From NCBI RefSeq assembly GCF_034259325.1, contig NZ_JAXIVS010000013.1:62001-126000 (forward strand): DNA of 64,000 nucleotides. Reading direction: 5' to 3'. Source of the DNA: Hyalangium ruber. Its GTDB lineage: Bacteria; Myxococcota; Myxococcia; Myxococcales; Myxococcaceae. The notes under the pieces are model-generated. The model searched no databases. It was not told where the DNA came from and saw only the letters and a program-made list of their open reading frames with translations. The position numbers and the translations under genes were made by a program. Positions 1 through 64,000 of this stretch are shown here, one piece after another (position 1 is the first letter of the stretch; each line of letters begins with the position of its first letter).

Positions 1-669
1 TCCTCGGACATCCTGAAGGGGGACGCGGGATACGACCCCACCTTCTCGAACCGCAAGGACATGTTCCTCTTCTCGCTCGGGGCCATGGATCTCACCCCTC
101 CCGTGGTCGCCCGGGTCCTGGATGGCGTGGGCGCGGATCGGGACACCCAGACGAGCACCGAGGAGCTGCTGGGGAGCTGGGACTTCACGGATCCCGATAC
201 CTCCATCACGGGGTATGAAGTCGGAGCGGGGACCGCGCCCGGCTGCACGAACATCGCGCCTTTCGCCACCAACGACACCCGGACGTCGGTCACGCTGTCG
301 ACCTCGGGCGGGCGCATGCAACGCCTCACTCCCGGCACCTGGTACTACGTCACGGTTCGAGCCAAGAACCAGGTGGGGCTGCAGACGACGGCCTCTTCCG
401 ATGGTGTCTTCGTCCTGCTCCCGGATGGCGGGCCCGATCCGATTCCCCCTCCAGGCGGCTCCTGTCCCGTCGTGGAACCGCCCGACGCGGGCATGCCGGA
501 TGCCGGAACGCCCGACGCGGGCGGGCCTTCGCCAGGGCCGGGCGACGGCGGGACAGTGGAGCGCAGGTCCGCCGTGGGCTGGTCCTGCGGTACGCCGGGC
601 GGGCCCGCGGGCCTCGTGCTGCTGATGTTGCTGGCGCTCGGACTTCGGGGCGCCCGTCGCCGGAGCTAG
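1..669 (+). CDS. Exported FN3-domain protein with MYXO-CTERM-like tail (5' end outside window)
   Basis: The reading frame is open from base 1, so the N-terminus lies outside the window. About 222 residues are visible. A fibronectin type III-like beta-sandwich runs from about residue 30 to 140, with the typical WYYVTVRAKNQVG strand near its end. It is followed by a low-complexity linker of Asp-Ala-Gly and Pro repeats. The C-terminus is a short Cys-Gly segment, one hydrophobic helix (LVLLMLLALGL) and an Arg cluster (RGARRRS). That layout matches the MYXO-CTERM sorting signal, which is trimmed by a myxosortase and leads to surface display of the processed protein. The catalytic or binding part must lie upstream, so the function is unknown. 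A short hairpin follows the stop. Confidence 0.75.
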   Translation, partial: SSDILKGDAGYDPTFSNRKDMFLFSLGAMDLTPPVVARVLDGVGADRDTQTSTEELLGSWDFTDPDTSITGYEVGAGTAPGCTNIAPFATNDTRTSVTLSTSGGRMQRLTPGTWYYVTVRAKNQVGLQTTASSDGVFVLLPDGGPDPIPPPGGSCPVVEPPDAGMPDAGTPDAGGPSPGPGDGGTVERRSAVGWSCGTPGGPAGLVLLMLLALGLRGARRRS

Positions 670-742
670 CCGCCGCGTTCGCGGGGTTGCCCGCCGAGCC
701 AGGGGGCAGGGGAGTTCAGCGCCAGGGCGTGCCGATGGCCGC

Positions 743-759
743 GCTACCCGACGGGTAGC
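743..759 (+). terminator. Short hairpin, possible terminator
   Basis: GCTACCC and GGGTAGC form a perfect 7-bp stem around a 3-base loop. It lies 74 bases after the stop of the FN3 protein and 36 bases before the AAA+ gene. There is no T-run, which is common for hairpins in GC-rich genomes, so the terminator role is inference. Confidence 0.4.
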
Positions 760-794
760 AGAGAAATCCGGGGGAGTGGGGTAGGCTTGCGCCC

Positions 795-2534
795 ATGCCT
801 GAGATCAAGAGGCCCGGGTCCCCCCCGGGTTTCGACCGCCCCGATGTCAGCACCGATGTGAATCGCCATGTGACGCCGCTCGAATCCGAGATGGCGGCCC
901 CCGTGGAGCAGCCTCCCCCGGGCCCCGTGCTGGCCACGCCGCCCCGGCCGAAGATGGCAACGGGCGCCTCTCAGTCCCTGCCTCCGGCCCATGCGCCGCG
1001 CATGGGCACCGGCCATTCCCAGTCCCTGCCTCCGGCCTCGCCTCCTCCGGGGGAAGCGCCTCCGGATCGCCGCTCCATGACCCAAGCGGGCATCCCCGGC
1101 CAGGATCGCCGCGCCGGCGGTGGCGCCGCGCAGTACGCCGGCCCCGAGCGGAGGACCGTCGCCGTGTCCCCGGGCCAGGATCGCCGCCCGCAGGCCACCA
1201 TGCAGCGCCGCGCCCTGGGAGAGGGCGCTCCGCCGCCCACCAACCGCTTCTGGCCCGCGCCTCCGCGCACCATCGAGGAGGCGGGCCTCACCGTCTCCAT
1301 GGTGGAGGAGCTCATCCTCAAGGCGATCTTCTTCGCTGGAGAGATGCGCGGCATCGACATCGCCAGCCGACTCAAGCTGCCCTCCGCCATCATCGATGAG
1401 GTGATCGAGGGACTGCGCCGCCAGAAGTACATCGACATCCGCGGCGGTGGCGGCTCGGGCGTGGGCAAGTCGACGATGATCTACCAGCTGACCTCCTTCG
1501 CCACGGAGATCATGCGGCAGATCCTCGATCGCAACCGCTACAACGGCCCGGCGCCCGTCACCATCCAGGAGTGGACCCAGGCGGTGAAGAAGCAGACGGT
1601 GCGCGGCAACCGCATCACCCGCGCGAAGATGGAGGACAAGTTCGGCGACCTCATCATCCGCGACTACATCTTCGACGGCATCGGTCCGGCGATGAACTCC
1701 GGGCGCGCCATCTTCTTCTACGGCCCGCCCGGCAACGGCAAGACGGCCATCTGCCAGTGCATGGTCAACTGCTTCGAGGGGGACATCTTCATCCCCTACG
1801 CCATCATGATCGACGACTTCATCGTCCGGATCTTCGATGGCATTCTCCACAAGCCCGTCGAGGACGAGCCCGGAAGCCCCTCGTATGATCGTCGCTGGGT
1901 GCGCTGCCGGCGGCCCATGGTGGTGGTGGGCGGCGAGCTGACGCTGGAGATGCTCGATCTCGTCTACTCGCCCGAGGTGAAGTACTACGAGGCGCCCTTC
2001 CAGATGAAGGCCACCAACGGGATGCTGCTGATCGACGACTTCGGTCGACAGAAGGTCTCCCCGGTGGACCTGCTCAACCGGTGGATCGTCCCGCTCGAGA
2101 GCGACGTGGACAACATCACCCTGCACACCGGCAAGAAGGTGCAGGTGCCCTTCGATGTGTTCGCTGCCTTCTCCACCAACCTGGACCCGTCCGACCTGGT
2201 GGACGACGCGTTCCTGCGTCGCGTGCGCTACAAGCTCGAGGTGATGCGCCCGGACGAGGAGCAGTACTTCGAGATCTTCGAGGCCATCTGCCACAAGCGC
2301 GGTGTGCCGTACGATCCGAACATGGTGGAGTACCTGCTCGAGAAGCACTACCGCGCCACCGGCCGGCCCTTCGCCGCCTGCCAGCCGCGAGACCTGATCG
2401 ATCAGGTGATCGACATGGCCAACTACCTGGGCATCCCGCCGCAGCTCAACCCGGTGCTGCTGGACCGGGCGGTGCGCAGCTACTTCGTGCGCTTCGACAA
2501 GGGCGGTGGAGCGCTGCCTCCGGGTACTCCGTAG
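795..2534 (+). CDS. wHTH-AAA+ ATPase
   Basis: 579 residues. The first ~140 residues are a Pro-rich, probably disordered tail with imperfect repeats (SQSLPPA twice, GQDRR twice). Residues about 160-220 look like a winged helix (MRGIDIASRLKLPSAIIDEV). The AAA+ domain follows, with Walker A GPPGNGKT near residue 310, Walker B LLIDDFGRQ near 411, a sensor-1-like FSTNLDP near 459 and an arginine-finger-like FLRRVRYKLEV near 475. It resembles the single-domain ATPases that myxobacteria carry in many copies; the substrate is unknown. The gene is intact, but its last 39 codons recur at 9870-9989 as part of a direct repeat that bounds the island downstream. It converges with the WbqC-like tail. ATG start about 10 bases after a G-rich stretch. 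Confidence 0.85.
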   Translation: MPEIKRPGSPPGFDRPDVSTDVNRHVTPLESEMAAPVEQPPPGPVLATPPRPKMATGASQSLPPAHAPRMGTGHSQSLPPASPPPGEAPPDRRSMTQAGIPGQDRRAGGGAAQYAGPERRTVAVSPGQDRRPQATMQRRALGEGAPPPTNRFWPAPPRTIEEAGLTVSMVEELILKAIFFAGEMRGIDIASRLKLPSAIIDEVIEGLRRQKYIDIRGGGGSGVGKSTMIYQLTSFATEIMRQILDRNRYNGPAPVTIQEWTQAVKKQTVRGNRITRAKMEDKFGDLIIRDYIFDGIGPAMNSGRAIFFYGPPGNGKTAICQCMVNCFEGDIFIPYAIMIDDFIVRIFDGILHKPVEDEPGSPSYDRRWVRCRRPMVVVGGELTLEMLDLVYSPEVKYYEAPFQMKATNGMLLIDDFGRQKVSPVDLLNRWIVPLESDVDNITLHTGKKVQVPFDVFAAFSTNLDPSDLVDDAFLRRVRYKLEVMRPDEEQYFEIFEAICHKRGVPYDPNMVEYLLEKHYRATGRPFAACQPRDLIDQVIDMANYLGIPPQLNPVLLDRAVRSYFVRFDKGGGALPPGTP

Positions 2535-2627
2535 CTGGGCCGCGCCGCCTCAGCCGGAAGGGGGCGCGAACGGCCCCCAGGGCGAGGGTTGGAGCCACTG
2601 GCGCACCTCGTCCAGGGGCACGTTGGA
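2415..2627. repeat. Left copy of 213-bp direct repeat flanking the island
   Basis: Bases 2415-2627 are identical to 9870-10082 (offset 7455). The unit holds the last 39 codons and stop of the AAA+ gene, the short gap, and the last 26 codons (complement) of the WbqC-like gene. Immediately right of the unit the two copies still encode the same WbqC residues but differ at six third-codon positions in 11 codons (2628-2660 versus 10083-10115). Then they lose all similarity. Confidence 0.95.
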
Positions 2628-2663
2628 GAGTACGTCCACGATCGACAGGCCGTAGACGAAGCC
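2550..2663 (-). pseudogene. Truncated WbqC-like C-terminal fragment
   Basis: On the minus strand this encodes the last ~37 residues of the WbqC-like protein, starting at FVYGLSIVDVLSN. The full gene lies at 10005-10784. Upstream of Phe the reading frame runs into unrelated sequence. The 11 codons next to the breakpoint encode the same residues as the full gene but with six synonymous changes, so this piece comes from a diverged homologue rather than from a simple local duplication. It is a non-functional remnant at the left end of the island. Confidence 0.85.
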
Positions 2664-3140
2664 TTCTTTCCTCGCGGTGGCGCAGAGAAGGCGCACAGAA
2701 TGCAGCAGGCAGTCACGCTTCGTAAGCATGGCGCTTATACGCTGGGCTTCGACAACTGGGCGGCTTACCAACTCGCTACATTGCGAAAGCGCGCCGAGTT
2801 CGCGATGCAGTTCGTCGCGTGGGACTACGCGTGCTACTAGGAGCGGCTGGACTAGACGCGCCACGCTGCCATGAGTCGGAGATGCCGACAGTACCTATGC
2901 TCAGCGCTGCATTTTTGGCCTGCTCATCTTAGCTCATCTATTCCCAATGGATGATGAGTGCGAGTCCTACCTGATAACGGCAGCAAGGATGCCCGCCTTT
3001 GCGTTGAGTAGGGAGGGTCTTGAGGGAAGTTCCTGAACTGAGTATCAGGTTTTTGGGGAAATAACGGATTTCGGACTCCTTCCCAACGCGGATGCGATGT
3101 GATGCACTACGTGCTCCACGGAACCTCAAGAGGAGTCTCA
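2664..3140. other. Island left arm, no recognised gene
   Basis: 477 bases between the WbqC fragment and the start of the giant gene. A short plus-strand frame ends at 2840 (last residues FVAWDYACY) and starts inside the repeat, so it is probably fortuitous or a remnant. From about 2880 the sequence is AT-rich for this genome and probably holds the promoter of the giant gene. No RNA gene or integrase was seen. Confidence 0.5.
3028..3039. promoter_or_regulatory. 12-bp palindrome upstream of the giant gene
   Basis: AGTTC-CT-GAACT is a perfect inverted repeat about 100 bases upstream of the preferred start at 3141. It sits in the AT-rich leader and could be an operator. A 5-bp arm can occur by chance, so the support is weak. 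Confidence 0.25.
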
Positions 3141-6100
3141 ATGCGGACTGGGGAAAAACAGCTGAGTGCGAACTCAGAGTCGGTGAAATTATCCGATCTC
3201 CTGTCCAAAACGCTCGTGAGCGAACTCATCGAAGCTTTGGCGATGCGCAGGACCAAGGTGTCGAAGGCTGTGCAGAAACATGCACACGAGTTGCTGGAGT
3301 CGCTGCTTCTCCAGAGACGAGTAGATCTAGGCGGTGCGCGATCACCAGCCACGATACATCCGATTGCGCTAAGGAAATCGGAACTGCTCAAGAAAGTCCT
3401 GAAAGAAGGACGGTGGCAGAGCCATGTTCCCTGTATGGTTTGGGTGCAGTCCCATCCGGAACTTGAAAAAGCTGCGAGGACTATTGCCCACTCACAGGGT
3501 CTTGCCACGACCAACTTTGCGCTGGATCACATTCATCCAATTAAATGGGACCGGGCAGTCCTTGAGCGGCTGAGTGCGGAGTTGGTAAGGGCTATGCCCT
3601 CGGTGCGGAAGGAGCAGGCTGCCTTGATGTTGTATGTGCTTTGCGAGGACGTAAAACTGTCCTCCTGCTCAGCTCATTCTGCCGAGGTGGGGAACTCACC
3701 TGTGGCGGCACATGAAACAAGTGCTCCTAGCAACCACACAGAAGTTACTGACTCGGTGACGAATTCGCCGGTTGCGCCTGAGAATGCGGCGCCCACCGAG
3801 TCTAGCCCCTCTATTCAATCCGGCTCTCAGTTGAACCAAATCTCCACAGAAACGGCGCTGCCGCTTACTGTTCCAAACTCGCTTTTGCCGAGTGCGGCTC
3901 AACCCATGGAAGCAGGAGCGGGTGCAGAGATACCGCGATACCAATCACCTCGAGAAGGAGGCAATTCGATGCCTTCAGCGCCCCAAGACAAGTCCCAGCA
4001 GGCCTATTCCTCGTCAGCATTCGAACGAAAGCTTAGTTCACGGCAACGAGCTACGCTTCGTGATTCATTGCGACTGCTTAACGCGCAACTGGGTATTGGG
4101 CCGCTTCGCGAAGCAGCAAAGGACACCGGCCTTCTTGGAAGGGACGCGAAACGGCTTGAGCCCCCCGCGCTCAAGAAACTCGTCGCCGACCCTGACCAAC
4201 TCGCGAGGTTGGTGGGAGATGCGCTGGAAGATAGAGCGCGCCAAGCGAGCGGCGCTCGGACACTTCAACGCATTGCCCAACGGGCGGAGCAGGATCCAAC
4301 GCTCGACTTCCGGGCACACAATCATTTTCAGAAGGCCCGAAAGGCGTTAGAGGCTCAAGATTGGGGGCAACTCAATCGATCTTTTGAGTCACTTCGGAAG
4401 ATTTATTCGGAAAGTCCACATGCACTGCTTGGATCGGCCAACCTCCTCGTTCTCTTTTCATCGGGAGAGTTGTCTCGTATTCTGTTTGCCCTCGAATCAC
4501 CTGAATCTTTTCCCATTGTGCAAGGACAGGTGCAGAAGCAGTCCAAGCAGCCTCAGGAGCGACCTGCGTCACAGAAAGAAGGGATGGGTCGCGTTGACGT
4601 GGGGGGGGCTAACAGGATCCGCACCCTCCTCGATGAGTATGCTCGCAGAATCAACGATGGGTTGCTGCGTGCCCGTGCTGTGGTTGAAGCCGGTCTTCCA
4701 CTTGCAGAGTTTGCGAACGCTCAGACTGCTTTTCAGGTAGCAGTCGCTGCGTTACAGGCGATCGGTATTACCGAACCCTCCAGTTCGGCCGAGTTCGCAA
4801 CACGACTTCGCGCTGGGGTTGAAGACGCATCAACTGCGGCCGCCCGTCTCGCGGCAGCAGCCCGAGATTGTGAGTTGGCTGCGTCGGCGATGGTGCATTC
4901 CGTTACAAATCAGATCGGATCGAAACTTACGGTTTCGTTCGCATTCGATCAGTTACAGCGAGTTCCTAAAGAGCTTGTTCACTTAATTGCGGGCACGGAG
5001 ATAGAGGCGCGAGGGGCATTAGAGGCAATTTCAAGCGCGCCTTTTGACGTTGACGTCGAGCTAGAAGCAGCACTCAGCCCGGATTGCGATGTCCTGACCG
5101 CGATTGCCCGAGTCAAGGCCCTAAACGACGCTTTGCGGAACGCGAGGGCGGAGGCAGACAGAGTCTCAAATCAAAAGAAATTGGAGGTAACTGAAGTTAC
5201 CCCTCGCACTCCCCCAATTTCCGCTGCGTCAACCCATTTAAGGTTCAAGAGTACAGCCTCTGTCGACGGAATTCTTACGTCGGGCCTTGTGGGCAGGCTT
5301 CGTGAGGCTGCCCCTCGAGAGCCACGTCTAGGCCCAATTGATTTCCTCCCGGTTCCGCTGGGCGAGAAAGTCGTATTGATGGAGGCGACTCCGGGCTCGG
5401 GTGCTGCGGATGCTGTTAATATCACAGCCGCGAACCTTCTCATCTTATGGGCACAAGAGTTGCGTTCATCTGTGAGACCTCTCGCGCAGTACCTCGAATT
5501 CGTCATCGAAGCAGCAAGATTAAGAAATTGTGTGTTGAAGGACTCGGCCGTCACGGATTTTGAGAAGGTTGTTTCCGCACTGGCTCTTCACTGTGCTTGC
5601 GAAGACCGCGCCAAAGCCCGGGGGCAACGTCGTCTGGCCGAGTTGCTGGCCTCGAAGTCACCAGAGGCTATTGAGGGCGCGCTGGCTGCGTGTGCACAAG
5701 CCGCTAGCGCATCACCTGCCTTGGCTAGAATCTGCGCGGAACTTGTCGATCACGGCTTCGGCCGCACATTGGCGCGCAGCATCTCTGGCGTAGCGCTGAA
5801 GATGCCTGCGGAGGGTCGAAGACTTCTCGATGCTCTGGCGATCGCCGTTGCGCTCTGCAATCGCGACGCGGTCCGTTCTTGCCGAAACGCGGTTCTCGAA
5901 GACCTGGGGGCCGACGCCGCCGATATGGAGTCGATCGAAGACTTTCTAGCAGACGCCGAAGCGCAATCCCGTCGATCTGCTAGGCCCGATGTTCCGCGCC
6001 TGAAGTCGGCTCAGCCGCTGGTCACTGATTTCGTGGCATCGCTCGCGCATCGTTTTTGGGAGCGCGGTCGATCTGGGGCACCACACGCCAGGGTTACAGT

Positions 6101-9100
6101 TAGTATTCCGAAAGCTGCTCTGAAGGGTGTTTTCATTGCGCCTGGCACTCGTAATGTTGATGTTCCCATCTTGGTGCGAAATGGTGGAGACATCGCCGTT
6201 GCAGGGATAAGCATCTTGATAGGTCGCCCTGCCAAAGGTGATTCACCCTTGAGGACTACGAGCACCGAACTGCATGTCCCTTGGCTCAGCGACCAGAATC
6301 TCGAAGACACTGCTGCTGTGGTAGTTGCGTGCACCCTGGAACTCGATCCCGAGCGAGCTGAACTTCCAAAGGAACTGCGACTGTCCGTCCGAACCTCTTG
6401 GTTCGGAGGAAAGGGGGAAGAAACATACATTATCCCGCTTCGTTTCGACCAACCTGACTTAGTTGACGCTCGCATGAGCGGGTACGATGGCCGTCCAGTT
6501 GACCTCAACGTGGACCAGACGCTTAGACTTTCGTCCACCTCCGTTCAGAAATGCTTCAGTAAGCTCAGAGATGATCTAGGCGAAGGCAAGCCGTTGCGTG
6601 CATACATCTACGGGCGTCGGCGCCGTGGCAAGAGTTCTATCTGTGCGTCTCTAAGGGACAACCGTGCCGTCCAGCAACATTTTGCCGTCCAAGATAGAGT
6701 GTGGAACGGCGCGCGGATGACCACCGTTGAGACAGCTTTTTCCACCTTGGCAGAGACTCTTTTGAGTGCTCTTGCGAAGACAGGAGTTAGCGCTGGCAAG
6801 CTTGACGTATCGCATCTCTCTCGTGCCGACGAGATTTCCGAGAAATTTCTGTTTTGGTTCGACAGGCTCTCTGACTCGCTGCCAGAAAAGAAAAGGGTTT
6901 TCCTTATTCTTGATGAGTTTCAGAAGTGGCTCGCGGGACTAGGCTCACCTCAGGAGCGTATTGCGCTGCTTTCAGCGCTACGACACTTCAACGACCGGCC
7001 TAGCAAACTTGAGGTGTCATTTGTGCTTAGCGGGCTGCAAAATTTGAAGACCCTTATTCAGGAATCGAACGACCTTGCGAATGCGCTTGAGGCGTTCGAG
7101 ATTCGAGCGCTTACTAATGAGGAGGCCGATCGTTACCTGCGAGAACGCCTCCCACTTGACCTCGATGGTCGTACACGTCGGCGGTTGGTCAGCCTCAGCG
7201 GTGGCAATCCTTATGTGCTCAATCGCTTGGGGGGCAACTTACTTGAGGCACTAAAAGAGAAGAGACGGCGGTGGTGTACAGCAGCCGACGTTGACGCGCT
7301 ACTGGCTGATGATGACGCGCAGACAGGGCGCCTCAATGAGTTCGTAAAGTACATGCTGCATGAAGATGAGGACGATGGTGCAGCCACGTTGCGTCAACTC
7401 ACTGTTCTCCGCGCTTCCGCTTCCATTCTCAAGGAGCGGGGGGATTTTGACGGGTATGTGCGAGTAACTGATGTCGAGGGGTGGCTGGCTCGAAACGCTA
7501 TTGAGTTTGAAGCTGGGCTGGTTGATAGGCAGCTTGAGGAATTGTCACAACTAGACTTGCTCCAGATCCGCCCTGGTGGTCGGTACTATCTTCGTGGTGA
7601 GTGGCTGTGCCGGGCATTGGCTGCGCTGGACCCCGCAGTTGTTAAGCTACAAGCCGTAACAACTCGTGGAGATCCAGAACTCATTCTCGGGCGATTTAAG
7701 CGAAAGCAATTGCTGGGTCGCGGAGGAGAGGCAGAGGTTTGGTTGGCCGAGAACGTGCTGGAAGGTGGACGGGATGTTGTTCTGCGGATCTACCCATTGA
7801 GCACTGTAGGGCTGCGACAGAGAGTCGAGCGCGAGAAGGAGATACTTGAGCGTGTTCGCCACCCTAACGTCGTCGCGTTCAACGGGGCCAGCATCGACGA
7901 ACGTCATGGTGGAATTGTCGTTCTCGATTTCATTGCAGGATACACGCTCGATGAGCTGTTGAAGAACAAGCTGCCTGCCGCCCAGTCGATTCTGCCAGGT
8001 GGTGACCTAGAAAAACAGGTCGAGTTCCTGAAGAAGCTTGCCAGTGCTGTTCATGCTTGCCACGTTGTCGGTGTAGTTCATAAAGACTTGTCGCCGCGAA
8101 ATGTGATGTTGGCGCTACACATGGGCATCTGGGAGCCCAAGGTCATCGATTTCGGAATTGCTGGATTCGACACGCAGCCTGTCGAGGGAAACCCAACCAC
8201 AGTCATGGGTACGCCAGGCTATGTTGCGCCCGAAAAACTCAAGCTTCGTTTGGCTAGGCGTACACCTGCGGCCGATGTGTTCTCGTTGGGGGCGCTATTC
8301 ATCAAAGTTCTTACGGGGATCGAGCCAGGATACCTTGCCGACTTTGGGCAGGCTCTTCAGAGCGCTTTCACTGAAGCTAAGGTGCCAGGCCGAGTATTTG
8401 ATCTGGTCCAGCGGATGTTATCTGAACAGCCCGAGACTCGGCCGAGTGCTGACGAGGTCCAGAATGGGCTTGAGACTGTCCTAGAGCCCCTCACCTGGCG
8501 CGAGCTGCATGTACACGCACAAACAGCCTTTCTAGAGGATCGAAGCGCCGATGCAGTGAGGATGTTCGGCCAAGCTCTGGCTGCCGTCCCTGCAGTGGAT
8601 CGTGTCGGCGACGATTACGAACTCTTGCTGGATGAAGCGCTCGACATGCTTCAGCAGCCTGGAGAGGCCAGCATTCCCTGGGACGTTCAGTGGCTCTCCC
8701 AATGGTTGATGCGTTCTCGTCAAACCGATAAACATCGACCAGACGGACGCCGAGTTCTGACTGTGCTCTTGCAGTACCGGATGCGAATCAGAGAGGCTGG
8801 GACAAATCTGCTTCGAGAACTCGTCACTCGACTAGCAGAGCCACCGACTAGTTCCTTCTTAGGGCCGTTCGTGGCCTCCTTGGGGCGCCACGAGGAACTG
8901 CGCGAGTCGGCGGTTGTAGACCGGACGTTTGACGCTCTCGCGACCTACTGCGCGGAGCAGCACGTCGCGACGAGTGTAGTTGAGGACTTCTGTGTAGCTT
9001 GCGCCCGTAGCGCTCGTGTGAAGTATCAGTCGTTACTTGGTGCCGAACTTTGGCTTCAAAGAGCGAGAAGACTAGGTGGAGCGCCACGCGGTGATTACGA

Positions 9101-9539
9101 TGCTGAAGTCCGAGCACTTGAGGACTCGCGGCGCAAAACGGGGAAACTTCAGACGCTTCCACGGGAACCAGACCAACAAGAGTCATTCAAGATCGGTGAT
9201 GGAGAGCGAGGACACCTCCTCGTTGATCGGCTCGAACGTTTCGATGAGAGCGTAAGACGGCGCTTTCCTTTTATCTATCGGTTGGAACGGATCCGAAAAG
9301 ACCGTGGACTTCAAATCGCGCGTCCGACCCTGTTGCGCTTGGACAATGTTGGCAGTCATGTTCCTCAGGGCAGTGGAGACCCAGGCAACATTATTCCAAT
9401 GGCCTTCGACCCTTCTTTCACGGGTGATATAGCCTTGAGAGTCAACATCGTGCTTGTATCGGGGACGAGTTCTTCGCAGCGTGAAGCGGCCTACAATGTT
9501 CTCAAGGCGGAAACAGATCTCTTCGACTGCCTTGAATAG
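3141..9539 (+). CDS. Giant multidomain protein: STAND/ORC-like NTPase fused to a Ser/Thr kinase-like domain
   Basis: 2132 residues from the ATG at 3141, chosen because AGGAG sits five bases upstream; in-frame GTG/ATG at 3099/3102 have no such site. Residues ~1-950 are mostly helical with Ala/Glu-rich stretches and no family I recognise. A beta-sandwich-like segment follows (~980-1110). The NTPase domain has a GRRRRGKSS P-loop near 1158 and Walker B VFLILDEF near 1254, the pattern of ORC/MNS-like STAND ATPases. After a winged-helix-like stretch, a kinase domain starts near 1515: glycine loop GRGGEAEV, HKDLSPRN near 1645, DFG near 1669, APEK near 1696. The usual VAIK lysine is Arg (VVLRIYP). 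The C-terminal ~350 residues look helical. NTPase-plus-effector layouts are common in phage-defence and conflict proteins, so a single-gene defence role is plausible but inferred. Confidence 0.8.
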   Translation: MRTGEKQLSANSESVKLSDLLSKTLVSELIEALAMRRTKVSKAVQKHAHELLESLLLQRRVDLGGARSPATIHPIALRKSELLKKVLKEGRWQSHVPCMVWVQSHPELEKAARTIAHSQGLATTNFALDHIHPIKWDRAVLERLSAELVRAMPSVRKEQAALMLYVLCEDVKLSSCSAHSAEVGNSPVAAHETSAPSNHTEVTDSVTNSPVAPENAAPTESSPSIQSGSQLNQISTETALPLTVPNSLLPSAAQPMEAGAGAEIPRYQSPREGGNSMPSAPQDKSQQAYSSSAFERKLSSRQRATLRDSLRLLNAQLGIGPLREAAKDTGLLGRDAKRLEPPALKKLVADPDQLARLVGDALEDRARQASGARTLQRIAQRAEQDPTLDFRAHNHFQKARKALEAQDWGQLNRSFESLRKIYSESPHALLGSANLLVLFSSGELSRILFALESPESFPIVQGQVQKQSKQPQERPASQKEGMGRVDVGGANRIRTLLDEYARRINDGLLRARAVVEAGLPLAEFANAQTAFQVAVAALQAIGITEPSSSAEFATRLRAGVEDASTAAARLAAAARDCELAASAMVHSVTNQIGSKLTVSFAFDQLQRVPKELVHLIAGTEIEARGALEAISSAPFDVDVELEAALSPDCDVLTAIARVKALNDALRNARAEADRVSNQKKLEVTEVTPRTPPISAASTHLRFKSTASVDGILTSGLVGRLREAAPREPRLGPIDFLPVPLGEKVVLMEATPGSGAADAVNITAANLLILWAQELRSSVRPLAQYLEFVIEAARLRNCVLKDSAVTDFEKVVSALALHCACEDRAKARGQRRLAELLASKSPEAIEGALAACAQAASASPALARICAELVDHGFGRTLARSISGVALKMPAEGRRLLDALAIAVALCNRDAVRSCRNAVLEDLGADAADMESIEDFLADAEAQSRRSARPDVPRLKSAQPLVTDFVASLAHRFWERGRSGAPHARVTVSIPKAALKGVFIAPGTRNVDVPILVRNGGDIAVAGISILIGRPAKGDSPLRTTSTELHVPWLSDQNLEDTAAVVVACTLELDPERAELPKELRLSVRTSWFGGKGEETYIIPLRFDQPDLVDARMSGYDGRPVDLNVDQTLRLSSTSVQKCFSKLRDDLGEGKPLRAYIYGRRRRGKSSICASLRDNRAVQQHFAVQDRVWNGARMTTVETAFSTLAETLLSALAKTGVSAGKLDVSHLSRADEISEKFLFWFDRLSDSLPEKKRVFLILDEFQKWLAGLGSPQERIALLSALRHFNDRPSKLEVSFVLSGLQNLKTLIQESNDLANALEAFEIRALTNEEADRYLRERLPLDLDGRTRRRLVSLSGGNPYVLNRLGGNLLEALKEKRRRWCTAADVDALLADDDAQTGRLNEFVKYMLHEDEDDGAATLRQLTVLRASASILKERGDFDGYVRVTDVEGWLARNAIEFEAGLVDRQLEELSQLDLLQIRPGGRYYLRGEWLCRALAALDPAVVKLQAVTTRGDPELILGRFKRKQLLGRGGEAEVWLAENVLEGGRDVVLRIYPLSTVGLRQRVEREKEILERVRHPNVVAFNGASIDERHGGIVVLDFIAGYTLDELLKNKLPAAQSILPGGDLEKQVEFLKKLASAVHACHVVGVVHKDLSPRNVMLALHMGIWEPKVIDFGIAGFDTQPVEGNPTTVMGTPGYVAPEKLKLRLARRTPAADVFSLGALFIKVLTGIEPGYLADFGQALQSAFTEAKVPGRVFDLVQRMLSEQPETRPSADEVQNGLETVLEPLTWRELHVHAQTAFLEDRSADAVRMFGQALAAVPAVDRVGDDYELLLDEALDMLQQPGEASIPWDVQWLSQWLMRSRQTDKHRPDGRRVLTVLLQYRMRIREAGTNLLRELVTRLAEPPTSSFLGPFVASLGRHEELRESAVVDRTFDALATYCAEQHVATSVVEDFCVACARSARVKYQSLLGAELWLQRARRLGGAPRGDYDAEVRALEDSRRKTGKLQTLPREPDQQESFKIGDGERGHLLVDRLERFDESVRRRFPFIYRLERIRKDRGLQIARPTLLRLDNVGSHVPQGSGDPGNIIPMAFDPSFTGDIALRVNIVLVSGTSSSQREAAYNVLKAETDLFDCLE

Positions 9540-9869
9540 AAAGAATGTTGAACTCTTGTTGCGTGGCAGGCTCAATGGCTAAGCCGGTCTCTCTTGTATA
9601 GATGGAAAGTGAGTTGCCCAAACTCCGATTAACAAGGCACAAGCCCAGTTCGATTGACTGGTGATCCTTCGTCGGCGCTCATTCTGCGTAGGCGGCTTCA
9701 GGTATCTGCATTGCATTGGGACGGAGTGGCGGAGCAATCGGGGTAGCCTGTCCGTTGAGGAGTTTTACCTAACCGTGAGAGTTGCATGCCAAGCGGCTAG
9801 GAGCCCTGAATTCATTCCCAACTGCTTCCGCATTCGGTAGCGATGTGGGCCATGAGCTAGGGAGCGGAT
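9540..9869. other. Island right arm, no recognised gene
   Basis: 330 bases between the stop of the giant gene and the right repeat. It has AT-rich composition like the rest of the island. No convincing frame, tRNA-like fold, integrase remnant or inverted repeat was seen. The junction with the right repeat is abrupt at 9869/9870. Confidence 0.5.
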
Positions 9870-10082
9870 ATGGCCAACTACCTGGGCATCCCGCCGCAGC
9901 TCAACCCGGTGCTGCTGGACCGGGCGGTGCGCAGCTACTTCGTGCGCTTCGACAAGGGCGGTGGAGCGCTGCCTCCGGGTACTCCGTAGCTGGGCCGCGC
10001 CGCCTCAGCCGGAAGGGGGCGCGAACGGCCCCCAGGGCGAGGGTTGGAGCCACTGGCGCACCTCGTCCAGGGGCACGTTGGA
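9870..10082. repeat. Right copy of 213-bp direct repeat flanking the island
   Basis: Identical to 2415-2627. It holds an orphan copy of the last 39 codons and stop of the AAA+ gene (9870-9989) and the genuine 3' end of the WbqC-like gene. The sequence left of it (…GAGCGGAT) bears no relation to the AAA+ gene, so the AAA+ piece here is a non-functional duplicate. Confidence 0.95.
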
Positions 10083-10784
10083 CAGCACATCCACGATGGA
10101 CAGTCCGTACACGAAGCGGCCCTCACGCCCCTGGGGATACTGGGGATAGCGGAAGCGCTGCCACAGCAGGCGCACCCCCACGTCCCGGAAGATCCCCGGC
10201 TGGATGTAGAGCGAGCCCGTGCCCGAGTAGTACGTGTCCGCCCCCAGCTGCGTGCAGTACGAGGCCAGCCGCCCCGTCTTGTCCGGGTGCGAGCGCTCCA
10301 GCTTCGAGGCCAGCTCCACGCGCGGCGAGAGCCCCAGCGGCTCGTAGAACACCGCCATGCTCTCCAGCAGCGTGGTGAGCAGCGAGCCCGGCCCCCGGGC
10401 CTCGGCCGCCCGGGCGAAGAAGGGCTCCACTCGTGGAAGGACCTGGCTCTTGAAGTAGGGGCGCCCGCCGTACAGGGTGGTAAGCGTCTGCAGGTGCTTG
10501 CGCGCCCACGGCTGGCTCGCGTCCACCGCCAGCTCCGAGATGAGGCTGTCGCGGTGCGCTCCCTCCAGGGGAATGCTCAGCCACTGGTAGCCCGGCTCGC
10601 TGGGCGGTGGGGTGGGCATGTGGTGCGCCAGCGCCACCCGCGTGCGCCGCTGCCACCCGCGCCTCAGCCACTGCACATTGTCCAGGATGAGCAGCACGCC
10701 CGAGCGCGCCACCTGCTCATAGAAGTCCAGCCAGGGCAGGTAGTGGGGCTGCTCGGCCACCAGGACGACCGGAGTGCCAGACAC
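10005..10784 (-). CDS. WbqC-like family protein
   Basis: 259 residues from a GTG start. The N-terminus VVLVAEQPHYLPWLDFYEQ, followed by LLILDNVQWLRRGWQRRTR, is the signature of the WbqC-like family (PF08889). These proteins occur in O-antigen and glycan clusters and in stand-alone copies; their biochemical role is poorly defined. The length fits the family. A GGAGG lies almost against the GTG, so translation may instead begin at the GTG 24 bases further in (10760). The 3' end lies in the 213-bp repeat, and its stop converges with the orphan AAA+ tail. The gene looks intact and was not broken by the island. It is transcribed divergently from the histidine kinase at 10906. Confidence 0.8.
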   Translation of the reverse strand: MSGTPVVLVAEQPHYLPWLDFYEQVARSGVLLILDNVQWLRRGWQRRTRVALAHHMPTPPPSEPGYQWLSIPLEGAHRDSLISELAVDASQPWARKHLQTLTTLYGGRPYFKSQVLPRVEPFFARAAEARGPGSLLTTLLESMAVFYEPLGLSPRVELASKLERSHPDKTGRLASYCTQLGADTYYSGTGSLYIQPGIFRDVGVRLLWQRFRYPQYPQGREGRFVYGLSIVDVLSNVPLDEVRQWLQPSPWGPFAPPSG

Positions 10785-10820
10785 GCCTCCGACTATAGCC
10801 CTCGCCCTGGGAGTGGATGA

Positions 10821-10847
10821 AAAAGTCCGCATCGTTGCTGGACTTTT
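10821..10847. promoter_or_regulatory. Inverted repeat in divergent promoter region
   Basis: AAAAGTCC and GGACTTTT form a perfect 8-bp inverted repeat with an 11-base spacer, between the WbqC-like gene and the histidine kinase. It is followed by a tandem GGTTCCAA GGTTCCAA at 10884-10899, just before the kinase start. Either could be a regulator site; there is no direct evidence. Confidence 0.35.
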
Positions 10848-10905
10848 CCAGTGTGAGCCGAAATGATAACTAGAAAACAGTTGGGTTCCAAGGTTCCAAG
10901 AAAGA

Positions 10906-13389
<2,484 letters not shown>

Positions 13390-14151
13390 AGACGCGCGGG
13401 GCCTTCTTCTTGCGCACGCAGCGCACCCGCTCGCTCATGTAACAGACGGAGAAGGCGCGGCGCCGCTGGCCCGTGCGGCTGGGACCGGAGCGGTGCCAGA
13501 GGTGGTTGTGGACGAGCATCACCTCGCCAGCCCGGGCAGGCAGCATCACCCGGCGGGCCTCGGCCTCGGCGGCGGCCACGCGGTCCGGGGGGATGACGCC
13601 TCCCAGCGGGGTGACGAGTCCTCCGCGATGGCTGCCGGGCACCACCTCCAGGCAGCCGCCGTCCTCGGGCGCGTCGTCCAGCGCGGTCCAGAGTTGCAGC
13701 TCGGGCTCCTCGGTGAGCCCCCAGAGCCGGCCTCCGTCCTGGTGCCAGGGCAGGTTGCTGCCACCCGCCTGTCCCTTGTGGAAGAGGATGGCGCGGTAGA
13801 TGACGATGTCCCCGGGGATGCGGGCGCGGACGACGCGCTCGAAGAGGGGGTTCTCCAACCAGGCGCGGAAGCGCGGGTCCAGCTCCAGCTTCTCCAGCTT
13901 GCGGTAGTTGAGCGAGGGGCCCTGCCAGCCGAGCCCCAGGGGCGCGTCCTCGTAGCGGCCGCTGGGGGCGTCGAGCTGGAAGAAGAGGCCTGGGTACGCC
14001 ACGCGCCCGAGCATCAGATCGTCCGCGCGCTCGCGCAGGGCCTCCAGGCCCGCGTCATCCATCAGTACGCCGAGGCGCGCGTAGCCGTGCTCGGCATAGT
14101 GGGCGAGCGCCGAGTCCACATCGAAGCGTTGCGGGTCCACGCGCAGCACTT

Positions 14152-15144
14152 TCACCTCGCGTAGCGCGCGTCCGTGCCGAGGTGCGCCCGGTGGAGCTCG
14201 TCGATGCGCGCCAGGCCGTCCGGAGACAGGTTGCGCTCACAGGCCTCCAGCGCGGCGTCCAGGTGCTCGACGGAGCCGGGCCCCACGAGCAGGGAGTCCA
14301 CGCCGGGCCGGCCCGCGAGCCACGCGTAGGCCAGCGTTACCAACTCCATGCGCTCGGCCTGGGCCACCTCGCGCAAGGCCTCCACCTGTTCCATGACGCG
14401 GTCCGAGCCATAGCGGCCCTGGTACATCCGGTTGGTGCCCAGCCGGGAGCCGGAGGGCGGCGGAGCGCCTCGGGTGTAGCGGCCGGTGAGCACGCCTCCG
14501 GCGAGCGGGTTGTAGACGGTGGTATGCACGGGGTAGCGGCGGGTGAAGGGCAGGTACTCCAGCTCGATCTGCCGCACCAGCACGTTGTAGAGCACCTGGG
14601 AGACCGCTGGGCGCGGCAGGCCTCGCGCGTCACAGAGCGTGTTCAGCTCCAGCACCTGCCACGCCGCGAAGTTGGACACGCCCCAGTGGCGCGCCTTGCC
14701 CGCCCGCAGCACGCGGCCCACGGCCTCCAGCGTCTCCTCGATGGGCGTGGCCGGATCCGGCTGGTGCAGGTAGTAGAGGTCCACGAAGTCCGTGCCCAGG
14801 CGCTCGAGGCTCTCGTCCAGGGCTCGCTCCACACGCGCGGCGGACAGCCCCTCGGGTCGACCCTGGACGCGCAGGAGGCCCACCTTGGTCGCCAGCCCCA
14901 CCTCCGCGCGCCGGCCTCGGAGCGCTTGCCCGAGGATGCGCTCCGACTCGCCGTTGCCGTAGACGTTGGCCGTGTCGAAGAAGCGCACGCCGCGCTCCAT
15001 CGCCCGGTCGACAATCCGGCGGGCCTCGGGGGCAGGGGTGCGCGCCCCGAAGTTCATCGTACCCAGGGACAGGACGGGCCGGCCGGTGGCGTCTCGCGGG
15101 CGGGGCCGCAGCCACGGCGTGAGCGGGGAGTCGGGAGGGCTCAT
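14152..15144 (-). CDS. Aldo/keto reductase
   Basis: 330 residues from the ATG at 15144 (MSPPDSPL); a longer in-frame start at 15255 would add an unlikely basic leader. It has the NADPH-dependent TIM-barrel family pattern: LSLGTMNFG, FFDTANVYGNGESERILG with catalytic Asp and Tyr, the lysine in LATKVG, the HQPDP stretch where the catalytic His sits, and the C-terminal GPGSVEHLDAAL cofactor region. It reduces aldehydes or ketones; the substrate is unknown. First gene of a two-gene unit with the PhyH oxygenase. Confidence 0.88.
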   Translation of the reverse strand: MSPPDSPLTPWLRPRPRDATGRPVLSLGTMNFGARTPAPEARRIVDRAMERGVRFFDTANVYGNGESERILGQALRGRRAEVGLATKVGLLRVQGRPEGLSAARVERALDESLERLGTDFVDLYYLHQPDPATPIEETLEAVGRVLRAGKARHWGVSNFAAWQVLELNTLCDARGLPRPAVSQVLYNVLVRQIELEYLPFTRRYPVHTTVYNPLAGGVLTGRYTRGAPPPSGSRLGTNRMYQGRYGSDRVMEQVEALREVAQAERMELVTLAYAWLAGRPGVDSLLVGPGSVEHLDAALEACERNLSPDGLARIDELHRAHLGTDARYAR

Positions 15145-15253
15145 GGGTACACTCTCGGTGCCCGGAGCCGCGCCGTCCAGCGGCCGTGCGCGGGGGCTCC
15201 ACCGAAAGGGAGCTTGCACGGGCAGGGTGTACTCCCCATGTATTTCCTGGCCC

Positions 15254-16198
15254 ATGTCCTATCGACGCGTCACCCGCTTCGTCACCACTCCGAATGGGAC
15301 TCGGATCGCGTACCACACGCACAGCGGGAACCTGCCGGAGGATCGCGCGGAGCAGGAGATGGCCTCTCGCCCGGCGGTGCTGCTGACCAACGGCATCGGC
15401 ACCTCGGAGAACTTCTGGCGCTACATCGTCGCCAACCTGGAGCAGGACCACCGCGTGGTGCATTGGAACTACCGGGGCCACGGGCACAGCGACGAGGCGC
15501 GCGATGGGGACTACTCCGTCCAGGCGCACATGGAGGACCTGGAGCGCGTCACCGAGGCGATGATGGCGCTGGGCAATGGCCGGCCGCCCCACCACATCGC
15601 CTTCTCCATGGGCGTGCGCGTGGTGCTGGAGCTGTACCGCCGGCGCCCGGACTTGGTGGCGGCGCTGACGCTCATCGCCGGGCCGCCCAGCGCTCCGGGG
15701 GCGTGGAGGCAGGGGCTCGGGATGCAGCTCTGGCTGCGGACGATGAAGCGGGCCATGCATGCGGCCGGGCCCCTGCTGCCTTGGGTGACGCCCATGGTGC
15801 GCGCCTTCCTGGCCAGCCCGCTCGCCTACCCAGCAGGCCGGTTCACGGGCGCGCTGCGCCCCCGGGCCCCTCGCGCGGATCTCGATGAGTTCTTCGCCGC
15901 GCTGCGGCAGATGAGCCCCGAGGCCTACTGGAAGACGCTCGAGGGGTTGATGGTGGGCAGCTCCTGGGACGTGATGGCGCGCGTCCAGGTGCCCACGCAG
16001 ATCATCGCGGCGGCCCATGATCAGCTGGTGCCGCTGAGCGACATGGAGCGCATGCGCGAGGTGCTGCCCCACGCGCGTTTCCTGCTGGTGGAGGATGCGG
16101 GGCACGCGGGGCTGGTGGAGGCGGGCAGCGAGATCGCCGACGCGGTGCGGATCTTCCTCGTGGAACAGGGAGTCGAGCCAGCGGCCATGGCGCCGTGA
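15254..16198 (+). CDS. Alpha/beta hydrolase
   Basis: 314 residues. Alpha/beta-hydrolase fold: oxyanion region TNGIGTSENFW, WNYRGHGHS, nucleophile elbow FSMGVR (Ser in G/A-x-S-M-G), acid in AAHDQLVP and the His in DAGHAGLVE. It probably acts as an esterase or lipase-like enzyme; the substrate is unknown. The ATG at 15254 is preferred over an upstream start at 14966 that would run through the divergent reductase gene. Divergent from the reductase/PhyH pair with about 110 bases between starts. Confidence 0.85.
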   Translation: MSYRRVTRFVTTPNGTRIAYHTHSGNLPEDRAEQEMASRPAVLLTNGIGTSENFWRYIVANLEQDHRVVHWNYRGHGHSDEARDGDYSVQAHMEDLERVTEAMMALGNGRPPHHIAFSMGVRVVLELYRRRPDLVAALTLIAGPPSAPGAWRQGLGMQLWLRTMKRAMHAAGPLLPWVTPMVRAFLASPLAYPAGRFTGALRPRAPRADLDEFFAALRQMSPEAYWKTLEGLMVGSSWDVMARVQVPTQIIAAAHDQLVPLSDMERMREVLPHARFLLVEDAGHAGLVEAGSEIADAVRIFLVEQGVEPAAMAP

Positions 16199-16241
16199 TT
16201 TGGACTGGACCGACGCGGAGCCCCTACGTCATAAGTAGTGC

Positions 16242-17027
16242 GTGCGAGTCGTCTCCTGGAACGTCAATGGGCTGAGGTCGGTCCACAAGAAGGGCTTCGA
16301 GCGCTGGCTGGCGGGAGCACGGGCCAACGTGGTGGCGGTGCAGGAGGTGCGCGCCCAGGCCGAGCAGCTCCCCGAGGAGCTGCGCAAGCCGAAGCGGTGG
16401 CGCACGCACTTCGCCTCCGCGGTGCGGCCGGGCTACAGCGGCGTGGGCCTGTTCTCACGCAACGCGCCGGACGACGTGGAGACGACGCTGGGCGTCAAGG
16501 AGATGGACGCCGAGGGCCGGCTGCAGGTGGCGCGCTTCGGGCGGCTGACGATCGTCAACGGCTACTTCCCCAACGGCAATGGGAAGAACCGGGACAACAG
16601 CCGCATCCCCTTCAAGCTGGACTTCTACCGACGCCTCTTCGAGCGGCTGGAGAAGGCGCGCCGGGACGGGGAGCGGCTGCTGGTGCTGGGGGACTTCAAC
16701 ACAGCGCATCAAGACATCGACCTCGCACGGCCCAAGGACAACCGGGAGACGAGCGGCTTCCGCCCCGAGGAGCGCGAGGAGTTCGATCGGTGGATCCGCG
16801 CCGGCTGGGTGGACACGTTCCGGCACTTTCACCCCGAGGGCGGCGGGCACTACTCCTGGTGGACGCAGCGCGTAGACGCGCGGGCGCGAAACATTGGCTG
16901 GAGGTTGGACTACGTGCTCGCCTCGCATGGGGCGATGCCCTTCGTGAAGCGCGCCTCCATCCACTCCGAAGTGTTTGGCTCTGACCACTGTCCGGTGAGT
17001 GTGGACCTGGATCCGAAGATCCTGTGA
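16242..17027 (+). CDS. xthA: Exodeoxyribonuclease III
   Basis: 261 residues from a GTG start, in the usual size range. It has the endonuclease/exonuclease/phosphatase fold with the XthA residues: SWNVNGLRS, the metal-binding Glu in VVAVQEVRA, GDFNTAHQDIDLA, and the C-terminal GSDHCPVSVDLD with the catalytic Asp-His. RNIGWRLDYVLAS is the family substrate loop. It removes 3'-blocking groups and cleaves AP sites in base excision repair. plsC starts 19 bases downstream, so the two may share a transcript. Confidence 0.93.
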   Translation: MRVVSWNVNGLRSVHKKGFERWLAGARANVVAVQEVRAQAEQLPEELRKPKRWRTHFASAVRPGYSGVGLFSRNAPDDVETTLGVKEMDAEGRLQVARFGRLTIVNGYFPNGNGKNRDNSRIPFKLDFYRRLFERLEKARRDGERLLVLGDFNTAHQDIDLARPKDNRETSGFRPEEREEFDRWIRAGWVDTFRHFHPEGGGHYSWWTQRVDARARNIGWRLDYVLASHGAMPFVKRASIHSEVFGSDHCPVSVDLDPKIL

Positions 17028-17046
17028 AGTGCCGTTCACGACACTC

Positions 17047-17820
17047 ATGAACGCTCTTCTCTCGATCTGGACGTGGTTCGAAATCGGCCTGGTGGCGCTG
17101 CTGGGCTTCTTCGTGCAGCTGGTGCTCGCGGTATTCACCTGGCCCTTCGACCGGCGCAAGGTGGTGACCGGCCGCTGCTTCCGGCTGATCGGCGTGACGG
17201 CGGCGAAGCTGACCCCGTTCTGGCACTTCCGGATCCACGGAGAGCTGCCCCAGTTCTCGCCGCGCACGATCTTCGTGAGCAACCACGAGTCCAACGCGGA
17301 CCCCTTCATCATCTCCCTGCTGCCCTGGGAGATGAAGTGGCTGGGCAAGGCGAGCCTCTTCAAGATCCCCGCGGTGGGCTGGAGCATGTGGCTGGCCGGC
17401 GACATCCCCGTCACCCGAGGGGACCAGGGCTCGGCCAAGGGCGCCATGGCGCAGTGCGCCCGGTGGCTCGACAAGGGCATGCCGGTGATGATCTTCCCCG
17501 AGGGCACGCGCTCGAAGACGGACGAGCTGCTGCCGTTCAAGGATGGGGCGTTCCGGTTGGCCATCGAGACGGGCGCGGACGTGATTCCGATGGCGGTGAG
17601 CGGCACGCGACGGGCGCTGCCCAAGCACTCGTGGCGCTTTGCCCACGCCAAGGCGCTGGTGACGGTAGGCACGCCCATCTCCACCAAGGGGATGACGCTG
17701 GCGGATCTCGAGCGGCTCAAGGGGATGGCCCGGGAGCAGATCCTGGCGATGCGCGCTGCCCTGATGCCACTGACGAGCGTGGTCACCGAGCCGGCCCGGG
17801 AGGGCGCCAGCGCCGCCTGA
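17047..17820 (+). CDS. plsC: 1-acyl-sn-glycerol-3-phosphate acyltransferase
   Basis: 257 residues from the ATG at 17047. An N-terminal hydrophobic helix (FEIGLVALLGFFVQLVLAVF) anchors it to the inner membrane. The acyltransferase boxes are clear: NHESNADPF (H-x4-D catalytic pair), GDIPVTRG, FPEGTRSK and VIPMAVSGT. It makes phosphatidic acid from lysophosphatidic acid in phospholipid synthesis. Close upstream spacing to xthA. An in-frame start at 16999 would overlap xthA and is less likely. Confidence 0.9.
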   Translation: MNALLSIWTWFEIGLVALLGFFVQLVLAVFTWPFDRRKVVTGRCFRLIGVTAAKLTPFWHFRIHGELPQFSPRTIFVSNHESNADPFIISLLPWEMKWLGKASLFKIPAVGWSMWLAGDIPVTRGDQGSAKGAMAQCARWLDKGMPVMIFPEGTRSKTDELLPFKDGAFRLAIETGADVIPMAVSGTRRALPKHSWRFAHAKALVTVGTPISTKGMTLADLERLKGMAREQILAMRAALMPLTSVVTEPAREGASAA

Positions 17821-17841
17821 CGGGGGGCTGTCCGTGTCCGC

Positions 17842-18957
17842 GTGAGCGCCTCGCTTCGAACCGGCAATCTCCCCGCGGGGGCGGGGAGCGCGGGCAACGC
17901 GGTCATTCCTGCGCGGCCCATGCGGGTGGCGCGCGTGGTGCGCGAGACACCCGATGCGGTGACGCTGGTGCTCGAGGATCCCACCGGAGCGCCGGTCACC
18001 TTCCTGCCCGGGCAGTTCTTCACGGTGCTCGCCACGGTGGAGGGCGTACCCCTGCGCCGCGCCTACTCCGCCTCCTCCGCGCCGGGGGCCGAGGGCGCCT
18101 CGCGCGTGAGCCTCACCATCAAGCGCGTTCCCGGCGGGAAGGTGTCCAACTTCCTGAACGATCGGATCCAACCTGGCATGGCGCTGGAGGTGCTCGGGCC
18201 CTCGGGCCACTTCACGCCAGATCCATCCACCGGAGGGGCTCGGCACCTCGTGCTGCTGGCGGGAGGCAGTGGAATCACGCCGCTCATGTCCATCGCCCGC
18301 GCCGCGCTCGCCACGGAGCCGGCCACGAGCGTCTCGCTCATCTACGGCAACCGCCGCGAGCAGGACATCCTCTTCCGGGAGGCGCTGGCGGAGCTCGCGC
18401 GGGGGTACGCGGGGCGCTTCCGGCTGCGCTACGTGCTCTCCGAGCCTCCGGAGGAATGGCAGGGCGGGGTGGGGATGCTCAACCGGTACGTGCTGGAGGA
18501 CGAGCTCTCGGTGCTGCCGGGGCTGGATGCGGGCCCCGCGGCCTGGTTCCTCTGTGGCCCCGAGCCGATGATGGTAGAGGCCCGCGCCGCCCTGCGCTCC
18601 TGGGGCGCGAAGCCCGAGCGCATCCACGAGGAGCGCTTCTCCCAGCCGCACCTGCGCTCCAGTGCGTCCGCGCGAAGCGCTTCGCCGCCGCAGCCCGTGG
18701 AGTTCCGCACGCGGACCCGGGTCCAGAGCGTCACGGTGGCCGAGGGCATGTCGATCCTGGAGGCCGGGCTCTCGGCGGGAGTGCCGCTGCGCTACTCCTG
18801 CACGATGGGGGGCTGCGGCTCCTGCCGGGTGAAGCTGATCGAGGGCCAGGTCCTCATGGAAGAGCCCAACTGCCTGCTGCCGGAGGAGCGGGCGCAGGGG
18901 CAGGTGCTCGTGTGCATCGGTCGGCCGGTGACGCCGGTCGTCCTGGACGTGCCCTGA
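17842..18957 (+). CDS. Ferredoxin reductase-type flavoprotein with C-terminal 2Fe-2S domain
   Basis: 371 residues from a GTG start. An FAD-binding barrel (RRAYSASSAPG for the FAD phosphate and isoalloxazine), an NAD(P)-binding domain (LLAGGSGITPLMS and CGPEPMM near its end) and a plant-type ferredoxin domain with YSCTMGGCGSCRVK and the fourth Cys in LVCIGRP. The order FAD-NAD-2Fe2S matches PaaE/Hcr/oxygenase-reductase proteins that pass electrons from NAD(P)H to an oxygenase or to fatty-acid desaturases. The partner is not adjacent. It ends 11 bases from the convergent UspA gene. Confidence 0.87.
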   Translation: MSASLRTGNLPAGAGSAGNAVIPARPMRVARVVRETPDAVTLVLEDPTGAPVTFLPGQFFTVLATVEGVPLRRAYSASSAPGAEGASRVSLTIKRVPGGKVSNFLNDRIQPGMALEVLGPSGHFTPDPSTGGARHLVLLAGGSGITPLMSIARAALATEPATSVSLIYGNRREQDILFREALAELARGYAGRFRLRYVLSEPPEEWQGGVGMLNRYVLEDELSVLPGLDAGPAAWFLCGPEPMMVEARAALRSWGAKPERIHEERFSQPHLRSSASARSASPPQPVEFRTRTRVQSVTVAEGMSILEAGLSAGVPLRYSCTMGGCGSCRVKLIEGQVLMEEPNCLLPEERAQGQVLVCIGRPVTPVVLDVP

Positions 18958-18967
18958 GCAGGCGTCG

Positions 18968-19432
18968 TTACTTCGCCTGCTCGTAGAGGTGCAGGGTCAG
19001 GACGGGGCAGTTGGAGCGGGCGACGATCTTCTGGGCCACGCTCCCCATCAGCAGGCGCGGAAGGCCCCGCCGTCCGTGGGTGCCCATGACGATGAGGTCG
19101 TGCTTGCCCTCCTCGGCGGCGCGCAGGACGGTGGAGGCCGCCTCGCCGACGATCACCCGGTGCTTGATGGGAACGGGCGGGCTCGGGATCTTCGCCACCA
19201 GCTCATTGAGCTCCTTGGAGGCGGCATCCACGGCCACCTTCTCGAGCGACTGGGAGTTCCAGCCCGGCGCGGCCACGAGCAGATCGGGCGCCACGTACTG
19301 GGGAGGCTCCCAGGCGTGGATGACCTCGAGGGAGGCATTGAAGGGCTTCGCGAACTGGATGGCGTAGTCGATGAGCGCCTGGGCTCCTTCCGACAAGTCC
19401 ACAGGGACCAGGATGCGCGACGGTGCGGGCAT
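18968..19432 (-). CDS. Universal stress protein (UspA family)
   Basis: 154 residues, one Usp domain. It starts RILVPVDLSEGAQALIDYA and ends with the ATP-binding motif GTHGRRGLPRLLMGS followed by CPVLTL, so it is of the nucleotide-binding type. Stress-related; exact role unknown. Divergent from the SDR-like gene with about 157 bases between, where both promoters must lie. Confidence 0.92.
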   Translation of the reverse strand: MPAPSRILVPVDLSEGAQALIDYAIQFAKPFNASLEVIHAWEPPQYVAPDLLVAAPGWNSQSLEKVAVDAASKELNELVAKIPSPPVPIKHRVIVGEAASTVLRAAEEGKHDLIVMGTHGRRGLPRLLMGSVAQKIVARSNCPVLTLHLYEQAK

Positions 19433-19589
19433 GAGACAGTTCCTCCTTTACCTGCGGTGAAGCTGGGCATTCGGAGCCCGGAAGTCGCCTGATTTTTCAG
19501 GGCAGGCGAGGGAGCGTGCAGAACCTGCGCTCTTCCTTAGTTTCTTTCTCCAGAAGGCTGTCACGGGCCGAATCCCCCAGGAGAGCTGC

Positions 19590-20444
19590 ATGCCGACCCC
19601 CATCGACTTCGGCACCGTCCTCATCACCGGCGCCTGCTCAGGTGTGGGTCGGGAGGTCGCTCGCCAGCTCGCTCACCGGGTGAGGACGCTGGTGCTCGTC
19701 GCGTCGGAGGTCCGGCAACTGGAGGCGCTGCGCGAGGCGCTCGAGGGGGACTACCCCACGCTGGGGGTGCTCCTGCTGCCGTGTGATCTCTCCCAGCCGG
19801 ACCAGGTGGACGGGGTTCTCGAAGAGCTGGCGAGGCACCTCATTCACGTGGACGTGCTGGTGAATGCCGTGGCGGCCGGGCAGCGAGGGCCCTACGCGGA
19901 GCAGCGGTGGGCGGACATCGACCGGATGCTCCAGACGAACGTGGTGGTGCCGCTGATGCTCACCCATCGGCTGCTGGGGCCGATGCTGGCGCGGGGGAGG
20001 GGCGGCATCCTCCACCTGGGCTCGGGAGTGGGCCGGCTCTTCCTCCCCGGCTTCGTCACGCCCGCGGCCACGCACCGTTTTCTGGATGGCTTCCTCGAGT
20101 CCCTGCGCCTGGAGGTGGAGGGCTCGGGCGTCGTCATCACCCAGGCGGTGGTGGGCCCACTGGAGGAGGCCGAGTCCTCACCAGAGCCCCAACCCTTCTT
20201 CCAGATCTCCGCGGCGCGGTGTGTGCGCGAGGCGGTGGCGGGTTTCGATCATGGAGCCCAGCTCGTGTACCCCGGCTGGGGGCACCGCTGGGCGATGACG
20301 CTGCTGCCCCTGCTGCCACGCCCGGTGCGGCGTGCGCTCGGGAGGTGGGCGGCTCGCGGGCCAGGCGTGCCAGCGGGAGCCGCGCAGCCGGAGCTTCCCG
20401 CGAGCGCGGGTGCGCTCTTGCGCGGCGCGCCCGTGCGGACCTGA
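19590..20444 (+). CDS. SDR-fold protein lacking the YxxxK catalytic pair
   Basis: 284 residues. The N-terminal Rossmann motif VLITGACSGVGREVA, the CDLSQPDQV acidic turn and VDVLVNAVAAGQ define a short-chain dehydrogenase/reductase. LHLGSGVGRLF holds the usual catalytic Ser region. Where YxxxK should follow, the text reads PGFVTPAATHRFL, so neither Tyr nor Lys is present. It may bind NAD(P) without classical redox chemistry, or be a regulatory relative. The C-terminal ~35 residues are Pro/Ala-rich. Confidence 0.75.
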   Translation: MPTPIDFGTVLITGACSGVGREVARQLAHRVRTLVLVASEVRQLEALREALEGDYPTLGVLLLPCDLSQPDQVDGVLEELARHLIHVDVLVNAVAAGQRGPYAEQRWADIDRMLQTNVVVPLMLTHRLLGPMLARGRGGILHLGSGVGRLFLPGFVTPAATHRFLDGFLESLRLEVEGSGVVITQAVVGPLEEAESSPEPQPFFQISAARCVREAVAGFDHGAQLVYPGWGHRWAMTLLPLLPRPVRRALGRWAARGPGVPAGAAQPELPASAGALLRGAPVRT

Positions 20445-20492
20445 CAGGCAAGCTCCGAGGCGGCGGCGAGGAGGGCTGGACCCGAGAGGTAC

Positions 20493-20519
20493 TTGAGTCT
20501 ATATGGTTTGAACTCAAAC
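20493..20519. promoter_or_regulatory. Overlapping inverted repeats upstream of the MscS gene
   Basis: GTTTGA-AC-TCAAAC (20506-20519) is a perfect palindrome with a 2-base centre. TTGAGT at 20493 also pairs with ACTCAA at 20512. The block is AT-rich and lies 27-53 bases before the ATG at 20546, a good position for an operator or a promoter with a bound repressor. Confidence 0.4.
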
Positions 20520-20545
20520 TATTCGCGCCTTGGGAACCCGAGAGA

Positions 20546-22195
20546 ATGCGTCGATCCATCACGCTCGCGCTGTTGCTGTTTTCTTTGCCTGCCCTGGCGC
20601 TCAACGAGGGCCTGGGGGCCGCGCCCATCGAGGTGGAGCGCCGCACGCCGGTCTCCACGGTCGAGGGCTTCCTCGCGGCGGCGCACGCGCGCGATGACGG
20701 TCGTGCGCCGCACTACCTCTACCTCTCGCATCTTCCCGCCGAGCGGCAGGCGGCCGAGGGCGCGCGGCTCGCGCGCAGGTTGATGTTCGTCCTGGACCGG
20801 GCGTTGTGGTTGGACCTCTCGCGCATCTCCTCGCAGCCCGAGGGAGACCCCTCCGACCCGCGCTACGACACCCTGGGGCAGGTGACGCTGAAGCAGGGGA
20901 GCCGCTCCATTCGGCTCCAGCGGGTGGACGCGCCCGAGGGCGCCGTGTGGGTCTTCAGCGAGGACACGGTGCGTGCCATCGACTCGCTCTTCGACGCGCA
21001 CGGCTCGCCCCTGCTGGAGGTATTGCCTCCGTTCCTCTTCGCCCGTCCGTTCTGGGTGTTGGAGTTGTGGCAGTGGATCGGGCTGGCCCTGGCCCTGGGG
21101 ATCGGTGCGCTGGCCGCGCGCTCCCTGGAGAGGCTCGCGCTGCGCATGGGAGGGCGCGCCACGGAGCTGACGAAGCTGGGCTGGGATGATCAGCTCGTGG
21201 CGGCGGGGCGGGGGCCGTTGCGCTACCTGGTCTTCGTGCTGCTGGTGGCCGCGGGTGGCCGGTTGTTGCTGCTGCCTCCTCCGGCCCAGCACGCGGTGGA
21301 CGTGGGGGCGCGCTCGGTGGTGATCACCACGCTGGCATGGTTCCTCCTGCGCTTCGTGAGGCTGGCCGCGCACTTCGTGGAGCAGAAGGTGGCCAGCGCG
21401 GCGAGCGGCGAGGAGGTGGGCCGGGCCCGGGGGATCCGCACCCAGCTGGCGGTGCTCCGGCGCGTCACGGAGGTCGCGGTGGTGCTGGTGGCCGCCTCGC
21501 TGCTGCTGCTCCAGTTCGAGGTGGTGCGCAACGTGGGCGTGTCGCTGCTGGCGTCGGCGGGGATCGCGGGCCTGGTCATCGGCCTGGCGGCGCAGAAGTC
21601 CATCTCCACGCTGCTGGCGGGCATCCAGCTGTCCATCACCCAGCCGGTGCGCATCGGCGACACGGTGATCGTCGAGAACGAGTGGGGGTGGATCGAGGAG
21701 ATCACCCTGACCTATGTGGTGGTGAAGGTGTGGGACTTGCGGCGGCTGGTGGTGCCGATGAGCCACTTCCTGGACAAGCCCTTCCAGAACTGGAGCAAGG
21801 TGTCGCCGGAGATCCTGGGCACGGCGGAGCTGTACGTGGACTTCCGCACGGACGTGGCCGCGGTGCGCGCCGAGCTCAAGCGCATCCTGGAGCAGGAGGC
21901 CCAGGGGCTCTGGGATGGCAAGGTCCAGGGGCTCCAGGTGACGGGCTGCACCGAGCGCACGCTGTTGCTTCGTGCGCTGGTGAGCGCCCCGGATGCGGGC
22001 AAGGCGTTCGACCTGCGGTGCCTGGTGCGTGAGAAGCTCATCGCCTGGCTGCAGCGCCAGCCGCATGGGCTGCCGATGATGCGCGCCGAGGCGAGCCACA
22101 CCCTGCCCGGAGAGCCCTCGCTGCTGCTGGGAGTGCCCGCGACGGCGGGCGGCCCGCCGGGTGCCAACGTCCTGGTCACCCGGCCCCGGGAGTGA
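20546..22195 (+). CDS. Mechanosensitive ion channel (MscS family) with N-terminal periplasmic domain
   Basis: 549 residues from the ATG at 20546. A signal peptide (ITLALLLFSLPALA) leads to a periplasmic domain of ~150 residues. About five membrane segments follow, ending in the MscS pore helix GIAGLVIGLAAQKSISTLLA. The beta domain (VRIGDTVIVENEWGWIEEI) and the FQNWSK stretch are typical. It opens on membrane tension to release solutes in hypo-osmotic shock; the extended N-terminus resembles MscM/YbdG-like members. It ends 3 bases from the convergent dehydrogenase gene. A possible operator precedes it. Confidence 0.9.
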   Translation: MRRSITLALLLFSLPALALNEGLGAAPIEVERRTPVSTVEGFLAAAHARDDGRAPHYLYLSHLPAERQAAEGARLARRLMFVLDRALWLDLSRISSQPEGDPSDPRYDTLGQVTLKQGSRSIRLQRVDAPEGAVWVFSEDTVRAIDSLFDAHGSPLLEVLPPFLFARPFWVLELWQWIGLALALGIGALAARSLERLALRMGGRATELTKLGWDDQLVAAGRGPLRYLVFVLLVAAGGRLLLLPPPAQHAVDVGARSVVITTLAWFLLRFVRLAAHFVEQKVASAASGEEVGRARGIRTQLAVLRRVTEVAVVLVAASLLLLQFEVVRNVGVSLLASAGIAGLVIGLAAQKSISTLLAGIQLSITQPVRIGDTVIVENEWGWIEEITLTYVVVKVWDLRRLVVPMSHFLDKPFQNWSKVSPEILGTAELYVDFRTDVAAVRAELKRILEQEAQGLWDGKVQGLQVTGCTERTLLLRALVSAPDAGKAFDLRCLVREKLIAWLQRQPHGLPMMRAEASHTLPGEPSLLLGVPATAGGPPGANVLVTRPRE

Positions 22196-22198
22196 AGC

Positions 22199-23686
22199 TC
22201 AGCCGATGATCATGTCCTCGCGCTCGAGCCGGCCGGTGGAGAAGCGGCGCAGGTTGAAGCGTTGGAAGAGCTCGTCCGGCTCTCCCGTGGTCATCCACTG
22301 GGCCATTCGCTCGGCGACCGCGGGGGCCATCATGAAGCCGTGGCCCACGAAGCCGGACATCTGCAGCAGGTTGTCCACGCCCGGGGTGCGGCCGAGCACG
22401 GGGTTGTTGTCCGGTGTCACGTCGTAGCAGCCGGCCCACTGGCGCAGCACCTTCACATGGCCGACCTTGGGCAGTTGCTCCATGAGGGCCTGGGAGAAGC
22501 GGGCCACGAAGCGCAGGGTGGAGCCCATGTTGAGGCCGGGGGGCTCCTTTGGATCGCCCATGCCGCCGACGATCTCTCCGCGCATGGACTGGCTGAAGTA
22601 CAGGCCCGAGTCGAGCACGGACACCAGCGGCCCCAGAAACGGCTTGAGGGGCTCGGTGCTGAGGATCTCGTGGCGGTGCGGCTCGTTGGGCAGCTTCACG
22701 CCCGCGAGCTGGGCGATCTCGGGGCTCCAGGCGCCCGAGGCGAGCACCACCGTGTCACAGGCGATGTCCCCGCGGTCCGTCTTCACCTTGCGCACCTGGC
22801 CGGCGGAGATGTCGAAGCCGGTGACGTTCGTGAAGGTCTCGACCTTGATGCCCTTCTTGATGCAGTGCTGGGCGTAACCCCAGAGGAAGGGCCAGGGGAA
22901 GATGACGCCGTCCTCTGGGTTGAACGAGGCGGTGACCACGCCCTTGAGCGTCAGGCCCGGGACGATGTCGCGCGCGGCGTCGGGGGTGATGATGCGGGTG
23001 GGCACGCCGTGCTTGTTGTGGAGCGCGGCGTTCTTCTCCAGGCGCTTGGCGACGCCCTCGGTCTTGGCGAGGAAGAGGTAGCCGCCCTGGCGCAGCCACA
23101 CGTTGATGCCGAGATCCCGGGCGAACTGCTTCATCAGATCGATGGAGCGCCGGGCCAGCTCGATGTTGGCGGAGGTGCCCCACTGCATGCGCACGCCGCC
23201 GCCGTTGCGACCGGAGGCGCCCGCGCACAGGTAGCCGCGCTCCAGCACCACCACGTCCGTTTCGCCGCGCAGGCTGAGGTTGTAGGCGAGCGCCAGCCCC
23301 ATCACGCCGCCGCCGATGATGACGACCTTGGCCTTCTGGGGCAGCGGCGCCGTCGGGCGCAGCGCGGGAGGGAAGTTGCCCAGCTCCTCGGGGACGCCGC
23401 CCACGGGCGCTCGGGACTCGTCCACGGGCGAGCTGGCGAAGAGGGACAGCTCGGTGGGGAAGAGCGGAGGGCGGGGCGTGAAGGGCAGGATGCCCTGGGG
23501 CTTGAGCGGCCCTTCCTTGGCGAGCAGCGCCGCCACGGCGGCCTGGCAGCTCTTGCCCTGGCAGATGCCGGTGCCGAAGCCGGTGAAGCGCTTGACCGAC
23601 TCCATGTCGCAGTAGCCCTTGGAGATCGCGTGCCGGACATCGTCGGCGGTGACGTCCTCACAGGGGCAGATCAGCGCCTTGCTCAT
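22199..23686 (-). CDS. BFD-domain FAD-dependent oxidoreductase (sarcosine oxidase/opine oxidase beta-like)
   Basis: 495 residues from the ATG at 23686. The first ~55 residues are a BFD-like [2Fe-2S] domain with CPCEDVT and later GICQGKSC (four Cys). After a Pro-rich linker, a DAO-type FAD domain starts at VVIIGGGVMGLALAYNLSLR, with GGYLFLA, the WAGCYDVTPDNNPVLG region and GFVGHGFMMAPA. This matches the beta subunits of amine/imino-acid dehydrogenases (HcnC, OoxB, D-hydroxyproline dehydrogenase). The start overlaps the TGA of the alpha-subunit gene (ATGA, 23683-23686), so the two are a coupled pair. The Fe-S domain being fused here rather than encoded separately is notable. The substrate is probably a small N-substituted amino acid. 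Confidence 0.82.
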   Translation of the reverse strand: MSKALICPCEDVTADDVRHAISKGYCDMESVKRFTGFGTGICQGKSCQAAVAALLAKEGPLKPQGILPFTPRPPLFPTELSLFASSPVDESRAPVGGVPEELGNFPPALRPTAPLPQKAKVVIIGGGVMGLALAYNLSLRGETDVVVLERGYLCAGASGRNGGGVRMQWGTSANIELARRSIDLMKQFARDLGINVWLRQGGYLFLAKTEGVAKRLEKNAALHNKHGVPTRIITPDAARDIVPGLTLKGVVTASFNPEDGVIFPWPFLWGYAQHCIKKGIKVETFTNVTGFDISAGQVRKVKTDRGDIACDTVVLASGAWSPEIAQLAGVKLPNEPHRHEILSTEPLKPFLGPLVSVLDSGLYFSQSMRGEIVGGMGDPKEPPGLNMGSTLRFVARFSQALMEQLPKVGHVKVLRQWAGCYDVTPDNNPVLGRTPGVDNLLQMSGFVGHGFMMAPAVAERMAQWMTTGEPDELFQRFNLRRFSTGRLEREDMIIG

Positions 23687-25029
23687 GACAGGCCTCCGAT
23701 GAGTGCCTCGGCCGCGCGGGCTCCGGCGGTGGCTGCCGCCTTCGCGTTGCCGCCGCCGGTGATGTCGCCAGCGACGAAGAGATCCGGAGCGGCGGTGCTC
23801 CCGTCGGCCTCCGCCTCCACGACGAAGAGGCCGCGCTCCTCGTCGAAGCGCACGGCGGCGCCACCCTGGCGGGCCAGCTCGAAGCTGGGACTGGTGGGCG
23901 TGGAGATGATCACCGCGTCGCAATCCACCTTCTGGCGCTTTCCGTTCTCGCGCTTGAAGCTGAAGGCGCCCACCTTCTTGAGGCCGTGGGCCTTGGGCTC
24001 GCTGCCGACGGAGGCCTTGGCGTGTACACCGGTGGGCACGGGGCCGCGGAGATCCACCACCGCCTGGACCTTCGTGCCATGGGCTTCCAGGAGCTGGGCC
24101 AGGGCGTAGAGCTCCGCGCCCCAGCCCACCAGCGCCGCCGTTTCCGGAGCGACGCCGTGCTCGCGCAGCAGCAGGCTGGCGGCGCGGCCCGCGTAGACGC
24201 CGGGCAGGTCGTTGTTCTCGAAGGGGATGAGGGCCGGGTGGCCGCCGGGCGTGAGCAGGAAGCGGTCGGCGTAGACCTTGAGGAGCCGTAGGCCCTCGGG
24301 CTCCGTGGCCCCGACGGCGAGGAAGCGCCCGCCCTCGTCGTCATAGAGGCCGAGCACGGCGGCGCGGGTGATGATGCTGCCCTTGGGGAACGCGGCCGCG
24401 TCGATCACGGCGGGATCGTCTGGTTGGGGAGCGCCCCGGGTCAGCCGGCCGCCCACGCGCTCATCGCGCTCGAAGAGGAGGAAGGGGACGCCGCGATCGG
24501 CCAGGACCCGGGCAGCCGCGAGCCCCGCGGCGCCACCGCCGACCACCGCGACGCGGGTGTTCACGTTGCGGGCGGGGAGGCGGGGAGGGGCCTCATTCTC
24601 GGGGAGGAGGCCGAGTCCGGCGAGCTGCCGGGCGACCTTGGCCATGACCTGCTCGGCGACGGGGACGCCGGCGAACATCTCGTGGTGGTCGAGGCCTCGA
24701 GGGAAGAACCAGTCGATGGTGCCGAAGACGTCGATCTTGGCGGAGGGGAAGGCGTTCTGGCGCTCCAGGCGCATGCCGGAGCGCGCGGGGACGCGGCAGG
24801 TATAGACGTTGGGCATGCCGTCCACGCGCATGAGGCAGTGGGAGCATGCGGCGGCGAAGCAGTAGGCGCCGCGGGGGCGGTGGTACTTGATGGAGCGGGC
24901 GAAGACGGCCTCGCCGGCGGCGAGGAGGGAGCACGCCACCGGCTCGCCTTCGACGGCGGGAACGGCTTCGCCGTCGAGGTCCACGGTGATGGCCCTACCA
25001 CGGGGGGAGGCATCAGGGAGGCGTCGCAT
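23683..25029 (-). CDS. Fused 2Fe-2S/FAD-NAD oxidoreductase (sarcosine oxidase/HcnA-B alpha-like)
   Basis: 448 residues from the ATG at 25029. The N-terminal ~100 residues are a Fer2_4-type domain: YHRPRGAYCFAAACSHCLMR gives three Cys, with a fourth in YTCRVP. A pyridine nucleotide-disulfide oxidoreductase domain follows, VAVVGGGAAGLAAARVLAD near residue 160, ending with LFVAGDITGG. This combines HcnA-like and HcnB-like parts in one chain and pairs with the downstream beta subunit by a 4-base overlap. Together they would form a membrane-linked amine or imino-acid dehydrogenase feeding electrons to the quinone pool. A true hydrogen cyanide synthase is possible but not supported over other members. 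Confidence 0.8.
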   Translation of the reverse strand: MRRLPDASPRGRAITVDLDGEAVPAVEGEPVACSLLAAGEAVFARSIKYHRPRGAYCFAAACSHCLMRVDGMPNVYTCRVPARSGMRLERQNAFPSAKIDVFGTIDWFFPRGLDHHEMFAGVPVAEQVMAKVARQLAGLGLLPENEAPPRLPARNVNTRVAVVGGGAAGLAAARVLADRGVPFLLFERDERVGGRLTRGAPQPDDPAVIDAAAFPKGSIITRAAVLGLYDDEGGRFLAVGATEPEGLRLLKVYADRFLLTPGGHPALIPFENNDLPGVYAGRAASLLLREHGVAPETAALVGWGAELYALAQLLEAHGTKVQAVVDLRGPVPTGVHAKASVGSEPKAHGLKKVGAFSFKRENGKRQKVDCDAVIISTPTSPSFELARQGGAAVRFDEERGLFVVEAEADGSTAAPDLFVAGDITGGGNAKAAATAGARAAEALIGGLS

Positions 25030-25210
25030 GGGTGCGCGCAAAATCGCCTACCGGCCGGGGGCAGTCAAAGGGCGCGAAGAAGAGTACCCACCGACGAACA
25101 CCAGCCAGGGTGATGGCGGCCATACGGCGGCTTCGGTGGGCGATGGCACGGCGCGTCAGCGCTGGTGTACCAACGATCTCACTCGGCTGCCCCTGCGCTG
25201 AAAACACGAA

Positions 25211-25241
25211 GGGGGCCGACCCGGGACTCGGGCCGACCCCC
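25211..25241 (-). terminator. GC-rich hairpin terminator after the bactofilin-like gene
   Basis: GGGGGCCGACCC and GGGCCGACCCCC pair as a 12-bp stem with two mismatches and a short loop. It lies 21 bases downstream of the stop of the minus-strand bactofilin-like gene and upstream of the amine dehydrogenase operon, so it probably separates the two transcripts. No T-run. Confidence 0.5.
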
Positions 25242-25261
25242 ATGAGATGAGGCGCGGTGCC

Positions 25262-26737
25262 TCAGACGCCCAGGGGGGACGAGGTCGACAGCGGCTCCGG
25301 GATGCCCTTGGGCCGGTTGCCGAACCGGGTGCGGATGGCCGCCCCGAAGCCCACCATCGTGGCCGCCATCATCACCAGCGCACCCAGCACCGGGATGGAG
25401 CCCACGCCCAACAGCACCAGCAACCCCAGCGCCAGCACCACCGCCTGCGTCTTCTTCCCACGAAGCACGGGCACCTTGAGGCCGATCTCACTGGCCGTCG
25501 CCGCCAGGCCCAGCGCCATCAACAGCATGGCCACCAGCAACAGCGCGGCCGCCACCGGGATGCCCACCAAGGTGATCGTCAGCACCACGGAGATCGGCAC
25601 CAACGCGACCATCCCCAGCAGGCCCGTCAGCCCGCTCTTGACCGGCTGGCGCTTGATCTCCGCCGACAGCTCCTTCATCCGCGTTGGGAAGAAGAGCTGC
25701 CCCAGGAACCCCAGCCCGAACAGCGCCGCGAACTTGAGGAGGAAGCCCGGGAAGCCGCCGCCCGAGTCGCTCCCGTGGTCCTCATCCTCCTCTCTCGCCT
25801 TGTTCCGGAACTCCTTCTTGAGGCTGTCCTTCACCTCTCCGGCCACCAGGGTGCCGATGTTCCCGCCGCCGAAGGACTCGGTGCTGCCCTCCACATGGGC
25901 GCCGTCCTCGCGCATGACCGTGCCGCCGATGGACGAGACATCTCCCTGCACGCTCGCGCCCTCGTGCAGGACGACGTTGCCGCCGAACGCGTGCGCGTCT
26001 CCCTCCACCACGCCGTAGATGTCCAGGTTGCCACCGAAGGCCACCGCGTCCTCTTCCACGTGGCCCTTCACCACCAGGTGGCCGCCGTAGACGACGGCGT
26101 TGTCCACGCTGTCGCCCTCCTTCACCTCCAGCGAGTGGCCACGCGCCACCACATCCCGCTCACCCTTGCTCCGACGCTGCGCCTTGCGCACCTCCTTGCG
26201 CACGCGCTCCTGGATCTCGCGCGGATCGAGGTCGTCCGCCGAGATCTGCGCCGGTGCCGAAGGCATCGGGGGCATGGCCGGCATCGGAGGCATGGCCGGC
26301 ATCTCTGGCAGGTCCGGCATCTCCGGCAGCGAAGGCATGGACAGGGTCGGGGAAGCACTCGCCCCGGAAGGAGGCGCGCTCGCCGCCTTCTCCGCCGACT
26401 CCTTCTCCGCCGCCGTCATGGGCCGCAGCGTGAAGATGGAGCCGTCCTGGTCCATGCGCAGCGAATAGGTGCGCGCGATGGTGCGCAGGGCCTGCGCGGC
26501 GGTGACTCCCTTGAGGTGTACCTCGACGGAGGTGTCCAGCTCGCCGGTAGCCACCACGTTGAGGCCGCCGTCCTCGGCGATGCGCTTGAGCGCATCCTTG
26601 AGCGTGCCCCGGAAGCTCACGTCGATGGTCTTCGCGGCCGGGGCCTCGGCGGGTGCCTCGGCGGGCTTCTCCTGCGAGAGCGCGACCGGAGCGCCGAGCA
26701 GCAGGGTGGGAAGGAGGATTCGGGCGGCGATCTTCAT
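25262..26737 (-). CDS. Exported STN-domain/bactofilin-like membrane protein of a sigma-factor operon
   Basis: 491 residues. Signal peptide (RILLPTLLLGAPVALSQ), then an STN (secretin/TonB short N-terminal)-like domain at ~38-110 (DALKRIAEDGGLNVV). A Met/Pro-rich linker, a polymer-forming (bactofilin-like) beta repeat at ~210-300 (AVAFGGNLDIYG, HAFGGNVVLHEG, VSSIGGTV), then about four membrane helices at ~320-460. Third gene of an operon after an ECF sigma factor and its anti-sigma factor, with a 7-base gap. It is probably an envelope-stress effector or sensor. The STN domain usually belongs to secretins and TonB receptors; its union with bactofilin repeats is uncommon. Confidence 0.8.
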   Translation of the reverse strand: MKIAARILLPTLLLGAPVALSQEKPAEAPAEAPAAKTIDVSFRGTLKDALKRIAEDGGLNVVATGELDTSVEVHLKGVTAAQALRTIARTYSLRMDQDGSIFTLRPMTAAEKESAEKAASAPPSGASASPTLSMPSLPEMPDLPEMPAMPPMPAMPPMPSAPAQISADDLDPREIQERVRKEVRKAQRRSKGERDVVARGHSLEVKEGDSVDNAVVYGGHLVVKGHVEEDAVAFGGNLDIYGVVEGDAHAFGGNVVLHEGASVQGDVSSIGGTVMREDGAHVEGSTESFGGGNIGTLVAGEVKDSLKKEFRNKAREEDEDHGSDSGGGFPGFLLKFAALFGLGFLGQLFFPTRMKELSAEIKRQPVKSGLTGLLGMVALVPISVVLTITLVGIPVAAALLLVAMLLMALGLAATASEIGLKVPVLRGKKTQAVVLALGLLVLLGVGSIPVLGALVMMAATMVGFGAAIRTRFGNRPKGIPEPLSTSSPLGV

Positions 26738-26744
26738 GGGAGAC

Positions 26745-27248
26745 TCACGCTTCGGAGAGGTTGGGGCCGTTGCCGGCGAGCCGCTTGAGGCCGAACAGGG
26801 ATGCGAGGAGCAGGAAGACGAGGAGTGCGGTGACGGGCCCGGCCGCGGTGTGCCACAGCGCGTTGGCGCCGCTGGCGAGCCCCTGGAAGAGCGCCTTGCT
26901 ATCCATCACCCACGACGCCAGCGCCGTTCCCAGCCGGGACAGCGCCGTGTCGTTGCTGATCAGCAGCGCCAGCCCCACGCCCAGGGAGGCCACCAGGATG
27001 GTCAGCCCGGACCACAGCTCGCGCCGCAGGGGAGGGGGCTCGGTGGCCACCCGCGCCATCACGCTGGCCACCAGCGTGGGCGGCGGAAGCGGATCGGCCA
27101 GCCGGTACAGATCCTTCTCCAGCTGGCGGTGCTCCTCCAGCATGGCGCTGCACAGCGGGCAGCTGGCGGCGTGCTCGAGCGCGGGGCCCGTGCCTTCCTC
27201 CAGCTCGGTGAAAAGCACTTCGAGATCAGGACACTCGGTGGGAGTCAT
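26745..27248 (-). CDS. Anti-sigma factor with zinc-finger motif and membrane segments
   Basis: 167 residues from the ATG at 27248. Residues 20-35 hold the H-x3-C-x2-C zinc-binding motif (HAASCPLC) of ZAS-type anti-sigma factors. Two hydrophobic segments follow (LTILVASLGVGLALLI and ALLVFLLLASLFGL), placing the N-terminus in the cytoplasm. The start overlaps the stop of the ECF sigma gene (ATGA), the usual arrangement. It would hold the sigma factor at the membrane until an envelope signal releases it. Confidence 0.85.
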   Translation of the reverse strand: MTPTECPDLEVLFTELEEGTGPALEHAASCPLCSAMLEEHRQLEKDLYRLADPLPPPTLVASVMARVATEPPPLRRELWSGLTILVASLGVGLALLISNDTALSRLGTALASWVMDSKALFQGLASGANALWHTAAGPVTALLVFLLLASLFGLKRLAGNGPNLSEA

Positions 27249-27868
27249 GTGGGCTCCTCCGTGGACATCTTCTTGCGGAGCTTTTCCCGCGCCCGGAACA
27301 GACGCGCCATGATGGTACCCGGCGCGCAGCCCAGGAGCTGGGCGATCTCCTTCGTGGTGCGCTTCTGGACGTAGTAGAGCGCCAGCACCTCCCGGTCCTC
27401 CACGGACAGGGTGGCCATCGCTTCCTCGAGCGACTGGCGCTCCTGGCGCGCGATGGCGCCTTCCTCCAGCGAGACCTCGCCGCTGGGGAGCACCTCCTTC
27501 ATGGGCTCCAGCTCCTCGGTGCGCACCTTGGTGCGACGGCGGAGCAGATCCAGGCAGAGGTTGCGGGTGATCGCCATCACCCACAGATCGAACGGCCGCG
27601 CGTCGTCGTAGCGGTGCAGGTTCTGGTAGGCGCGCAGGAAGGCCTCCTGGGACACCTCGGCGGCCTCGGCCTCGCTGTTGAGCAGCCGCAGCGCCAGGCC
27701 GTACACCTGACGCTGGACGCTGCGCACCAGCGCCTCGAACGCCGAAGGGTCTCCCTTGCGGGCGGCCTGGACGTCCGCCTTCCAGGGAAGCGCGGGGGTC
27801 TCCTCAGCCATCAGCGATCCGATGGCCTGGGCGATACCCCCGAAGGGGCTGAGAGCGAGAGCGGTCAC
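27245..27868 (-). CDS. ECF-type RNA polymerase sigma factor
   Basis: 207 residues from a GTG start preceded by GGAAAG at good spacing; an internal ATG at 27811 lacks such a site. Region 2 is visible as FEALVRSVQRQVYGLAL to YDDARPFDLWVMAITRN (recognition of the -10 element), and region 4 as LSVEDREVLALYYVQKRTTK plus EIAQLLGCAPGTIMARLFRA. Sigma-70 of the ECF41-free, RpoE-like type. It heads an operon with its anti-sigma factor and the bactofilin-like protein; ECF factors often drive their own operon. Confidence 0.92.
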   Translation of the reverse strand: MTALALSPFGGIAQAIGSLMAEETPALPWKADVQAARKGDPSAFEALVRSVQRQVYGLALRLLNSEAEAAEVSQEAFLRAYQNLHRYDDARPFDLWVMAITRNLCLDLLRRRTKVRTEELEPMKEVLPSGEVSLEEGAIARQERQSLEEAMATLSVEDREVLALYYVQKRTTKEIAQLLGCAPGTIMARLFRAREKLRKKMSTEEPT

Positions 27869-27928
27869 GCTCTTTCCTACGCGGCATGGGTCCCCTCGAT
27901 TGCGCCCGTGCGCCTTTCTCCCGCGTTT

Positions 27929-29413
27929 CTACTTTTTCTTCCCTGATTTCGCGGGTTTGGCCGCCATCTCCGCCCGAGCCTTGGCTTTGTTCTCCTTCTT
28001 CAGGCGCTGCTGCTCGCGGAAGCCCGGCGCGGGCTCCGGGGCGGCGGGCCGGGCCTTGGCCGGAGCCTCGGAGGGCTCGCGGGGGGCAGGGGCCCGCTCG
28101 GTCCCACGGGAGCGCGCGGCGGGAGCCCGCTCGGCGGGGCCACGGGAGCGCGCGACCGGAGACCGGGCCTCCTCGGCCTTCAGCGCCTCGGTGAGCCGGG
28201 GGCGCTGCGAGGCGCGGATCTCGTCGGCGGTGTCCTCCCGCCAGTTGAAGTGGAACAGGCGCTTGACGACGAGGGTGGCGTAGGCGCCCGGGGGCAGGGT
28301 GAAGGCGACGTTGATCTTCATCTCCCCCCGGTTGATGTCGTCCCGCTGTGGCCGGCCGAGCACCAACTTGTGCGGGAAGGTGAGCACCGGGCGCTCCTCG
28401 TTCTTGAAGTAGAGCATTCCGCGCGGCGACTCCTCGATGAGCAGGTCCTTCAGGGCGAGCTTCTCGCGCCCCAGCACCCACTGCACAGCCTCCTCCACCT
28501 TCGCATCCTTGAAGGTGGAGTCCGGCCCGAGCAACGGGAAGCTGGCCTCGCGCAGCGTGCGCAGCACCTCGGGGCTGGCGTCGCGGTGGAACAGCAGCGT
28601 GCCGGCCTGGTAGCGCATGGGGAAGAGGTGCTCGCGCGGCAGCAGCAGCTGGAGGTAGCGCCGCACCCCCTCGTTCCACAGGTAGCTCTGGTAGGTGAAC
28701 AGCAGCATCGCGCGGTAGTCGGCGTCGATCTGCAGGAAGGCGCGCACCCAGTCGCCGGGGTGGTCTCGCAGGGAGCGGAGGATGCGGTGGTACTTCCGCG
28801 AGCCCTCGAAGGGCACGCGCGCGTCCCAGCGGCCCCAGTTCTCGCGCCAGAACTGCTTCACCTTGGCATCCTCGGTGCGGTCCAGCTCCGAGGGCTTGGC
28901 GAAGTAGTTGCGCAGCGCCGCTTCGAAGTCGCCCCGGATGAGATCCTTGGCGATGAAGCCCTGGCCGTGCTTGAGCGAGCCGAAGCGCTGGCTGTCGAAG
29001 TAGTTCACCACCCCCAGGCGGTTCACCTCGGCGGCGGCTGCGTTGAGCGGGCCCAGCGCGGACTCCTCCAGCGCTCGCACGGTCACGGCGAAGCGGTTGG
29101 AGGTGATGTTCCGAGCGGACAAGGGCTTGTCCGTCCGGCCCAGGTACTTCAGGCGCAGGTCCGCGTCCTGCACGTCCACGTCCGCGGACTCCACGGCGAT
29201 CAACTGCTCGGTGCGGCCCTGCTTGTCCTTCAGGCCGCAGTAGCTGATGGCCCCCGGCTTGAGGCCGAAGGCGTCACGGATGCGGTCCACCGCCTCGAAG
29301 GTGGACAGCTTCTGCTTGTCCATGAGGTAGACGCGGTAACGGCCACTGGGCACTTCATCGAACCGGTAGGACTCCTTGACGGAGAAGTCCTCGGGCTTTT
29401 GCTTGAGTCTCAC
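27929..29413 (-). CDS. truD: tRNA pseudouridine(13) synthase TruD
   Basis: 494 residues. The N-terminal KQKPEDFSVKE and the catalytic GLKDKQGRT (Asp as nucleophile), NYFDSQRFGS and the C-terminal LVVKRLFHFNW are TruD signatures. It modifies U13 in tRNA-Glu. The enzyme core ends near residue 395; the last ~100 residues are a basic, Ala/Pro/Arg-rich tail ending SGKKK, absent from the E. coli enzyme (349 residues). Such tails bind RNA nonspecifically in GC-rich bacteria. It reads toward the sigma gene with a 60-base gap. Confidence 0.92.
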   Translation of the reverse strand: MRLKQKPEDFSVKESYRFDEVPSGRYRVYLMDKQKLSTFEAVDRIRDAFGLKPGAISYCGLKDKQGRTEQLIAVESADVDVQDADLRLKYLGRTDKPLSARNITSNRFAVTVRALEESALGPLNAAAAEVNRLGVVNYFDSQRFGSLKHGQGFIAKDLIRGDFEAALRNYFAKPSELDRTEDAKVKQFWRENWGRWDARVPFEGSRKYHRILRSLRDHPGDWVRAFLQIDADYRAMLLFTYQSYLWNEGVRRYLQLLLPREHLFPMRYQAGTLLFHRDASPEVLRTLREASFPLLGPDSTFKDAKVEEAVQWVLGREKLALKDLLIEESPRGMLYFKNEERPVLTFPHKLVLGRPQRDDINRGEMKINVAFTLPPGAYATLVVKRLFHFNWREDTADEIRASQRPRLTEALKAEEARSPVARSRGPAERAPAARSRGTERAPAPREPSEAPAKARPAAPEPAPGFREQQRLKKENKAKARAEMAAKPAKSGKKK

Positions 29414-29505
29414 GCAGGCTCCCTTAGCAGCGCGGGCGCGCGGAAAGAAGGCGCGAGTGCAGAGCCCCTGACAGCAGTGCCCGGAAGCAAATAACCTCGC
29501 CTTCC

Positions 29506-30420
29506 ATGAGAAACCTTCCCCTGCTGCTCGTGCTGCTCCTCGGGACGGGGTGCGCCTCCACGCTCTCCACCTTGCAGACGGCCAAACCCCTGGAGCAGGG
29601 GCAGTTCCAGGTCTCCCTGGGCGCCGGGTACTTCGTCCCGGTGGGGCAGATCGCCACCGCGGCGGAGATCGGCATCGATCAGGGCAAGAAGATCAATGAC
29701 GCCGTGCAGAACGACGAGCCCGTCGAGCTGTCCGAGGAGGACCAGCGGGAGTTGTTCTCCGCGGGCATCGCCCTGGCGGTGGCGCCTCCGGGCGCGGTCA
29801 ACGAGCTCATGATTCGCGCCGGGGTGGTGGACAACCTCGATGTGGGCCTGCGCTACAGCGGCATCTCCCTGCGCCTGGACGGCAAGTTCCGCTTCCTGCA
29901 CCGCGCCACCCACGAGGGCAGCTCGGGCGCCGAGGTGGGCTCCTTCGACATGGCCCTGGGCGTCGGCGTGGCCCGCCACTCCTTCAAGAGCCCCGTGCTG
30001 GACCTCTTGAAGATCGTCGATATCGACGACTTCTCCCGCTACGACGTGGAGGTGCCGCTCTACATCAGCTCGGAGGCCCGGGAGATCTTCAAGCTCTACG
30101 CGGCCCCCAAGTACGTCTTCAGCCGCACGAGCCTGGATCAGCGGCTCGTCGACTTCTCCCAGCAGGGCAAGGACGTCTCCGGCTTCGACGTCTCGTTGCC
30201 ATCCCGCGTCAACAGCCACTTCGTCGGCTCCACCTTCGGCGCGGCCCTGGGCTACAAATATGTCCACCTGTATGCCGAGCTGACGGGCGGCTACACCTTC
30301 TGCAAGACGCAGGTCTTCGGCCAGGAGGCCGACATTGGCGGCCCCACCTTCTACCCGGTCATCGGCATCGCCTTCCGCAACGGGGCACCTTCGGAGGAGT
30401 CCCGCCGCGCCCGGGACTGA
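29506..30420 (+). CDS. Outer-membrane lipoprotein, beta-barrel-like
   Basis: 304 residues. Lipoprotein signal with lipobox LGTGC at residues 12-16, then alternating beta-strand text (FQVSLGAGYFVPVG, VDNLDVGLRYSGISLRLDGK, GSTFGAALGYKYVHLYAELTGGYTF) and a final strand VIGIAFRNG, like small outer-membrane barrels. No family recognised. Divergent from truD with about 90 bases between, which must hold both promoters. Confidence 0.65.
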   Translation: MRNLPLLLVLLLGTGCASTLSTLQTAKPLEQGQFQVSLGAGYFVPVGQIATAAEIGIDQGKKINDAVQNDEPVELSEEDQRELFSAGIALAVAPPGAVNELMIRAGVVDNLDVGLRYSGISLRLDGKFRFLHRATHEGSSGAEVGSFDMALGVGVARHSFKSPVLDLLKIVDIDDFSRYDVEVPLYISSEAREIFKLYAAPKYVFSRTSLDQRLVDFSQQGKDVSGFDVSLPSRVNSHFVGSTFGAALGYKYVHLYAELTGGYTFCKTQVFGQEADIGGPTFYPVIGIAFRNGAPSEESRRARD

Positions 30421-30576
30421 GCCCTCGCCGATTCTGATTATCCAGGAATACCGGTGGGGTTGTCCTGTAAGCTGGGCGACCATGCAGGCATGCCAGAAAG
30501 CAGGGAGGCGGGGTCGCACCAACCGTTCCCCCGGACGGAGTGTGTCTGGTAGTGTCCGACCGGTGAGGTCTGCCGC

Positions 30577-32223
30577 GTGACCCAAGCTCCTGCTTCATCT
30601 TCTGCCCAGGCCAAGACGCTGCGCGGGCCCCGGCTGACCGGCATGTTCGCCGACGGCACGCTCGGGGAGTTCCCGCTCGGGCCCAAGACGACGCTGGGGC
30701 GACACCCGGCCAACACCCTGCGCCTGGTGGACCGCGAGGTCTCCAAGGAGCACGCCGTCATCGAACAGACGGGGCGCGACTTCATCCTCCGCGACCTGAA
30801 CTCCTCCAATGGCACCTTCGTCAATGGGCGCCGGGTGAAGGAGATGCGGCTGCGCGACGGGGATGAGATCACCCTGGGCGGCTCCAAGTTCACCTTCCAC
30901 GCGGGGGATGCGCCCTCGATTCCGTCGGCGCCCGCGGGCGTCACGGTGGTGGCCAACCCGCGCTCGGTGCCGGCCTTCCTGGCGCAGATGGACCAGGGCC
31001 CGCAGAACTTCCGCCCCGCCGACGAGCTGGGCGACATGGAGGCCCTGCGCAAGGACTACGAGAAGCTGCGCATCGCCTACGAGTTCCACCGGCAGGTGAG
31101 CCTGGCGGGCACCCAGCAGGAGCTGTTCGACCAGATCATCCGCGTGGCCTTCCAGCTGCTGCCCGCCGACAACGGCGTCATCCTCACTCCGGGTGCGGAT
31201 GGCGAGTTCACGCCAGTGGCGGTCCACCACCGGCAGGGCCGCGTCATGGCGGTGGTGCTGTCGGACACGGTGCTGCGGCGCGTGGTGGAGACGGGCAAGG
31301 CGGTGCTCACCGCGGACGCCATCATCGACGAGCGCTTCTCGGCCGCCGAGAGCATCGTCGCCCAGGGCATCCGCTCGGCCATGGCGGTGCCGCTCACCGT
31401 CAACGGCTCCATCAAGGCGGTGCTCTTCCTGGATAGCCGCCAGCGCATCAACGCCTTCTCGGAGAACGATCTCACCATCCTCACGGGCATCGCCGCGCAG
31501 GCGGGCATCGCCCTGGAGAACGCGGCGCTGGCCGAGCAGATCCGCACCGAGGCCATCACCCGCGCCGAGCTCAGCCGCTTCCTGTCCAAGGCGGTGGCCG
31601 ACGCGGTGATCAAGGGCAAGACGGAGGACCTGCGCAAGAGCCAGCTGGCGGAAGTCAGCTGCCTGTTCGCGGACATCCGCGGCTTCACCACGCTGGCGGA
31701 GAACGAGTCTCCGCAGGACGTGGTGGAGATGCTCAACGAGTTCTTCACCGTCATGGCCAACGTGGTGTTCCGCCACGAGGGCAACCTGGACAAGTTCATC
31801 GGCGACTGCGTGATGGCCGTGTGGGGCCCGCCGCTCAAGCACCCGGACGATCCGGCCCGGGCGCTGCAGGCGGCGCTGGAGATGCAGGACGCGGTGGATG
31901 AGCTGAACGAGAAGCGCAAGTCGCACGGCCGTCAGCCCATCGAGGTGGGCATCGGCGTGAGCACTGGCCAGTCCGTCGTGGGCTACATGGGCAGCGCCGA
32001 GCGCCACGAGTTCACCGCCATCGGCGATACGGTGAACACCGCCTCGCGCCTGTGCGGCCTGGCCAAGGGTGGCGAGGTGCTGGCCACCGAGATGACGATG
32101 CAGAAGGCGGGGCCGGGCTTCTTCGCCGAGGCGCTCCCCGTGCAGCAGGTGAAGGGCAAGGAGAAGGGTGTGCAGACGTTCCGGGTCACCGGCTCGGAGC
32201 GCACTGTCGTTCGGGACCCATGA
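30577..32223 (+). CDS. FHA-GAF-adenylate/guanylate cyclase
   Basis: 548 residues from a GTG start. FHA domain at ~20-110 (GRHPANTLRLVDREVSKEHA, NSSNGTFVNG) binds phosphothreonine. GAF at ~170-320. Class III nucleotide cyclase at ~355-535: CLFADIRGFTTL and FIGDCVMAVWG supply the two metal Asp residues, LDKFIGD gives the adenine-selecting Lys, and AIGDTVNTASRL carries the Asn/Arg transition-state residues. Active cAMP synthesis is likely. Its TGA overlaps the ATG of a Ser/Thr kinase (ATGA), so the kinase may phosphorylate the FHA partner or feed the FHA domain. Confidence 0.9.
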   Translation: MTQAPASSSAQAKTLRGPRLTGMFADGTLGEFPLGPKTTLGRHPANTLRLVDREVSKEHAVIEQTGRDFILRDLNSSNGTFVNGRRVKEMRLRDGDEITLGGSKFTFHAGDAPSIPSAPAGVTVVANPRSVPAFLAQMDQGPQNFRPADELGDMEALRKDYEKLRIAYEFHRQVSLAGTQQELFDQIIRVAFQLLPADNGVILTPGADGEFTPVAVHHRQGRVMAVVLSDTVLRRVVETGKAVLTADAIIDERFSAAESIVAQGIRSAMAVPLTVNGSIKAVLFLDSRQRINAFSENDLTILTGIAAQAGIALENAALAEQIRTEAITRAELSRFLSKAVADAVIKGKTEDLRKSQLAEVSCLFADIRGFTTLAENESPQDVVEMLNEFFTVMANVVFRHEGNLDKFIGDCVMAVWGPPLKHPDDPARALQAALEMQDAVDELNEKRKSHGRQPIEVGIGVSTGQSVVGYMGSAERHEFTAIGDTVNTASRLCGLAKGGEVLATEMTMQKAGPGFFAEALPVQQVKGKEKGVQTFRVTGSERTVVRDP

Positions 32224-34400
32224 TCCGTCAGGTCTGCCCCAACTGCGAGCGCACGCACGACGTGAGCGTGTACGTGAGTGGCCAGCGTGTCCTGTGCCGC
32301 TGCGGCATCAAATTCGAGGTGCGTCGGGGCGATGTGTCCACTGTGGGCTCGCGCCCCTCGCACCACGCGGTGACGGTGGTGGGCGGCTCGAGCGCCGAGG
32401 AGGCGCAGAACGGGGTGGAGATCGTCCTCTCCCCGAGCAGCGTGGGGGACAATGCCCTGAGGACCAACGGGGTGGCTTCTGCCTCGAACGACGGGGCCTC
32501 CGCGCAGACGGCGGGGGTGGCGCCGCCGGCCCAGCCCGCGACGGTGGAGATGGTGGGCGCGGCCACGGTGCTTCGCGGCTCGCAATTGGGCGCGGAGGAG
32601 GCGCCGGGCGCCGGGCAGCATGAGGAGTCGGGGACGTTCGCCGCGGGCATGCGGGCGGCGCTGCCGGGCTTCGAGCTGCTGCGCATCCTGGGGCGGGGCG
32701 GCATGGGCGAGGTGTGGCTTGCCCGGCAGCAATCGCTGGGGCGCACGGTGGCGGTGAAGCTGTTGCCGCCACGGCTGGCCAAGGATCCCGAGTTCGTCAC
32801 CCGCTTCGAGAAGGAGGCCACGGCGCTGGCGGCGCTCAGCCACCCCAACATCATCCAGATCATCGATCGGGGCGTGGCCGGGGAGCACTACTACTTCGTC
32901 ATGGAGTACGTGGAGGGCCGCTCCCTCCGCGACATGATGGGGATGACTCGGTTGCCGGCGCCGCAGGGCCTGCGGCTGCTCTGCCAGGTGGCGCGCGCCA
33001 TCGAGTGCGCGCACGACAAGGGCATCATCCACCGCGACCTGAAGCCGGAGAACATCCTGGTGGACGGGCGGGGGCACGTGAAGGTGGCGGACTTCGGCCT
33101 GGCGGGCATCCGTCAGCCGGACTCGCGGCTCAACCTCACGGCCACGGCGGTGGCCATGGGCACGCTCAACTACATGGCTCCGGAGCAGCGCAAGGACGCC
33201 AAGAACGTGGATGGGCGCGCCGATCTCTTCTCCTTCGGCGTCATGCTCTACGAGGTGCTCACCGGCGAGCTGCCCGTGGGGCGCTTCCGGCTGCCCTCCG
33301 AGCGCGTGCCGGGGCTGGACCCGCGCGTGGACGCGGTGGTGGCGCGGTTGCTGGAGAACGAGCCCGAGGACCGCTACGCGACGGCGAGCGAGGTGTGTAC
33401 CCTGCTGGAGGCGATGGCGGGCTCCAGTCCGGGCTCGGGCCTGCAGTCGGCGGCCGGCGCGCCGGGCTCGGTGGAGGCGGCTCGCTCCTCCGTGGTGAAG
33501 CGGCTGCACTCGGGTTGGCGCAGCGTGCGCGCGGGCCTGTCCGTGGTGGGCGGCCTCATCGTCCTGGGCTACGTGGTCAAGGCGCTCATCGGGCCGGTGA
33601 ACCTGCACGTGGGCGGGGGAGAGAAGGGCGGCGTCGTCATCGGCACCGAGGGCTTCGCCCTGACTCCGAGCAAGAAGCCCTGGCCGGCGAACACCGATGG
33701 AGAGCTGTTCATCGAGTCCCAGGTCATCGCGCCGGAGAAGCCCGAGAGCCCCTCGAAGATGCTGATGAAGTTCGCCCAGGGCGAGGAGGAGATGAACGTC
33801 TGGTCCGGCACCTGGCGCCTGAAGGATGGGCGGCTCGAGGTGGTCCAGGGCGGCAGCGAGATGGGCCCCAAGGGGCGCTTCCTGCCGCGCGCCTACCTGG
33901 CGCACCGCTACTTCTCCAGCGACGACTTCAACGCCGAGGTGATGATGGACGTGCGGCCGCTGGGCGCCGAGTACCCGGTCGAGCCGGATGCCCAGCACTT
34001 CGGCGAGCTGACGTTCCGCATCCGGGACCTTCAAGTCTCGGCCTTCGCCATCCCCGATGTCGGCATGCGCCTGTCGTGGCGCTACCTGCAGGAGGATGGC
34101 ACGGAGGTGGTGGGCAACAGCGCCCAGGACCTGGAGAACCTCACCGCCGACGAGATGCCGGTGCCCGCCAAGGGCCCGTTCCGCGTGCGCCTGCAGATGA
34201 AGCGGCGCAAGAACGGCGTCATGGTGGAGGCCTTCGTCAACGGGGTGCGCTTCGCCTACAAGATGCTCCCGGGGCTGGAGGGGCGCGTGGGCAAGGTGGC
34301 CCTCGGCTGTCGCAACCAGGCCTGTACCTTCAGCGAGCTCACGGTGCAGGGGCACCTGATGGAGCGGCCGAAGCGGCGGGTGGCGGGCGCTCAGGAGTAA
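32220..34400 (+). CDS. Membrane Ser/Thr protein kinase with periplasmic beta-rich domain
   Basis: 726 residues from the ATG overlapping the cyclase stop. Residues 1-50 hold a possible zinc ribbon (CPNCERTHD, CRCG). The kinase domain spans ~148-400: GRGGMGEVW, VAVKLL, HRDLKPEN at ~271, DFGLAG, APE. All catalytic residues are present. A single membrane helix near residue 441 (SVVGGLIVLGYVVKALIG) leads to a C-terminal domain of ~265 residues with lectin/LamG-like strand pattern (VFRLKMKRRKNGVMVEAFVN type), presumably periplasmic and sensory. Translationally coupled to the FHA-cyclase upstream. Confidence 0.9.
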   Translation: MIRQVCPNCERTHDVSVYVSGQRVLCRCGIKFEVRRGDVSTVGSRPSHHAVTVVGGSSAEEAQNGVEIVLSPSSVGDNALRTNGVASASNDGASAQTAGVAPPAQPATVEMVGAATVLRGSQLGAEEAPGAGQHEESGTFAAGMRAALPGFELLRILGRGGMGEVWLARQQSLGRTVAVKLLPPRLAKDPEFVTRFEKEATALAALSHPNIIQIIDRGVAGEHYYFVMEYVEGRSLRDMMGMTRLPAPQGLRLLCQVARAIECAHDKGIIHRDLKPENILVDGRGHVKVADFGLAGIRQPDSRLNLTATAVAMGTLNYMAPEQRKDAKNVDGRADLFSFGVMLYEVLTGELPVGRFRLPSERVPGLDPRVDAVVARLLENEPEDRYATASEVCTLLEAMAGSSPGSGLQSAAGAPGSVEAARSSVVKRLHSGWRSVRAGLSVVGGLIVLGYVVKALIGPVNLHVGGGEKGGVVIGTEGFALTPSKKPWPANTDGELFIESQVIAPEKPESPSKMLMKFAQGEEEMNVWSGTWRLKDGRLEVVQGGSEMGPKGRFLPRAYLAHRYFSSDDFNAEVMMDVRPLGAEYPVEPDAQHFGELTFRIRDLQVSAFAIPDVGMRLSWRYLQEDGTEVVGNSAQDLENLTADEMPVPAKGPFRVRLQMKRRKNGVMVEAFVNGVRFAYKMLPGLEGRVGKVALGCRNQACTFSELTVQGHLMERPKRRVAGAQE

Positions 34401-34547
34401 ACGCTCGGCTGCTCGGTAACGGTCCAGTGCCCGACGCCCGTGAGCCCGGCGGGGGGATGGGCCCCTTGCACGCCCGTTGCACGATTCCCACCCTCGACAG
34501 GCGCGGCGTGCCGCTGGGGCCGTGCTCCATCAATCGCGGGGGAAGGG

Positions 34548-35450
34548 ATGGACGTCCGAATGATGCTGGCGCCGCTGTATGCGGCGGGCCTGGGCGCGAT
34601 CGTCGTCGCGGCGTTTGCTTTCGGACGCAAGGATGCCCGCGCGTTCATGCCGCGCTGGCCCCTGGCCTGGTTCGGCCTGCTGGCCACGATCTCGCTGATG
34701 CTGGCTTCGGACTACGTGCCCGCCTCCCTGCGCGTGTCGCTGGACACCGCGGGCCAGGGCGTGGGCTTCGGCCTGCTGGCGCTGGCGGCGGCGCTGGCGC
34801 TGTGGGGCTCCAAGGCCCGCTTGAGGGCGGACACGCTGCAGGGCTCGGCGCCCCGGAGCCTCGACGAGGCGGTGGCGGAGCTGCGCGCGGGCCGCGCTCC
34901 GGGCTGGGGGGTGTACCAGGGCCGCCTGGGGGCCAGTGAGCAGGTGACTTCGCCCAGCGGCGTGGTGTGCGCCTTCTATGACGCGGAGCTGCGCACCGTG
35001 GGTGCCCAGGGCCGCAAGGGCTCGCTGATTTCGCAGGAGAAGGCGTACGCCCTGGTCATCACCGTGCGCGGGGAGAAGACGGAGGCGGTGGTGAGCTTCA
35101 CCCCGTCCGCGCTGATGGCGCCGCTGCAGGTGCGCCGCTGCCTGACGGACCCGCGGCTCGTCGAGCCCGAGGCAGGAGAGCTCGCCGAGGGCCGGCCGGT
35201 GGAGGAAGTGCTCTCCTACGAGCGGGTGGGCAAGCTCGGGGAGTCGTGCCTGGTGGTGGGCGAGCTGCACCGGGGGCCCGCGCCGGGCTCGTACGTGCTG
35301 CGTGGGCGGCAGGGCGGCCCGGCCATGCTGCTGCTGGGCAACGAGGGGCTCGGCACCGGCGGTGAGCTGGCCCGCAAGGCCTGGGGGTTCTTCTCCGCGG
35401 CCGGGGCGCTCTCGGTCGCCGCGGCGTTCGTTCTCTCGCGTACCCTTTAG
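34548..35450 (+). CDS. Membrane protein with a possible GIDE-like domain
   Basis: 300 residues from the ATG at 34548, preceded by GGGGGAAGGG. Three hydrophobic segments near the N-terminus and one near the C-terminus (WGFFSAAGALSVAAAFVLS). The soluble middle part (YQGRLGASEQVTSPSGVVCA, then FYDAELR) resembles the GIDE domain found in MUL1-like proteins of eukaryotes and in bacteria, though no RING finger is present. That assignment is tentative. It follows the Ser/Thr kinase by 147 bases on the same strand. Confidence 0.55.
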   Translation: MDVRMMLAPLYAAGLGAIVVAAFAFGRKDARAFMPRWPLAWFGLLATISLMLASDYVPASLRVSLDTAGQGVGFGLLALAAALALWGSKARLRADTLQGSAPRSLDEAVAELRAGRAPGWGVYQGRLGASEQVTSPSGVVCAFYDAELRTVGAQGRKGSLISQEKAYALVITVRGEKTEAVVSFTPSALMAPLQVRRCLTDPRLVEPEAGELAEGRPVEEVLSYERVGKLGESCLVVGELHRGPAPGSYVLRGRQGGPAMLLLGNEGLGTGGELARKAWGFFSAAGALSVAAAFVLSRTL

Positions 35451-35531
35451 GCAGCTCGACGCGGTGCGTAAAAACGTGCGTTACTTTGGGTGAACTTCGT
35501 TATCCTGAAGGCCCCGGAGGGCGCACGCGGA

Positions 35532-36692
35532 ATGAACGTCGTCTTCATCTCTCCCCAATTTCCCCCGCACTTCGTCCACTTCGTCACCGCGCTGCGCGAG
35601 CGCGGCATCACCGTCCTGGGGATTGGCGATACGCCGTATGACTCGCTGCGGCAGGAGCTGCGGGAGGCGATGGCCGAGTACTTCTTCACGCCTCGGCTCG
35701 ATGACCGCGACGCCATGCTGCGCGCGGTCGGCTACTTCACCTGGCGCCACGGCCGCATCCACCGCATCGACTCGCTCAACGAGACGTGGCTGGAGGCCGA
35801 GGCGCAGCTGCGCCAGGACTTTCACGTGCCCGGGCTGCTGCCGGCGGATCTGCGCCAGCTTCGCTCCAAGCTGGGCATGCATGATCTCTTCAAGAAGGCC
35901 GGCATTCCCCACCCGGATGCCATCGCCGTGCGCAACGCCGAGCAGGTGAAGGCCTTCGCCCAGCAGGTGAAGTATCCGATCGTGCTCAAGCCGGACGTGG
36001 GTGTGGGGGCGGCCCACACCTTCAAGGTCCGCAGCGACGCCGAGGTGGATGCCGCCTTCGCCCAGCCGCTGATTGGCTATGTGGCCCAGGCCTTCGTGAG
36101 CGGCAGCATCGTCACCTATGACGGGATGGTGGACGCGCAGGGCGAGCTCGTCTGCGCCTTCAGCCACGAGTACAGCATCGGCATCATGGAGTCGGTGAAC
36201 GAGCAGCGCGATCTCGCCATCTGGAGCCTGCGGGAGCTGCCGCCCGCACTGGATGCCATGGGCCGCCGCACGGTGGCGGCGCTGGGCCTGCGGGAGCGCT
36301 GGTTCCACCTGGAGTTCTTCCGCCTCGAGGACGGCAGCTTCGTGGCGCTCGAGGCCAACCTGCGTCCGCCGGGCAGCTTCCTGACGGACATGATGAACTA
36401 CGCCTGCGACATCGACGTGTACCGGCTCTGGGCGCGGCTGATCAGCGGCGCGCCGGTGAGCGACTTCAAGTACACGCGCAAGTACCACGTGTGTCACACG
36501 GCGCGGCGCGCGGGCCGCTCCTACAAGCACGCGCACGGCGAGGTGGTGTCGAAGCTCGGCGGCGCGCTCATCCAGCACCGGGAGATGCCGTCCGTCTTCC
36601 ACAGCGCGCTGGGCACCGAGATGTACCTGTCGCGCCACGAGGAGTTCGAGGACATGCGCCAGGCGGTGCGCCTCATCCAGGAGACCCGCTAG
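35532..36692 (+). CDS. ATP-grasp domain protein
   Basis: 386 residues from the ATG at 35532. The central part reads as an ATP-grasp fold: YPIVLKPDVGVGAAHTF (ATP-binding Lys and glycine-rich loop), then YVAQAFVSGSIVTYDGMVD, and VALEANLRPPGSFLTDMMN with the Glu-x-Asn metal pair. The N-terminus (NVVFISPQFPPHFVHFV) is a Rossmann-like biotin-carboxylase N domain. It joins an acyl-phosphate to an amine or thiol; substrate unknown. No gene of a known peptide-ligase cluster lies next to it. Confidence 0.8.
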   Translation: MNVVFISPQFPPHFVHFVTALRERGITVLGIGDTPYDSLRQELREAMAEYFFTPRLDDRDAMLRAVGYFTWRHGRIHRIDSLNETWLEAEAQLRQDFHVPGLLPADLRQLRSKLGMHDLFKKAGIPHPDAIAVRNAEQVKAFAQQVKYPIVLKPDVGVGAAHTFKVRSDAEVDAAFAQPLIGYVAQAFVSGSIVTYDGMVDAQGELVCAFSHEYSIGIMESVNEQRDLAIWSLRELPPALDAMGRRTVAALGLRERWFHLEFFRLEDGSFVALEANLRPPGSFLTDMMNYACDIDVYRLWARLISGAPVSDFKYTRKYHVCHTARRAGRSYKHAHGEVVSKLGGALIQHREMPSVFHSALGTEMYLSRHEEFEDMRQAVRLIQETR

Positions 36693-36735
36693 GCTGGCGG
36701 GTGCCCTGGCTCGGCCGCGCTGCAAGACCGCGCAG

Positions 36736-38484
36736 CTACCGTTTCGACTCGGCGTGGGAGGCCGTGGCGCTCGTGAGCGCCTGGGCCTGCGTCACGAGCT
36801 TCACGAACTCGGCGCGCTCGGCCTGGCCTTCGGTGGTGCGCTCGGCCAGCTTGAGCGCGGTGGCCAGGCTCCAGCCCTGGGCCGAGGGGCTGTGGCGCAG
36901 GATGTCCGCGGTGGAGGCCACCGCCAGCGCGAAGCGGAAGTCCGGCGAGGCGCTCTCCAGTGACGAGCGCACCCGCGAGCGCTCGAAGGGGAAGGCCTGC
37001 TCGGCGGCCTCGGCCCCGTTGGGGGCCTTGGCGCGGATGCGCACCGTGGCCAGGGTCTGCTGCTCGCCCGTCAGCTCCACCTCATAGAGCGCGGTGACAT
37101 TGTGGCCCGCGCCAATCTCTCCGGCGTCCACCTTGTCGTTGCGGAAGTCTCGGTCGGCCACGTCCCGGTTCTCGTACCCCACCAGCCGGTAGCGCCGCAC
37201 GGCCGCCGAGTCGAACTCCACCTGGAGCTTCACGTCCTTGGCGATCACCTCGAGCGTCCCGGTGAGCTGCGTCTCGAAGACCTTGCGCGCCTCCTGGTAG
37301 GTGTCCACGTAGAAGCAGTTGCCGTTGCCCTGGTCCGCCAGCTTCTCCATCAGGTCGTCCCGGTAGTTGCCCATGCCGAAGCCCACGGTCGTCAGGGTGA
37401 CGCCCTCGGACACGGAGCCGCGCACGCTCTCCAGGATGGACTCGGGCGAGAGGTGGGGCCCGATGTTGGTATCCCCATCCGTGAGGACGATGACGCGGGA
37501 GACGACGTTGCCGGAGGCCTTCTTCATCGCGTGCCGGTAGGCCAGCTGCATGCCCGAGCCCATGGCCGTGCCACCTCCGGACCGCAGCGAGTCGATGGCC
37601 GCATAAATCCGCTCCTGCTCGGTGGCGGGGGTGGGCGGCAGCACGTCCTGCGTGGAGCCCGCGTAGGTGACGATGGCCACCGTGTCGCTCTCATTGAGAT
37701 TCTTCACGGCAAGCTTCATCGCCTCCTTGGCCAGCGGCAGCTTGTCCCCGGACTGCATGGAGCCACTGGTGTCCACCAGGAAGACCAGGTGCGCGCGCTT
37801 GCGCTGCGAGCGGGAGACCTGCTTGCCCTGAATGCCCACGCGCAGGAAGTAGCGGCCCTTGCCGAAGGGAGAGGGCGCACCCTCGAGGTTCACGCTGAAG
37901 GAGTCCTTCTCGGGCACGGAGTAGCGGTACTTGAAGTAATTGACGAACTCCTCGACGCGCACGGACTCGGGCGGGGGCAGGCTGCCCTGTTTCAGGTAGC
38001 GCCGCGCCAGCGAGTAAGAGGCGGTGTCCACATCCACGGCGAAAGTGGACAGGGGATCGGCCCGGGTGTCGGTGAAGGCGTTGGGGGTATGGGCCTCGAA
38101 GGAGTTGCCCGAGGTGGCTTGGGGCTGGTGCTTCGGCATGGAGGAGGGCGCGGCGCGAAAGGCCAGCACCTCCTCCCCGCTGGATCCGCCCACCGTACCG
38201 CCGAGCACTCCGCCGAGCACTCCGCCGACGACCCCGCCAACCACTTCGCCCTCGACTCCACCCTCGACAGCCTCGGAATCCTCCGCGGCGGGCTGCTCCT
38301 CGGCTTCCGCTGGCGGCGGGAGTTCCTCGCGGGACGGGCTCACCTCGGCTGGCGGCGCGGCGGGGACCTTCATCACAAGCTCGGCCTCTGGCGGAGGATT
38401 CCGGCTTGTGCATCCGGCGGAGAGGCCCAGGGCCAGCACGGTGCTGGCCCAGAGAGAAAGGCGGTGTGGCAGGGAACGGGACAT
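36736..38484 (-). CDS. VWA-domain lipoprotein (YfbK-like)
   Basis: 582 residues from the ATG at 38484. Lipobox LSAGC near residue 22. A Pro/Glu-rich linker and a Gly-Val repeat (GGVVGGVLGGVLGG) come next, followed by a von-Willebrand N-terminal region (STFAVDVDTASYSLARRYL). The VWA domain starts at HLVFLVDTSGSMQSG with the MIDAS DxSxS, and RVIVLTDGDTN supplies the metal Asp. A DUF3520-like C-terminus follows. It is a surface or periplasmic adhesion-type protein; the partner is unknown. Convergent with the ATP-grasp gene. Confidence 0.88.
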   Translation of the reverse strand: MSRSLPHRLSLWASTVLALGLSAGCTSRNPPPEAELVMKVPAAPPAEVSPSREELPPPAEAEEQPAAEDSEAVEGGVEGEVVGGVVGGVLGGVLGGTVGGSSGEEVLAFRAAPSSMPKHQPQATSGNSFEAHTPNAFTDTRADPLSTFAVDVDTASYSLARRYLKQGSLPPPESVRVEEFVNYFKYRYSVPEKDSFSVNLEGAPSPFGKGRYFLRVGIQGKQVSRSQRKRAHLVFLVDTSGSMQSGDKLPLAKEAMKLAVKNLNESDTVAIVTYAGSTQDVLPPTPATEQERIYAAIDSLRSGGGTAMGSGMQLAYRHAMKKASGNVVSRVIVLTDGDTNIGPHLSPESILESVRGSVSEGVTLTTVGFGMGNYRDDLMEKLADQGNGNCFYVDTYQEARKVFETQLTGTLEVIAKDVKLQVEFDSAAVRRYRLVGYENRDVADRDFRNDKVDAGEIGAGHNVTALYEVELTGEQQTLATVRIRAKAPNGAEAAEQAFPFERSRVRSSLESASPDFRFALAVASTADILRHSPSAQGWSLATALKLAERTTEGQAERAEFVKLVTQAQALTSATASHAESKR

Positions 38485-38664
38485 GAGGGCTCCGGGGTCA
38501 GGAGGAAAGACTCGGTGGGCTGCTCTTCCTCGCGCACCCAAGATAGAAACCTCTGGAGGAGCGATGGCCGTCGCATGGCCATGATTGCGTCATGGTTTCG
38601 TCAGGCCCCCCTCGCCCTGGCTCGGACAAGAGGGGCTGAGCCTCCGCCGCGGGCTTGAGGGACA

Positions 38665-39882
38665 ATGGCGGACATGACGGCTCGCCTCGCTTCCTTCTTC
38701 TGCCTCCTCGTCGCCGTACCCGCCGCCGCCAACGTGGCCGCGTCCACGCGCATGCCGGCGGCTTTCACCCTGTCTCCGGGGACCGCGCGCACGCGCTCGG
38801 AGGTGCTCGGGGAGGAGCTGTCCTTCGACTGCTCGGGGGCGGAGCGCGAGGAGGCCTGCCGCTTCGAGGCGCGCTACCGGCTGCGCAACGGCACCTCCGA
38901 GGCGGAGGTCATCGACGCGGCCTTTCTGGGTATCCGTGTGAGCGAGGTGCGCGTGGCGTTCGACGGGGAGCCGCTCCCGGTGGCGGAGGGACAGGCAGAC
39001 CCACCCGAGTCCGTCCTGGACACCGGCGATGCCGCACAGGCCCCACTCGCACATGAGGAGGCGCTCGAGCGGCTCGCGAGCACTTCGGTGGAGCGTTTCG
39101 GTTTCACCCTCACGCTGCCTCCAGCGAGGGGAGGGGAGCTGGTGGTGCGCGGCGTGGTGCGGCTCGAGAGGCGCTTCCTGCCCTCGGGGTATGAGTGGCC
39201 CGCGGTGCAGTCGCGCCACGTGCTGCTGTCCTCCGAAGCGTGGCGAGCCACGCACTGGGACATCGATTACCTGCTGGGGCCCATTCGCACGTGGGCGGGC
39301 AACCCTGAACTCCACGTCACGGTGCGCTTCCCCTCGGCGTGGGAGGTGGGCAGCAGCCCGGACGCATCCGCGCGCACCCAGCCGGAGGCGACGGGTTGGC
39401 AGGTCCGGCGCGAGGGCGCGCACGCGGTGGCGGAGCGGCGCTTCGAGGCAGCGAGCGCGCCGGAGTGGTTCAACATCGCGCTCACGCAGCGCAAGTCGTG
39501 GTGGATTCCGGGCGGCGTACAGCTCGGCGTGGGCGCTCAGCTCGGGGAGGGTTCCCGCTTCATGGCGCGGCTCGGCTACCAGCTCGCCGCGCCCAAGTCC
39601 TTCCTGCACTCGCTCTCCGTGGAGACGGACTTTCGCGAGCAGCTCGTCCTCGCGCCGCTCACACAGTACGCAACGCCGCAGATCCTCATCATCCCGAGTC
39701 TCGGCCTCGGGGTGGGCGTGCCGGTGCAGGTACTTCCCGAAGCCAGGCCGGGTTTGCGGTTGCTCGTAGACCTGCACTTCGGCCCGGTGGGAGCCGCGCT
39801 CAGCTGGGACCACTATCCCCGGCTGCGGGAAGGCGCGGACACCTTCTCGCGGCTCGCCCTCTTGCTCCAAGTAGGGCTGTAA
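38665..39882 (+). CDS. Exported hypothetical protein
   Basis: 405 residues with a signal peptide (LASFFCLLVAVPAAAN). The middle is beta-rich with no motif I recognise, and includes a possible disulfide pair (FDCSGAEREEACRF). The last third (IPSLGLGVGVPVQV, LLVDLHFGPVGAALSW) looks like outer-membrane barrel strands ending in leucine. An internal Met at residue 4 may be the true start. A role in the outer membrane is inferred from strand pattern only. Divergent from the VWA lipoprotein. Confidence 0.65.
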   Translation: MADMTARLASFFCLLVAVPAAANVAASTRMPAAFTLSPGTARTRSEVLGEELSFDCSGAEREEACRFEARYRLRNGTSEAEVIDAAFLGIRVSEVRVAFDGEPLPVAEGQADPPESVLDTGDAAQAPLAHEEALERLASTSVERFGFTLTLPPARGGELVVRGVVRLERRFLPSGYEWPAVQSRHVLLSSEAWRATHWDIDYLLGPIRTWAGNPELHVTVRFPSAWEVGSSPDASARTQPEATGWQVRREGAHAVAERRFEAASAPEWFNIALTQRKSWWIPGGVQLGVGAQLGEGSRFMARLGYQLAAPKSFLHSLSVETDFREQLVLAPLTQYATPQILIIPSLGLGVGVPVQVLPEARPGLRLLVDLHFGPVGAALSWDHYPRLREGADTFSRLALLLQVGL

Positions 39883-40022
39883 CTCCACGGGTCGGCAGCG
39901 TCGAGGTCGCAATCGAGTGCGTACTCCTTAAGCGGTACAGCCGGCTTCCCTTCCTCTGCATAGGGTTTCCCCTAAATCCTGGCTTCAGGACTCTTGATGA
40001 GCCGCGATGAGGGAGACAATGC

Positions 40023-40937
40023 ATGTACCTGGGACGCGGCGTGTTGTGTGTGGTGTTGTCCATGGCAGTAGGGTGCGGTTCTGGTTCGCCCCCTGCTAGT
40101 CCCCAACTGCCAACGCCAGGAGATTCCCAGGGCCCCGTGGGGCCCCAAGGTCCTCAAGGTGAACAGGGCCCTATGGGACCTCAAGGTCCGCAGGGCGAGC
40201 AAGGCATGCAGGGCGAGCAAGGTCCCCAAGGGCTCGCGGGAGCGCCCGGGGATCTAGGGCCCAAAGGAGACAAGGGAGACCCGGGGAATACCGGCTCACA
40301 AGGGCTCATGGGACTGCAAGGACTTCAGGGACCCGCGGGTGAGGGAGGGCCACAGGGGCCTGCGGGGGCTCAAGGCGAGACAGGGCCTGCGGGGGCTCAA
40401 GGTGAGACAGGGCCGCAGGGGATCGCAGGGGCTCAAGGTGAGCGAGGGCTGCAAGGGCTCACGGGGCCGCAAGGACTCACGGGGCCACAAGGGCCCACTG
40501 GCGAAGTGACGGGACCAGTGGATGGAAGTCTGTTGGTGGATGGCTCGGTGGTGCGAGGAAAACTCGCGCGTGAGAGCGTCCTCCCAGAGAACGAGGGGCG
40601 TGGAAACTCTATCAGGTCGCTTTTCGCATCCAACATCTACACCATCGCTATCCCCCTCTACGTTGTTCCAGCGGGTAAGACTTTCATTGTGACTGATATT
40701 GTTGCTGTTGGAAGAGACAATGGAACGATCCTCAGCCTCGGAATAATGAATGGCGAACATATCTTGCCCGTGAGAGCAATGGTCCCTGTCTTCGGGCCTG
40801 GGCTTGGGTATACGCAACCTTCCCATACCACCCAATTCCAAGCAGGAGTCCGGTTTGACTCTGGAGAAGTCGTGGGCGTCTCCGCAAGCAGCGGCAGCTA
40901 CCCAAGCTTTGTCACCGTGAGTGGTTACGAGTTCTAA
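40023..40937 (+). CDS. Collagen-like repeat lipoprotein
   Basis: 304 residues. A lipoprotein signal ([10 protein letters not shown], Cys at residue 18) is followed by about 40 Gly-x-y triplets (40125-40505) rich in GPQG and GEQG units. They are interrupted twice, near KGDKGDPGN and GEGG. The C-terminal ~140 residues, after [15 protein letters not shown], form a compact beta domain ([25 protein letters not shown]) with lower GC than the repeat part. Bacterial collagen-like proteins form trimers displayed on the surface and act in adhesion. The repeat tract is prone to length change by slippage. A strong hairpin follows the stop. Confidence 0.88.
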
Positions 40938-40970
40938 TCCCTCCAGCGCCGCCCCCCAAACCCGCTCGCC

Positions 40971-41001
40971 GGGGCTCCTCAGCCATAGCCTGAGGAGCCC
41001 C
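40971..41001 (+). terminator. Strong 12-bp hairpin terminator
   Basis: GGGGCTCCTCAG and CTGAGGAGCCCC pair perfectly around a 7-base loop, 33 bases after the stop of the collagen-like gene. It lies at the 3' edge of the decayed minus-strand regulator and could have served both directions. Confidence 0.65.
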
Positions 41002-41004
41002 CCT

Positions 41005-41485
41005 CGCCACCCTCCTCCCCATCGAAGAGATCCACCGTCGCGGTGAGCTGGTACGTCGCCTCGTTGGCCGAGGTGTCCGAGGCGGTATGCAGCAGCTCAA
41101 CGAGCAGTGGCGAAAGCCGTGTGCAAATAGGGCACATACTACCGGTGGCGTGACTCCCTCAGGCAGCTCCAGTGCAGGAGCCGCCGTGTCCTCAGGCGCG
41201 CGGATGTTCCCAGGCCAGGAGTGCTGCTCGAGTCGGGCGAGGGCGGCCGGAGTGAACTTCACCGCCTGCGCTCGCGGAGCGTGGGCTCGCACGAAGTGCT
41301 CCGCCAGCAGCCGGGGGGCTCTGGGCCGGTTGCACAGCGGCAGCACCAGCGGCATGACGCCCAGCCGGTAGTACAGGCCCTCGCGGAACTTTCCCTGGCG
41401 GGCGTGGAGCAGCAGCTCTCGGTTAGTGGCCGCCACCACGCGCACGTTCACCTGGAAGGGGCGGTCGGCCCCATGGGTTTGATTT
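41005..41485 (-). pseudogene. Remnant of a sigma-54-dependent activator
   Basis: On the minus strand, VNVRVVAATNREL, FREGLYYRLGV and LEQHSWPGNIR are motifs of the AAA+ domain of NtrC-like enhancer-binding proteins. The upstream Walker A and GAFTGA regions are missing, and after NIR the frame shifts (PEDTAAPALELPEG where an ELENTVERALEL-like helix should be). No HTH is left. It is a clear decayed fragment between the collagen-like gene and the toxin gene, marking this interval as a site of past rearrangement. Confidence 0.85.
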
Positions 41486-41605
41486 CTCCGCTTTCATCCC
41501 CTGCAGGGAAGTGAAGGGGGAAGGATGGACGCCACCCAGCGGCTCCTCCTCTTCCCTGTGGCGGACTTCTAACGTCTCCTCTTTCTTGCAAAAAGGGGGT
41601 GACCC

Positions 41606-42970
41606 ATGGTTCTGCGGCGGATTCTGTTGAGGACCCACGCTCTGCTCCTCGCGTTCCTCGTGGGGTGCAGCGGCATCCCGAGGGTCGCCCGCGTAGAGGA
41701 CACAGGCCAGGGGACAGCCGTCGTCCACCTTCCCCGCAGGGCGGAACTGCAACCCATCGTGCTGGAGCAAGAGGAGGTTCAGCGGGCCATCAGGCAACTG
41801 GCGCGCGAGGTGCGGCTGTCAGGCATGCCGCGCCAGACGGTGGAGCGAATGTTTCAGATGGACTCGCAGTTCGGAAACTATCTCTACCTGCCCAGGGACA
41901 AGAAGTTGGTGCCGACGGGTGGAGGTGAGTCCCTAGAAGGGACGTTGACGAAAGAAGACCTGGAGACGGCGGAACGCTACCGGGTCTGGTGCCAGCGCGT
42001 GCATAACCTCTACGGCGACTGTCTCGGGGGCGCGCTGGTGGGTGGGCGCTATCTGGACATGAACGGCCGCTACATCTGGGCGCTGGCTCTGAGCAAGAGC
42101 CCGGTGCTGGACGAGATGAACAAGGCGCTGGGTGAGATGGTGGAGGTGCGGGCGCTCATCAGCGCGGCCCTGTGGACGTTGGGTTCCATGCTGCTGATCA
42201 TGGCACTCAATCCCGTGGCTCCGGCGCTGGTGGCGGTGCTGGGCGTCGGGCTGATTCTGTATGTGGGCTATGACACGCTCTACAACCTGGTAACGGGCTG
42301 GCTCCAGCTGATGGAGGAGGTAAAGAGAGCCACCTCCTTCGAGCAGATCCGCGAGGCGGGCGAGCGCTTCGGAAAGATCATCGCTCGCCAGTCCGCGCGC
42401 GCGTTGGCCATGTTGCTGGTGGCGGCCATTGGTCGGACGGCGCACGAGTTCGCGGCGAAGGTGCCGACGCTGCCCGGCTCGGCGCAGGTGGCTGTGCAGG
42501 CCGAAGGCAAGGCCGGAATCTGGCTGCCTGCCTTGGGGGTGGTGGAGGAGATTGCGCTCAGTGCCGAGGGTGTCAGCGTCACGATGCCCGTGAACGCGGT
42601 GGCTATGGCGGCGCGGGGCGGTGGTGGCAAGGGGCCCTGCGTCGAGATGCACCACATCGCCACCAACTGCAACGACACGTCTACCCTTCGCGGTGGCCAG
42701 TGGACCCCAAGGTTCCGGGAGATCTTCGCCAAAGCAGGGATGACGCTGGATGACCCGGCGAACAAGATGCCCCTGGCAGGGCATTACGGACCGCACCCCG
42801 AGCGGTATCATCAGATTGTTTTCAAGGAACTGCGCGGTGCAACATTGACCTGTCGCAGCATTGCGGAGTGCCGGGAGAGATTGAAGGAGGCCCTCAAGGA
42901 ACTGTCGAAGGAAATCGCCACCCCGGGAACAGAGCTGAACCAACTCGTCACCCGGCAGACACCGCGATAG
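41606..42970 (+). CDS. SitA-like lipoprotein toxin with AHH nuclease domain
   Basis: 454 residues, ATG after AAGGGGGTG. Lipobox LVGC with lipid Cys at residue 21. Residues ~30-180 are soluble; two hydrophobic stretches follow at ~184-222. The C-terminal domain (~345-415) is an AHH-type HNH nuclease: EMHHIATNC (His349-His350), then LDDPANKMPLAGH and HPERYHQIV. A lipoprotein leader with a swappable C-terminal nuclease and an immunity gene directly downstream is the plan of the SitA toxins, which myxobacteria pass between kin by TraA/B outer-membrane exchange. The layout fits the SitA5 group best. Family assignment is by architecture and motifs only. Confidence 0.8.
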   Translation: MVLRRILLRTHALLLAFLVGCSGIPRVARVEDTGQGTAVVHLPRRAELQPIVLEQEEVQRAIRQLAREVRLSGMPRQTVERMFQMDSQFGNYLYLPRDKKLVPTGGGESLEGTLTKEDLETAERYRVWCQRVHNLYGDCLGGALVGGRYLDMNGRYIWALALSKSPVLDEMNKALGEMVEVRALISAALWTLGSMLLIMALNPVAPALVAVLGVGLILYVGYDTLYNLVTGWLQLMEEVKRATSFEQIREAGERFGKIIARQSARALAMLLVAAIGRTAHEFAAKVPTLPGSAQVAVQAEGKAGIWLPALGVVEEIALSAEGVSVTMPVNAVAMAARGGGGKGPCVEMHHIATNCNDTSTLRGGQWTPRFREIFAKAGMTLDDPANKMPLAGHYGPHPERYHQIVFKELRGATLTCRSIAECRERLKEALKELSKEIATPGTELNQLVTRQTPR

Positions 42971-43543
42971 ATGGAGCCCATGCCCAAGCGTTTCTTCGAG
43001 CTCGCGGACGATGTGAACGTTCCGCACCGCTGGCACCTGGCGATGCCCAGGGACCGCCACGGCCTCAAAGTGGATGACGGGCAGTTCATGCGCGGGACGC
43101 CCGTCGACATCAAGGATCGTTTGAGCGTCCCCATCGAGATCGAGGGCAAGCCGCTGGACTTCACGGAAGCGGGAATCAGCATCCCGGTAGTTCATGTCCG
43201 GGTCGCGTCCATGTTCGCGGAACTGGCGCCTGACAACGTGCAACTGCTCCCTGTGGAGGTGGAGGGCCATCCGGATCAGTACCTTATCCTCGTGGCCACC
43301 CGCCTCATCCGCTGTATCGACGAGAAAGCTTCCCGAGTTCGGCTCTGGACTCACGAGAACGGGATTCCGGAGATGGTCGGTCAGTACGCCTCCGTGCGGG
43401 ACATGCGCATCGAGAAGGCCAAGGTGGGAAGCGCCCAGGTGTTTCGTTGTGAGGGGTGGATGGGCCCGCTGATCGTCTCCGAGGAAATTAAGGACGCTTT
43501 GGAGCACATGGGTGCCACAGGCATGTGGTTCGAGGAGGTCTAG
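42971..43543 (+). CDS. Imm11-like immunity protein of the SitA-like toxin
   Basis: 190 residues. The ATG follows the toxin stop directly (TAG then ATG); an in-frame ATG at 42980 is an alternative. No signal peptide or membrane segment, as expected for a cytoplasmic immunity protein. The C-terminus (PLIVSEEIKDALEHMGATG, then MWFEEV) matches the Imm11/DUF1629 pattern in which a hydrophobic strand precedes a lysine-rich helix and a terminal aromatic strand. It would bind and block the AHH nuclease. The role is inferred mainly from position and this pattern. Confidence 0.75.
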   Translation: MEPMPKRFFELADDVNVPHRWHLAMPRDRHGLKVDDGQFMRGTPVDIKDRLSVPIEIEGKPLDFTEAGISIPVVHVRVASMFAELAPDNVQLLPVEVEGHPDQYLILVATRLIRCIDEKASRVRLWTHENGIPEMVGQYASVRDMRIEKAKVGSAQVFRCEGWMGPLIVSEEIKDALEHMGATGMWFEEV

Positions 43544-43714
43544 CGGTTCGCACGCAAGGTTGGAGGTGCGCTCCAGCGCTAGCGCGGAGAGCAGGCTGGC
43601 ATGCGGCCTTACGGTTCCCAGAACGACCCAGGGAGCCCACATTCCATCTGGGGAGGTAAGGGCAGCCAGGCAACCAGGCTGACGAGCCAGCGCTGGCTTC
43701 CCCGAGGATGGGTG

Positions 43715-46108
43715 ATGCCACAGGGAACTTTCGAGTCCACGCCCGAGTCGCTCGACGGTTACACCGTGGCCCAGCGGCTCCGTGAGCGGAAGGCGGAGAT
43801 CATCGAGGCCTATGTCTCGGCCGCTCGCTCGGAGCTGGAGGCGGCCCGCACGCTCGATTGGGATGGCCTCGTGGACAGCCTTCCCGAACTGATCGACAAC
43901 CTGGCGGATGCGCTCCAGCAGGGCGAGAGCGTCGCGAATCTCCAGGAGAGCGCTCGGATTGGGATGAAGCACGGCCAGATACGGGCGCACCAGAACGCGT
44001 ACTCGCTGAACGCTGTCCTGATCGAGTACCGCCTCCTCAGCCGGGTCATCTTCACCGTCCTCCGCCAAGGCGGCCGCCTGGAGTTCCAGACCGAGGACAT
44101 CATCCATGACGCCCTTCACCGCGGAGTCGCGAACTCCGCGAGTGAGTTCACCCGGATTCGCTCCAAGGTGGAACAGGAGTACCAGGCGGAGCGTGAACGG
44201 GTCCTACAGGAACTCCAGACCGCGAGATCGCTTCTCGAAGCCGTCATTCGCCACCTCCCGGTAGGCGTTTCAGTCACGGACGCTCGGACCGAGAGCGCGC
44301 TGGTTCGCAACGAAGAGGTCGAACGGCTCATCGAGCGCCCGGTCTCTGAGCGCAAGACCGCGGAGGAATTCGCTCTGTACGGAGCGATCCACGCCGATGG
44401 CAGTCCCTATGCGGTGGGCGAATACCCCACGGTTCGGGCCATCCGAAAGGGAGAGACCGTTCGCGACGAGGAGATGCTGTACCGTCGGCTGGATGGGACC
44501 GTCTCCACGCTCGTCGTGAATTCGACCCCGATCCGTGATGGTCACGGCAACATCACCGTCGCCGTGACGACGGTCTACGACTTGACGGAGCGGAGGAGGC
44601 TCGAGATCGAGCTCCAGAATAGCCGCCAGGAGCTGCGCGATTTCTTCATGCAGGCCCCCGTGGCCCTGTGCATCCTCAGCGGGCCGGAGCACGTCTTCAC
44701 CCTGGCGAATCCGCTGTATCTCCAGATGGTGGGCCGCGATCCCATCGGCAAGAAGGTCCGCGAGGCCTTCACCGAGGAGGAGGCGGGAAAGTTCTTCAAG
44801 ATTCTCGATGAGGTCTACCGAACGGGAATCCCTTACATCGGCAAGGAGCAGCCCTTCCCGCGACAGAAGGAGAGAGGGGAGGCTGCCCGGTTCTCCCTCA
44901 CCCTGGGTTATCACCCCTTCCGAGGAGGCGATGGACGTATCAAGGGCATCCTCGCGATCATCCAGGATGTCACCGAGCAGGTCCGCGCTCGTCAGCAGGT
45001 GGAGGAGAGCGAGGCGGCGCTTCGACAGGCGATGGAGCAACTGCGGATCGTCGCGGATTCAGTCCCCATTCACCTGTGTCACCTCGATCGCGACGAGCGC
45101 TTCCTGTTCATGAACAAAGCCGCGGCGGAGATGTGGCACCTGCCCCCGGAGCAGTTCGTCGGGAAGACGATTCGACAGGTCGCGGGAGACGAAACGCAGC
45201 GAGCCCTTCATCCGTACACACTCCAGGTGCTGCAAGGCGAGATCGTGTCCTACGAGAGCCCGTTCCATGCGCCCGATGGATCGGTCCGCACCTTCTTGAA
45301 TACCTACACGCCGCAGTTCGCGCCGGACGGAACGGTTCGAGGGTTCCTGGTGGCCGGCACCGACATCACGGATCGAAAAAAATCGGAAGAGGCACTTCGA
45401 AAGAGCCTCGTGAGCTTGCAGGAAGAGCGTGAGCTGCGTGAACGGTTCGTCTCCACGCTCGCCCACGATCTTCGCACCCCGCTGACGGCCGCCAAGATGA
45501 GTTCCCACCTGCTCAGCCGCGGCGCGGACGATCCCGCGCGTCTCCAGAAGCTGGCGAGCCGTATCGCCGATAACATCGATAGGGCAGACCAGCTGATCCG
45601 CGACATGCTCGACACGAGTCGACTCAAGGCCGGAGAGAAGCTCCCGCTCGAGCTGGAGCGCTGTTGCTTGAATGAGGTTGCGAAGCAGGTGCTCGAGGAG
45701 CTGAGCACGATCCACGGGGACCGGTTCGTTCTCCGAGCCGCGTCCACCATCGAGGGCTTCTGGAGCTGCGGCGCGATTCGCCGGATCCTCGAGAACCTGT
45801 GCGGCAACGGAGTGAAGTATGGAGCGCCCCATCGCCCTGTGACGGTGTCATTGAAGGAGGAAGGAGGCGCGGCAAGGCTTCAGGTCCACAACGAGGGTAT
45901 GCCCATTCCAGAGACGGAGCTGCCGAACCTCTTCGAGCCGTTTCACCGCTCGAGTACCGCCCGCGCGAGCGGAGAGCGTGGCTGGGGGCTTGGGCTGAGC
46001 CTTGTCAAAGGCTTGGCGGAAGCCCACGGTGGCACCGTCAGCGTCAGCAGCTCGGAGGAGCAGGGGACCGTCTTCACGGTGGTACTGCCCATCAGCCAGC
46101 CGGGTTAA
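43715..46108 (+). CDS. RsbRD-N/PAS sensor histidine kinase
   Basis: 797 residues from ATG 43715 (GTG at 43712 possible). An RsbRD-type N-terminal helical domain at ~15-150 (VDSLPELIDNLADALQQ), three PAS domains (~175-300, ~300-425, ~435-560), then HisKA with phospho-His584 in STLAHDLRTPLTAAK and HATPase with GWGLGLSLVKGLAEAHGG. No membrane helix, so cytosolic. Orphan kinase: the nearest response regulator (46928) is on the opposite strand. It ends 19 bases from the convergent esterase. Confidence 0.9.
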   Translation: MPQGTFESTPESLDGYTVAQRLRERKAEIIEAYVSAARSELEAARTLDWDGLVDSLPELIDNLADALQQGESVANLQESARIGMKHGQIRAHQNAYSLNAVLIEYRLLSRVIFTVLRQGGRLEFQTEDIIHDALHRGVANSASEFTRIRSKVEQEYQAERERVLQELQTARSLLEAVIRHLPVGVSVTDARTESALVRNEEVERLIERPVSERKTAEEFALYGAIHADGSPYAVGEYPTVRAIRKGETVRDEEMLYRRLDGTVSTLVVNSTPIRDGHGNITVAVTTVYDLTERRRLEIELQNSRQELRDFFMQAPVALCILSGPEHVFTLANPLYLQMVGRDPIGKKVREAFTEEEAGKFFKILDEVYRTGIPYIGKEQPFPRQKERGEAARFSLTLGYHPFRGGDGRIKGILAIIQDVTEQVRARQQVEESEAALRQAMEQLRIVADSVPIHLCHLDRDERFLFMNKAAAEMWHLPPEQFVGKTIRQVAGDETQRALHPYTLQVLQGEIVSYESPFHAPDGSVRTFLNTYTPQFAPDGTVRGFLVAGTDITDRKKSEEALRKSLVSLQEERELRERFVSTLAHDLRTPLTAAKMSSHLLSRGADDPARLQKLASRIADNIDRADQLIRDMLDTSRLKAGEKLPLELERCCLNEVAKQVLEELSTIHGDRFVLRAASTIEGFWSCGAIRRILENLCGNGVKYGAPHRPVTVSLKEEGGAARLQVHNEGMPIPETELPNLFEPFHRSSTARASGERGWGLGLSLVKGLAEAHGGTVSVSSSEEQGTVFTVVLPISQPG

Positions 46109-46127
46109 CTCTCGCCATGGGCCCGGC

Positions 46128-46904
46128 TCAGCGCAGCAGCCAGCGCAGCGCCTCGGGCAGGCGGCGCTGCCAGTCCCGCTCGTTGTGGCCGCCCTCGGGG
46201 TCCAGCACCAGGTGCAGCTCGTGGTCGCCGTACCCCAGGTTCTTGAGGTGGAAGTAGAAGTCGCGCGTGGCCTGGCCGTAGAACATCCAGTAGCCCACCG
46301 GATCGATGTTCTCGTGGACGCCCGCGTCCAGGTAGATGCGCGTCCAGCGGTGCGTATGCGACGTCCACTCGTGGAAGAGGCGGCCGTAGCTCCACATCAC
46401 CGAGGGAGACAGCCCACCGATGCGGCCGAACAGCTCCGGGTACCTCCAGCCCAGGTAGAGCGAGATCAGCCCTCCCATCGATGAGCCCATGACGCCCGTC
46501 CATGCCGGGCCCTGGCGCGTGAGCCAGTGGCTGTCGATGAAGGGCTTGAGCGTGTCCACGAAGAAGCGGACGTAGGGCTCGCCCCGCGCCAGCACGTGGC
46601 TGCGGGGCTCGTCCCATGGGGAGTACTCGGACAGGCGGTTGTCCCGCGAGTCCACGGCGACGACGATCCACGGCTCCAGCTGGCCCTCGCGCACCAGACT
46701 GTCGAGCGCGTGGTTGGCGCACCAGGTGTCGTAGAGGGCCGACTCCGGGTGGGCGAAGACGTTCTGCCCGTCGTGCAGATAGAGGACGGGGTAGCGCCGA
46801 TCTGAGGCCGCCGGGTCGTACCCGTCCGGCGTGTAGATGCGCAGGGTGCGGGAGAAGCCCTCCTGGGGAGAGGCGAAGTCGCGGATGATCTGGATGGAGC
46901 TCAT
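46128..46904 (-). CDS. Esterase (enterochelin esterase-like alpha/beta hydrolase)
   Basis: 258 residues from ATG 46904. YPVLYLHDGQNVF, the nucleophile GSSMGGLISLYLG (Ser in GxSxG), the acid in YLDAGVHEN and the His in EGGHNERDWQRRLP fit the Esterase D/Fes-like family (PF00756). No signal peptide, so cytosolic unless the longer in-frame start at 47030 is used. Last gene of a minus-strand run after the KaiC-like ATPase and response regulator, 23 bases downstream of the latter. Confidence 0.85.
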   Translation of the reverse strand: MSSIQIIRDFASPQEGFSRTLRIYTPDGYDPAASDRRYPVLYLHDGQNVFAHPESALYDTWCANHALDSLVREGQLEPWIVVAVDSRDNRLSEYSPWDEPRSHVLARGEPYVRFFVDTLKPFIDSHWLTRQGPAWTGVMGSSMGGLISLYLGWRYPELFGRIGGLSPSVMWSYGRLFHEWTSHTHRWTRIYLDAGVHENIDPVGYWMFYGQATRDFYFHLKNLGYGDHELHLVLDPEGGHNERDWQRRLPEALRWLLR

Positions 46905-46927
46905 GTGAAGAAAGACGGGCGGCGTGT

Positions 46928-47293
46928 CTATCGCGCGGGAGGGTGGCCGAGGTTGCGTCGCACCAGCTCCAGGAACTGGTCCAGGCCGAACGGTTTGTGC
47001 AGGAAGTCGGTCGCGGGCAGATCGCGCCACACCTTCGGAGGGCTGGCGCTCATGAGCACCACGGGGACGTCCCGCAGGTTCGGGTCGCTCTTCATCGCCT
47101 CCAGGACGGCCGGGCCATTCATCACCGGCATCATGTAGTCCAGGAAGACCAGGGAGGGGGACGCCTTGGCCATCTGCTCCATGGCCAGGCGGCCGTTGAG
47201 CGCGAAGGCGGACGGGTAGCCCTCGTCCTCGAGGAACCCTGTCAGGGCCTCGGCGATGCCGAACTCGTCATCGACGATGAGGATGGGCCCCAT
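46928..47293 (-). CDS. Single-domain response regulator
   Basis: 121 residues, receiver only. ILIVDDEFGIAEAL gives the acidic pair, LVFLDYMMPVMNG the phospho-Asp, VLMSASP the Thr/Ser switch and FLHKPFGLDQFL the Lys. No output domain. It starts 2 bases after the stop of the KaiC-like gene, so it is coupled to it. Response regulators next to KaiC-like ATPases are common in myxobacteria and may report the ATPase state to a kinase. Confidence 0.92.
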   Translation of the reverse strand: MGPILIVDDEFGIAEALTGFLEDEGYPSAFALNGRLAMEQMAKASPSLVFLDYMMPVMNGPAVLEAMKSDPNLRDVPVVLMSASPPKVWRDLPATDFLHKPFGLDQFLELVRRNLGHPPAR

Positions 47294-47295
47294 AC

Positions 47296-48792
47296 CTACT
47301 TGCCCCGCAGTTTGAAGCGGCGCTTGCGAGACGCGCCCTGGGTGGGGGAGATCTGGGCCAGGCCCGACATCAACAGCTGCGCATTGCTGATGGGGTCTCC
47401 GACGGAGAGCCCCTTTCGGCTGATCTGGAACTCGCGCAGGGCGGGATCATGCTCGCTGGTGCGCAGCTTCAGCACGGAGATGAAGCGCCGCAGCTCCGAG
47501 CCCACCTCGGTGCAGCGCAGGAAGAGGATGTTCTCGGTGATCATCGAGATTCCCCGAACGGGGAACTTGAGCTGGGGCCCGAAGGCGAACTCCGTCTCGA
47601 CCGAGAAGAGCAGCGTCACGCCGCGCGAGCGGCACTCGTTGACGAGCGCGGCCATGAAGCGCGCGATGCGGGGCTTGTGGACCACCGTCCGCTGCAAGGC
47701 CTCGAAGCCGTCGACGAAGAGCCTGCGGATCCCCTTCTCCCGGATCAAGTGCAGCAGCTGGGTCCCGAGCTCATCGAGCAGGTTCTCCAGGGGAGGACGG
47801 AAGCTCAGCTCGAGCGTCCCCTTCTCCATGAGCGGCTCCAGGGCAAGCCCCACGCTGGTGGCCTGATCGCGCACCCGCTGGGGAGCGTCGTAGAAGGCGA
47901 AGTAGTGTCCGCGCTCGCCCTTACGGGCGCCTTCGGCGAGGAAGTGCAGCCCCAGCAGGGTCTTCCCGCTGCCGGGGGTTCCGAAGAGCATCAGGGTGGA
48001 GCCCACGAAGATGCCGCCGTGGAGCATGGCGTCCAGCCCCTTGATGCCAAAGGCCATCCGCTCCTTCGCGGAGCTGGCGGGGACTTCGGTCTCCACCACC
48101 GTTTCGAGCCGGGGGAAGACGGTGATGCCGCGATCGCTGATGTCGAAGCTGTGGGGGCCGCGCAGGTGGCCGCTGCCTCGGAACTTGCGGACGGTCAGCT
48201 CGCGCACCGCCCGCACGCCGAAGGTGCGCTCGCGCAGGATGAGCATGCCGTCCACCATGGTGTGCTCGGCCTTGAGGCCGCTGCCCCCTCCGGTGGTGAG
48301 CAGCAGCGAGGTGCAGCCCATCAGCCCCGTCGTCACCTGGATGCCGTGGATGAACTTCTTGAAGTCGCGCTCGGTGGGGGCGATCTCCTCGGCCGCGACC
48401 AGCCCATCGAGGATGAGCAGGGTGGCCCGGTGGGACTTGATCTCCTTGCGGATGAGCTCCAGCAGCGCGTCCAGCCCGCCCTCCTCGAGCACGGAGTAGG
48501 CGCTCAGGTAGGCCAGGGAGTCCGGGATGCGCGACAGCTCGAAGAACTTCATCGAGCGCAGGTTGCTGATCATCCGGGTGTGCGTCTCGGCCAGCAGGGT
48601 GACGTAGAGGGCCCGGCCCCCCGTGGACGTATGGTGGAAGCAGACCTGGTTGCCGAGGATCGTCTTCCCGGCGCCAGGCATGCCCAGCACCATATAGACG
48701 CCCCCTTTGATGAAGCCCCCGCGCATCAGGGTGTCGAGCCCCGGGACGCCCGTGGGGAGTCGCTCGGCCTGGGAGGGTCCGTTCTCAGCCAT
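47296..48792 (-). CDS. KaiC-like double-domain ATPase
   Basis: 498 residues, two RecA/KaiC domains: GVPGLDTLMRGGFIKGGVYM with Walker A GMPGAGKT near residue 37, and GIKGLDAMLHGGIFVGSTLM with GTPGSGKT near 270. Walker B strands are LLILDGL and RLFVDGF. The C-terminus (FLRCTEVGSELRRFISVLKL) fits the KaiC family. Without KaiA or KaiB nearby, a clock role is unlikely; such proteins in non-cyanobacteria act in signalling. It heads the operon with the response regulator and esterase. Confidence 0.9.
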   Translation of the reverse strand: MAENGPSQAERLPTGVPGLDTLMRGGFIKGGVYMVLGMPGAGKTILGNQVCFHHTSTGGRALYVTLLAETHTRMISNLRSMKFFELSRIPDSLAYLSAYSVLEEGGLDALLELIRKEIKSHRATLLILDGLVAAEEIAPTERDFKKFIHGIQVTTGLMGCTSLLLTTGGGSGLKAEHTMVDGMLILRERTFGVRAVRELTVRKFRGSGHLRGPHSFDISDRGITVFPRLETVVETEVPASSAKERMAFGIKGLDAMLHGGIFVGSTLMLFGTPGSGKTLLGLHFLAEGARKGERGHYFAFYDAPQRVRDQATSVGLALEPLMEKGTLELSFRPPLENLLDELGTQLLHLIREKGIRRLFVDGFEALQRTVVHKPRIARFMAALVNECRSRGVTLLFSVETEFAFGPQLKFPVRGISMITENILFLRCTEVGSELRRFISVLKLRTSEHDPALREFQISRKGLSVGDPISNAQLLMSGLAQISPTQGASRKRRFKLRGK

Positions 48793-48887
48793 CGTGTCTA
48801 CCGTGGAACAATCGTGTCATCCCGCGCAACTTACATTCGCCTACTTACGACAACCACAGCGTACAGGTTCGCACACCGAGGTTCGCT

Positions 48888-50234
48888 ATGGCCCCGAGAA
48901 TCCCCGAGAGTTCACGCGCTGTCACTTCCTTAAGAGAGCCAGTGTCGTCTGCGCGGAGCAACGGGGTGAGGGACGCGACAGTCCGGCGGATGGGGGCGGA
49001 GGCGCGGGTCTCGCCGGCGGCGTCCGATTCCTTCGAGGGGGCTGGGGGCGCGCGGCCGCGCGTGGCGCTCGATGGGGCGCCGCAGTCGACGCCGGCTCCG
49101 GTGGATGACGCGGATCCGATGAAGCACATCGCCTATCTGTCCTCGGATGAGCTGAAGGGCCGCGACAGCCCCTCGCAGGAGCTGAGCGCCGCCTCCGCGT
49201 ACGTGGCGCAGTACGCCCAGAAGTACGGCCTGCAGGGTCCCAACACGCTGAACCCGAGCGACCCGTACCACCAGAGCTTCGAGGTGTTCTCCTTCGCGGG
49301 CCCGGCGCGAGAGGCCGCCGCGGGCTCGGAGCATGGCCACGGGGTACACAAGGAGTTCGGGCACGAGGTGTTCCAGGAGGGGTTCTACCTCGACGAGAAC
49401 ATGCCCCCGGAGACGCGGGCGCTGCTCAGCAGCAAGTACGCGGAGACGCTGAAGGCGGCGGGCAGGCCGCTGGCGGAGCGTTCGGGCGAGCCGATGAGCG
49501 TGGAGCAACTGCGGGAAGTGGCACAGTTCGACGGCATGACCCAGAACACCCTGGCCATGCTGCCGGGCACCGGCCCCCACAAGGACGAGGTGATCGTCGT
49601 GATGGCCCACCTGGACCACATCGGCACGGGCCGCAATGGGACCGTCTACAACGGCGCGGACGACAACGCCTCGGGCAGCGCGGTGCTGATGGCCGCCATT
49701 CCAGAGCTCGTCGAGGCGCAGAAGCGCGGCGAGCTGGACCGCTCGGTGCTGTTCCTGTGGACGGGGGCCGAGGAGAAGGGGCTGGTGGGCTCGCAGTACT
49801 TCGTGGACCACCCGATTCCCGGGCTGGGGCTGGAGAACATCTCCGGCGTCATCAACATGGACATGGTCGGCCGGTGGGATGACCAGCGGCTGTCGGTCAT
49901 CGACACGAACTCGCGGGGTAAGGCCAACTACTTCCGGGAAATCGTCGGCGAGGCGAACCAGGAGCTGGCCGATCCGTTCGATCGGCTCAACCAGGACATC
50001 AACGTGTACCGGGACCGGCAGGATGGCGCTGTCTTCTCGCGCAAGGGCGAGGACGTGCTCTTCCTGTTCGAGGGGCTCTCCAACCCCAACGGCGGTGGCG
50101 AGCTGATGCCCGACTACCATGGGCCGGGTGACGACATCGACAAGATCATCCGCGACAACGGGGGCAACAAGCCTCGGCGGGTGAAGGACCTGATGGTTAA
50201 CGTCATCGAGAAAGCGGCCAACCGTTCCGCTTAA
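48888..50234 (+). CDS. M28-family zinc aminopeptidase-like peptidase
   Basis: 448 residues. All M28 zinc ligands and the base are visible: MAHLDHIGTG (His, Asp), NGADDNASGS (bridging Asp), GAEEKGLVGS (catalytic Glu and ligand), VINMDMVGR (Asp) and DYHGPGDD (His). It removes N-terminal residues or similar from peptides. The N-terminal ~75 residues are low-complexity and no clear signal peptide is seen, which is unusual since most M28 enzymes are exported; a later start is possible. It ends in a 4-base overlap with the convergent asparagine synthase operon. Confidence 0.87.
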   Translation: MAPRIPESSRAVTSLREPVSSARSNGVRDATVRRMGAEARVSPAASDSFEGAGGARPRVALDGAPQSTPAPVDDADPMKHIAYLSSDELKGRDSPSQELSAASAYVAQYAQKYGLQGPNTLNPSDPYHQSFEVFSFAGPAREAAAGSEHGHGVHKEFGHEVFQEGFYLDENMPPETRALLSSKYAETLKAAGRPLAERSGEPMSVEQLREVAQFDGMTQNTLAMLPGTGPHKDEVIVVMAHLDHIGTGRNGTVYNGADDNASGSAVLMAAIPELVEAQKRGELDRSVLFLWTGAEEKGLVGSQYFVDHPIPGLGLENISGVINMDMVGRWDDQRLSVIDTNSRGKANYFREIVGEANQELADPFDRLNQDINVYRDRQDGAVFSRKGEDVLFLFEGLSNPNGGGELMPDYHGPGDDIDKIIRDNGGNKPRRVKDLMVNVIEKAANRSA

Positions 50235-51970
50235 GGCGCGAGGACCTTGCGCAGCCAGGCCTCCAGGGTGATCAGCAGCCAGATCTTCACGCCGTGACGC
50301 GGGCGCAGCCCGCCCAGCTTGCCGGACAGGAGGCGCTCCAGCCACCTGCGGTCGAACAACTCCCAGCGCTGGAGCCCGTCGAGGAGGCGTGAGCGGGCTT
50401 CCGGCAGCAGCGGCCCCTGGAACCAGCCCTCCACCGGCACCAGCATGCCGCTCTTGGGGCGGTCGATGATCGCGCGCGGCAGGATGTCCTCCACGGCGCG
50501 CTTGAGCAGGTACTTCTCCACCGAGCCCTTCAGCTTGAACTGAGGCGGAAGCTGGAAGGCCAGCTCCACCACGCCGCGGTCGAACAGGGGCGCGCGCGGG
50601 AGCACCCCGAACGGAGCGCTCACCTCGTCCACCTTGTGGAGGATGTGGTGGGCGCCCTTGAGCGTCAGGTTCAGGGCCTGCAGCTTGCCCACGAAGGTCT
50701 TCCAGCGCGGGTCGGCGAAGAGGGGCGCCAGGGACTCCTCGAGCGGCCGGGCCTCGAGCGCCTGCCTCAGCTTCGGGGAGAGCGCCTGATCGAAGTCATC
50801 GAAGCACTTCTGGTGGGCCCGGAGGTAGCTGCGCTCGCGCGCCAGGGGCTCCTCGTCGCGGATGGACATGTCCCCGTAGAGCTCCGCCAGCAGCATGGGC
50901 AGGTTCTTCGGTCCGCCGAAGCAGGGGTCGCCGCCCTCGCCATTGAGCACCACGCCCACCTGGGTCTCCGCCTCGCGGAAGAGCAGGGCGTTGGGCACGG
51001 TGAGCGGATCGCCGATCGGATCCGAGTGCAGCGCGATCGTCTCGTCCAGGTGGCGGAGGATGACGTTGGGCGCCAGCTCCACGATGTGGTGCTGGGTGCC
51101 GCAGTGCTCGGCCACGAGCGAGCTGAACGGCAGCTCGTTGCGGTACTCCGGGCCGAAGGAGACCGACCAGGTCACCACCTCGTGGTCATGGAGTCGCTTC
51201 GCCAGGGCCACCACGAGGCTGGAGTCGAGCCCCCCGGAGAGGAACGCGCCCACCTTCTCTCCTGGCGGCAGCCTGCGAGAGACGGCGCCCTCCAGCTCGG
51301 CGCGCAGTTGCTGGCGCAGCTCCTCTTCGCGTTCGAGGGCGCGGGCTCCCTCCGCGGCGTCCAGCTCGGGCGGCAAGGACCAGAACCGCTCCTTGCGCAC
51401 CGTCCCGCCGCCCAGCGGCAGGCGCACCTCTTCACCGGCCAGCACCTCTCGGACGCCCTCGACCAGCGTCTCCTCGCCCGGGCTGTACGCATAGCTGAGG
51501 TACGCCGCGATGCCGCGCGGATCGAGCTGTCGCGGGACGAGGCCACTGGCGAGCAGCGCATGGATCGTCGAGGCGAAGATCCATCCCCCCGGAACCTTCG
51601 CGTAGTACAGCGTCCGCTCGCCGATGGCGTCGCGGGTGAGCCGGACCTCACCCTCCACGCGCCGGGCGAGGACGAAGGCGCCATTCACCTCTCCGAGGCG
51701 CCCGGAGGCCGCGAGGCTGCTCCACTGGGAGAGCTCCTCGATCCGCTTGCCCTCCCACCAGCACGCGTCCCAGTCCACGACGAGCGGCGCTCCCGCGTCT
51801 GGGTCGAGCAGCCGCGCCCCTGGCCCCAAGGCGCGCAGGAGCCCTTCGGAGGCGCTCCGGGCCGGGGAGGGGTGTACCAGGCCTCCGATGCGCCCGGACG
51901 GGCGACGGCGGGTCACCCCGGTTCCCAGCGGTGGCCCTGCCACGGGTCTGATCGTCGGTGGCGCCGCCAT
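50231..51970 (-). CDS. Asparagine synthase-like protein 1, glutaminase Cys absent
   Basis: 579 residues from ATG 51970 (MAAPPTIR), last gene of the four-gene operon. The C-terminal synthetase domain is intact: FLSGGLDSSLVVALAKRL (PPi loop) and GEGGDPCFGG. The N-terminal glutaminase domain is degenerate and lacks the Cys2 nucleophile. It cannot use glutamine by the standard path, so it probably works with free ammonia or another amine, as in lasso-peptide cyclases and beta-lactam synthetase. Two bases separate it from the upstream zinc-ribbon gene. Confidence 0.83.
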   Translation of the reverse strand: MAAPPTIRPVAGPPLGTGVTRRRPSGRIGGLVHPSPARSASEGLLRALGPGARLLDPDAGAPLVVDWDACWWEGKRIEELSQWSSLAASGRLGEVNGAFVLARRVEGEVRLTRDAIGERTLYYAKVPGGWIFASTIHALLASGLVPRQLDPRGIAAYLSYAYSPGEETLVEGVREVLAGEEVRLPLGGGTVRKERFWSLPPELDAAEGARALEREEELRQQLRAELEGAVSRRLPPGEKVGAFLSGGLDSSLVVALAKRLHDHEVVTWSVSFGPEYRNELPFSSLVAEHCGTQHHIVELAPNVILRHLDETIALHSDPIGDPLTVPNALLFREAETQVGVVLNGEGGDPCFGGPKNLPMLLAELYGDMSIRDEEPLARERSYLRAHQKCFDDFDQALSPKLRQALEARPLEESLAPLFADPRWKTFVGKLQALNLTLKGAHHILHKVDEVSAPFGVLPRAPLFDRGVVELAFQLPPQFKLKGSVEKYLLKRAVEDILPRAIIDRPKSGMLVPVEGWFQGPLLPEARSRLLDGLQRWELFDRRWLERLLSGKLGGLRPRHGVKIWLLITLEAWLRKVLAP

Positions 51971-51972
51971 GG

Positions 51973-53205
51973 CTACCCGAAGCTGTCCGCGCCGCCGTCC
52001 GAGGCATCCGCGTCGGAGGAGAAGGAGTCGAAGTCCAGCTCGAAGCCCCAACCCTCATCATGACCGCTGGTGTCGTTGGTCGCGGCGGCCTTCTTCTGCT
52101 GCCGCGCCAGCTCTTCTTGCTCCGCCATGGCCATGGCGGGCGTGATGGCGGCGGCCCCGGCGACGGCGGCGGTTCCCCCGGTGGCGCCCGCGCGCAGCCG
52201 GGCTTGCGGGTCCCTCCCTGGCAGCGGAGCGGTGCTGGCCTCCGTGGCCATGACGCGGTTCATGGCGCGAAAGAGCCGCTTGACGATCTGCTCGGGGCGG
52301 ATGACGGCGATCTCGAGCGTGTGGCGCGAGAGCCAGCGGGCCTCTTCGGCGGAGATGCCACCGCCAGGGCCCACCGCTCCGCGCTCGCTCGGCTGGAGCA
52401 GCGCCTTGAAAGGTCCGGCATGCGCGGGCCGCAGCCCCACGTCCACGATGCGGGCCGCCGTTCCTTTGAACCACTCGGGATCGTTGGCGAGGCGGTGCGC
52501 CAGCCGGCACCCCTCGGGGGTGATGTCATGGAGCACGAACACCTCGAGCCGAGGGTTGCGCCGGAGCATGCGGCGCACCGTCTCGAAGGCCTGCTGCGGA
52601 TAGCCGCCGCTGGACAGGACCGCGCAGTTGTTCTCGAAGTGGAAGTTGTTGGCCAGCAGCAGGTCCACCGTGCGGGCGCGATCGCAGATGACCGCCCGGT
52701 CGAAGGAGTAGTCCCCGATATCGGACTCGGGGGTGCGCGCCGGCCGGGTCTCTTGGGGCTTGCGGATGATGACGCCCTTGGGCTTGCCGTGGACCTGTCC
52801 CCAGCGATCCCACATCTTCTCGAACTGTCCCCGAGGGAGCAGGGAGGGCCCAATGCTGCGCACGACGAAGGAGATCACCACCACCGCGGTGGGGATGCTG
52901 ACCAGGAGTGAGGGCGGAAAGATGACGCCAGAGCTGACGACGAGGATGAACAGGAAGAAGAGCGCCAGGGCCTTGCCCGTCGTGCTCTTGTTCCGGCGAG
53001 AGAGCTCGAAGTAGAGGTGCTCCACCCCCCACTTCACCTGGCCCTCCGCGGAGACGAGATCGATCGCCCGCTGGAAGGCCTTGTCGGTCATCTTGTCGCC
53101 CGTGCGTGGCTCGAAGGCGAACGGCTTGTCGCAGCCCGGACAGCGACCGCCGGCGGCCTGTCGCTCGGGGTACTTCGAGTCTTTCTGGCAGCGGATGCAG
53201 ATCAT
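51973..53205 (-). CDS. Zinc-ribbon membrane protein with Toprim-like segment
   Basis: 410 residues from ATG 53205 (MICIRCQKD). An N-terminal zinc ribbon (CIRC and CPGC) and two membrane helices near 95-140 (FFLFILVVSSGVIF and LLVSIPTAVVVISFVV). A middle region (YSFDRAVICDRARTVDLLLA, LEVFVLHDITPEGCRLAHRL) has Toprim-like strand spacing with an Asp and a Gly but no certain match. The C-terminus is acidic (DEGWGFELDFDSF). Its ATG overlaps the stop of the second asparagine synthase (ATGA). It is probably the membrane partner of the operon's enzymes; function unknown. Confidence 0.6.
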   Translation of the reverse strand: MICIRCQKDSKYPERQAAGGRCPGCDKPFAFEPRTGDKMTDKAFQRAIDLVSAEGQVKWGVEHLYFELSRRNKSTTGKALALFFLFILVVSSGVIFPPSLLVSIPTAVVVISFVVRSIGPSLLPRGQFEKMWDRWGQVHGKPKGVIIRKPQETRPARTPESDIGDYSFDRAVICDRARTVDLLLANNFHFENNCAVLSSGGYPQQAFETVRRMLRRNPRLEVFVLHDITPEGCRLAHRLANDPEWFKGTAARIVDVGLRPAHAGPFKALLQPSERGAVGPGGGISAEEARWLSRHTLEIAVIRPEQIVKRLFRAMNRVMATEASTAPLPGRDPQARLRAGATGGTAAVAGAAAITPAMAMAEQEELARQQKKAAATNDTSGHDEGWGFELDFDSFSSDADASDGGADSFG

Positions 53206-54956
53206 GTCGTGCCTCCCTGGCGGCGTCCGCGACCGTCGACGAATACCCGCATCCAGGCCTCCAGCATGGCGAGCGCCCACAGCTTCTCACCGATGCGCCG
53301 GCGTCGGGTCTCATCCGGCTGCCCCTGACCCTGGAGCAGGCGGGTGACGAAGTCCTCCCGGAACATGCCTCGCCGCCGCAGCGACTCGGGCCCGAGCAAC
53401 TTCTGCATCAGGGGCGCTAGGGGGCCCAGCACCCAGTCCGTGGCGGGGACGCTCATGCCGTACTTGCGCCGCCAGACGATCTCGTCGGGCAGCTTGCCCT
53501 GCAGCGCCAGCTTGAGGATGTACTTCTCACAGGCGCCGTGGAGCTTGAGTCGAGGGGGCAGGGCGAAGGACGCCGTGGCCAGGGCGCGATCGAACAGCGG
53601 CACGCGCATGTCCAAGGCCCACGCGTTGGCGATGCGTTCGGCGCGCGGGAGGATGTTCTGCGAGCCCTTGAGCGCGATGTCCGCCAGGCGCACGCGGTTG
53701 AGGAAGTGGGGGATCTCCGGGCTGCCCAGGTACGGGCGCAGGAGCACGCGGCGCTGGCCGGGTCCGCCCACCTGCGCGCGGAACTCCGGGGTGTAGAGCG
53801 CGTCCTCCAGCCCGTAGAAGCGGTGGTAGGAGCGCAGGTAGATCTCCTCTGGCTCCTCCGGAGAGTCCTCGTAGAGGCCACCGTAGACCTCGGCGGCCAC
53901 CATGGGCTTGGAGGTCCACCCGCCGAAGAGCTGATCTCCGCCCTCGCCATTGAAGACGGCCGAGTAGCCCGCCTGCCGCGCGGCCTGGCCCAACAGGAAC
54001 TGTGGTCCGGTCACCGCGTCGCCGAAGGGCAGGTCCAGCTTCCAGGCGAGGTCCATGATCGACGCGCCCACGTCCTCGCCGGAGGCCTTCACCCAGGTGA
54101 GCGGCATCTCCAGCCGATTCGCCACCTGCTCGGCCTGCTCGCGCTCCACGCTGCGCTCGCCGAAGTCGAGGCTGAAGGCGTGGACCTTGACGCCCGCCTC
54201 CCTGAGCCAGACGGCGACGCCCGAGGAGTCGATGCCGCCCGAGAGGTAGAGGGCGACCTCGGGCTCGCCGTTGAGGCGCCGCTCCACCGCCTGCCGGCAG
54301 AGGGCGCGCATGCGCCGCACCGCGGTGGGCTGATCCTCGAGCGCCGGATCGATCTGCTCGCGCAGGGTGAAGTAGGGCGCCGAGGAGAACTGGCCCGCCT
54401 CGAAGACGCCCATGTGGCCGGGCAGCAGCCGCTTCACCCCGCGCAGGGGCACGCTCTCGCCAGGCACGAAGGAGAAGGTGAGGTACTTGTGGATCGCCGC
54501 CGGATCCAGCGTCGGCTCGAAGCCCGGCACGGCGAGCAGTTGCTTCAGCTCGCTGGCGAAGTACAGCACTCCGCCGTGGACCATGTAATAGAGCGAGCGG
54601 ACGCCGAACGGATCCCGCGCCAGCGTCAGTCGCCGTCGTTCCCCGTCCCACCACGCGCCGGCGAAGGCCCCGTCGAGCTCCTCGAGCGCGGAGCCGCCCG
54701 CGGACAGGCGCGAGAGCAGAGCTTCGGTTGGATCGGGCACAGGTGGCGCAAGCGTCCCGGCACAGGCCAGCAGGTGCGGACCCTGGCGGAGGATGGAGGC
54801 GGACTTGCCGGGCCGTCCTCCCCACCAGCGGTAACCGAGCCCCACGCCAGGAGCGTGGACGGTGTCGGTGCTGTCGCCGCGATAGTGGATCGCGCCGAGC
54901 ATGGCGGTGAGGACCTCGGGGGAGGCATCTCCGACGTAGCCGCAGATCCCGCTCAT
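53202..54956 (-). CDS. Asparagine synthase-like protein 2, Cys2 replaced by Ser
   Basis: 584 residues from ATG 54956. It starts MSGICGYVGDA: glutamine-dependent enzymes begin MCGI, so the nucleophile Cys2 is Ser here and the following Cys is at position 5. YLSGGIDSSGVAVW (PPi loop) and FNGEGGDQLFGGW (synthetase) are intact. A paralogue of the gene at 50231, in the same operon. The Ser2 and its neighbour's lost Cys suggest both enzymes share a reaction without glutamine hydrolysis. ATGA overlaps on both sides with the PLP-type gene and the zinc-ribbon gene. Confidence 0.85.
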   Translation of the reverse strand: MSGICGYVGDASPEVLTAMLGAIHYRGDSTDTVHAPGVGLGYRWWGGRPGKSASILRQGPHLLACAGTLAPPVPDPTEALLSRLSAGGSALEELDGAFAGAWWDGERRRLTLARDPFGVRSLYYMVHGGVLYFASELKQLLAVPGFEPTLDPAAIHKYLTFSFVPGESVPLRGVKRLLPGHMGVFEAGQFSSAPYFTLREQIDPALEDQPTAVRRMRALCRQAVERRLNGEPEVALYLSGGIDSSGVAVWLREAGVKVHAFSLDFGERSVEREQAEQVANRLEMPLTWVKASGEDVGASIMDLAWKLDLPFGDAVTGPQFLLGQAARQAGYSAVFNGEGGDQLFGGWTSKPMVAAEVYGGLYEDSPEEPEEIYLRSYHRFYGLEDALYTPEFRAQVGGPGQRRVLLRPYLGSPEIPHFLNRVRLADIALKGSQNILPRAERIANAWALDMRVPLFDRALATASFALPPRLKLHGACEKYILKLALQGKLPDEIVWRRKYGMSVPATDWVLGPLAPLMQKLLGPESLRRRGMFREDFVTRLLQGQGQPDETRRRRIGEKLWALAMLEAWMRVFVDGRGRRQGGTT

Positions 54957-56143
54957 GCATCCACCTGTGTGGCGAGGAGGTCCGCGAAGGTCTCGCGGCG
55001 CGTGGTGAGGATGTCCTGGCCCTGCTCCAGCACCACCTCGGCGGGCCGGGGTCGGTTCAGGAAGTGGCTGGACATGGCGTAGCCGTAGGCGCCGACGTCG
55101 CGCAGGGCGAGGAGATCTCCGGGCGCGAGCGGCGGCAGGCGGCAGTCGCGGGCGAGGAAGTCCCGGGAGTGGGTGGTGTTGCCGCAGACGTCCGTGGGCA
55201 GCTCGAGCGGGGCGCTTCGGGGCGAGAGCGCCTCGACGCGGTGGTGCGGGTAGTAGACGCTCTCCACCACGACGTTGCCCACGGTGGTGTCCACGCCGAT
55301 GTAGCGCCGCCCGCCGCGCTCCTTCACCGAGATGACCTTGACGAGGAGCGAGCCCGCTTCGGCCACGAGGATCCGCCCTGGCTCGACCACCAGGCGGATG
55401 CGCCGGCCCCGGCTCGTGGAGAGCGCTTCCATTCGGCGCGCCACCTCCCGGCCGAGGGTAGGCAGCTCCAGGGGCTCCTGGCCGTCCCGGTAGGGCACGC
55501 CGAAGCCGCCGCCCACGTCGAGCTCCTCCAGATCCGGCAGGAGCGCCGAGGCGGCCACCATCCGCTCGAAGCACGCGAGGAAGCGCTCCAGGGAGCGGTT
55601 GTTGGTGCCCGCGTACATATGGAGGCCTATGAGCCGGACCCCGGCCGCGCGGGCGATGGCGAGGGCCTCGGGAAGCTCGGCGGGATCGACGCCGATGCGG
55701 TTGGGGCGGGAGGGCTCATCCACCAGCAGGCGCAGCCCCACGGCCCCGCCCGGGCTGCGCGCGGCGAAGTCCCGGAGCTGGTCCACCGAGTCGAGGTTGA
55801 GCCGGATTCCGCGCGAGAGGATGTAGTCCAGGTCGGCGGCGTCGAGGTTCGTGCCGCTATAAACGATGCGGTGCGCGGGAACGCCCGCGGAGAGGGCGGC
55901 GAAGGCATCTCCGGGAGTGTTGGCGTGGATCCCCGCGCCCAGGGAGTGCAGCAGTCGCACCAGGTGGCGGTTCTTGTTGCAGACGATGGCGTAGTGGAAG
56001 TCGACCGGTGCGTAGGGAAAGGCCGCGGCGAAGTCCCGATAGGCGGCCCGGACCCGCTCGGCGTCGTAGACGTAGAGCGGGCTGCCGTAACGCTCCACCA
56101 GCAGCGCGGCGCGCTCCGCGCTGGGCTCTCGGACGCTCATCAC
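54953..56143 (-). CDS. Fold-III PLP decarboxylase-like protein lacking the Schiff-base lysine
   Basis: 396 residues. Alanine racemase-fold barrel of the diaminopimelate/ornithine decarboxylase type: YGSPLYVYDAERVRAAY, ELDVGGGFGVPY, RLVVEPGR and DVCGNTTHSRDFL carry the PLP-phosphate and active-site Cys regions. The lysine that should read YAVKAN is Val here (FHYAIVCNKNRHL), with the nearest Lys three residues later. Either that Lys has taken over or the protein does not form the normal aldimine. First gene of the four-gene operon; it may supply or bind the amine used by the asparagine synthase-like enzymes. Confidence 0.8.
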   Translation of the reverse strand: MMSVREPSAERAALLVERYGSPLYVYDAERVRAAYRDFAAAFPYAPVDFHYAIVCNKNRHLVRLLHSLGAGIHANTPGDAFAALSAGVPAHRIVYSGTNLDAADLDYILSRGIRLNLDSVDQLRDFAARSPGGAVGLRLLVDEPSRPNRIGVDPAELPEALAIARAAGVRLIGLHMYAGTNNRSLERFLACFERMVAASALLPDLEELDVGGGFGVPYRDGQEPLELPTLGREVARRMEALSTSRGRRIRLVVEPGRILVAEAGSLLVKVISVKERGGRRYIGVDTTVGNVVVESVYYPHHRVEALSPRSAPLELPTDVCGNTTHSRDFLARDCRLPPLAPGDLLALRDVGAYGYAMSSHFLNRPRPAEVVLEQGQDILTTRRETFADLLATQVDA

Positions 56144-56213
56144 CAGGATCTCCGGATCTCGACGGGGCGGCGGACGCTACCGACGCGGGAGGGGGCCGCG
56201 CAAGACACCCGGA

Positions 56214-57980
56214 CTACTTGTGGATCTCGATGCAGTCGAGCTCCGCGTAGTTGACACCCTTGGTGAGCCGGATCGTGTTCGAGCCCGCGTTCAGGTTCAC
56301 GGCGATGGTCGCCAGGGTCCAGTTGTCCCAGCCCGTCTTGGCGTACGAGAGGGCCGTGCTCGCCCCGCCGTTGACCGACACATAGTGCGAGCTCGTCGCG
56401 GTGCTGCCGTTGGCGAAGCGCACCCGCAGCTGGTAGGCGCCGGCCGAGGGCACTGTCACGTTCCGGAACTCGACCCACGAGTCCGAGAAGTCGATGCCAC
56501 CCACGACGCGCTCGCTCGAGGCACCGCCCACGGCGAAGCGCACCGAGGCCCGATTGAGGGTCGCGTTTTCGGCCTCGTAGCGGTTGAGCTCCACGTAGTC
56601 GAGCTCCGCGTAGCTCGTGCCCTTGGAGAACCGGATCGTGTTGTCCCCGGCCTTCAGGGTGACGAAGGTGGTGGCGCTCGTCCACACGTCCCAGCCCGTG
56701 TGAGGGTAGGTGATGGCCGTGGCGGCGGCCCCGTTGACCGAGACGTTGTGGGTGCTGGGCGCTCCCATGCCATTGGCGAAGCGCACGGTGAGCGCGTACG
56801 CGCCGGCCGACGGCGCCCAGACATTGCGGAACTCCACCCATGAATCCGCGTAGTCGATGTAGCCGACGACCTGGCCATTCGAGGCGCCGCCCACGGCGGT
56901 ACGGGCGGTGGCGTGGTTGATGACCGCCAGCTCGGCCTCGTAGCGGCTCGCGCCGAGCTTCTCGCCCGAGGGCAGCGCCAGCGCCGTGCTGGTGGTGGCG
57001 GGCGTGCCGAAGTTCGGGCTGCCATCGGCGTTCCAGGTGAAGCGCTGCGCGCGGAGGCTGCGTCCGCCCCAACCGCTGCCCGAGGTCTGGTTGGCGTGGT
57101 AGACGAGCCAGTCCTGAGTGCCATCCGGCGACGTGACGAAGGTGTTGTGGCCCGGGCCATAGGCGGTGGCGGTCTTCGAGAAGACACAGCCGTTCGACTT
57201 CGCCCACGAGGACTGCTGCAGGAGGTTGGCCGTGCTGGAGGCCGCCAACATCCCGAGGCAGTAGTCATCCGTCCAGCTGCCGCTGGCCGAGTAGATGATG
57301 AAGATCTTCCCGTTGCGCTGGAGCACCTGCGGCCCCTCGTTGATGTAGGGCGGGCCGCCGAGGCGCTCCCAGGTGCCGAGGGGCGAGGAGATGAGCACCC
57401 GCTCCCCGCTGATCGTGTACGGGTTGCTCATGGGCGCGATGTAGAGGTTCTGCTGGATGTTGGTGAAGCCGTCCCAGCCGGACCAGAGGAAGTAGAGCGA
57501 GGCGCCCACCTGCAGGACGGTGCCGTCGATGGCCCAGCGATCCGTGGGCGCGGAGATCTTCCCCTTGAGCGTGTAGCTGCCCTGCGGGTCGGTGCCGGTG
57601 CTCTCCAGCACGTACATGCGGTGGTTGTCGTTGTTGCCGTCGTCGGCCGCGAAGTAGATGTAGAAGCGGCCATTGAGAAACAGCAACTCCGGCGCCCAGA
57701 CTCCGCAGCAGAGGGCGCCCGTGTTGGAGGGTCGGGTCCACACGGTGACCCGGTTGCCCGAGGCCAGCCCCGTCAGCGTGCGCGACTTGGTGATCGCGAT
57801 GGCCGTGTCGGAGTTGATGCTCTGCACCAGGTAGTAATAGCCGTTGTACTGGACGATGGAGGGGTCCTGCCCCGCCGCGACGATGGGGTTGTAGAACGTC
57901 TGGGCGGAGGCCACGCTCGCCAGTAGCAGCAAGGCGGTGAGCAGGGGGAACCGCAGGACTGCGAGGATGGGGGAGTGCAT
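56214..57980 (-). CDS. Secreted GH43 arabinanase-like enzyme with two CBM35-like modules
   Basis: 588 residues. Signal peptide (LLTALLLLASVASA). Five-bladed propeller of GH43: the catalytic Asp in AAGQDPSIVQ, the transition-state Asp in RWAIDGTVLQ and the acid Glu in PYINEGPQVLQ. Two tandem CBM35/CBM6-like modules of ~120 residues follow (YEAELAVINHATAR and YEAENATLNRASVR), each ending in a LDYVEL- or LDCIEI-type strand. It probably cuts alpha-1,5-arabinan or related plant polysaccharide outside the cell. A 148-base gap separates it from the divergent pyrophosphorylase. Confidence 0.88.
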   Translation of the reverse strand: MHSPILAVLRFPLLTALLLLASVASAQTFYNPIVAAGQDPSIVQYNGYYYLVQSINSDTAIAITKSRTLTGLASGNRVTVWTRPSNTGALCCGVWAPELLFLNGRFYIYFAADDGNNDNHRMYVLESTGTDPQGSYTLKGKISAPTDRWAIDGTVLQVGASLYFLWSGWDGFTNIQQNLYIAPMSNPYTISGERVLISSPLGTWERLGGPPYINEGPQVLQRNGKIFIIYSASGSWTDDYCLGMLAASSTANLLQQSSWAKSNGCVFSKTATAYGPGHNTFVTSPDGTQDWLVYHANQTSGSGWGGRSLRAQRFTWNADGSPNFGTPATTSTALALPSGEKLGASRYEAELAVINHATARTAVGGASNGQVVGYIDYADSWVEFRNVWAPSAGAYALTVRFANGMGAPSTHNVSVNGAAATAITYPHTGWDVWTSATTFVTLKAGDNTIRFSKGTSYAELDYVELNRYEAENATLNRASVRFAVGGASSERVVGGIDFSDSWVEFRNVTVPSAGAYQLRVRFANGSTATSSHYVSVNGGASTALSYAKTGWDNWTLATIAVNLNAGSNTIRLTKGVNYAELDCIEIHK

Positions 57981-58128
57981 CGAGGCCTCCGGGAGGGGGA
58001 CGGCTGGTATGCACCTGCTGCATGAGCCTTTAAAACGAGAAATTCAAGATAAATCTGTTGAAGGCAGCTCAAGGGCAGAGGATGGCGATTGAGGGGAGCG
58101 AGACCCGGGACTAAGTAATCCCACGCCC

Positions 58129-59226
58129 ATGACCGACACTTCCGAAGGCTTCGATCCGGTGCAGTTCCAGCAGCTGGTGGCGCGGGTTCGTCAGGAGCAG
58201 AAGAACCCCTCCACGCCCGTGGCTGAGCCTCAGCCGCTCCCGGCCTCAGATCTCCAGCAGATGCCCGCCCCGGGCACGGCGCTCCATGCGGAGTGTCTGC
58301 GTTTGGGCGAGGAGGCGCTGCGGAGAGGGGAGGTCGCCTTCATCATCCTGGTAGGGGGCGCGGGCACGCGCTTCGGCGGGGGCGTCAAGGCGCTCGTGCC
58401 GATCCTCGAGGAGCGCACCATCATCGACCTGCGGCTGGAGAACATCCGCGAGGTGGGCCAGCGCTACGGGAAGAGCGTGCCGGTGGCGCTGATGACCTCG
58501 CCGATGACGCACGAGGCGATCGCGGAGTACGTCACCCAGAACAAGCTGGAGAAGGACGTGCTCCTGTTCGAGCAGCGGATGCTGCCGCGCCTGACTTCGA
58601 ACTGGGAGCTGTTCCGGGACGCCGAGGGCAAGGTGTCCCTGGCGCCGTCCGGGCACGGAGACTTCTTCCGGGCGCTGAAGGAGAGCGGCACGGGGGCCGA
58701 GCTGCACCGGCGCGGCGTGCGCCACGTGTTCTTCTCCAACGTGGACAACATGGGCGCGACGTTGGATCCGCTGATCGTCGGGCTCCACGTCAAGAACGCC
58801 AAGGAGATGACGGTGGAGGTCACCCCGCGCGCCAACGCCACGGGCACGCTGGACACGGGCGCGGCGCCGGTTCGTATTGGCGATCACCTCCTGCTCATCG
58901 AGCACGTCGACTCGAAGAAGCACGCCTTCATCAACACCAACAACCTGGCCTTCCAGCTGGCGGCCATCCTCGAGAAGGACATCGAGGTGCCCTACCGCGT
59001 GGCGCGCAAGAAGGTGGAGGGCCACGAGGTGCTCCAGCTCGAGCAGGTGACGGGCGAGGCCAGCACGCTGGTAGGCAAGGATGGGCGCCCGCTGCTCTCG
59101 GTGGCCTTCATCGAGGTGCCGCGCATGGACCCGAAGACCTCGCGCTTCGAGCCGATCAAGGCGCCCGAGGACATGGACTACGTCATCCCCCGGCTCCGGC
59201 AGCGGTTCCAGGGGCCCGCGAAGTGA
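58129..59226 (+). CDS. UDP-sugar pyrophosphorylase-like nucleotidyltransferase
   Basis: 365 residues. [20 protein letters not shown] is the UDPGP-family nucleotide loop with its Gly-rich stretch and activating Lys. [13 protein letters not shown] is the metal/sugar-phosphate site; [14 protein letters not shown] and the later FINTNNLAF fit UAP/UGP-type enzymes. It makes a UDP-sugar from UTP and a sugar-1-phosphate; whether glucose or N-acetylglucosamine is not clear. The GTG of the M24-like gene overlaps its TGA. Confidence 0.83.
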
Positions 59227-60320
59227 CGGCCCCGAGCGCGGAGCTGGAAGCAAAGCTGGCCCGGGTGCGGGAGAGCCTGGAGCGCCACGACCTGGGCGCG
59301 GTGCGTCTGCGCGGGGTGGACTGGTTCGCCTGGGCGACGTGCGGTGGCTCGAACGTGGTGCTGCTCACCACGGACGTGGGCGTCGCGGAGGTGCTCATCA
59401 CCCGCGAGGGTGCGTGGGTGCTCACCGACGCCATCGAGTCGGCGCGGCTGGAGGAAGAAGAGGTCCCCCCCGGCTTGCCCGTGTGGTCCTCCCCATGGGT
59501 GGAGCGGACACAGCTGCGCGAGGACTTCGTCGAGGAGCAGCGGGGAGGGCGCCGGGTGGCCTCGGATCGGCCCTCGGGGCAGGAGGTGGCGCTGCCCGCC
59601 GAGCTGGTGGAGGCGCGCCACTCGCTGCTGCCCGAGGAGCTGGAGCGCTACCGCGCGCTCGGGCGTGACGCCGCCGAGGCGATGACCGAGGTGATGCTCG
59701 CGGCGAAGCCGGAGTGGACGGGCTGGCAGCTCGCGGGCGCCGGGGCCGAGGCACTGTGGGCGCGAGGCATCCATCCCGCGCTGACGCTGGTGGGCGAGGA
59801 GCGCCGCTTGCCGCTGCACCGCCACGCCACGGCGAGCCGGGAGCCCCTGGGTGCGCGGGCCATGCTGGTCTTCTGCGCCCGGCGGCACGGGTTGTTCGCC
59901 AACCTCACCCGCTTCGTCTACTTCCGACAGCCCAGCCAGGAGGAGCGCCAGTTCGTGGCCGACGTGGCCCGGGTGGAGGCGGCGGCGTTCCGGGCTTCGC
60001 GTCCCGGCACGACGCTCGGGGAGGTGTACGCCGCCATGGTCCAGGCCTACGCGGCCTGTGGCCACCCCGGCGCCGAGGTCTACCATCACCAGGGCGGCTC
60101 GTGCGGCTACCTCTCGCGGGATGACGTGGCGGTGCCGAGCTCGCAGGTGGTCCTCCAGCCGCGCAACGCCATGGCCTGGAACCCCTCGCTGCCGGGAGCG
60201 AAGATCGAGGATACGGTCGTCCTGGGCGACGGCGGTGGACTGGAGAACCTCACGGTGGACCCGCGCTGGCCCACCTTCACGGTGGAGGGCCGCGTCCGGC
60301 CGGATCTCCTGGTGCGTTAG
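59223..60320 (+). CDS. M24 (creatinase/aminopeptidase P fold)-like protein, metal ligands missing
   Basis: 365 residues from the GTG overlapping the preceding TGA (GTGA). The N-terminal half ([17 protein letters not shown]) resembles creatinase N-terminal domains; the C-terminal half has pita-bread spacing. The metal Asp pair should lie around [17 protein letters not shown], where the second Asp is Asn, and HHQGGSCGY replaces the GHGIG histidine loop. It is therefore probably inactive as a metallopeptidase, or an acceptor-binding relative. Confidence 0.7.
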
Positions 60321-60347
60321 GCGCCGAGGGACTCCCAGCCGGAGCGC

Positions 60348-62039
60348 GTGAGAGAGGCGCCCTTGCACGATGTCGTGACGTACTTCGCTCCACAGCCGGA
60401 CCCGACCGAGGTGCCAGTCCGGCTCGCCAGCCCGTTCGCCTCCGGGCCGCCGCACCCCCTGGCGCGCCGAGCCGCCGAGGAGCTGCAACTGCGCCTGCGC
60501 CGAGGCGAGCTGGCGGGTGGGCTCGACCTCCGCTCCCTCGACGAGCCGGGCCGCGGCAAGATGTTCGGAGTGCTGGTCGTCGCGGCGCCGGATGGCCGCA
60601 TCGGCTACCTGTGCGGATTCTCGGGCATGCTCGGAGAGAGCTGGTACGCCGATGGGTTCGCGCCGCCGCTCTTCGATCCGGTCGCGCGAGACGCCTTCTG
60701 GCCCGCGGGTCAGGCCGAGCTGGACGCGCTCGATGAGCGCCATGCCGAACTGGTCGATGGCGCGGAGCCCGTCGTGCTGCGCGCGAGGCTCGCCGAGCTG
60801 ACCGCGCGCCAGGCCGAGGCCGCCACCGAGCTGAGCACGCGCCACGAAGCGAACCGTCGCTGCCGGCACGATGCGCGCGGACGCCTGGCCGAAGGGACAC
60901 GCGGAGAGGACGAGCGCCGAGAGGCCCTGCATGCACTCGGGCAGGAGAGTCGCGCCGACGCCGCGGAACGCCGACGGCTGGAGCTCGCGCACCAGCAGGA
61001 ACGTGAAGCCCTGGAGTCCGCATTACGAGCGTTCGACACGCGGCGCGCCGAGCTCGAGCACCTGCGCGCCGAACGTTCGAGGCAGCTCTGGCAGCAGATC
61101 GCCTACTCCTACGTCATCCCCAACGCGCGGGGCGAGGAGCGGACCCTGGGGGTGATGTTCGCGCCCGAGCCGCCGCCGGGAGGGGCGGGCGACTGCGCCG
61201 CGCCGAAACTCCTGGGACAGGCCTATCGCCACCAGCTGAAGCCCCTGGCGCTCGCCGAGTTCTGGTGGGGAGCGCCGCCCCTCACCGGCGGACGCCAGGC
61301 GGGCGAGTACTACCCAGCCTGTCGGAGCAAGTGCGGTGCGGTCCTGCCCTACATGCTCGAAGGCCTGTCCGTCGATCTGGCGCCACTCCCCGACACGGCC
61401 GCCATCCCGGAGGATGCGCCGCGAGTCCTGTACGAGGACCCGTGGCTGCTCGTCGTGGACAAACCGTGCGGCCTCCTCTCGATCCCCGGCCGCCATGACT
61501 CGCTGCGTGACTCGGTGCTCGTCCGTCTCCGGCGGCGGTACCCGGAGGACGCCGAACTGCTCGTCATGCACCCCCTCGAAGTCGACATCTCGGGGCTCCT
61601 GCTCGTCGCCAGGGACCCGGAGACCCACGCGGCGCTCCAGCGCCAGTTCGCGCGACAGGAGGCGGACAAGCGCTACGTCGCCTGGCTGGACGGTCTCCTT
61701 CCGGGCGACCAAGGCACCGTCGAGCTGCCGCTCCGGGCCGATGTCGAGCACCGTCCCCGGCAGCGGGTCGATCCGCTCCACGGCAAACGCGCCATCACCC
61801 AATGGTATGTGGTGCGGCGAACGGACACCCAGACCCGGGTGTCGCTCTTTCCCCGGACCGATCGCCCGCACCAGCTCCGCGTCCATGCCGCTGACCCGCT
61901 CGGGCTGGGGGCTCCCATCGTGGGGGACCGACTGTATGGCCATGACGCAGCGCGCTTGATGCTTCACGCCGAGGCTGTGACATTCCTGCATCCGCGTAAG
62001 AACGAGCGCCTCGAGTTCCAGAGCCCCGCGCCCTTCTAA
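60348..62039 (+). CDS. RluA-like pseudouridine synthase with N-terminal extension
   Basis: 563 residues from a GTG. The last ~230 residues are RluA-like: VVDKPCGLLSIPG, VMHPLEVDISGLLLVARD, KRYVAWLDG and RPHQLRVHAADPLGLGAPIVGDRLYG. The catalytic motif HRLDxxTSG reads HPLEVDISG, so the nucleophile Asp is Glu. The N-terminal ~330 residues, with a coiled-coil-like Glu/Arg/Ala stretch (~150-250), match the fused domain seen in a long RluA subgroup of about 560 residues. Activity is uncertain because of the Asp-to-Glu change. Confidence 0.8.
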   Translation: MREAPLHDVVTYFAPQPDPTEVPVRLASPFASGPPHPLARRAAEELQLRLRRGELAGGLDLRSLDEPGRGKMFGVLVVAAPDGRIGYLCGFSGMLGESWYADGFAPPLFDPVARDAFWPAGQAELDALDERHAELVDGAEPVVLRARLAELTARQAEAATELSTRHEANRRCRHDARGRLAEGTRGEDERREALHALGQESRADAAERRRLELAHQQEREALESALRAFDTRRAELEHLRAERSRQLWQQIAYSYVIPNARGEERTLGVMFAPEPPPGGAGDCAAPKLLGQAYRHQLKPLALAEFWWGAPPLTGGRQAGEYYPACRSKCGAVLPYMLEGLSVDLAPLPDTAAIPEDAPRVLYEDPWLLVVDKPCGLLSIPGRHDSLRDSVLVRLRRRYPEDAELLVMHPLEVDISGLLLVARDPETHAALQRQFARQEADKRYVAWLDGLLPGDQGTVELPLRADVEHRPRQRVDPLHGKRAITQWYVVRRTDTQTRVSLFPRTDRPHQLRVHAADPLGLGAPIVGDRLYGHDAARLMLHAEAVTFLHPRKNERLEFQSPAPF

Positions 62040-62220
62040 GGTCGGCAGGCGCACATAGCGGGCGTTATCTCTGGCATTACCGGCCACGGTCAGGGAAAGT
62101 GTGCCACGAGCTCTCCCTCCTACCGTGCAAGCGGGCACTTGTAGGCACTCCTGTGCGTCGCGGGACGCGAGAAGGGGGGGCTGCCGCACATCCGTGCCCG
62201 GTCCCCTGTCGTACCGAAGG

Positions 62221-62250
62221 GGCCTGTCCCATCTTCAGAGGGGACGGGCC
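62221..62250 (+). promoter_or_regulatory. infC leader hairpin 1
   Basis: GGCCTGTCCC and GGGACGGGCC pair as a 10-bp stem with one G-U pair and a 10-base loop. It lies just upstream of hairpin 2 and shares its last two bases with it, so the two cannot be fully formed together. The leader (62040-62277) is about 240 bases long with no gene. Confidence 0.5.
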
Positions 62251-62266
62251 TGAAACCCAATTCAGG
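62249..62266 (+). promoter_or_regulatory. infC leader hairpin 2 overlapping the ribosome-binding site
   Basis: CCTGAA and TTCAGG pair around a 6-base loop; the 3' arm (62261-62266) covers part of the AGGAGG (62264-62269) used by infC. If formed, it would limit translation of IF-3. This gives a possible autoregulatory switch with hairpin 1. Confidence 0.55.
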
Positions 62267-62277
62267 AGGAAAGTCAC

Positions 62278-62958
<681 letters not shown>

Positions 62959-62968
62959 TCGACGCCTG

Positions 62969-62995
62969 CACGCGGTGGACGCGATCCACCGCGTG
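62969..62995. terminator. Bidirectional terminator between infC and galK
   Basis: CACGCGGTGGA and TCCACCGCGTG pair perfectly (11 bp) around the loop CGCGA. It lies 11 bases after the infC stop and 19 before the galK stop, between convergent genes. It most likely ends both transcripts. Confidence 0.75.
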
Positions 62996-63013
62996 TAGCG
63001 CACCGAAGGTGCC

Positions 63014-64000
63014 TCAAGCCCCCGCGGACTGGGGCACCAGGATCGTCGGCCGCTGGCCCGAGCGGGCCGCGTAGCTCTGCGCGATCCGCGTGGCCACGGC
63101 CGCTCCGGTGCCCTCCCGGGCCATCATGACCACGGAGCCGCCGAAGCCACCTCCCGTGAGGCGCGCGCCGTAGACGTCCGCATCCGCCCGCGCCAGGTCC
63201 ACGAGCAGATCGATCTCGGGGACGGAGACGTCGTAGTCGAGCCGCTGCGAGTCATGCGAGGCGTAGAAGAGGGTGCCCAGCCGGCGGAGATCTCCACCGC
63301 GGAGCGCCTCCACCGTGGCCAGCACCCGGGCATTCTCCGTCACCACGTGCCGCACGCGCCGGCCCAGGGGATCGGGCAGCGTCTCGGCGCGGGGGAGATC
63401 CGCCTCGGTCAGGTCTCTCAGCTGCGCGACGCCGAGCATCGCCGCGGCGCGCTCGCACTCCGCGCGCCGGGTGCGGTAGTCGCCGCCCGCGACGCTGTGG
63501 GTGACGCCCGAGTTGATGACGATCGGATCCAGGCCAGGCGGTAGCGGTACCCGCTCGTAGCGCATGTCCCGCGTGTCGAGGAACAGCGCGGACCCCTGAC
63601 CGGCGATGTGAACGGCCATCGGGTCCATCACGCCCACCGGCGCGCCGACGAAGTCGTTCTCTACCTTCTGGCCCAGCTGCGCGAGCCGGACCTCGTCGAT
63701 GGGCAGGGAGAACGCCTCGCGCAGGGCCCTCAGGAGGCACACGTCCAGCGAGGCGCTCGAGGACAGCCCGCTGCCCAGGGGGACCTCGGAGGAGATGCGC
63801 ACCTCGAACCCCGACAGCGCGTGCCCTTCGCGCCGGAGCACCTGGGTGACGCCCTGCACGTAGTCGAGCCAGCCCCGGTCATGGGCCTCCTGGCCCAGCT
63901 CGAACTCCAACACCTCGCCGGCGCGGCTCTTGTTGACGCTGAAGGCGCGCACCTTCGAGTCCTGCCGCCGCCGCAGCTCGACGTGCGTCTGCTGTGGGAT
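63014..64000 (-). CDS. galK: Galactokinase (N-terminus outside window)
   Basis: The frame is open to base 64000, so the N-terminus lies outside the window; about 328 residues are visible. GHMP-kinase motif 2 is VPLGSGLSSSASLDV, and the C-terminal motif 3 is GARLTGGGFGGSVVMM. FVGAPVGVMDPMAVHIAGQG and RAECERAAAML are galactokinase family text. It phosphorylates galactose at C1 in the Leloir pathway. No other gal gene is in view. The 3' end is next to a shared terminator with infC. Confidence 0.9.
   Translation of the reverse strand: MPQQTHVELRRRQDSKVRAFSVNKSRAGEVLEFELGQEAHDRGWLDYVQGVTQVLRREGHALSGFEVRISSEVPLGSGLSSSASLDVCLLRALREAFSLPIDEVRLAQLGQKVENDFVGAPVGVMDPMAVHIAGQGSALFLDTRDMRYERVPLPPGLDPIVINSGVTHSVAGGDYRTRRAECERAAAMLGVAQLRDLTEADLPRAETLPDPLGRRVRHVVTENARVLATVEALRGGDLRRLGTLFYASHDSQRLDYDVSVPEIDLLVDLARADADVYGARLTGGGFGGSVVMMAREGTGAAVATRIAQSYAARSGQRPTILVPQSAGA

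Follow-up and report, generated by a model that had tools for sequence, protein, structure and literature searches.

Glutaminase-dead asparagine synthetase homologues paired with a Toprim-like protein usually ending in Phe-Gly in a patchily distributed bacterial module

The stretch of DNA analysed here (the window, 64,000 nucleotides of Hyalangium ruber contig NZ_JAXIVS010000013.1) carries a four-gene operon on its minus strand at 50231-56143. Read along that strand, the genes encode a LysA-fold protein (54953..56140, 395 aa, with an ATG start at 56140 and an alternative GTG start one codon earlier, at 56143), a first asparagine synthetase homologue, AsnB1 (53202..54956, 584 aa), a protein combining zinc-ribbon, membrane and Toprim-like parts (51973..53205, 410 aa), and a second homologue, AsnB2 (50231..51970, 579 aa). 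In this order the junctions are an overlap of 4 bases, another of 4 bases and a gap of 2 bases. We confirmed the operon as real; its arrangement is more than chance, because 13 of the 14 loci with a close AsnB1 have the genes for AsnB1, the zinc-ribbon protein and AsnB2 in a row, the exception being L022, whose contig ends before the partner. An earlier note on this DNA had described four genes overlapping by 4 bases or lying 2 apart, two AsnBs that keep SGGxDSS and lack Cys2 (one with Ser2), a PLP-fold protein without its lysine, and a zinc-ribbon membrane protein, and each of these descriptions was borne out. Features beyond that note are a Toprim fold in the third protein, the loss of glutamine-site residues from the AsnBs, and a D-x-F-G tail.

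AsnB enzymes activate carboxylates with ATP. In AsnB1 the glutaminase residues are lost (the protein starts MSGICG, with Ser as residue 2), while AsnB2 has a vestigial N-terminal domain and no Cys near its N-terminus; both keep the PP-loop (SGGIDSS at 54222-54242 and SGGLDSS at 51218-51238, minus strand). Among 50 module AsnBs checked, none has an N-terminal Cys2. The corresponding alignment column is without Cys in 49 (three of them gaps), and the fiftieth, which starts MRKRK, places an internal Cys there; canonical AsnBs have Cys in 19/19. The glutamine-binding residues are similarly depleted (Asn in 0/50, Arg in 1/50, Glu in 1/50), whereas those of the ATP-pyrophosphatase half (PP-loop SGGxDS, GEGxD and the RxKxG lysine) are kept in 50/50. 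This residue table excludes the AsnB fragment of L116 and six of the 25 canonical AsnBs gathered, of which four had no clean N-terminus, one was a duplicate and one was too long. Profile scores gave a corresponding picture: the PF00733 synthetase domain was recognized in the two AsnBs at 213.8 and 230.1 bits (cut-off 21), but TIGR01536, asparagine synthetase B, reached only 237.8 and 208.9 against a curated cut-off of 267.1, and module AsnBs do not carry the set of N-terminal Cys nucleophile and glutamine-binding Arg, Asn and Glu that defines this family. In a quick tree (59 of 76 gathered rows), module AsnBs form one clan separate from canonical AsnBs with support of 100, within which the AsnB1 and AsnB2 lineages diverged long ago. 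The residue pattern supports a view of these proteins as glutaminase-dead, synthetase-intact enzymes whose activated carboxylate should go to an acceptor that is not glutamine-derived ammonia. From the conserved gene order, the two diverged AsnBs of type I loci probably act as a pair. We disfavour, as highly improbable, the reading in which the operon is an ordinary cluster, for asparagine or for exopolysaccharide amidation, some of whose members have decayed. The best NCBIfam matches of the AsnBs, to asparagine synthase and to the XrtA and NAGGN amidotransferases, point in that direction, as does a 43-codon PEP-CTERM-annotated gene that lies upstream of the AsnB in Gloeothece at a distance of about 0.9 kb; however, every one of these NCBIfam scores falls below its family cut-off, the residue losses are old and shared uniformly, with no scattered pattern, and the module is kept across phyla.

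The partner encoded between the two AsnBs begins with a zinc ribbon (53101..53205, minus strand), whose cysteines C3, C6, C22 and C25 are invariant in all 13 aligned rows. This is followed by a hydrophobic helical hairpin at residues 77-117 (52855..52977; model helices 77-91 and 97-117, hydropathy peaks 79-97 and 104-122) and by a Toprim-like core at residues 166-246 (52468..52710; VICD, GYP and HDxxPxG in the alignment). Comparison of the predicted model by Foldseek and VIA-align assigned the C-terminal half to the Toprim fold of the topoisomerase VI-A/Spo11/JetD class. The best Foldseek E was 0.022; VIA Z was 11.0, 10.7 and 9.0 against Toprim proteins of this class, and the nine best rows, all topoisomerase VI A, JetD, a C. 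glutamicum nuclease or Spo11, spanned Z 7.3 to 11.0. The PF21180 cut-off of 24.1 was not reached (P0003, 16.1; L079, 20.4). The metal residues look changed: with motifs assigned by eye, Asp and HDx stand in place of the catalytic Glu and DxD in 13/13 type I rows. A weakly predicted linker at residues 327-406 (51988..52227), of varying length among relatives, leads to the C-terminus, with pLDDT below 50 at residues 327-355, 378-384 and 399-410. The earlier note had placed the modification at the membrane. This is not general, because no hydrophobic segment was found in the four type III partners checked (of six), and a membrane-only reading of the module was rejected for the same reason.

We found an AsnB gene adjoining a Toprim protein gene at 35 loci ranging, going by the titles of their records, from Myxococcota to Cyanobacteriota and Actinomycetota, and on plasmids in two named isolates; the module is patchily distributed among bacteria and spans several phyla. 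In Gloeothece verrucosa PCC 7822 the four genes correspond to CYAN7822_RS31755-RS31770. Not counted among the 35 were loci truncated by their contigs (L022; L081, where the partner's end is cut; L115, whose cluster is cut by the contig start), L080 (a stretch without an AsnB), the weak, AsnB-less L085, L086 and L117, the topoisomerase VI-like L087 and L187, and L025 (an ordinary AsnB); the weak matches L010, L178-L183, L188 and L189 lay outside the analysis. A survey of gene neighbourhoods had been proposed in the earlier note, and it recovered conserved synteny; with Cys2 in 0/50 AsnBs and 35 paired loci, we encountered neither close homologues with Cys2 in place nor a lack of conserved neighbourhood. 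What is conserved, however, is the AsnB/Toprim pairing rather than the set of four genes: the LysA-fold gene occurs in 8/35 loci and is therefore accessory. A cupin gene occurs in 13/35, never together with the LysA-fold gene within the stretches fetched, and no small-molecule pathway gene is common to all loci. The patchy distribution, carriage on two plasmids, the JetD/Spo11-class Toprim fold and a parallel with Cap9 and QatC (PMC13279940) would suit a conflict or anti-phage system, with the Toprim protein as an effector armed by AsnB-mediated modification of its tail. We consider this very unlikely. A search of PADLOC-DB with seven module proteins gave a single match, of P0002 to QueC (28.3 bits, residues 232-292, a PP-loop fragment), neighbouring genes, read by eye, did not resemble defence genes, and the Toprim metal residues look altered as described above. 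Carriage by phages or viruses was considered separately and rejected: phage genomes yielded no module match, and scanning of viral contigs with two short patterns yielded none that was confirmed.

The partner ends in DSFG (51976..51987, minus strand), an instance of the conserved D-x-F-G tail. An exact Phe-Gly C-terminus is present in 33 of 38 AsnB-linked Toprim partners, this protein included, behind linkers of very unequal length; in type I, 18 to 114 residues separate the RPEQ motif from the C-terminus, and the ending is constant. These counts are not independent, given homology among the proteins. The ending recurs both in close relatives and in proteins with only 22-29% identity over their length to this one. 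Among 3697 six-frame ORFs of at least 60 codons from the loci, 37 end in FG, comprising the 33 AsnB-linked partners, the L080 protein, one Streptomyces protein and two unrelated frames. Seventeen AsnB-linked loci (L078, L079, L082-L084, L110-L114, L116, L148, L149, L190-L193) were reached via matches that ended before the tail, and 15 of them have an FG-ended Toprim protein. The five tail-less partners are L077a, which has a second, FG-ended copy within the same cluster, L116, where the contig begins inside the AsnB and the stretch holds no FG-ended ORF, and three Streptomyces copies; in Streptomyces L149, FG stands on a separate 179-aa protein encoded between the Toprim genes and the AsnB. 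L080 has the tail and no adjacent AsnB, its genome carrying an AsnB at L079. Neither L085 nor L086 has the tail, and the only AsnB-type matches in those genomes are other ones. A low-complexity artefact was ruled out, as the tails of L148, L190, L193 and type III are not of low complexity. Nor does the tail appear to be a general sorting signal: a degenerate DGGxDxFG-stop scan of the organism's own genome matched this gene only. A looser DxFG scan gave 19 matches (38 in the control), nine with a true stop codon; the eight of these besides this gene do not look like gene ends when judged on frame length and on GC at the codon positions, with most doubt about a 43-codon frame at L159.

The C-terminal Phe-Gly tail is the likely candidate for the carboxylate donor. 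The main rival explanation, which we regard as rather unlikely, is that the tail acts non-covalently, as a peptide for docking or regulation that recruits or gates AsnB; with similar reserve, the enzymes would then make a small-molecule amide, the LysA-fold protein or cupin would handle the substrate, and the Toprim protein would be a scaffold or sensor. C-terminal motifs often dock, beta-lactam synthetase and CarA, both relatives of AsnB, use small-molecule substrates, and the accessories (the LysA-fold and cupin genes, in 8/35 and 13/35 loci) are of metabolic type. In our judgement, though, docking motifs seldom demand their terminal residue as strictly as the terminal Gly after Phe is kept here, in partners of low overall identity as well as in close ones, and the loci do not all share a small-molecule pathway gene.

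The LysA-fold protein adopts the type III PLP fold with Val53 (motif HYAIVCNKN, about 55970-55996, minus strand) at the position of the PLP lysine of diaminopimelate decarboxylases. This position is Val in all eight module LysA-fold proteins and Lys in all 17 relatives compared (those with E < 1e-20; weaker matches were excluded). Thr-His replaces the catalytic Cys-Glu here, with Thr-His/Tyr across the eight, and the GGGFG, EPGR and GAYG motifs are retained. K56, three residues further on, was considered as a moved PLP lysine and rejected as a general replacement, because the Gloeothece protein has Gly at the same place. The TIGR01048 diaminopimelate decarboxylase profile scored 263.1, below its cut-off of 297.9, and the TIGR03099 decarboxylase profile 136.5; a structure model was set aside for its low confidence (mean pLDDT 68.9). 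All eight loci with this gene are two-AsnB loci, which could speak for an amino-group-carrier logic, in which one AsnB would load a small amine on the tail, the LysA-fold protein or cupin would alter it, and the second AsnB would release or amidate it. The old AsnB1/AsnB2 divergence, the LysA-family relative BtrK, named a carrier-protein-bound decarboxylase in its PDB title, and LysW, in which a zinc ribbon and an acidic C-terminal tail occur together, are consistent with this logic. We nevertheless find it improbable, as a LysA-fold gene is lacking from the stretch in 11 of the 19 loci that have two or more AsnBs, no release enzyme was recognized, and the LysA-fold protein is missing its catalytic lysine.

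What the sequences show is a genetic link between a Toprim partner usually ending in Phe-Gly and AsnBs in which the glutaminase half is dead and the ATP-pyrophosphatase half intact. We tentatively read this module, at a little short of an even chance, as a protein-terminus ligation system in which the AsnBs would couple the glycine at the end of the tail, once adenylated by them, to an amine. The Toprim partner would bring its flexible tail into the active site of AsnB, the glycine carboxylate would be adenylated, and an amine would attack the adenylate to form an amide. This amine is unlikely to be glutamine-derived ammonia; it could be that of a small molecule, that of a lysine in a target protein, or an internal one. 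Supplying, binding or finishing the amine part would probably fall to the Lys-less LysA-fold protein or, at other loci, to the cupin. It is possible, if doubtful, that this amounts to AsnB-based conjugation of the partner's Phe-Gly (in Streptomyces, that of the separate tail protein) independent of E1 enzymes and PafA. The overall reading of the earlier note is thereby partly supported, in that a carboxylate would be activated for an acceptor other than glutamine ammonia in an undescribed system, with the membrane site not holding in general. Our literature search, covering titles and abstract openings, found no description of such a system, and no paper in the collection searched combines "asparagine synthetase" with "toprim"; as that note had anticipated, the module seems to be undescribed. 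If the tail is the substrate, it would represent a new protein-end modification chemistry on a well-known amide-forming fold in several bacterial phyla, would add to the few protein-conjugation systems of bacteria, and would provide a function for Toprim and Lys-less LysA-fold proteins now annotated as hypothetical or decarboxylase.

Several known systems offer points of comparison. Lasso peptide cyclases (McjC type, NF033535) are likewise AsnB homologues with an intact synthetase half that form an amide on a peptide, but the module AsnBs score 141.6 and 110.8 where the cut-off is 525. Beta-lactam synthetase and CarA (1jgt and 1q15, among the seven PDB sequences matched by each AsnB profile) share a vestigial glutaminase half and an intact adenylating half, whereas the module has a separate conserved partner protein; the lasso-peptide and beta-lactam parallels, drawn in the earlier note, fit the chemistry and nothing beyond it. 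The N-acetylglutaminylglutamine (TIGR03104) and XrtA (TIGR03108) amidotransferases are among the best-scoring AsnB-type families, and the XrtA set likewise pairs an AsnB with a LysA-fold protein, the TIGR03099 decarboxylase. They differ in that the module AsnBs have a dead glutaminase and score 192.1 and 221.7 (cut-off 570.1) and 227.2 and 219.3 (cut-off 816.9), respectively. Diaminopimelate decarboxylase shares the fold and most PLP-pocket motifs of the module's LysA-fold protein, which differs in its Val for the PLP lysine and Thr-His/Tyr for Cys-Glu. Topoisomerase VI A, Spo11 and JetD share the fold of the partner's C-terminal half, to which the module adds a zinc ribbon, a membrane hairpin and an FG tail, and in which the metal residues appear altered. 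Finally, Cap9, a PP-loop QueC homologue of type IV CBASS, is reported to attach a nucleobase to the glycine at a protein's N-terminus, and defence by QatC (qatABCD) to require a flexible glycine-ended tail on QatB (PMC13279940). An N-terminal glycine motif is absent from the 13 aligned type I partners, all of which start with the zinc ribbon (M-x-C) and none with Met-Gly. Both systems resemble the module in combining an ATP-pyrophosphatase-fold enzyme with a partner whose flexible tail ends in a conserved glycine, and the module differs in its use of the AsnB family rather than QueC, of a C-terminal rather than an N-terminal glycine, and of a Toprim partner. By this analogy, the same conjugation reading might make the module the C-terminal equivalent of what QueC-family enzymes do to N-terminal glycines, a suggestion that we put forward with some hesitation.

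The four genes at 50231-56143 form a compact operon on the minus strand, as the earlier note had claimed, the first two junctions overlapping by 4 bases each and the third leaving a gap of 2. In order of transcription they encode a LysA-fold protein (395 aa), AsnB1 (584 aa, N-terminus MSGICG), a zinc-ribbon protein (410 aa) and AsnB2 (579 aa). In Pfam, both AsnBs score far over the cut-off for Asn_synthase and the LysA-fold protein belongs to the Orn/DAP/Arg decarboxylase families, while all matches of the third protein are sub-threshold, one of them being the topoisomerase VI A/Spo11 Toprim domain. None of the four proteins reaches the cut-off of any NCBIfam model. The H. ruber genome also encodes a Cys2-containing canonical AsnB (L001) and a LysA that keeps its lysine (L048). 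Immediately upstream of the operon, on the same strand, lies a gene (56214-57980) that by eye is glycoside hydrolase-like with carbohydrate-binding repeats; none of its relatives turned up in loci L011-L025.

Carboxylate activation is the chemistry of AsnB enzymes. The sequences of known structure closest to AsnB1 and AsnB2 are a hydroxyamidotransferase (7ylz), asparagine synthetases and beta-lactam synthetase. We compared 50 of the 55 module AsnBs, encoded beside a Toprim partner, with 19 canonical ones. Cys2 is present in all 19 canonical enzymes, and an N-terminal Cys occurs in that column in none of the 50, upholding the previous description of the synthetases as Cys-less; 46 carry another residue, three have a gap, and a Gloeothece AsnB (N-terminus MRKRK) has an internal Cys. 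None of the four AsnBs of L190-L193 starts MCG, some AsnB2 start codons being uncertain. The glutamine-site Asn, Arg and Glu are found in 0, 1 and 1 of the 50, and the fourth such residue, Asp, in 10, within a poorly aligned region. The PP-loop residues, GEGxD and the RxKxG lysine are retained in all 50. Judged by the AsnB mechanism, the module enzymes should adenylate a carboxylate without hydrolysing glutamine. In a quick maximum-likelihood tree (59 rows), the 41 module AsnBs and the 18 canonical ones fell on opposite sides of a split with support 100. The first Gloeothece AsnB grouped with AsnB1, and the second, together with the Streptomyces AsnB, with AsnB2; the AsnB1/AsnB2 split is therefore old.

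With AsnB1 as query, the species genomes yielded 15 loci, 14 of them close (62-89% identity) and one (L025) a distant ordinary AsnB. The close loci are labelled Myxococcaceae, Planctomycetia, Acidobacteria, and Beta-, Gamma- and Deltaproteobacteria, several of the MAG labels being doubtful. The order AsnB1, zinc-ribbon protein, AsnB2 is uninterrupted in 13 of the 14, the contig of L022 ending earlier, and a LysA-fold gene lies upstream in five (in L013 with a small gene intervening). The distribution is patchy. The third protein was present in 2 of 195 Myxococcota genomes, H. ruber included; in 2 of 399 from the order of one betaproteobacterial host, both previously known; in 14 of 289 from the class of L019's genome, or 20 of 317 with a second model, counts that include weak matches; and in 9 of 347 and 6 of 343 from the phyla of L013's and L012's genomes, three being strong in each. 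A protein-level search of plasmids added two carriers. On plasmid Cy782202 of Gloeothece verrucosa PCC 7822 the AsnB, LysA-fold and Toprim genes are consecutive and a second AsnB is convergent; the other is a plasmid of Streptomyces sp. NBC_01237 (L149). Because each of these plasmid records comes from a named isolate, binning error does not account for the module. In six betaproteobacterial loci (L014-L018 and L022), related TctC/Bug-type solute-binding genes, often in several copies (one Pfam-scanned), lie immediately 5' of AsnB1.

Altogether, 35 loci hold 55 AsnBs beside 38 Toprim proteins. Type I, that of H. ruber, is AsnB1-Toprim-AsnB2. Type II (L078, L079, L082-L084, L192, L193) has a single AsnB and a Toprim protein mostly with its zinc ribbon, and type III (L110-L114 and a second set in L077) a single AsnB and a shorter Toprim protein without one. 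In a cyanobacterial-like layout (L148, also L190 and L191, where one AsnB was found) the AsnB is convergent to the Toprim gene, and the Streptomyces variant has three Toprim copies. An AsnB fragment at a contig start, with a divergent Toprim protein and a cupin (L116:1-2304), is possibly a fourth type.

Within the stretches fetched, the LysA-fold gene accompanies 8 of the 35 loci, every one with two AsnBs, and a two-cupin protein gene 13 (L012:3682-4368, L074:12314-13006, L111:7120-7782, L112:6475-7149, L113:6953-7624, L192:7281-7952, and others); no locus has both, a non-overlap with a chance of 0.014 on an assumption of independence that these loci do not satisfy. A small membrane protein with a VYYRVTL..HC-type domain is encoded near six modules (L012:4365-4835, L013:8542-8976, L020:8447-9004, L075:11340-11927, L148:4827-5450 and, as a weak match, L076:8404-8985); the two members scanned matched no Pfam family over cut-off. 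About 0.9 kb 5' of the Gloeothece AsnB is a gene annotated with a PEP-CTERM sorting domain (L148:4592-4720). Large, related, secreted-looking proteins occur near type III loci (L077:12150-14015, L110:12926-14000, L111:4319-7000, L112:4366-6336, L113:4846-6900); a Pfam scan of one of them gave a MopE-type metal-binding motif at the cut-off. Next to one type III locus, an asparaginase-like protein is encoded together with another PP-loop protein (GGADSS), both judged by eye from the translation (L110:8538-10720).

The LysA-fold protein had been noted as lacking its PLP lysine, and the comparison agrees: Val occupies this position in all eight module proteins, against Lys in every one of the 17 further decarboxylase-family proteins taken for comparison from module-bearing genomes. 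The catalytic Cys-Glu is replaced by Thr-His (Thr-Tyr in Gloeothece), and GGGxG, EPGR (EPGG in L023) and GAYG are retained. The protein is not a classical decarboxylase. Among module-bearing genomes, the close form occurs in 6 of 15, always adjoining the module.

In the structure model of the partner (mean pLDDT 77.2, pTM 0.72), a zinc ribbon is followed by a helical hairpin and then by a Toprim-like domain; the linker and tail beyond it are weakly predicted. Its top Foldseek match is topoisomerase VI A (probability 1.00, E 0.022), with no match below 0.001, and its sequence profile matched no PDB chain. VIA-align gave Z scores of 11.0 to 9o0g (160 aligned, rmsd 4.5), 10.7 to 1d3y, 9.0 to JetD (7til) and 7.3 to Spo11 (8urq); these topoisomerase VI A/JetD/Spo11 scores (7.3-11.0) exceed those of unrelated rows. 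By eye, the usual Glu and DxD sites carry invariant VICD-type, GYP and HD residues, making nuclease activity doubtful.

Phe-Gly forms the final two residues of 33 of the 38 AsnB-linked Toprim proteins, preceded by Ser, Gly, Asp, Ala, Asn or Thr at position -3 and, in 19 of the 33, by Asp at -4. In type I, 18 to 114 residues separate the RPEQ motif from the tail; L020, with a near-zero linker, still ends HDSFG. The Toprim frame of L016:6716-7866 is broken in the MAG, and its final piece still ends GFG. Among 3697 six-frame ORFs of at least 60 codons from 43 stretches, 37 end in FG. Besides these 33 they are L080, which has no adjacent AsnB but shares a genome with the L079 set, two unrelated frames and a Streptomyces protein. 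A coarser gene prediction gave 498 genes, of which 19 end in FG, all of them Toprim members. The Streptomyces protein (L149:9830-10369, 179 aa) lies between the three tandem Toprim genes and the AsnB, and has a different N-terminal part, a hydrophobic helix, a Gly/Ser/Asp linker and a DDDFG end; the three Toprim copies lack the FG ending and share a GF[LM][ST]WP motif close to their ends. AsnB1 led to the first 14 loci; 17 later AsnB-linked loci (type II, type III and L116, the plasmids, L190 and L191) came from matches that stopped before the tail. Fifteen of these 17 have an FG-ended Toprim protein, L149 has the ending on its separate protein, and L116, whose Toprim protein ends SGLQ, has no FG-ended ORF in its stretch. 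Counting against the pattern, L077a as well as L116 lacks the tail despite an adjacent AsnB, though L077 has a second, FG-ended copy. For the tail-less L085 and L086, an AsnB-type search of their genomes gave only other AsnB-type matches. The H. ruber genome has no second gene with the tail, as far as its DxFG form was scanned.

At the partner's end, nothing is conserved as strictly as a glycine with a free carboxylate, which in most type I and type II members sits on a flexible linker. AsnBs activate carboxylates, and the simplest interpretation to accommodate both observations is that the tail would be their substrate. The strongest rival, in which the same conserved end would serve for docking, seems to us possible but rather unlikely. 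Among the open-access PubMed Central papers searched, none mentions "asparagine synthetase" together with "toprim", and adding "zinc ribbon" likewise gave none. All the parts belong to known folds. Of the described systems tested, none fits their combination, the tail or the LysA-fold protein without its lysine. A tail acting as substrate would have a close parallel, in its logic, in the QueC family, whose members are PP-loop enzymes like the module AsnBs. Cap9, which belongs to this family, attaches a nucleobase to an N-terminal glycine; defence by qatABCD depends both on QatC active-site residues and on a flexible, glycine-ended tail of QatB (PMC13279940).
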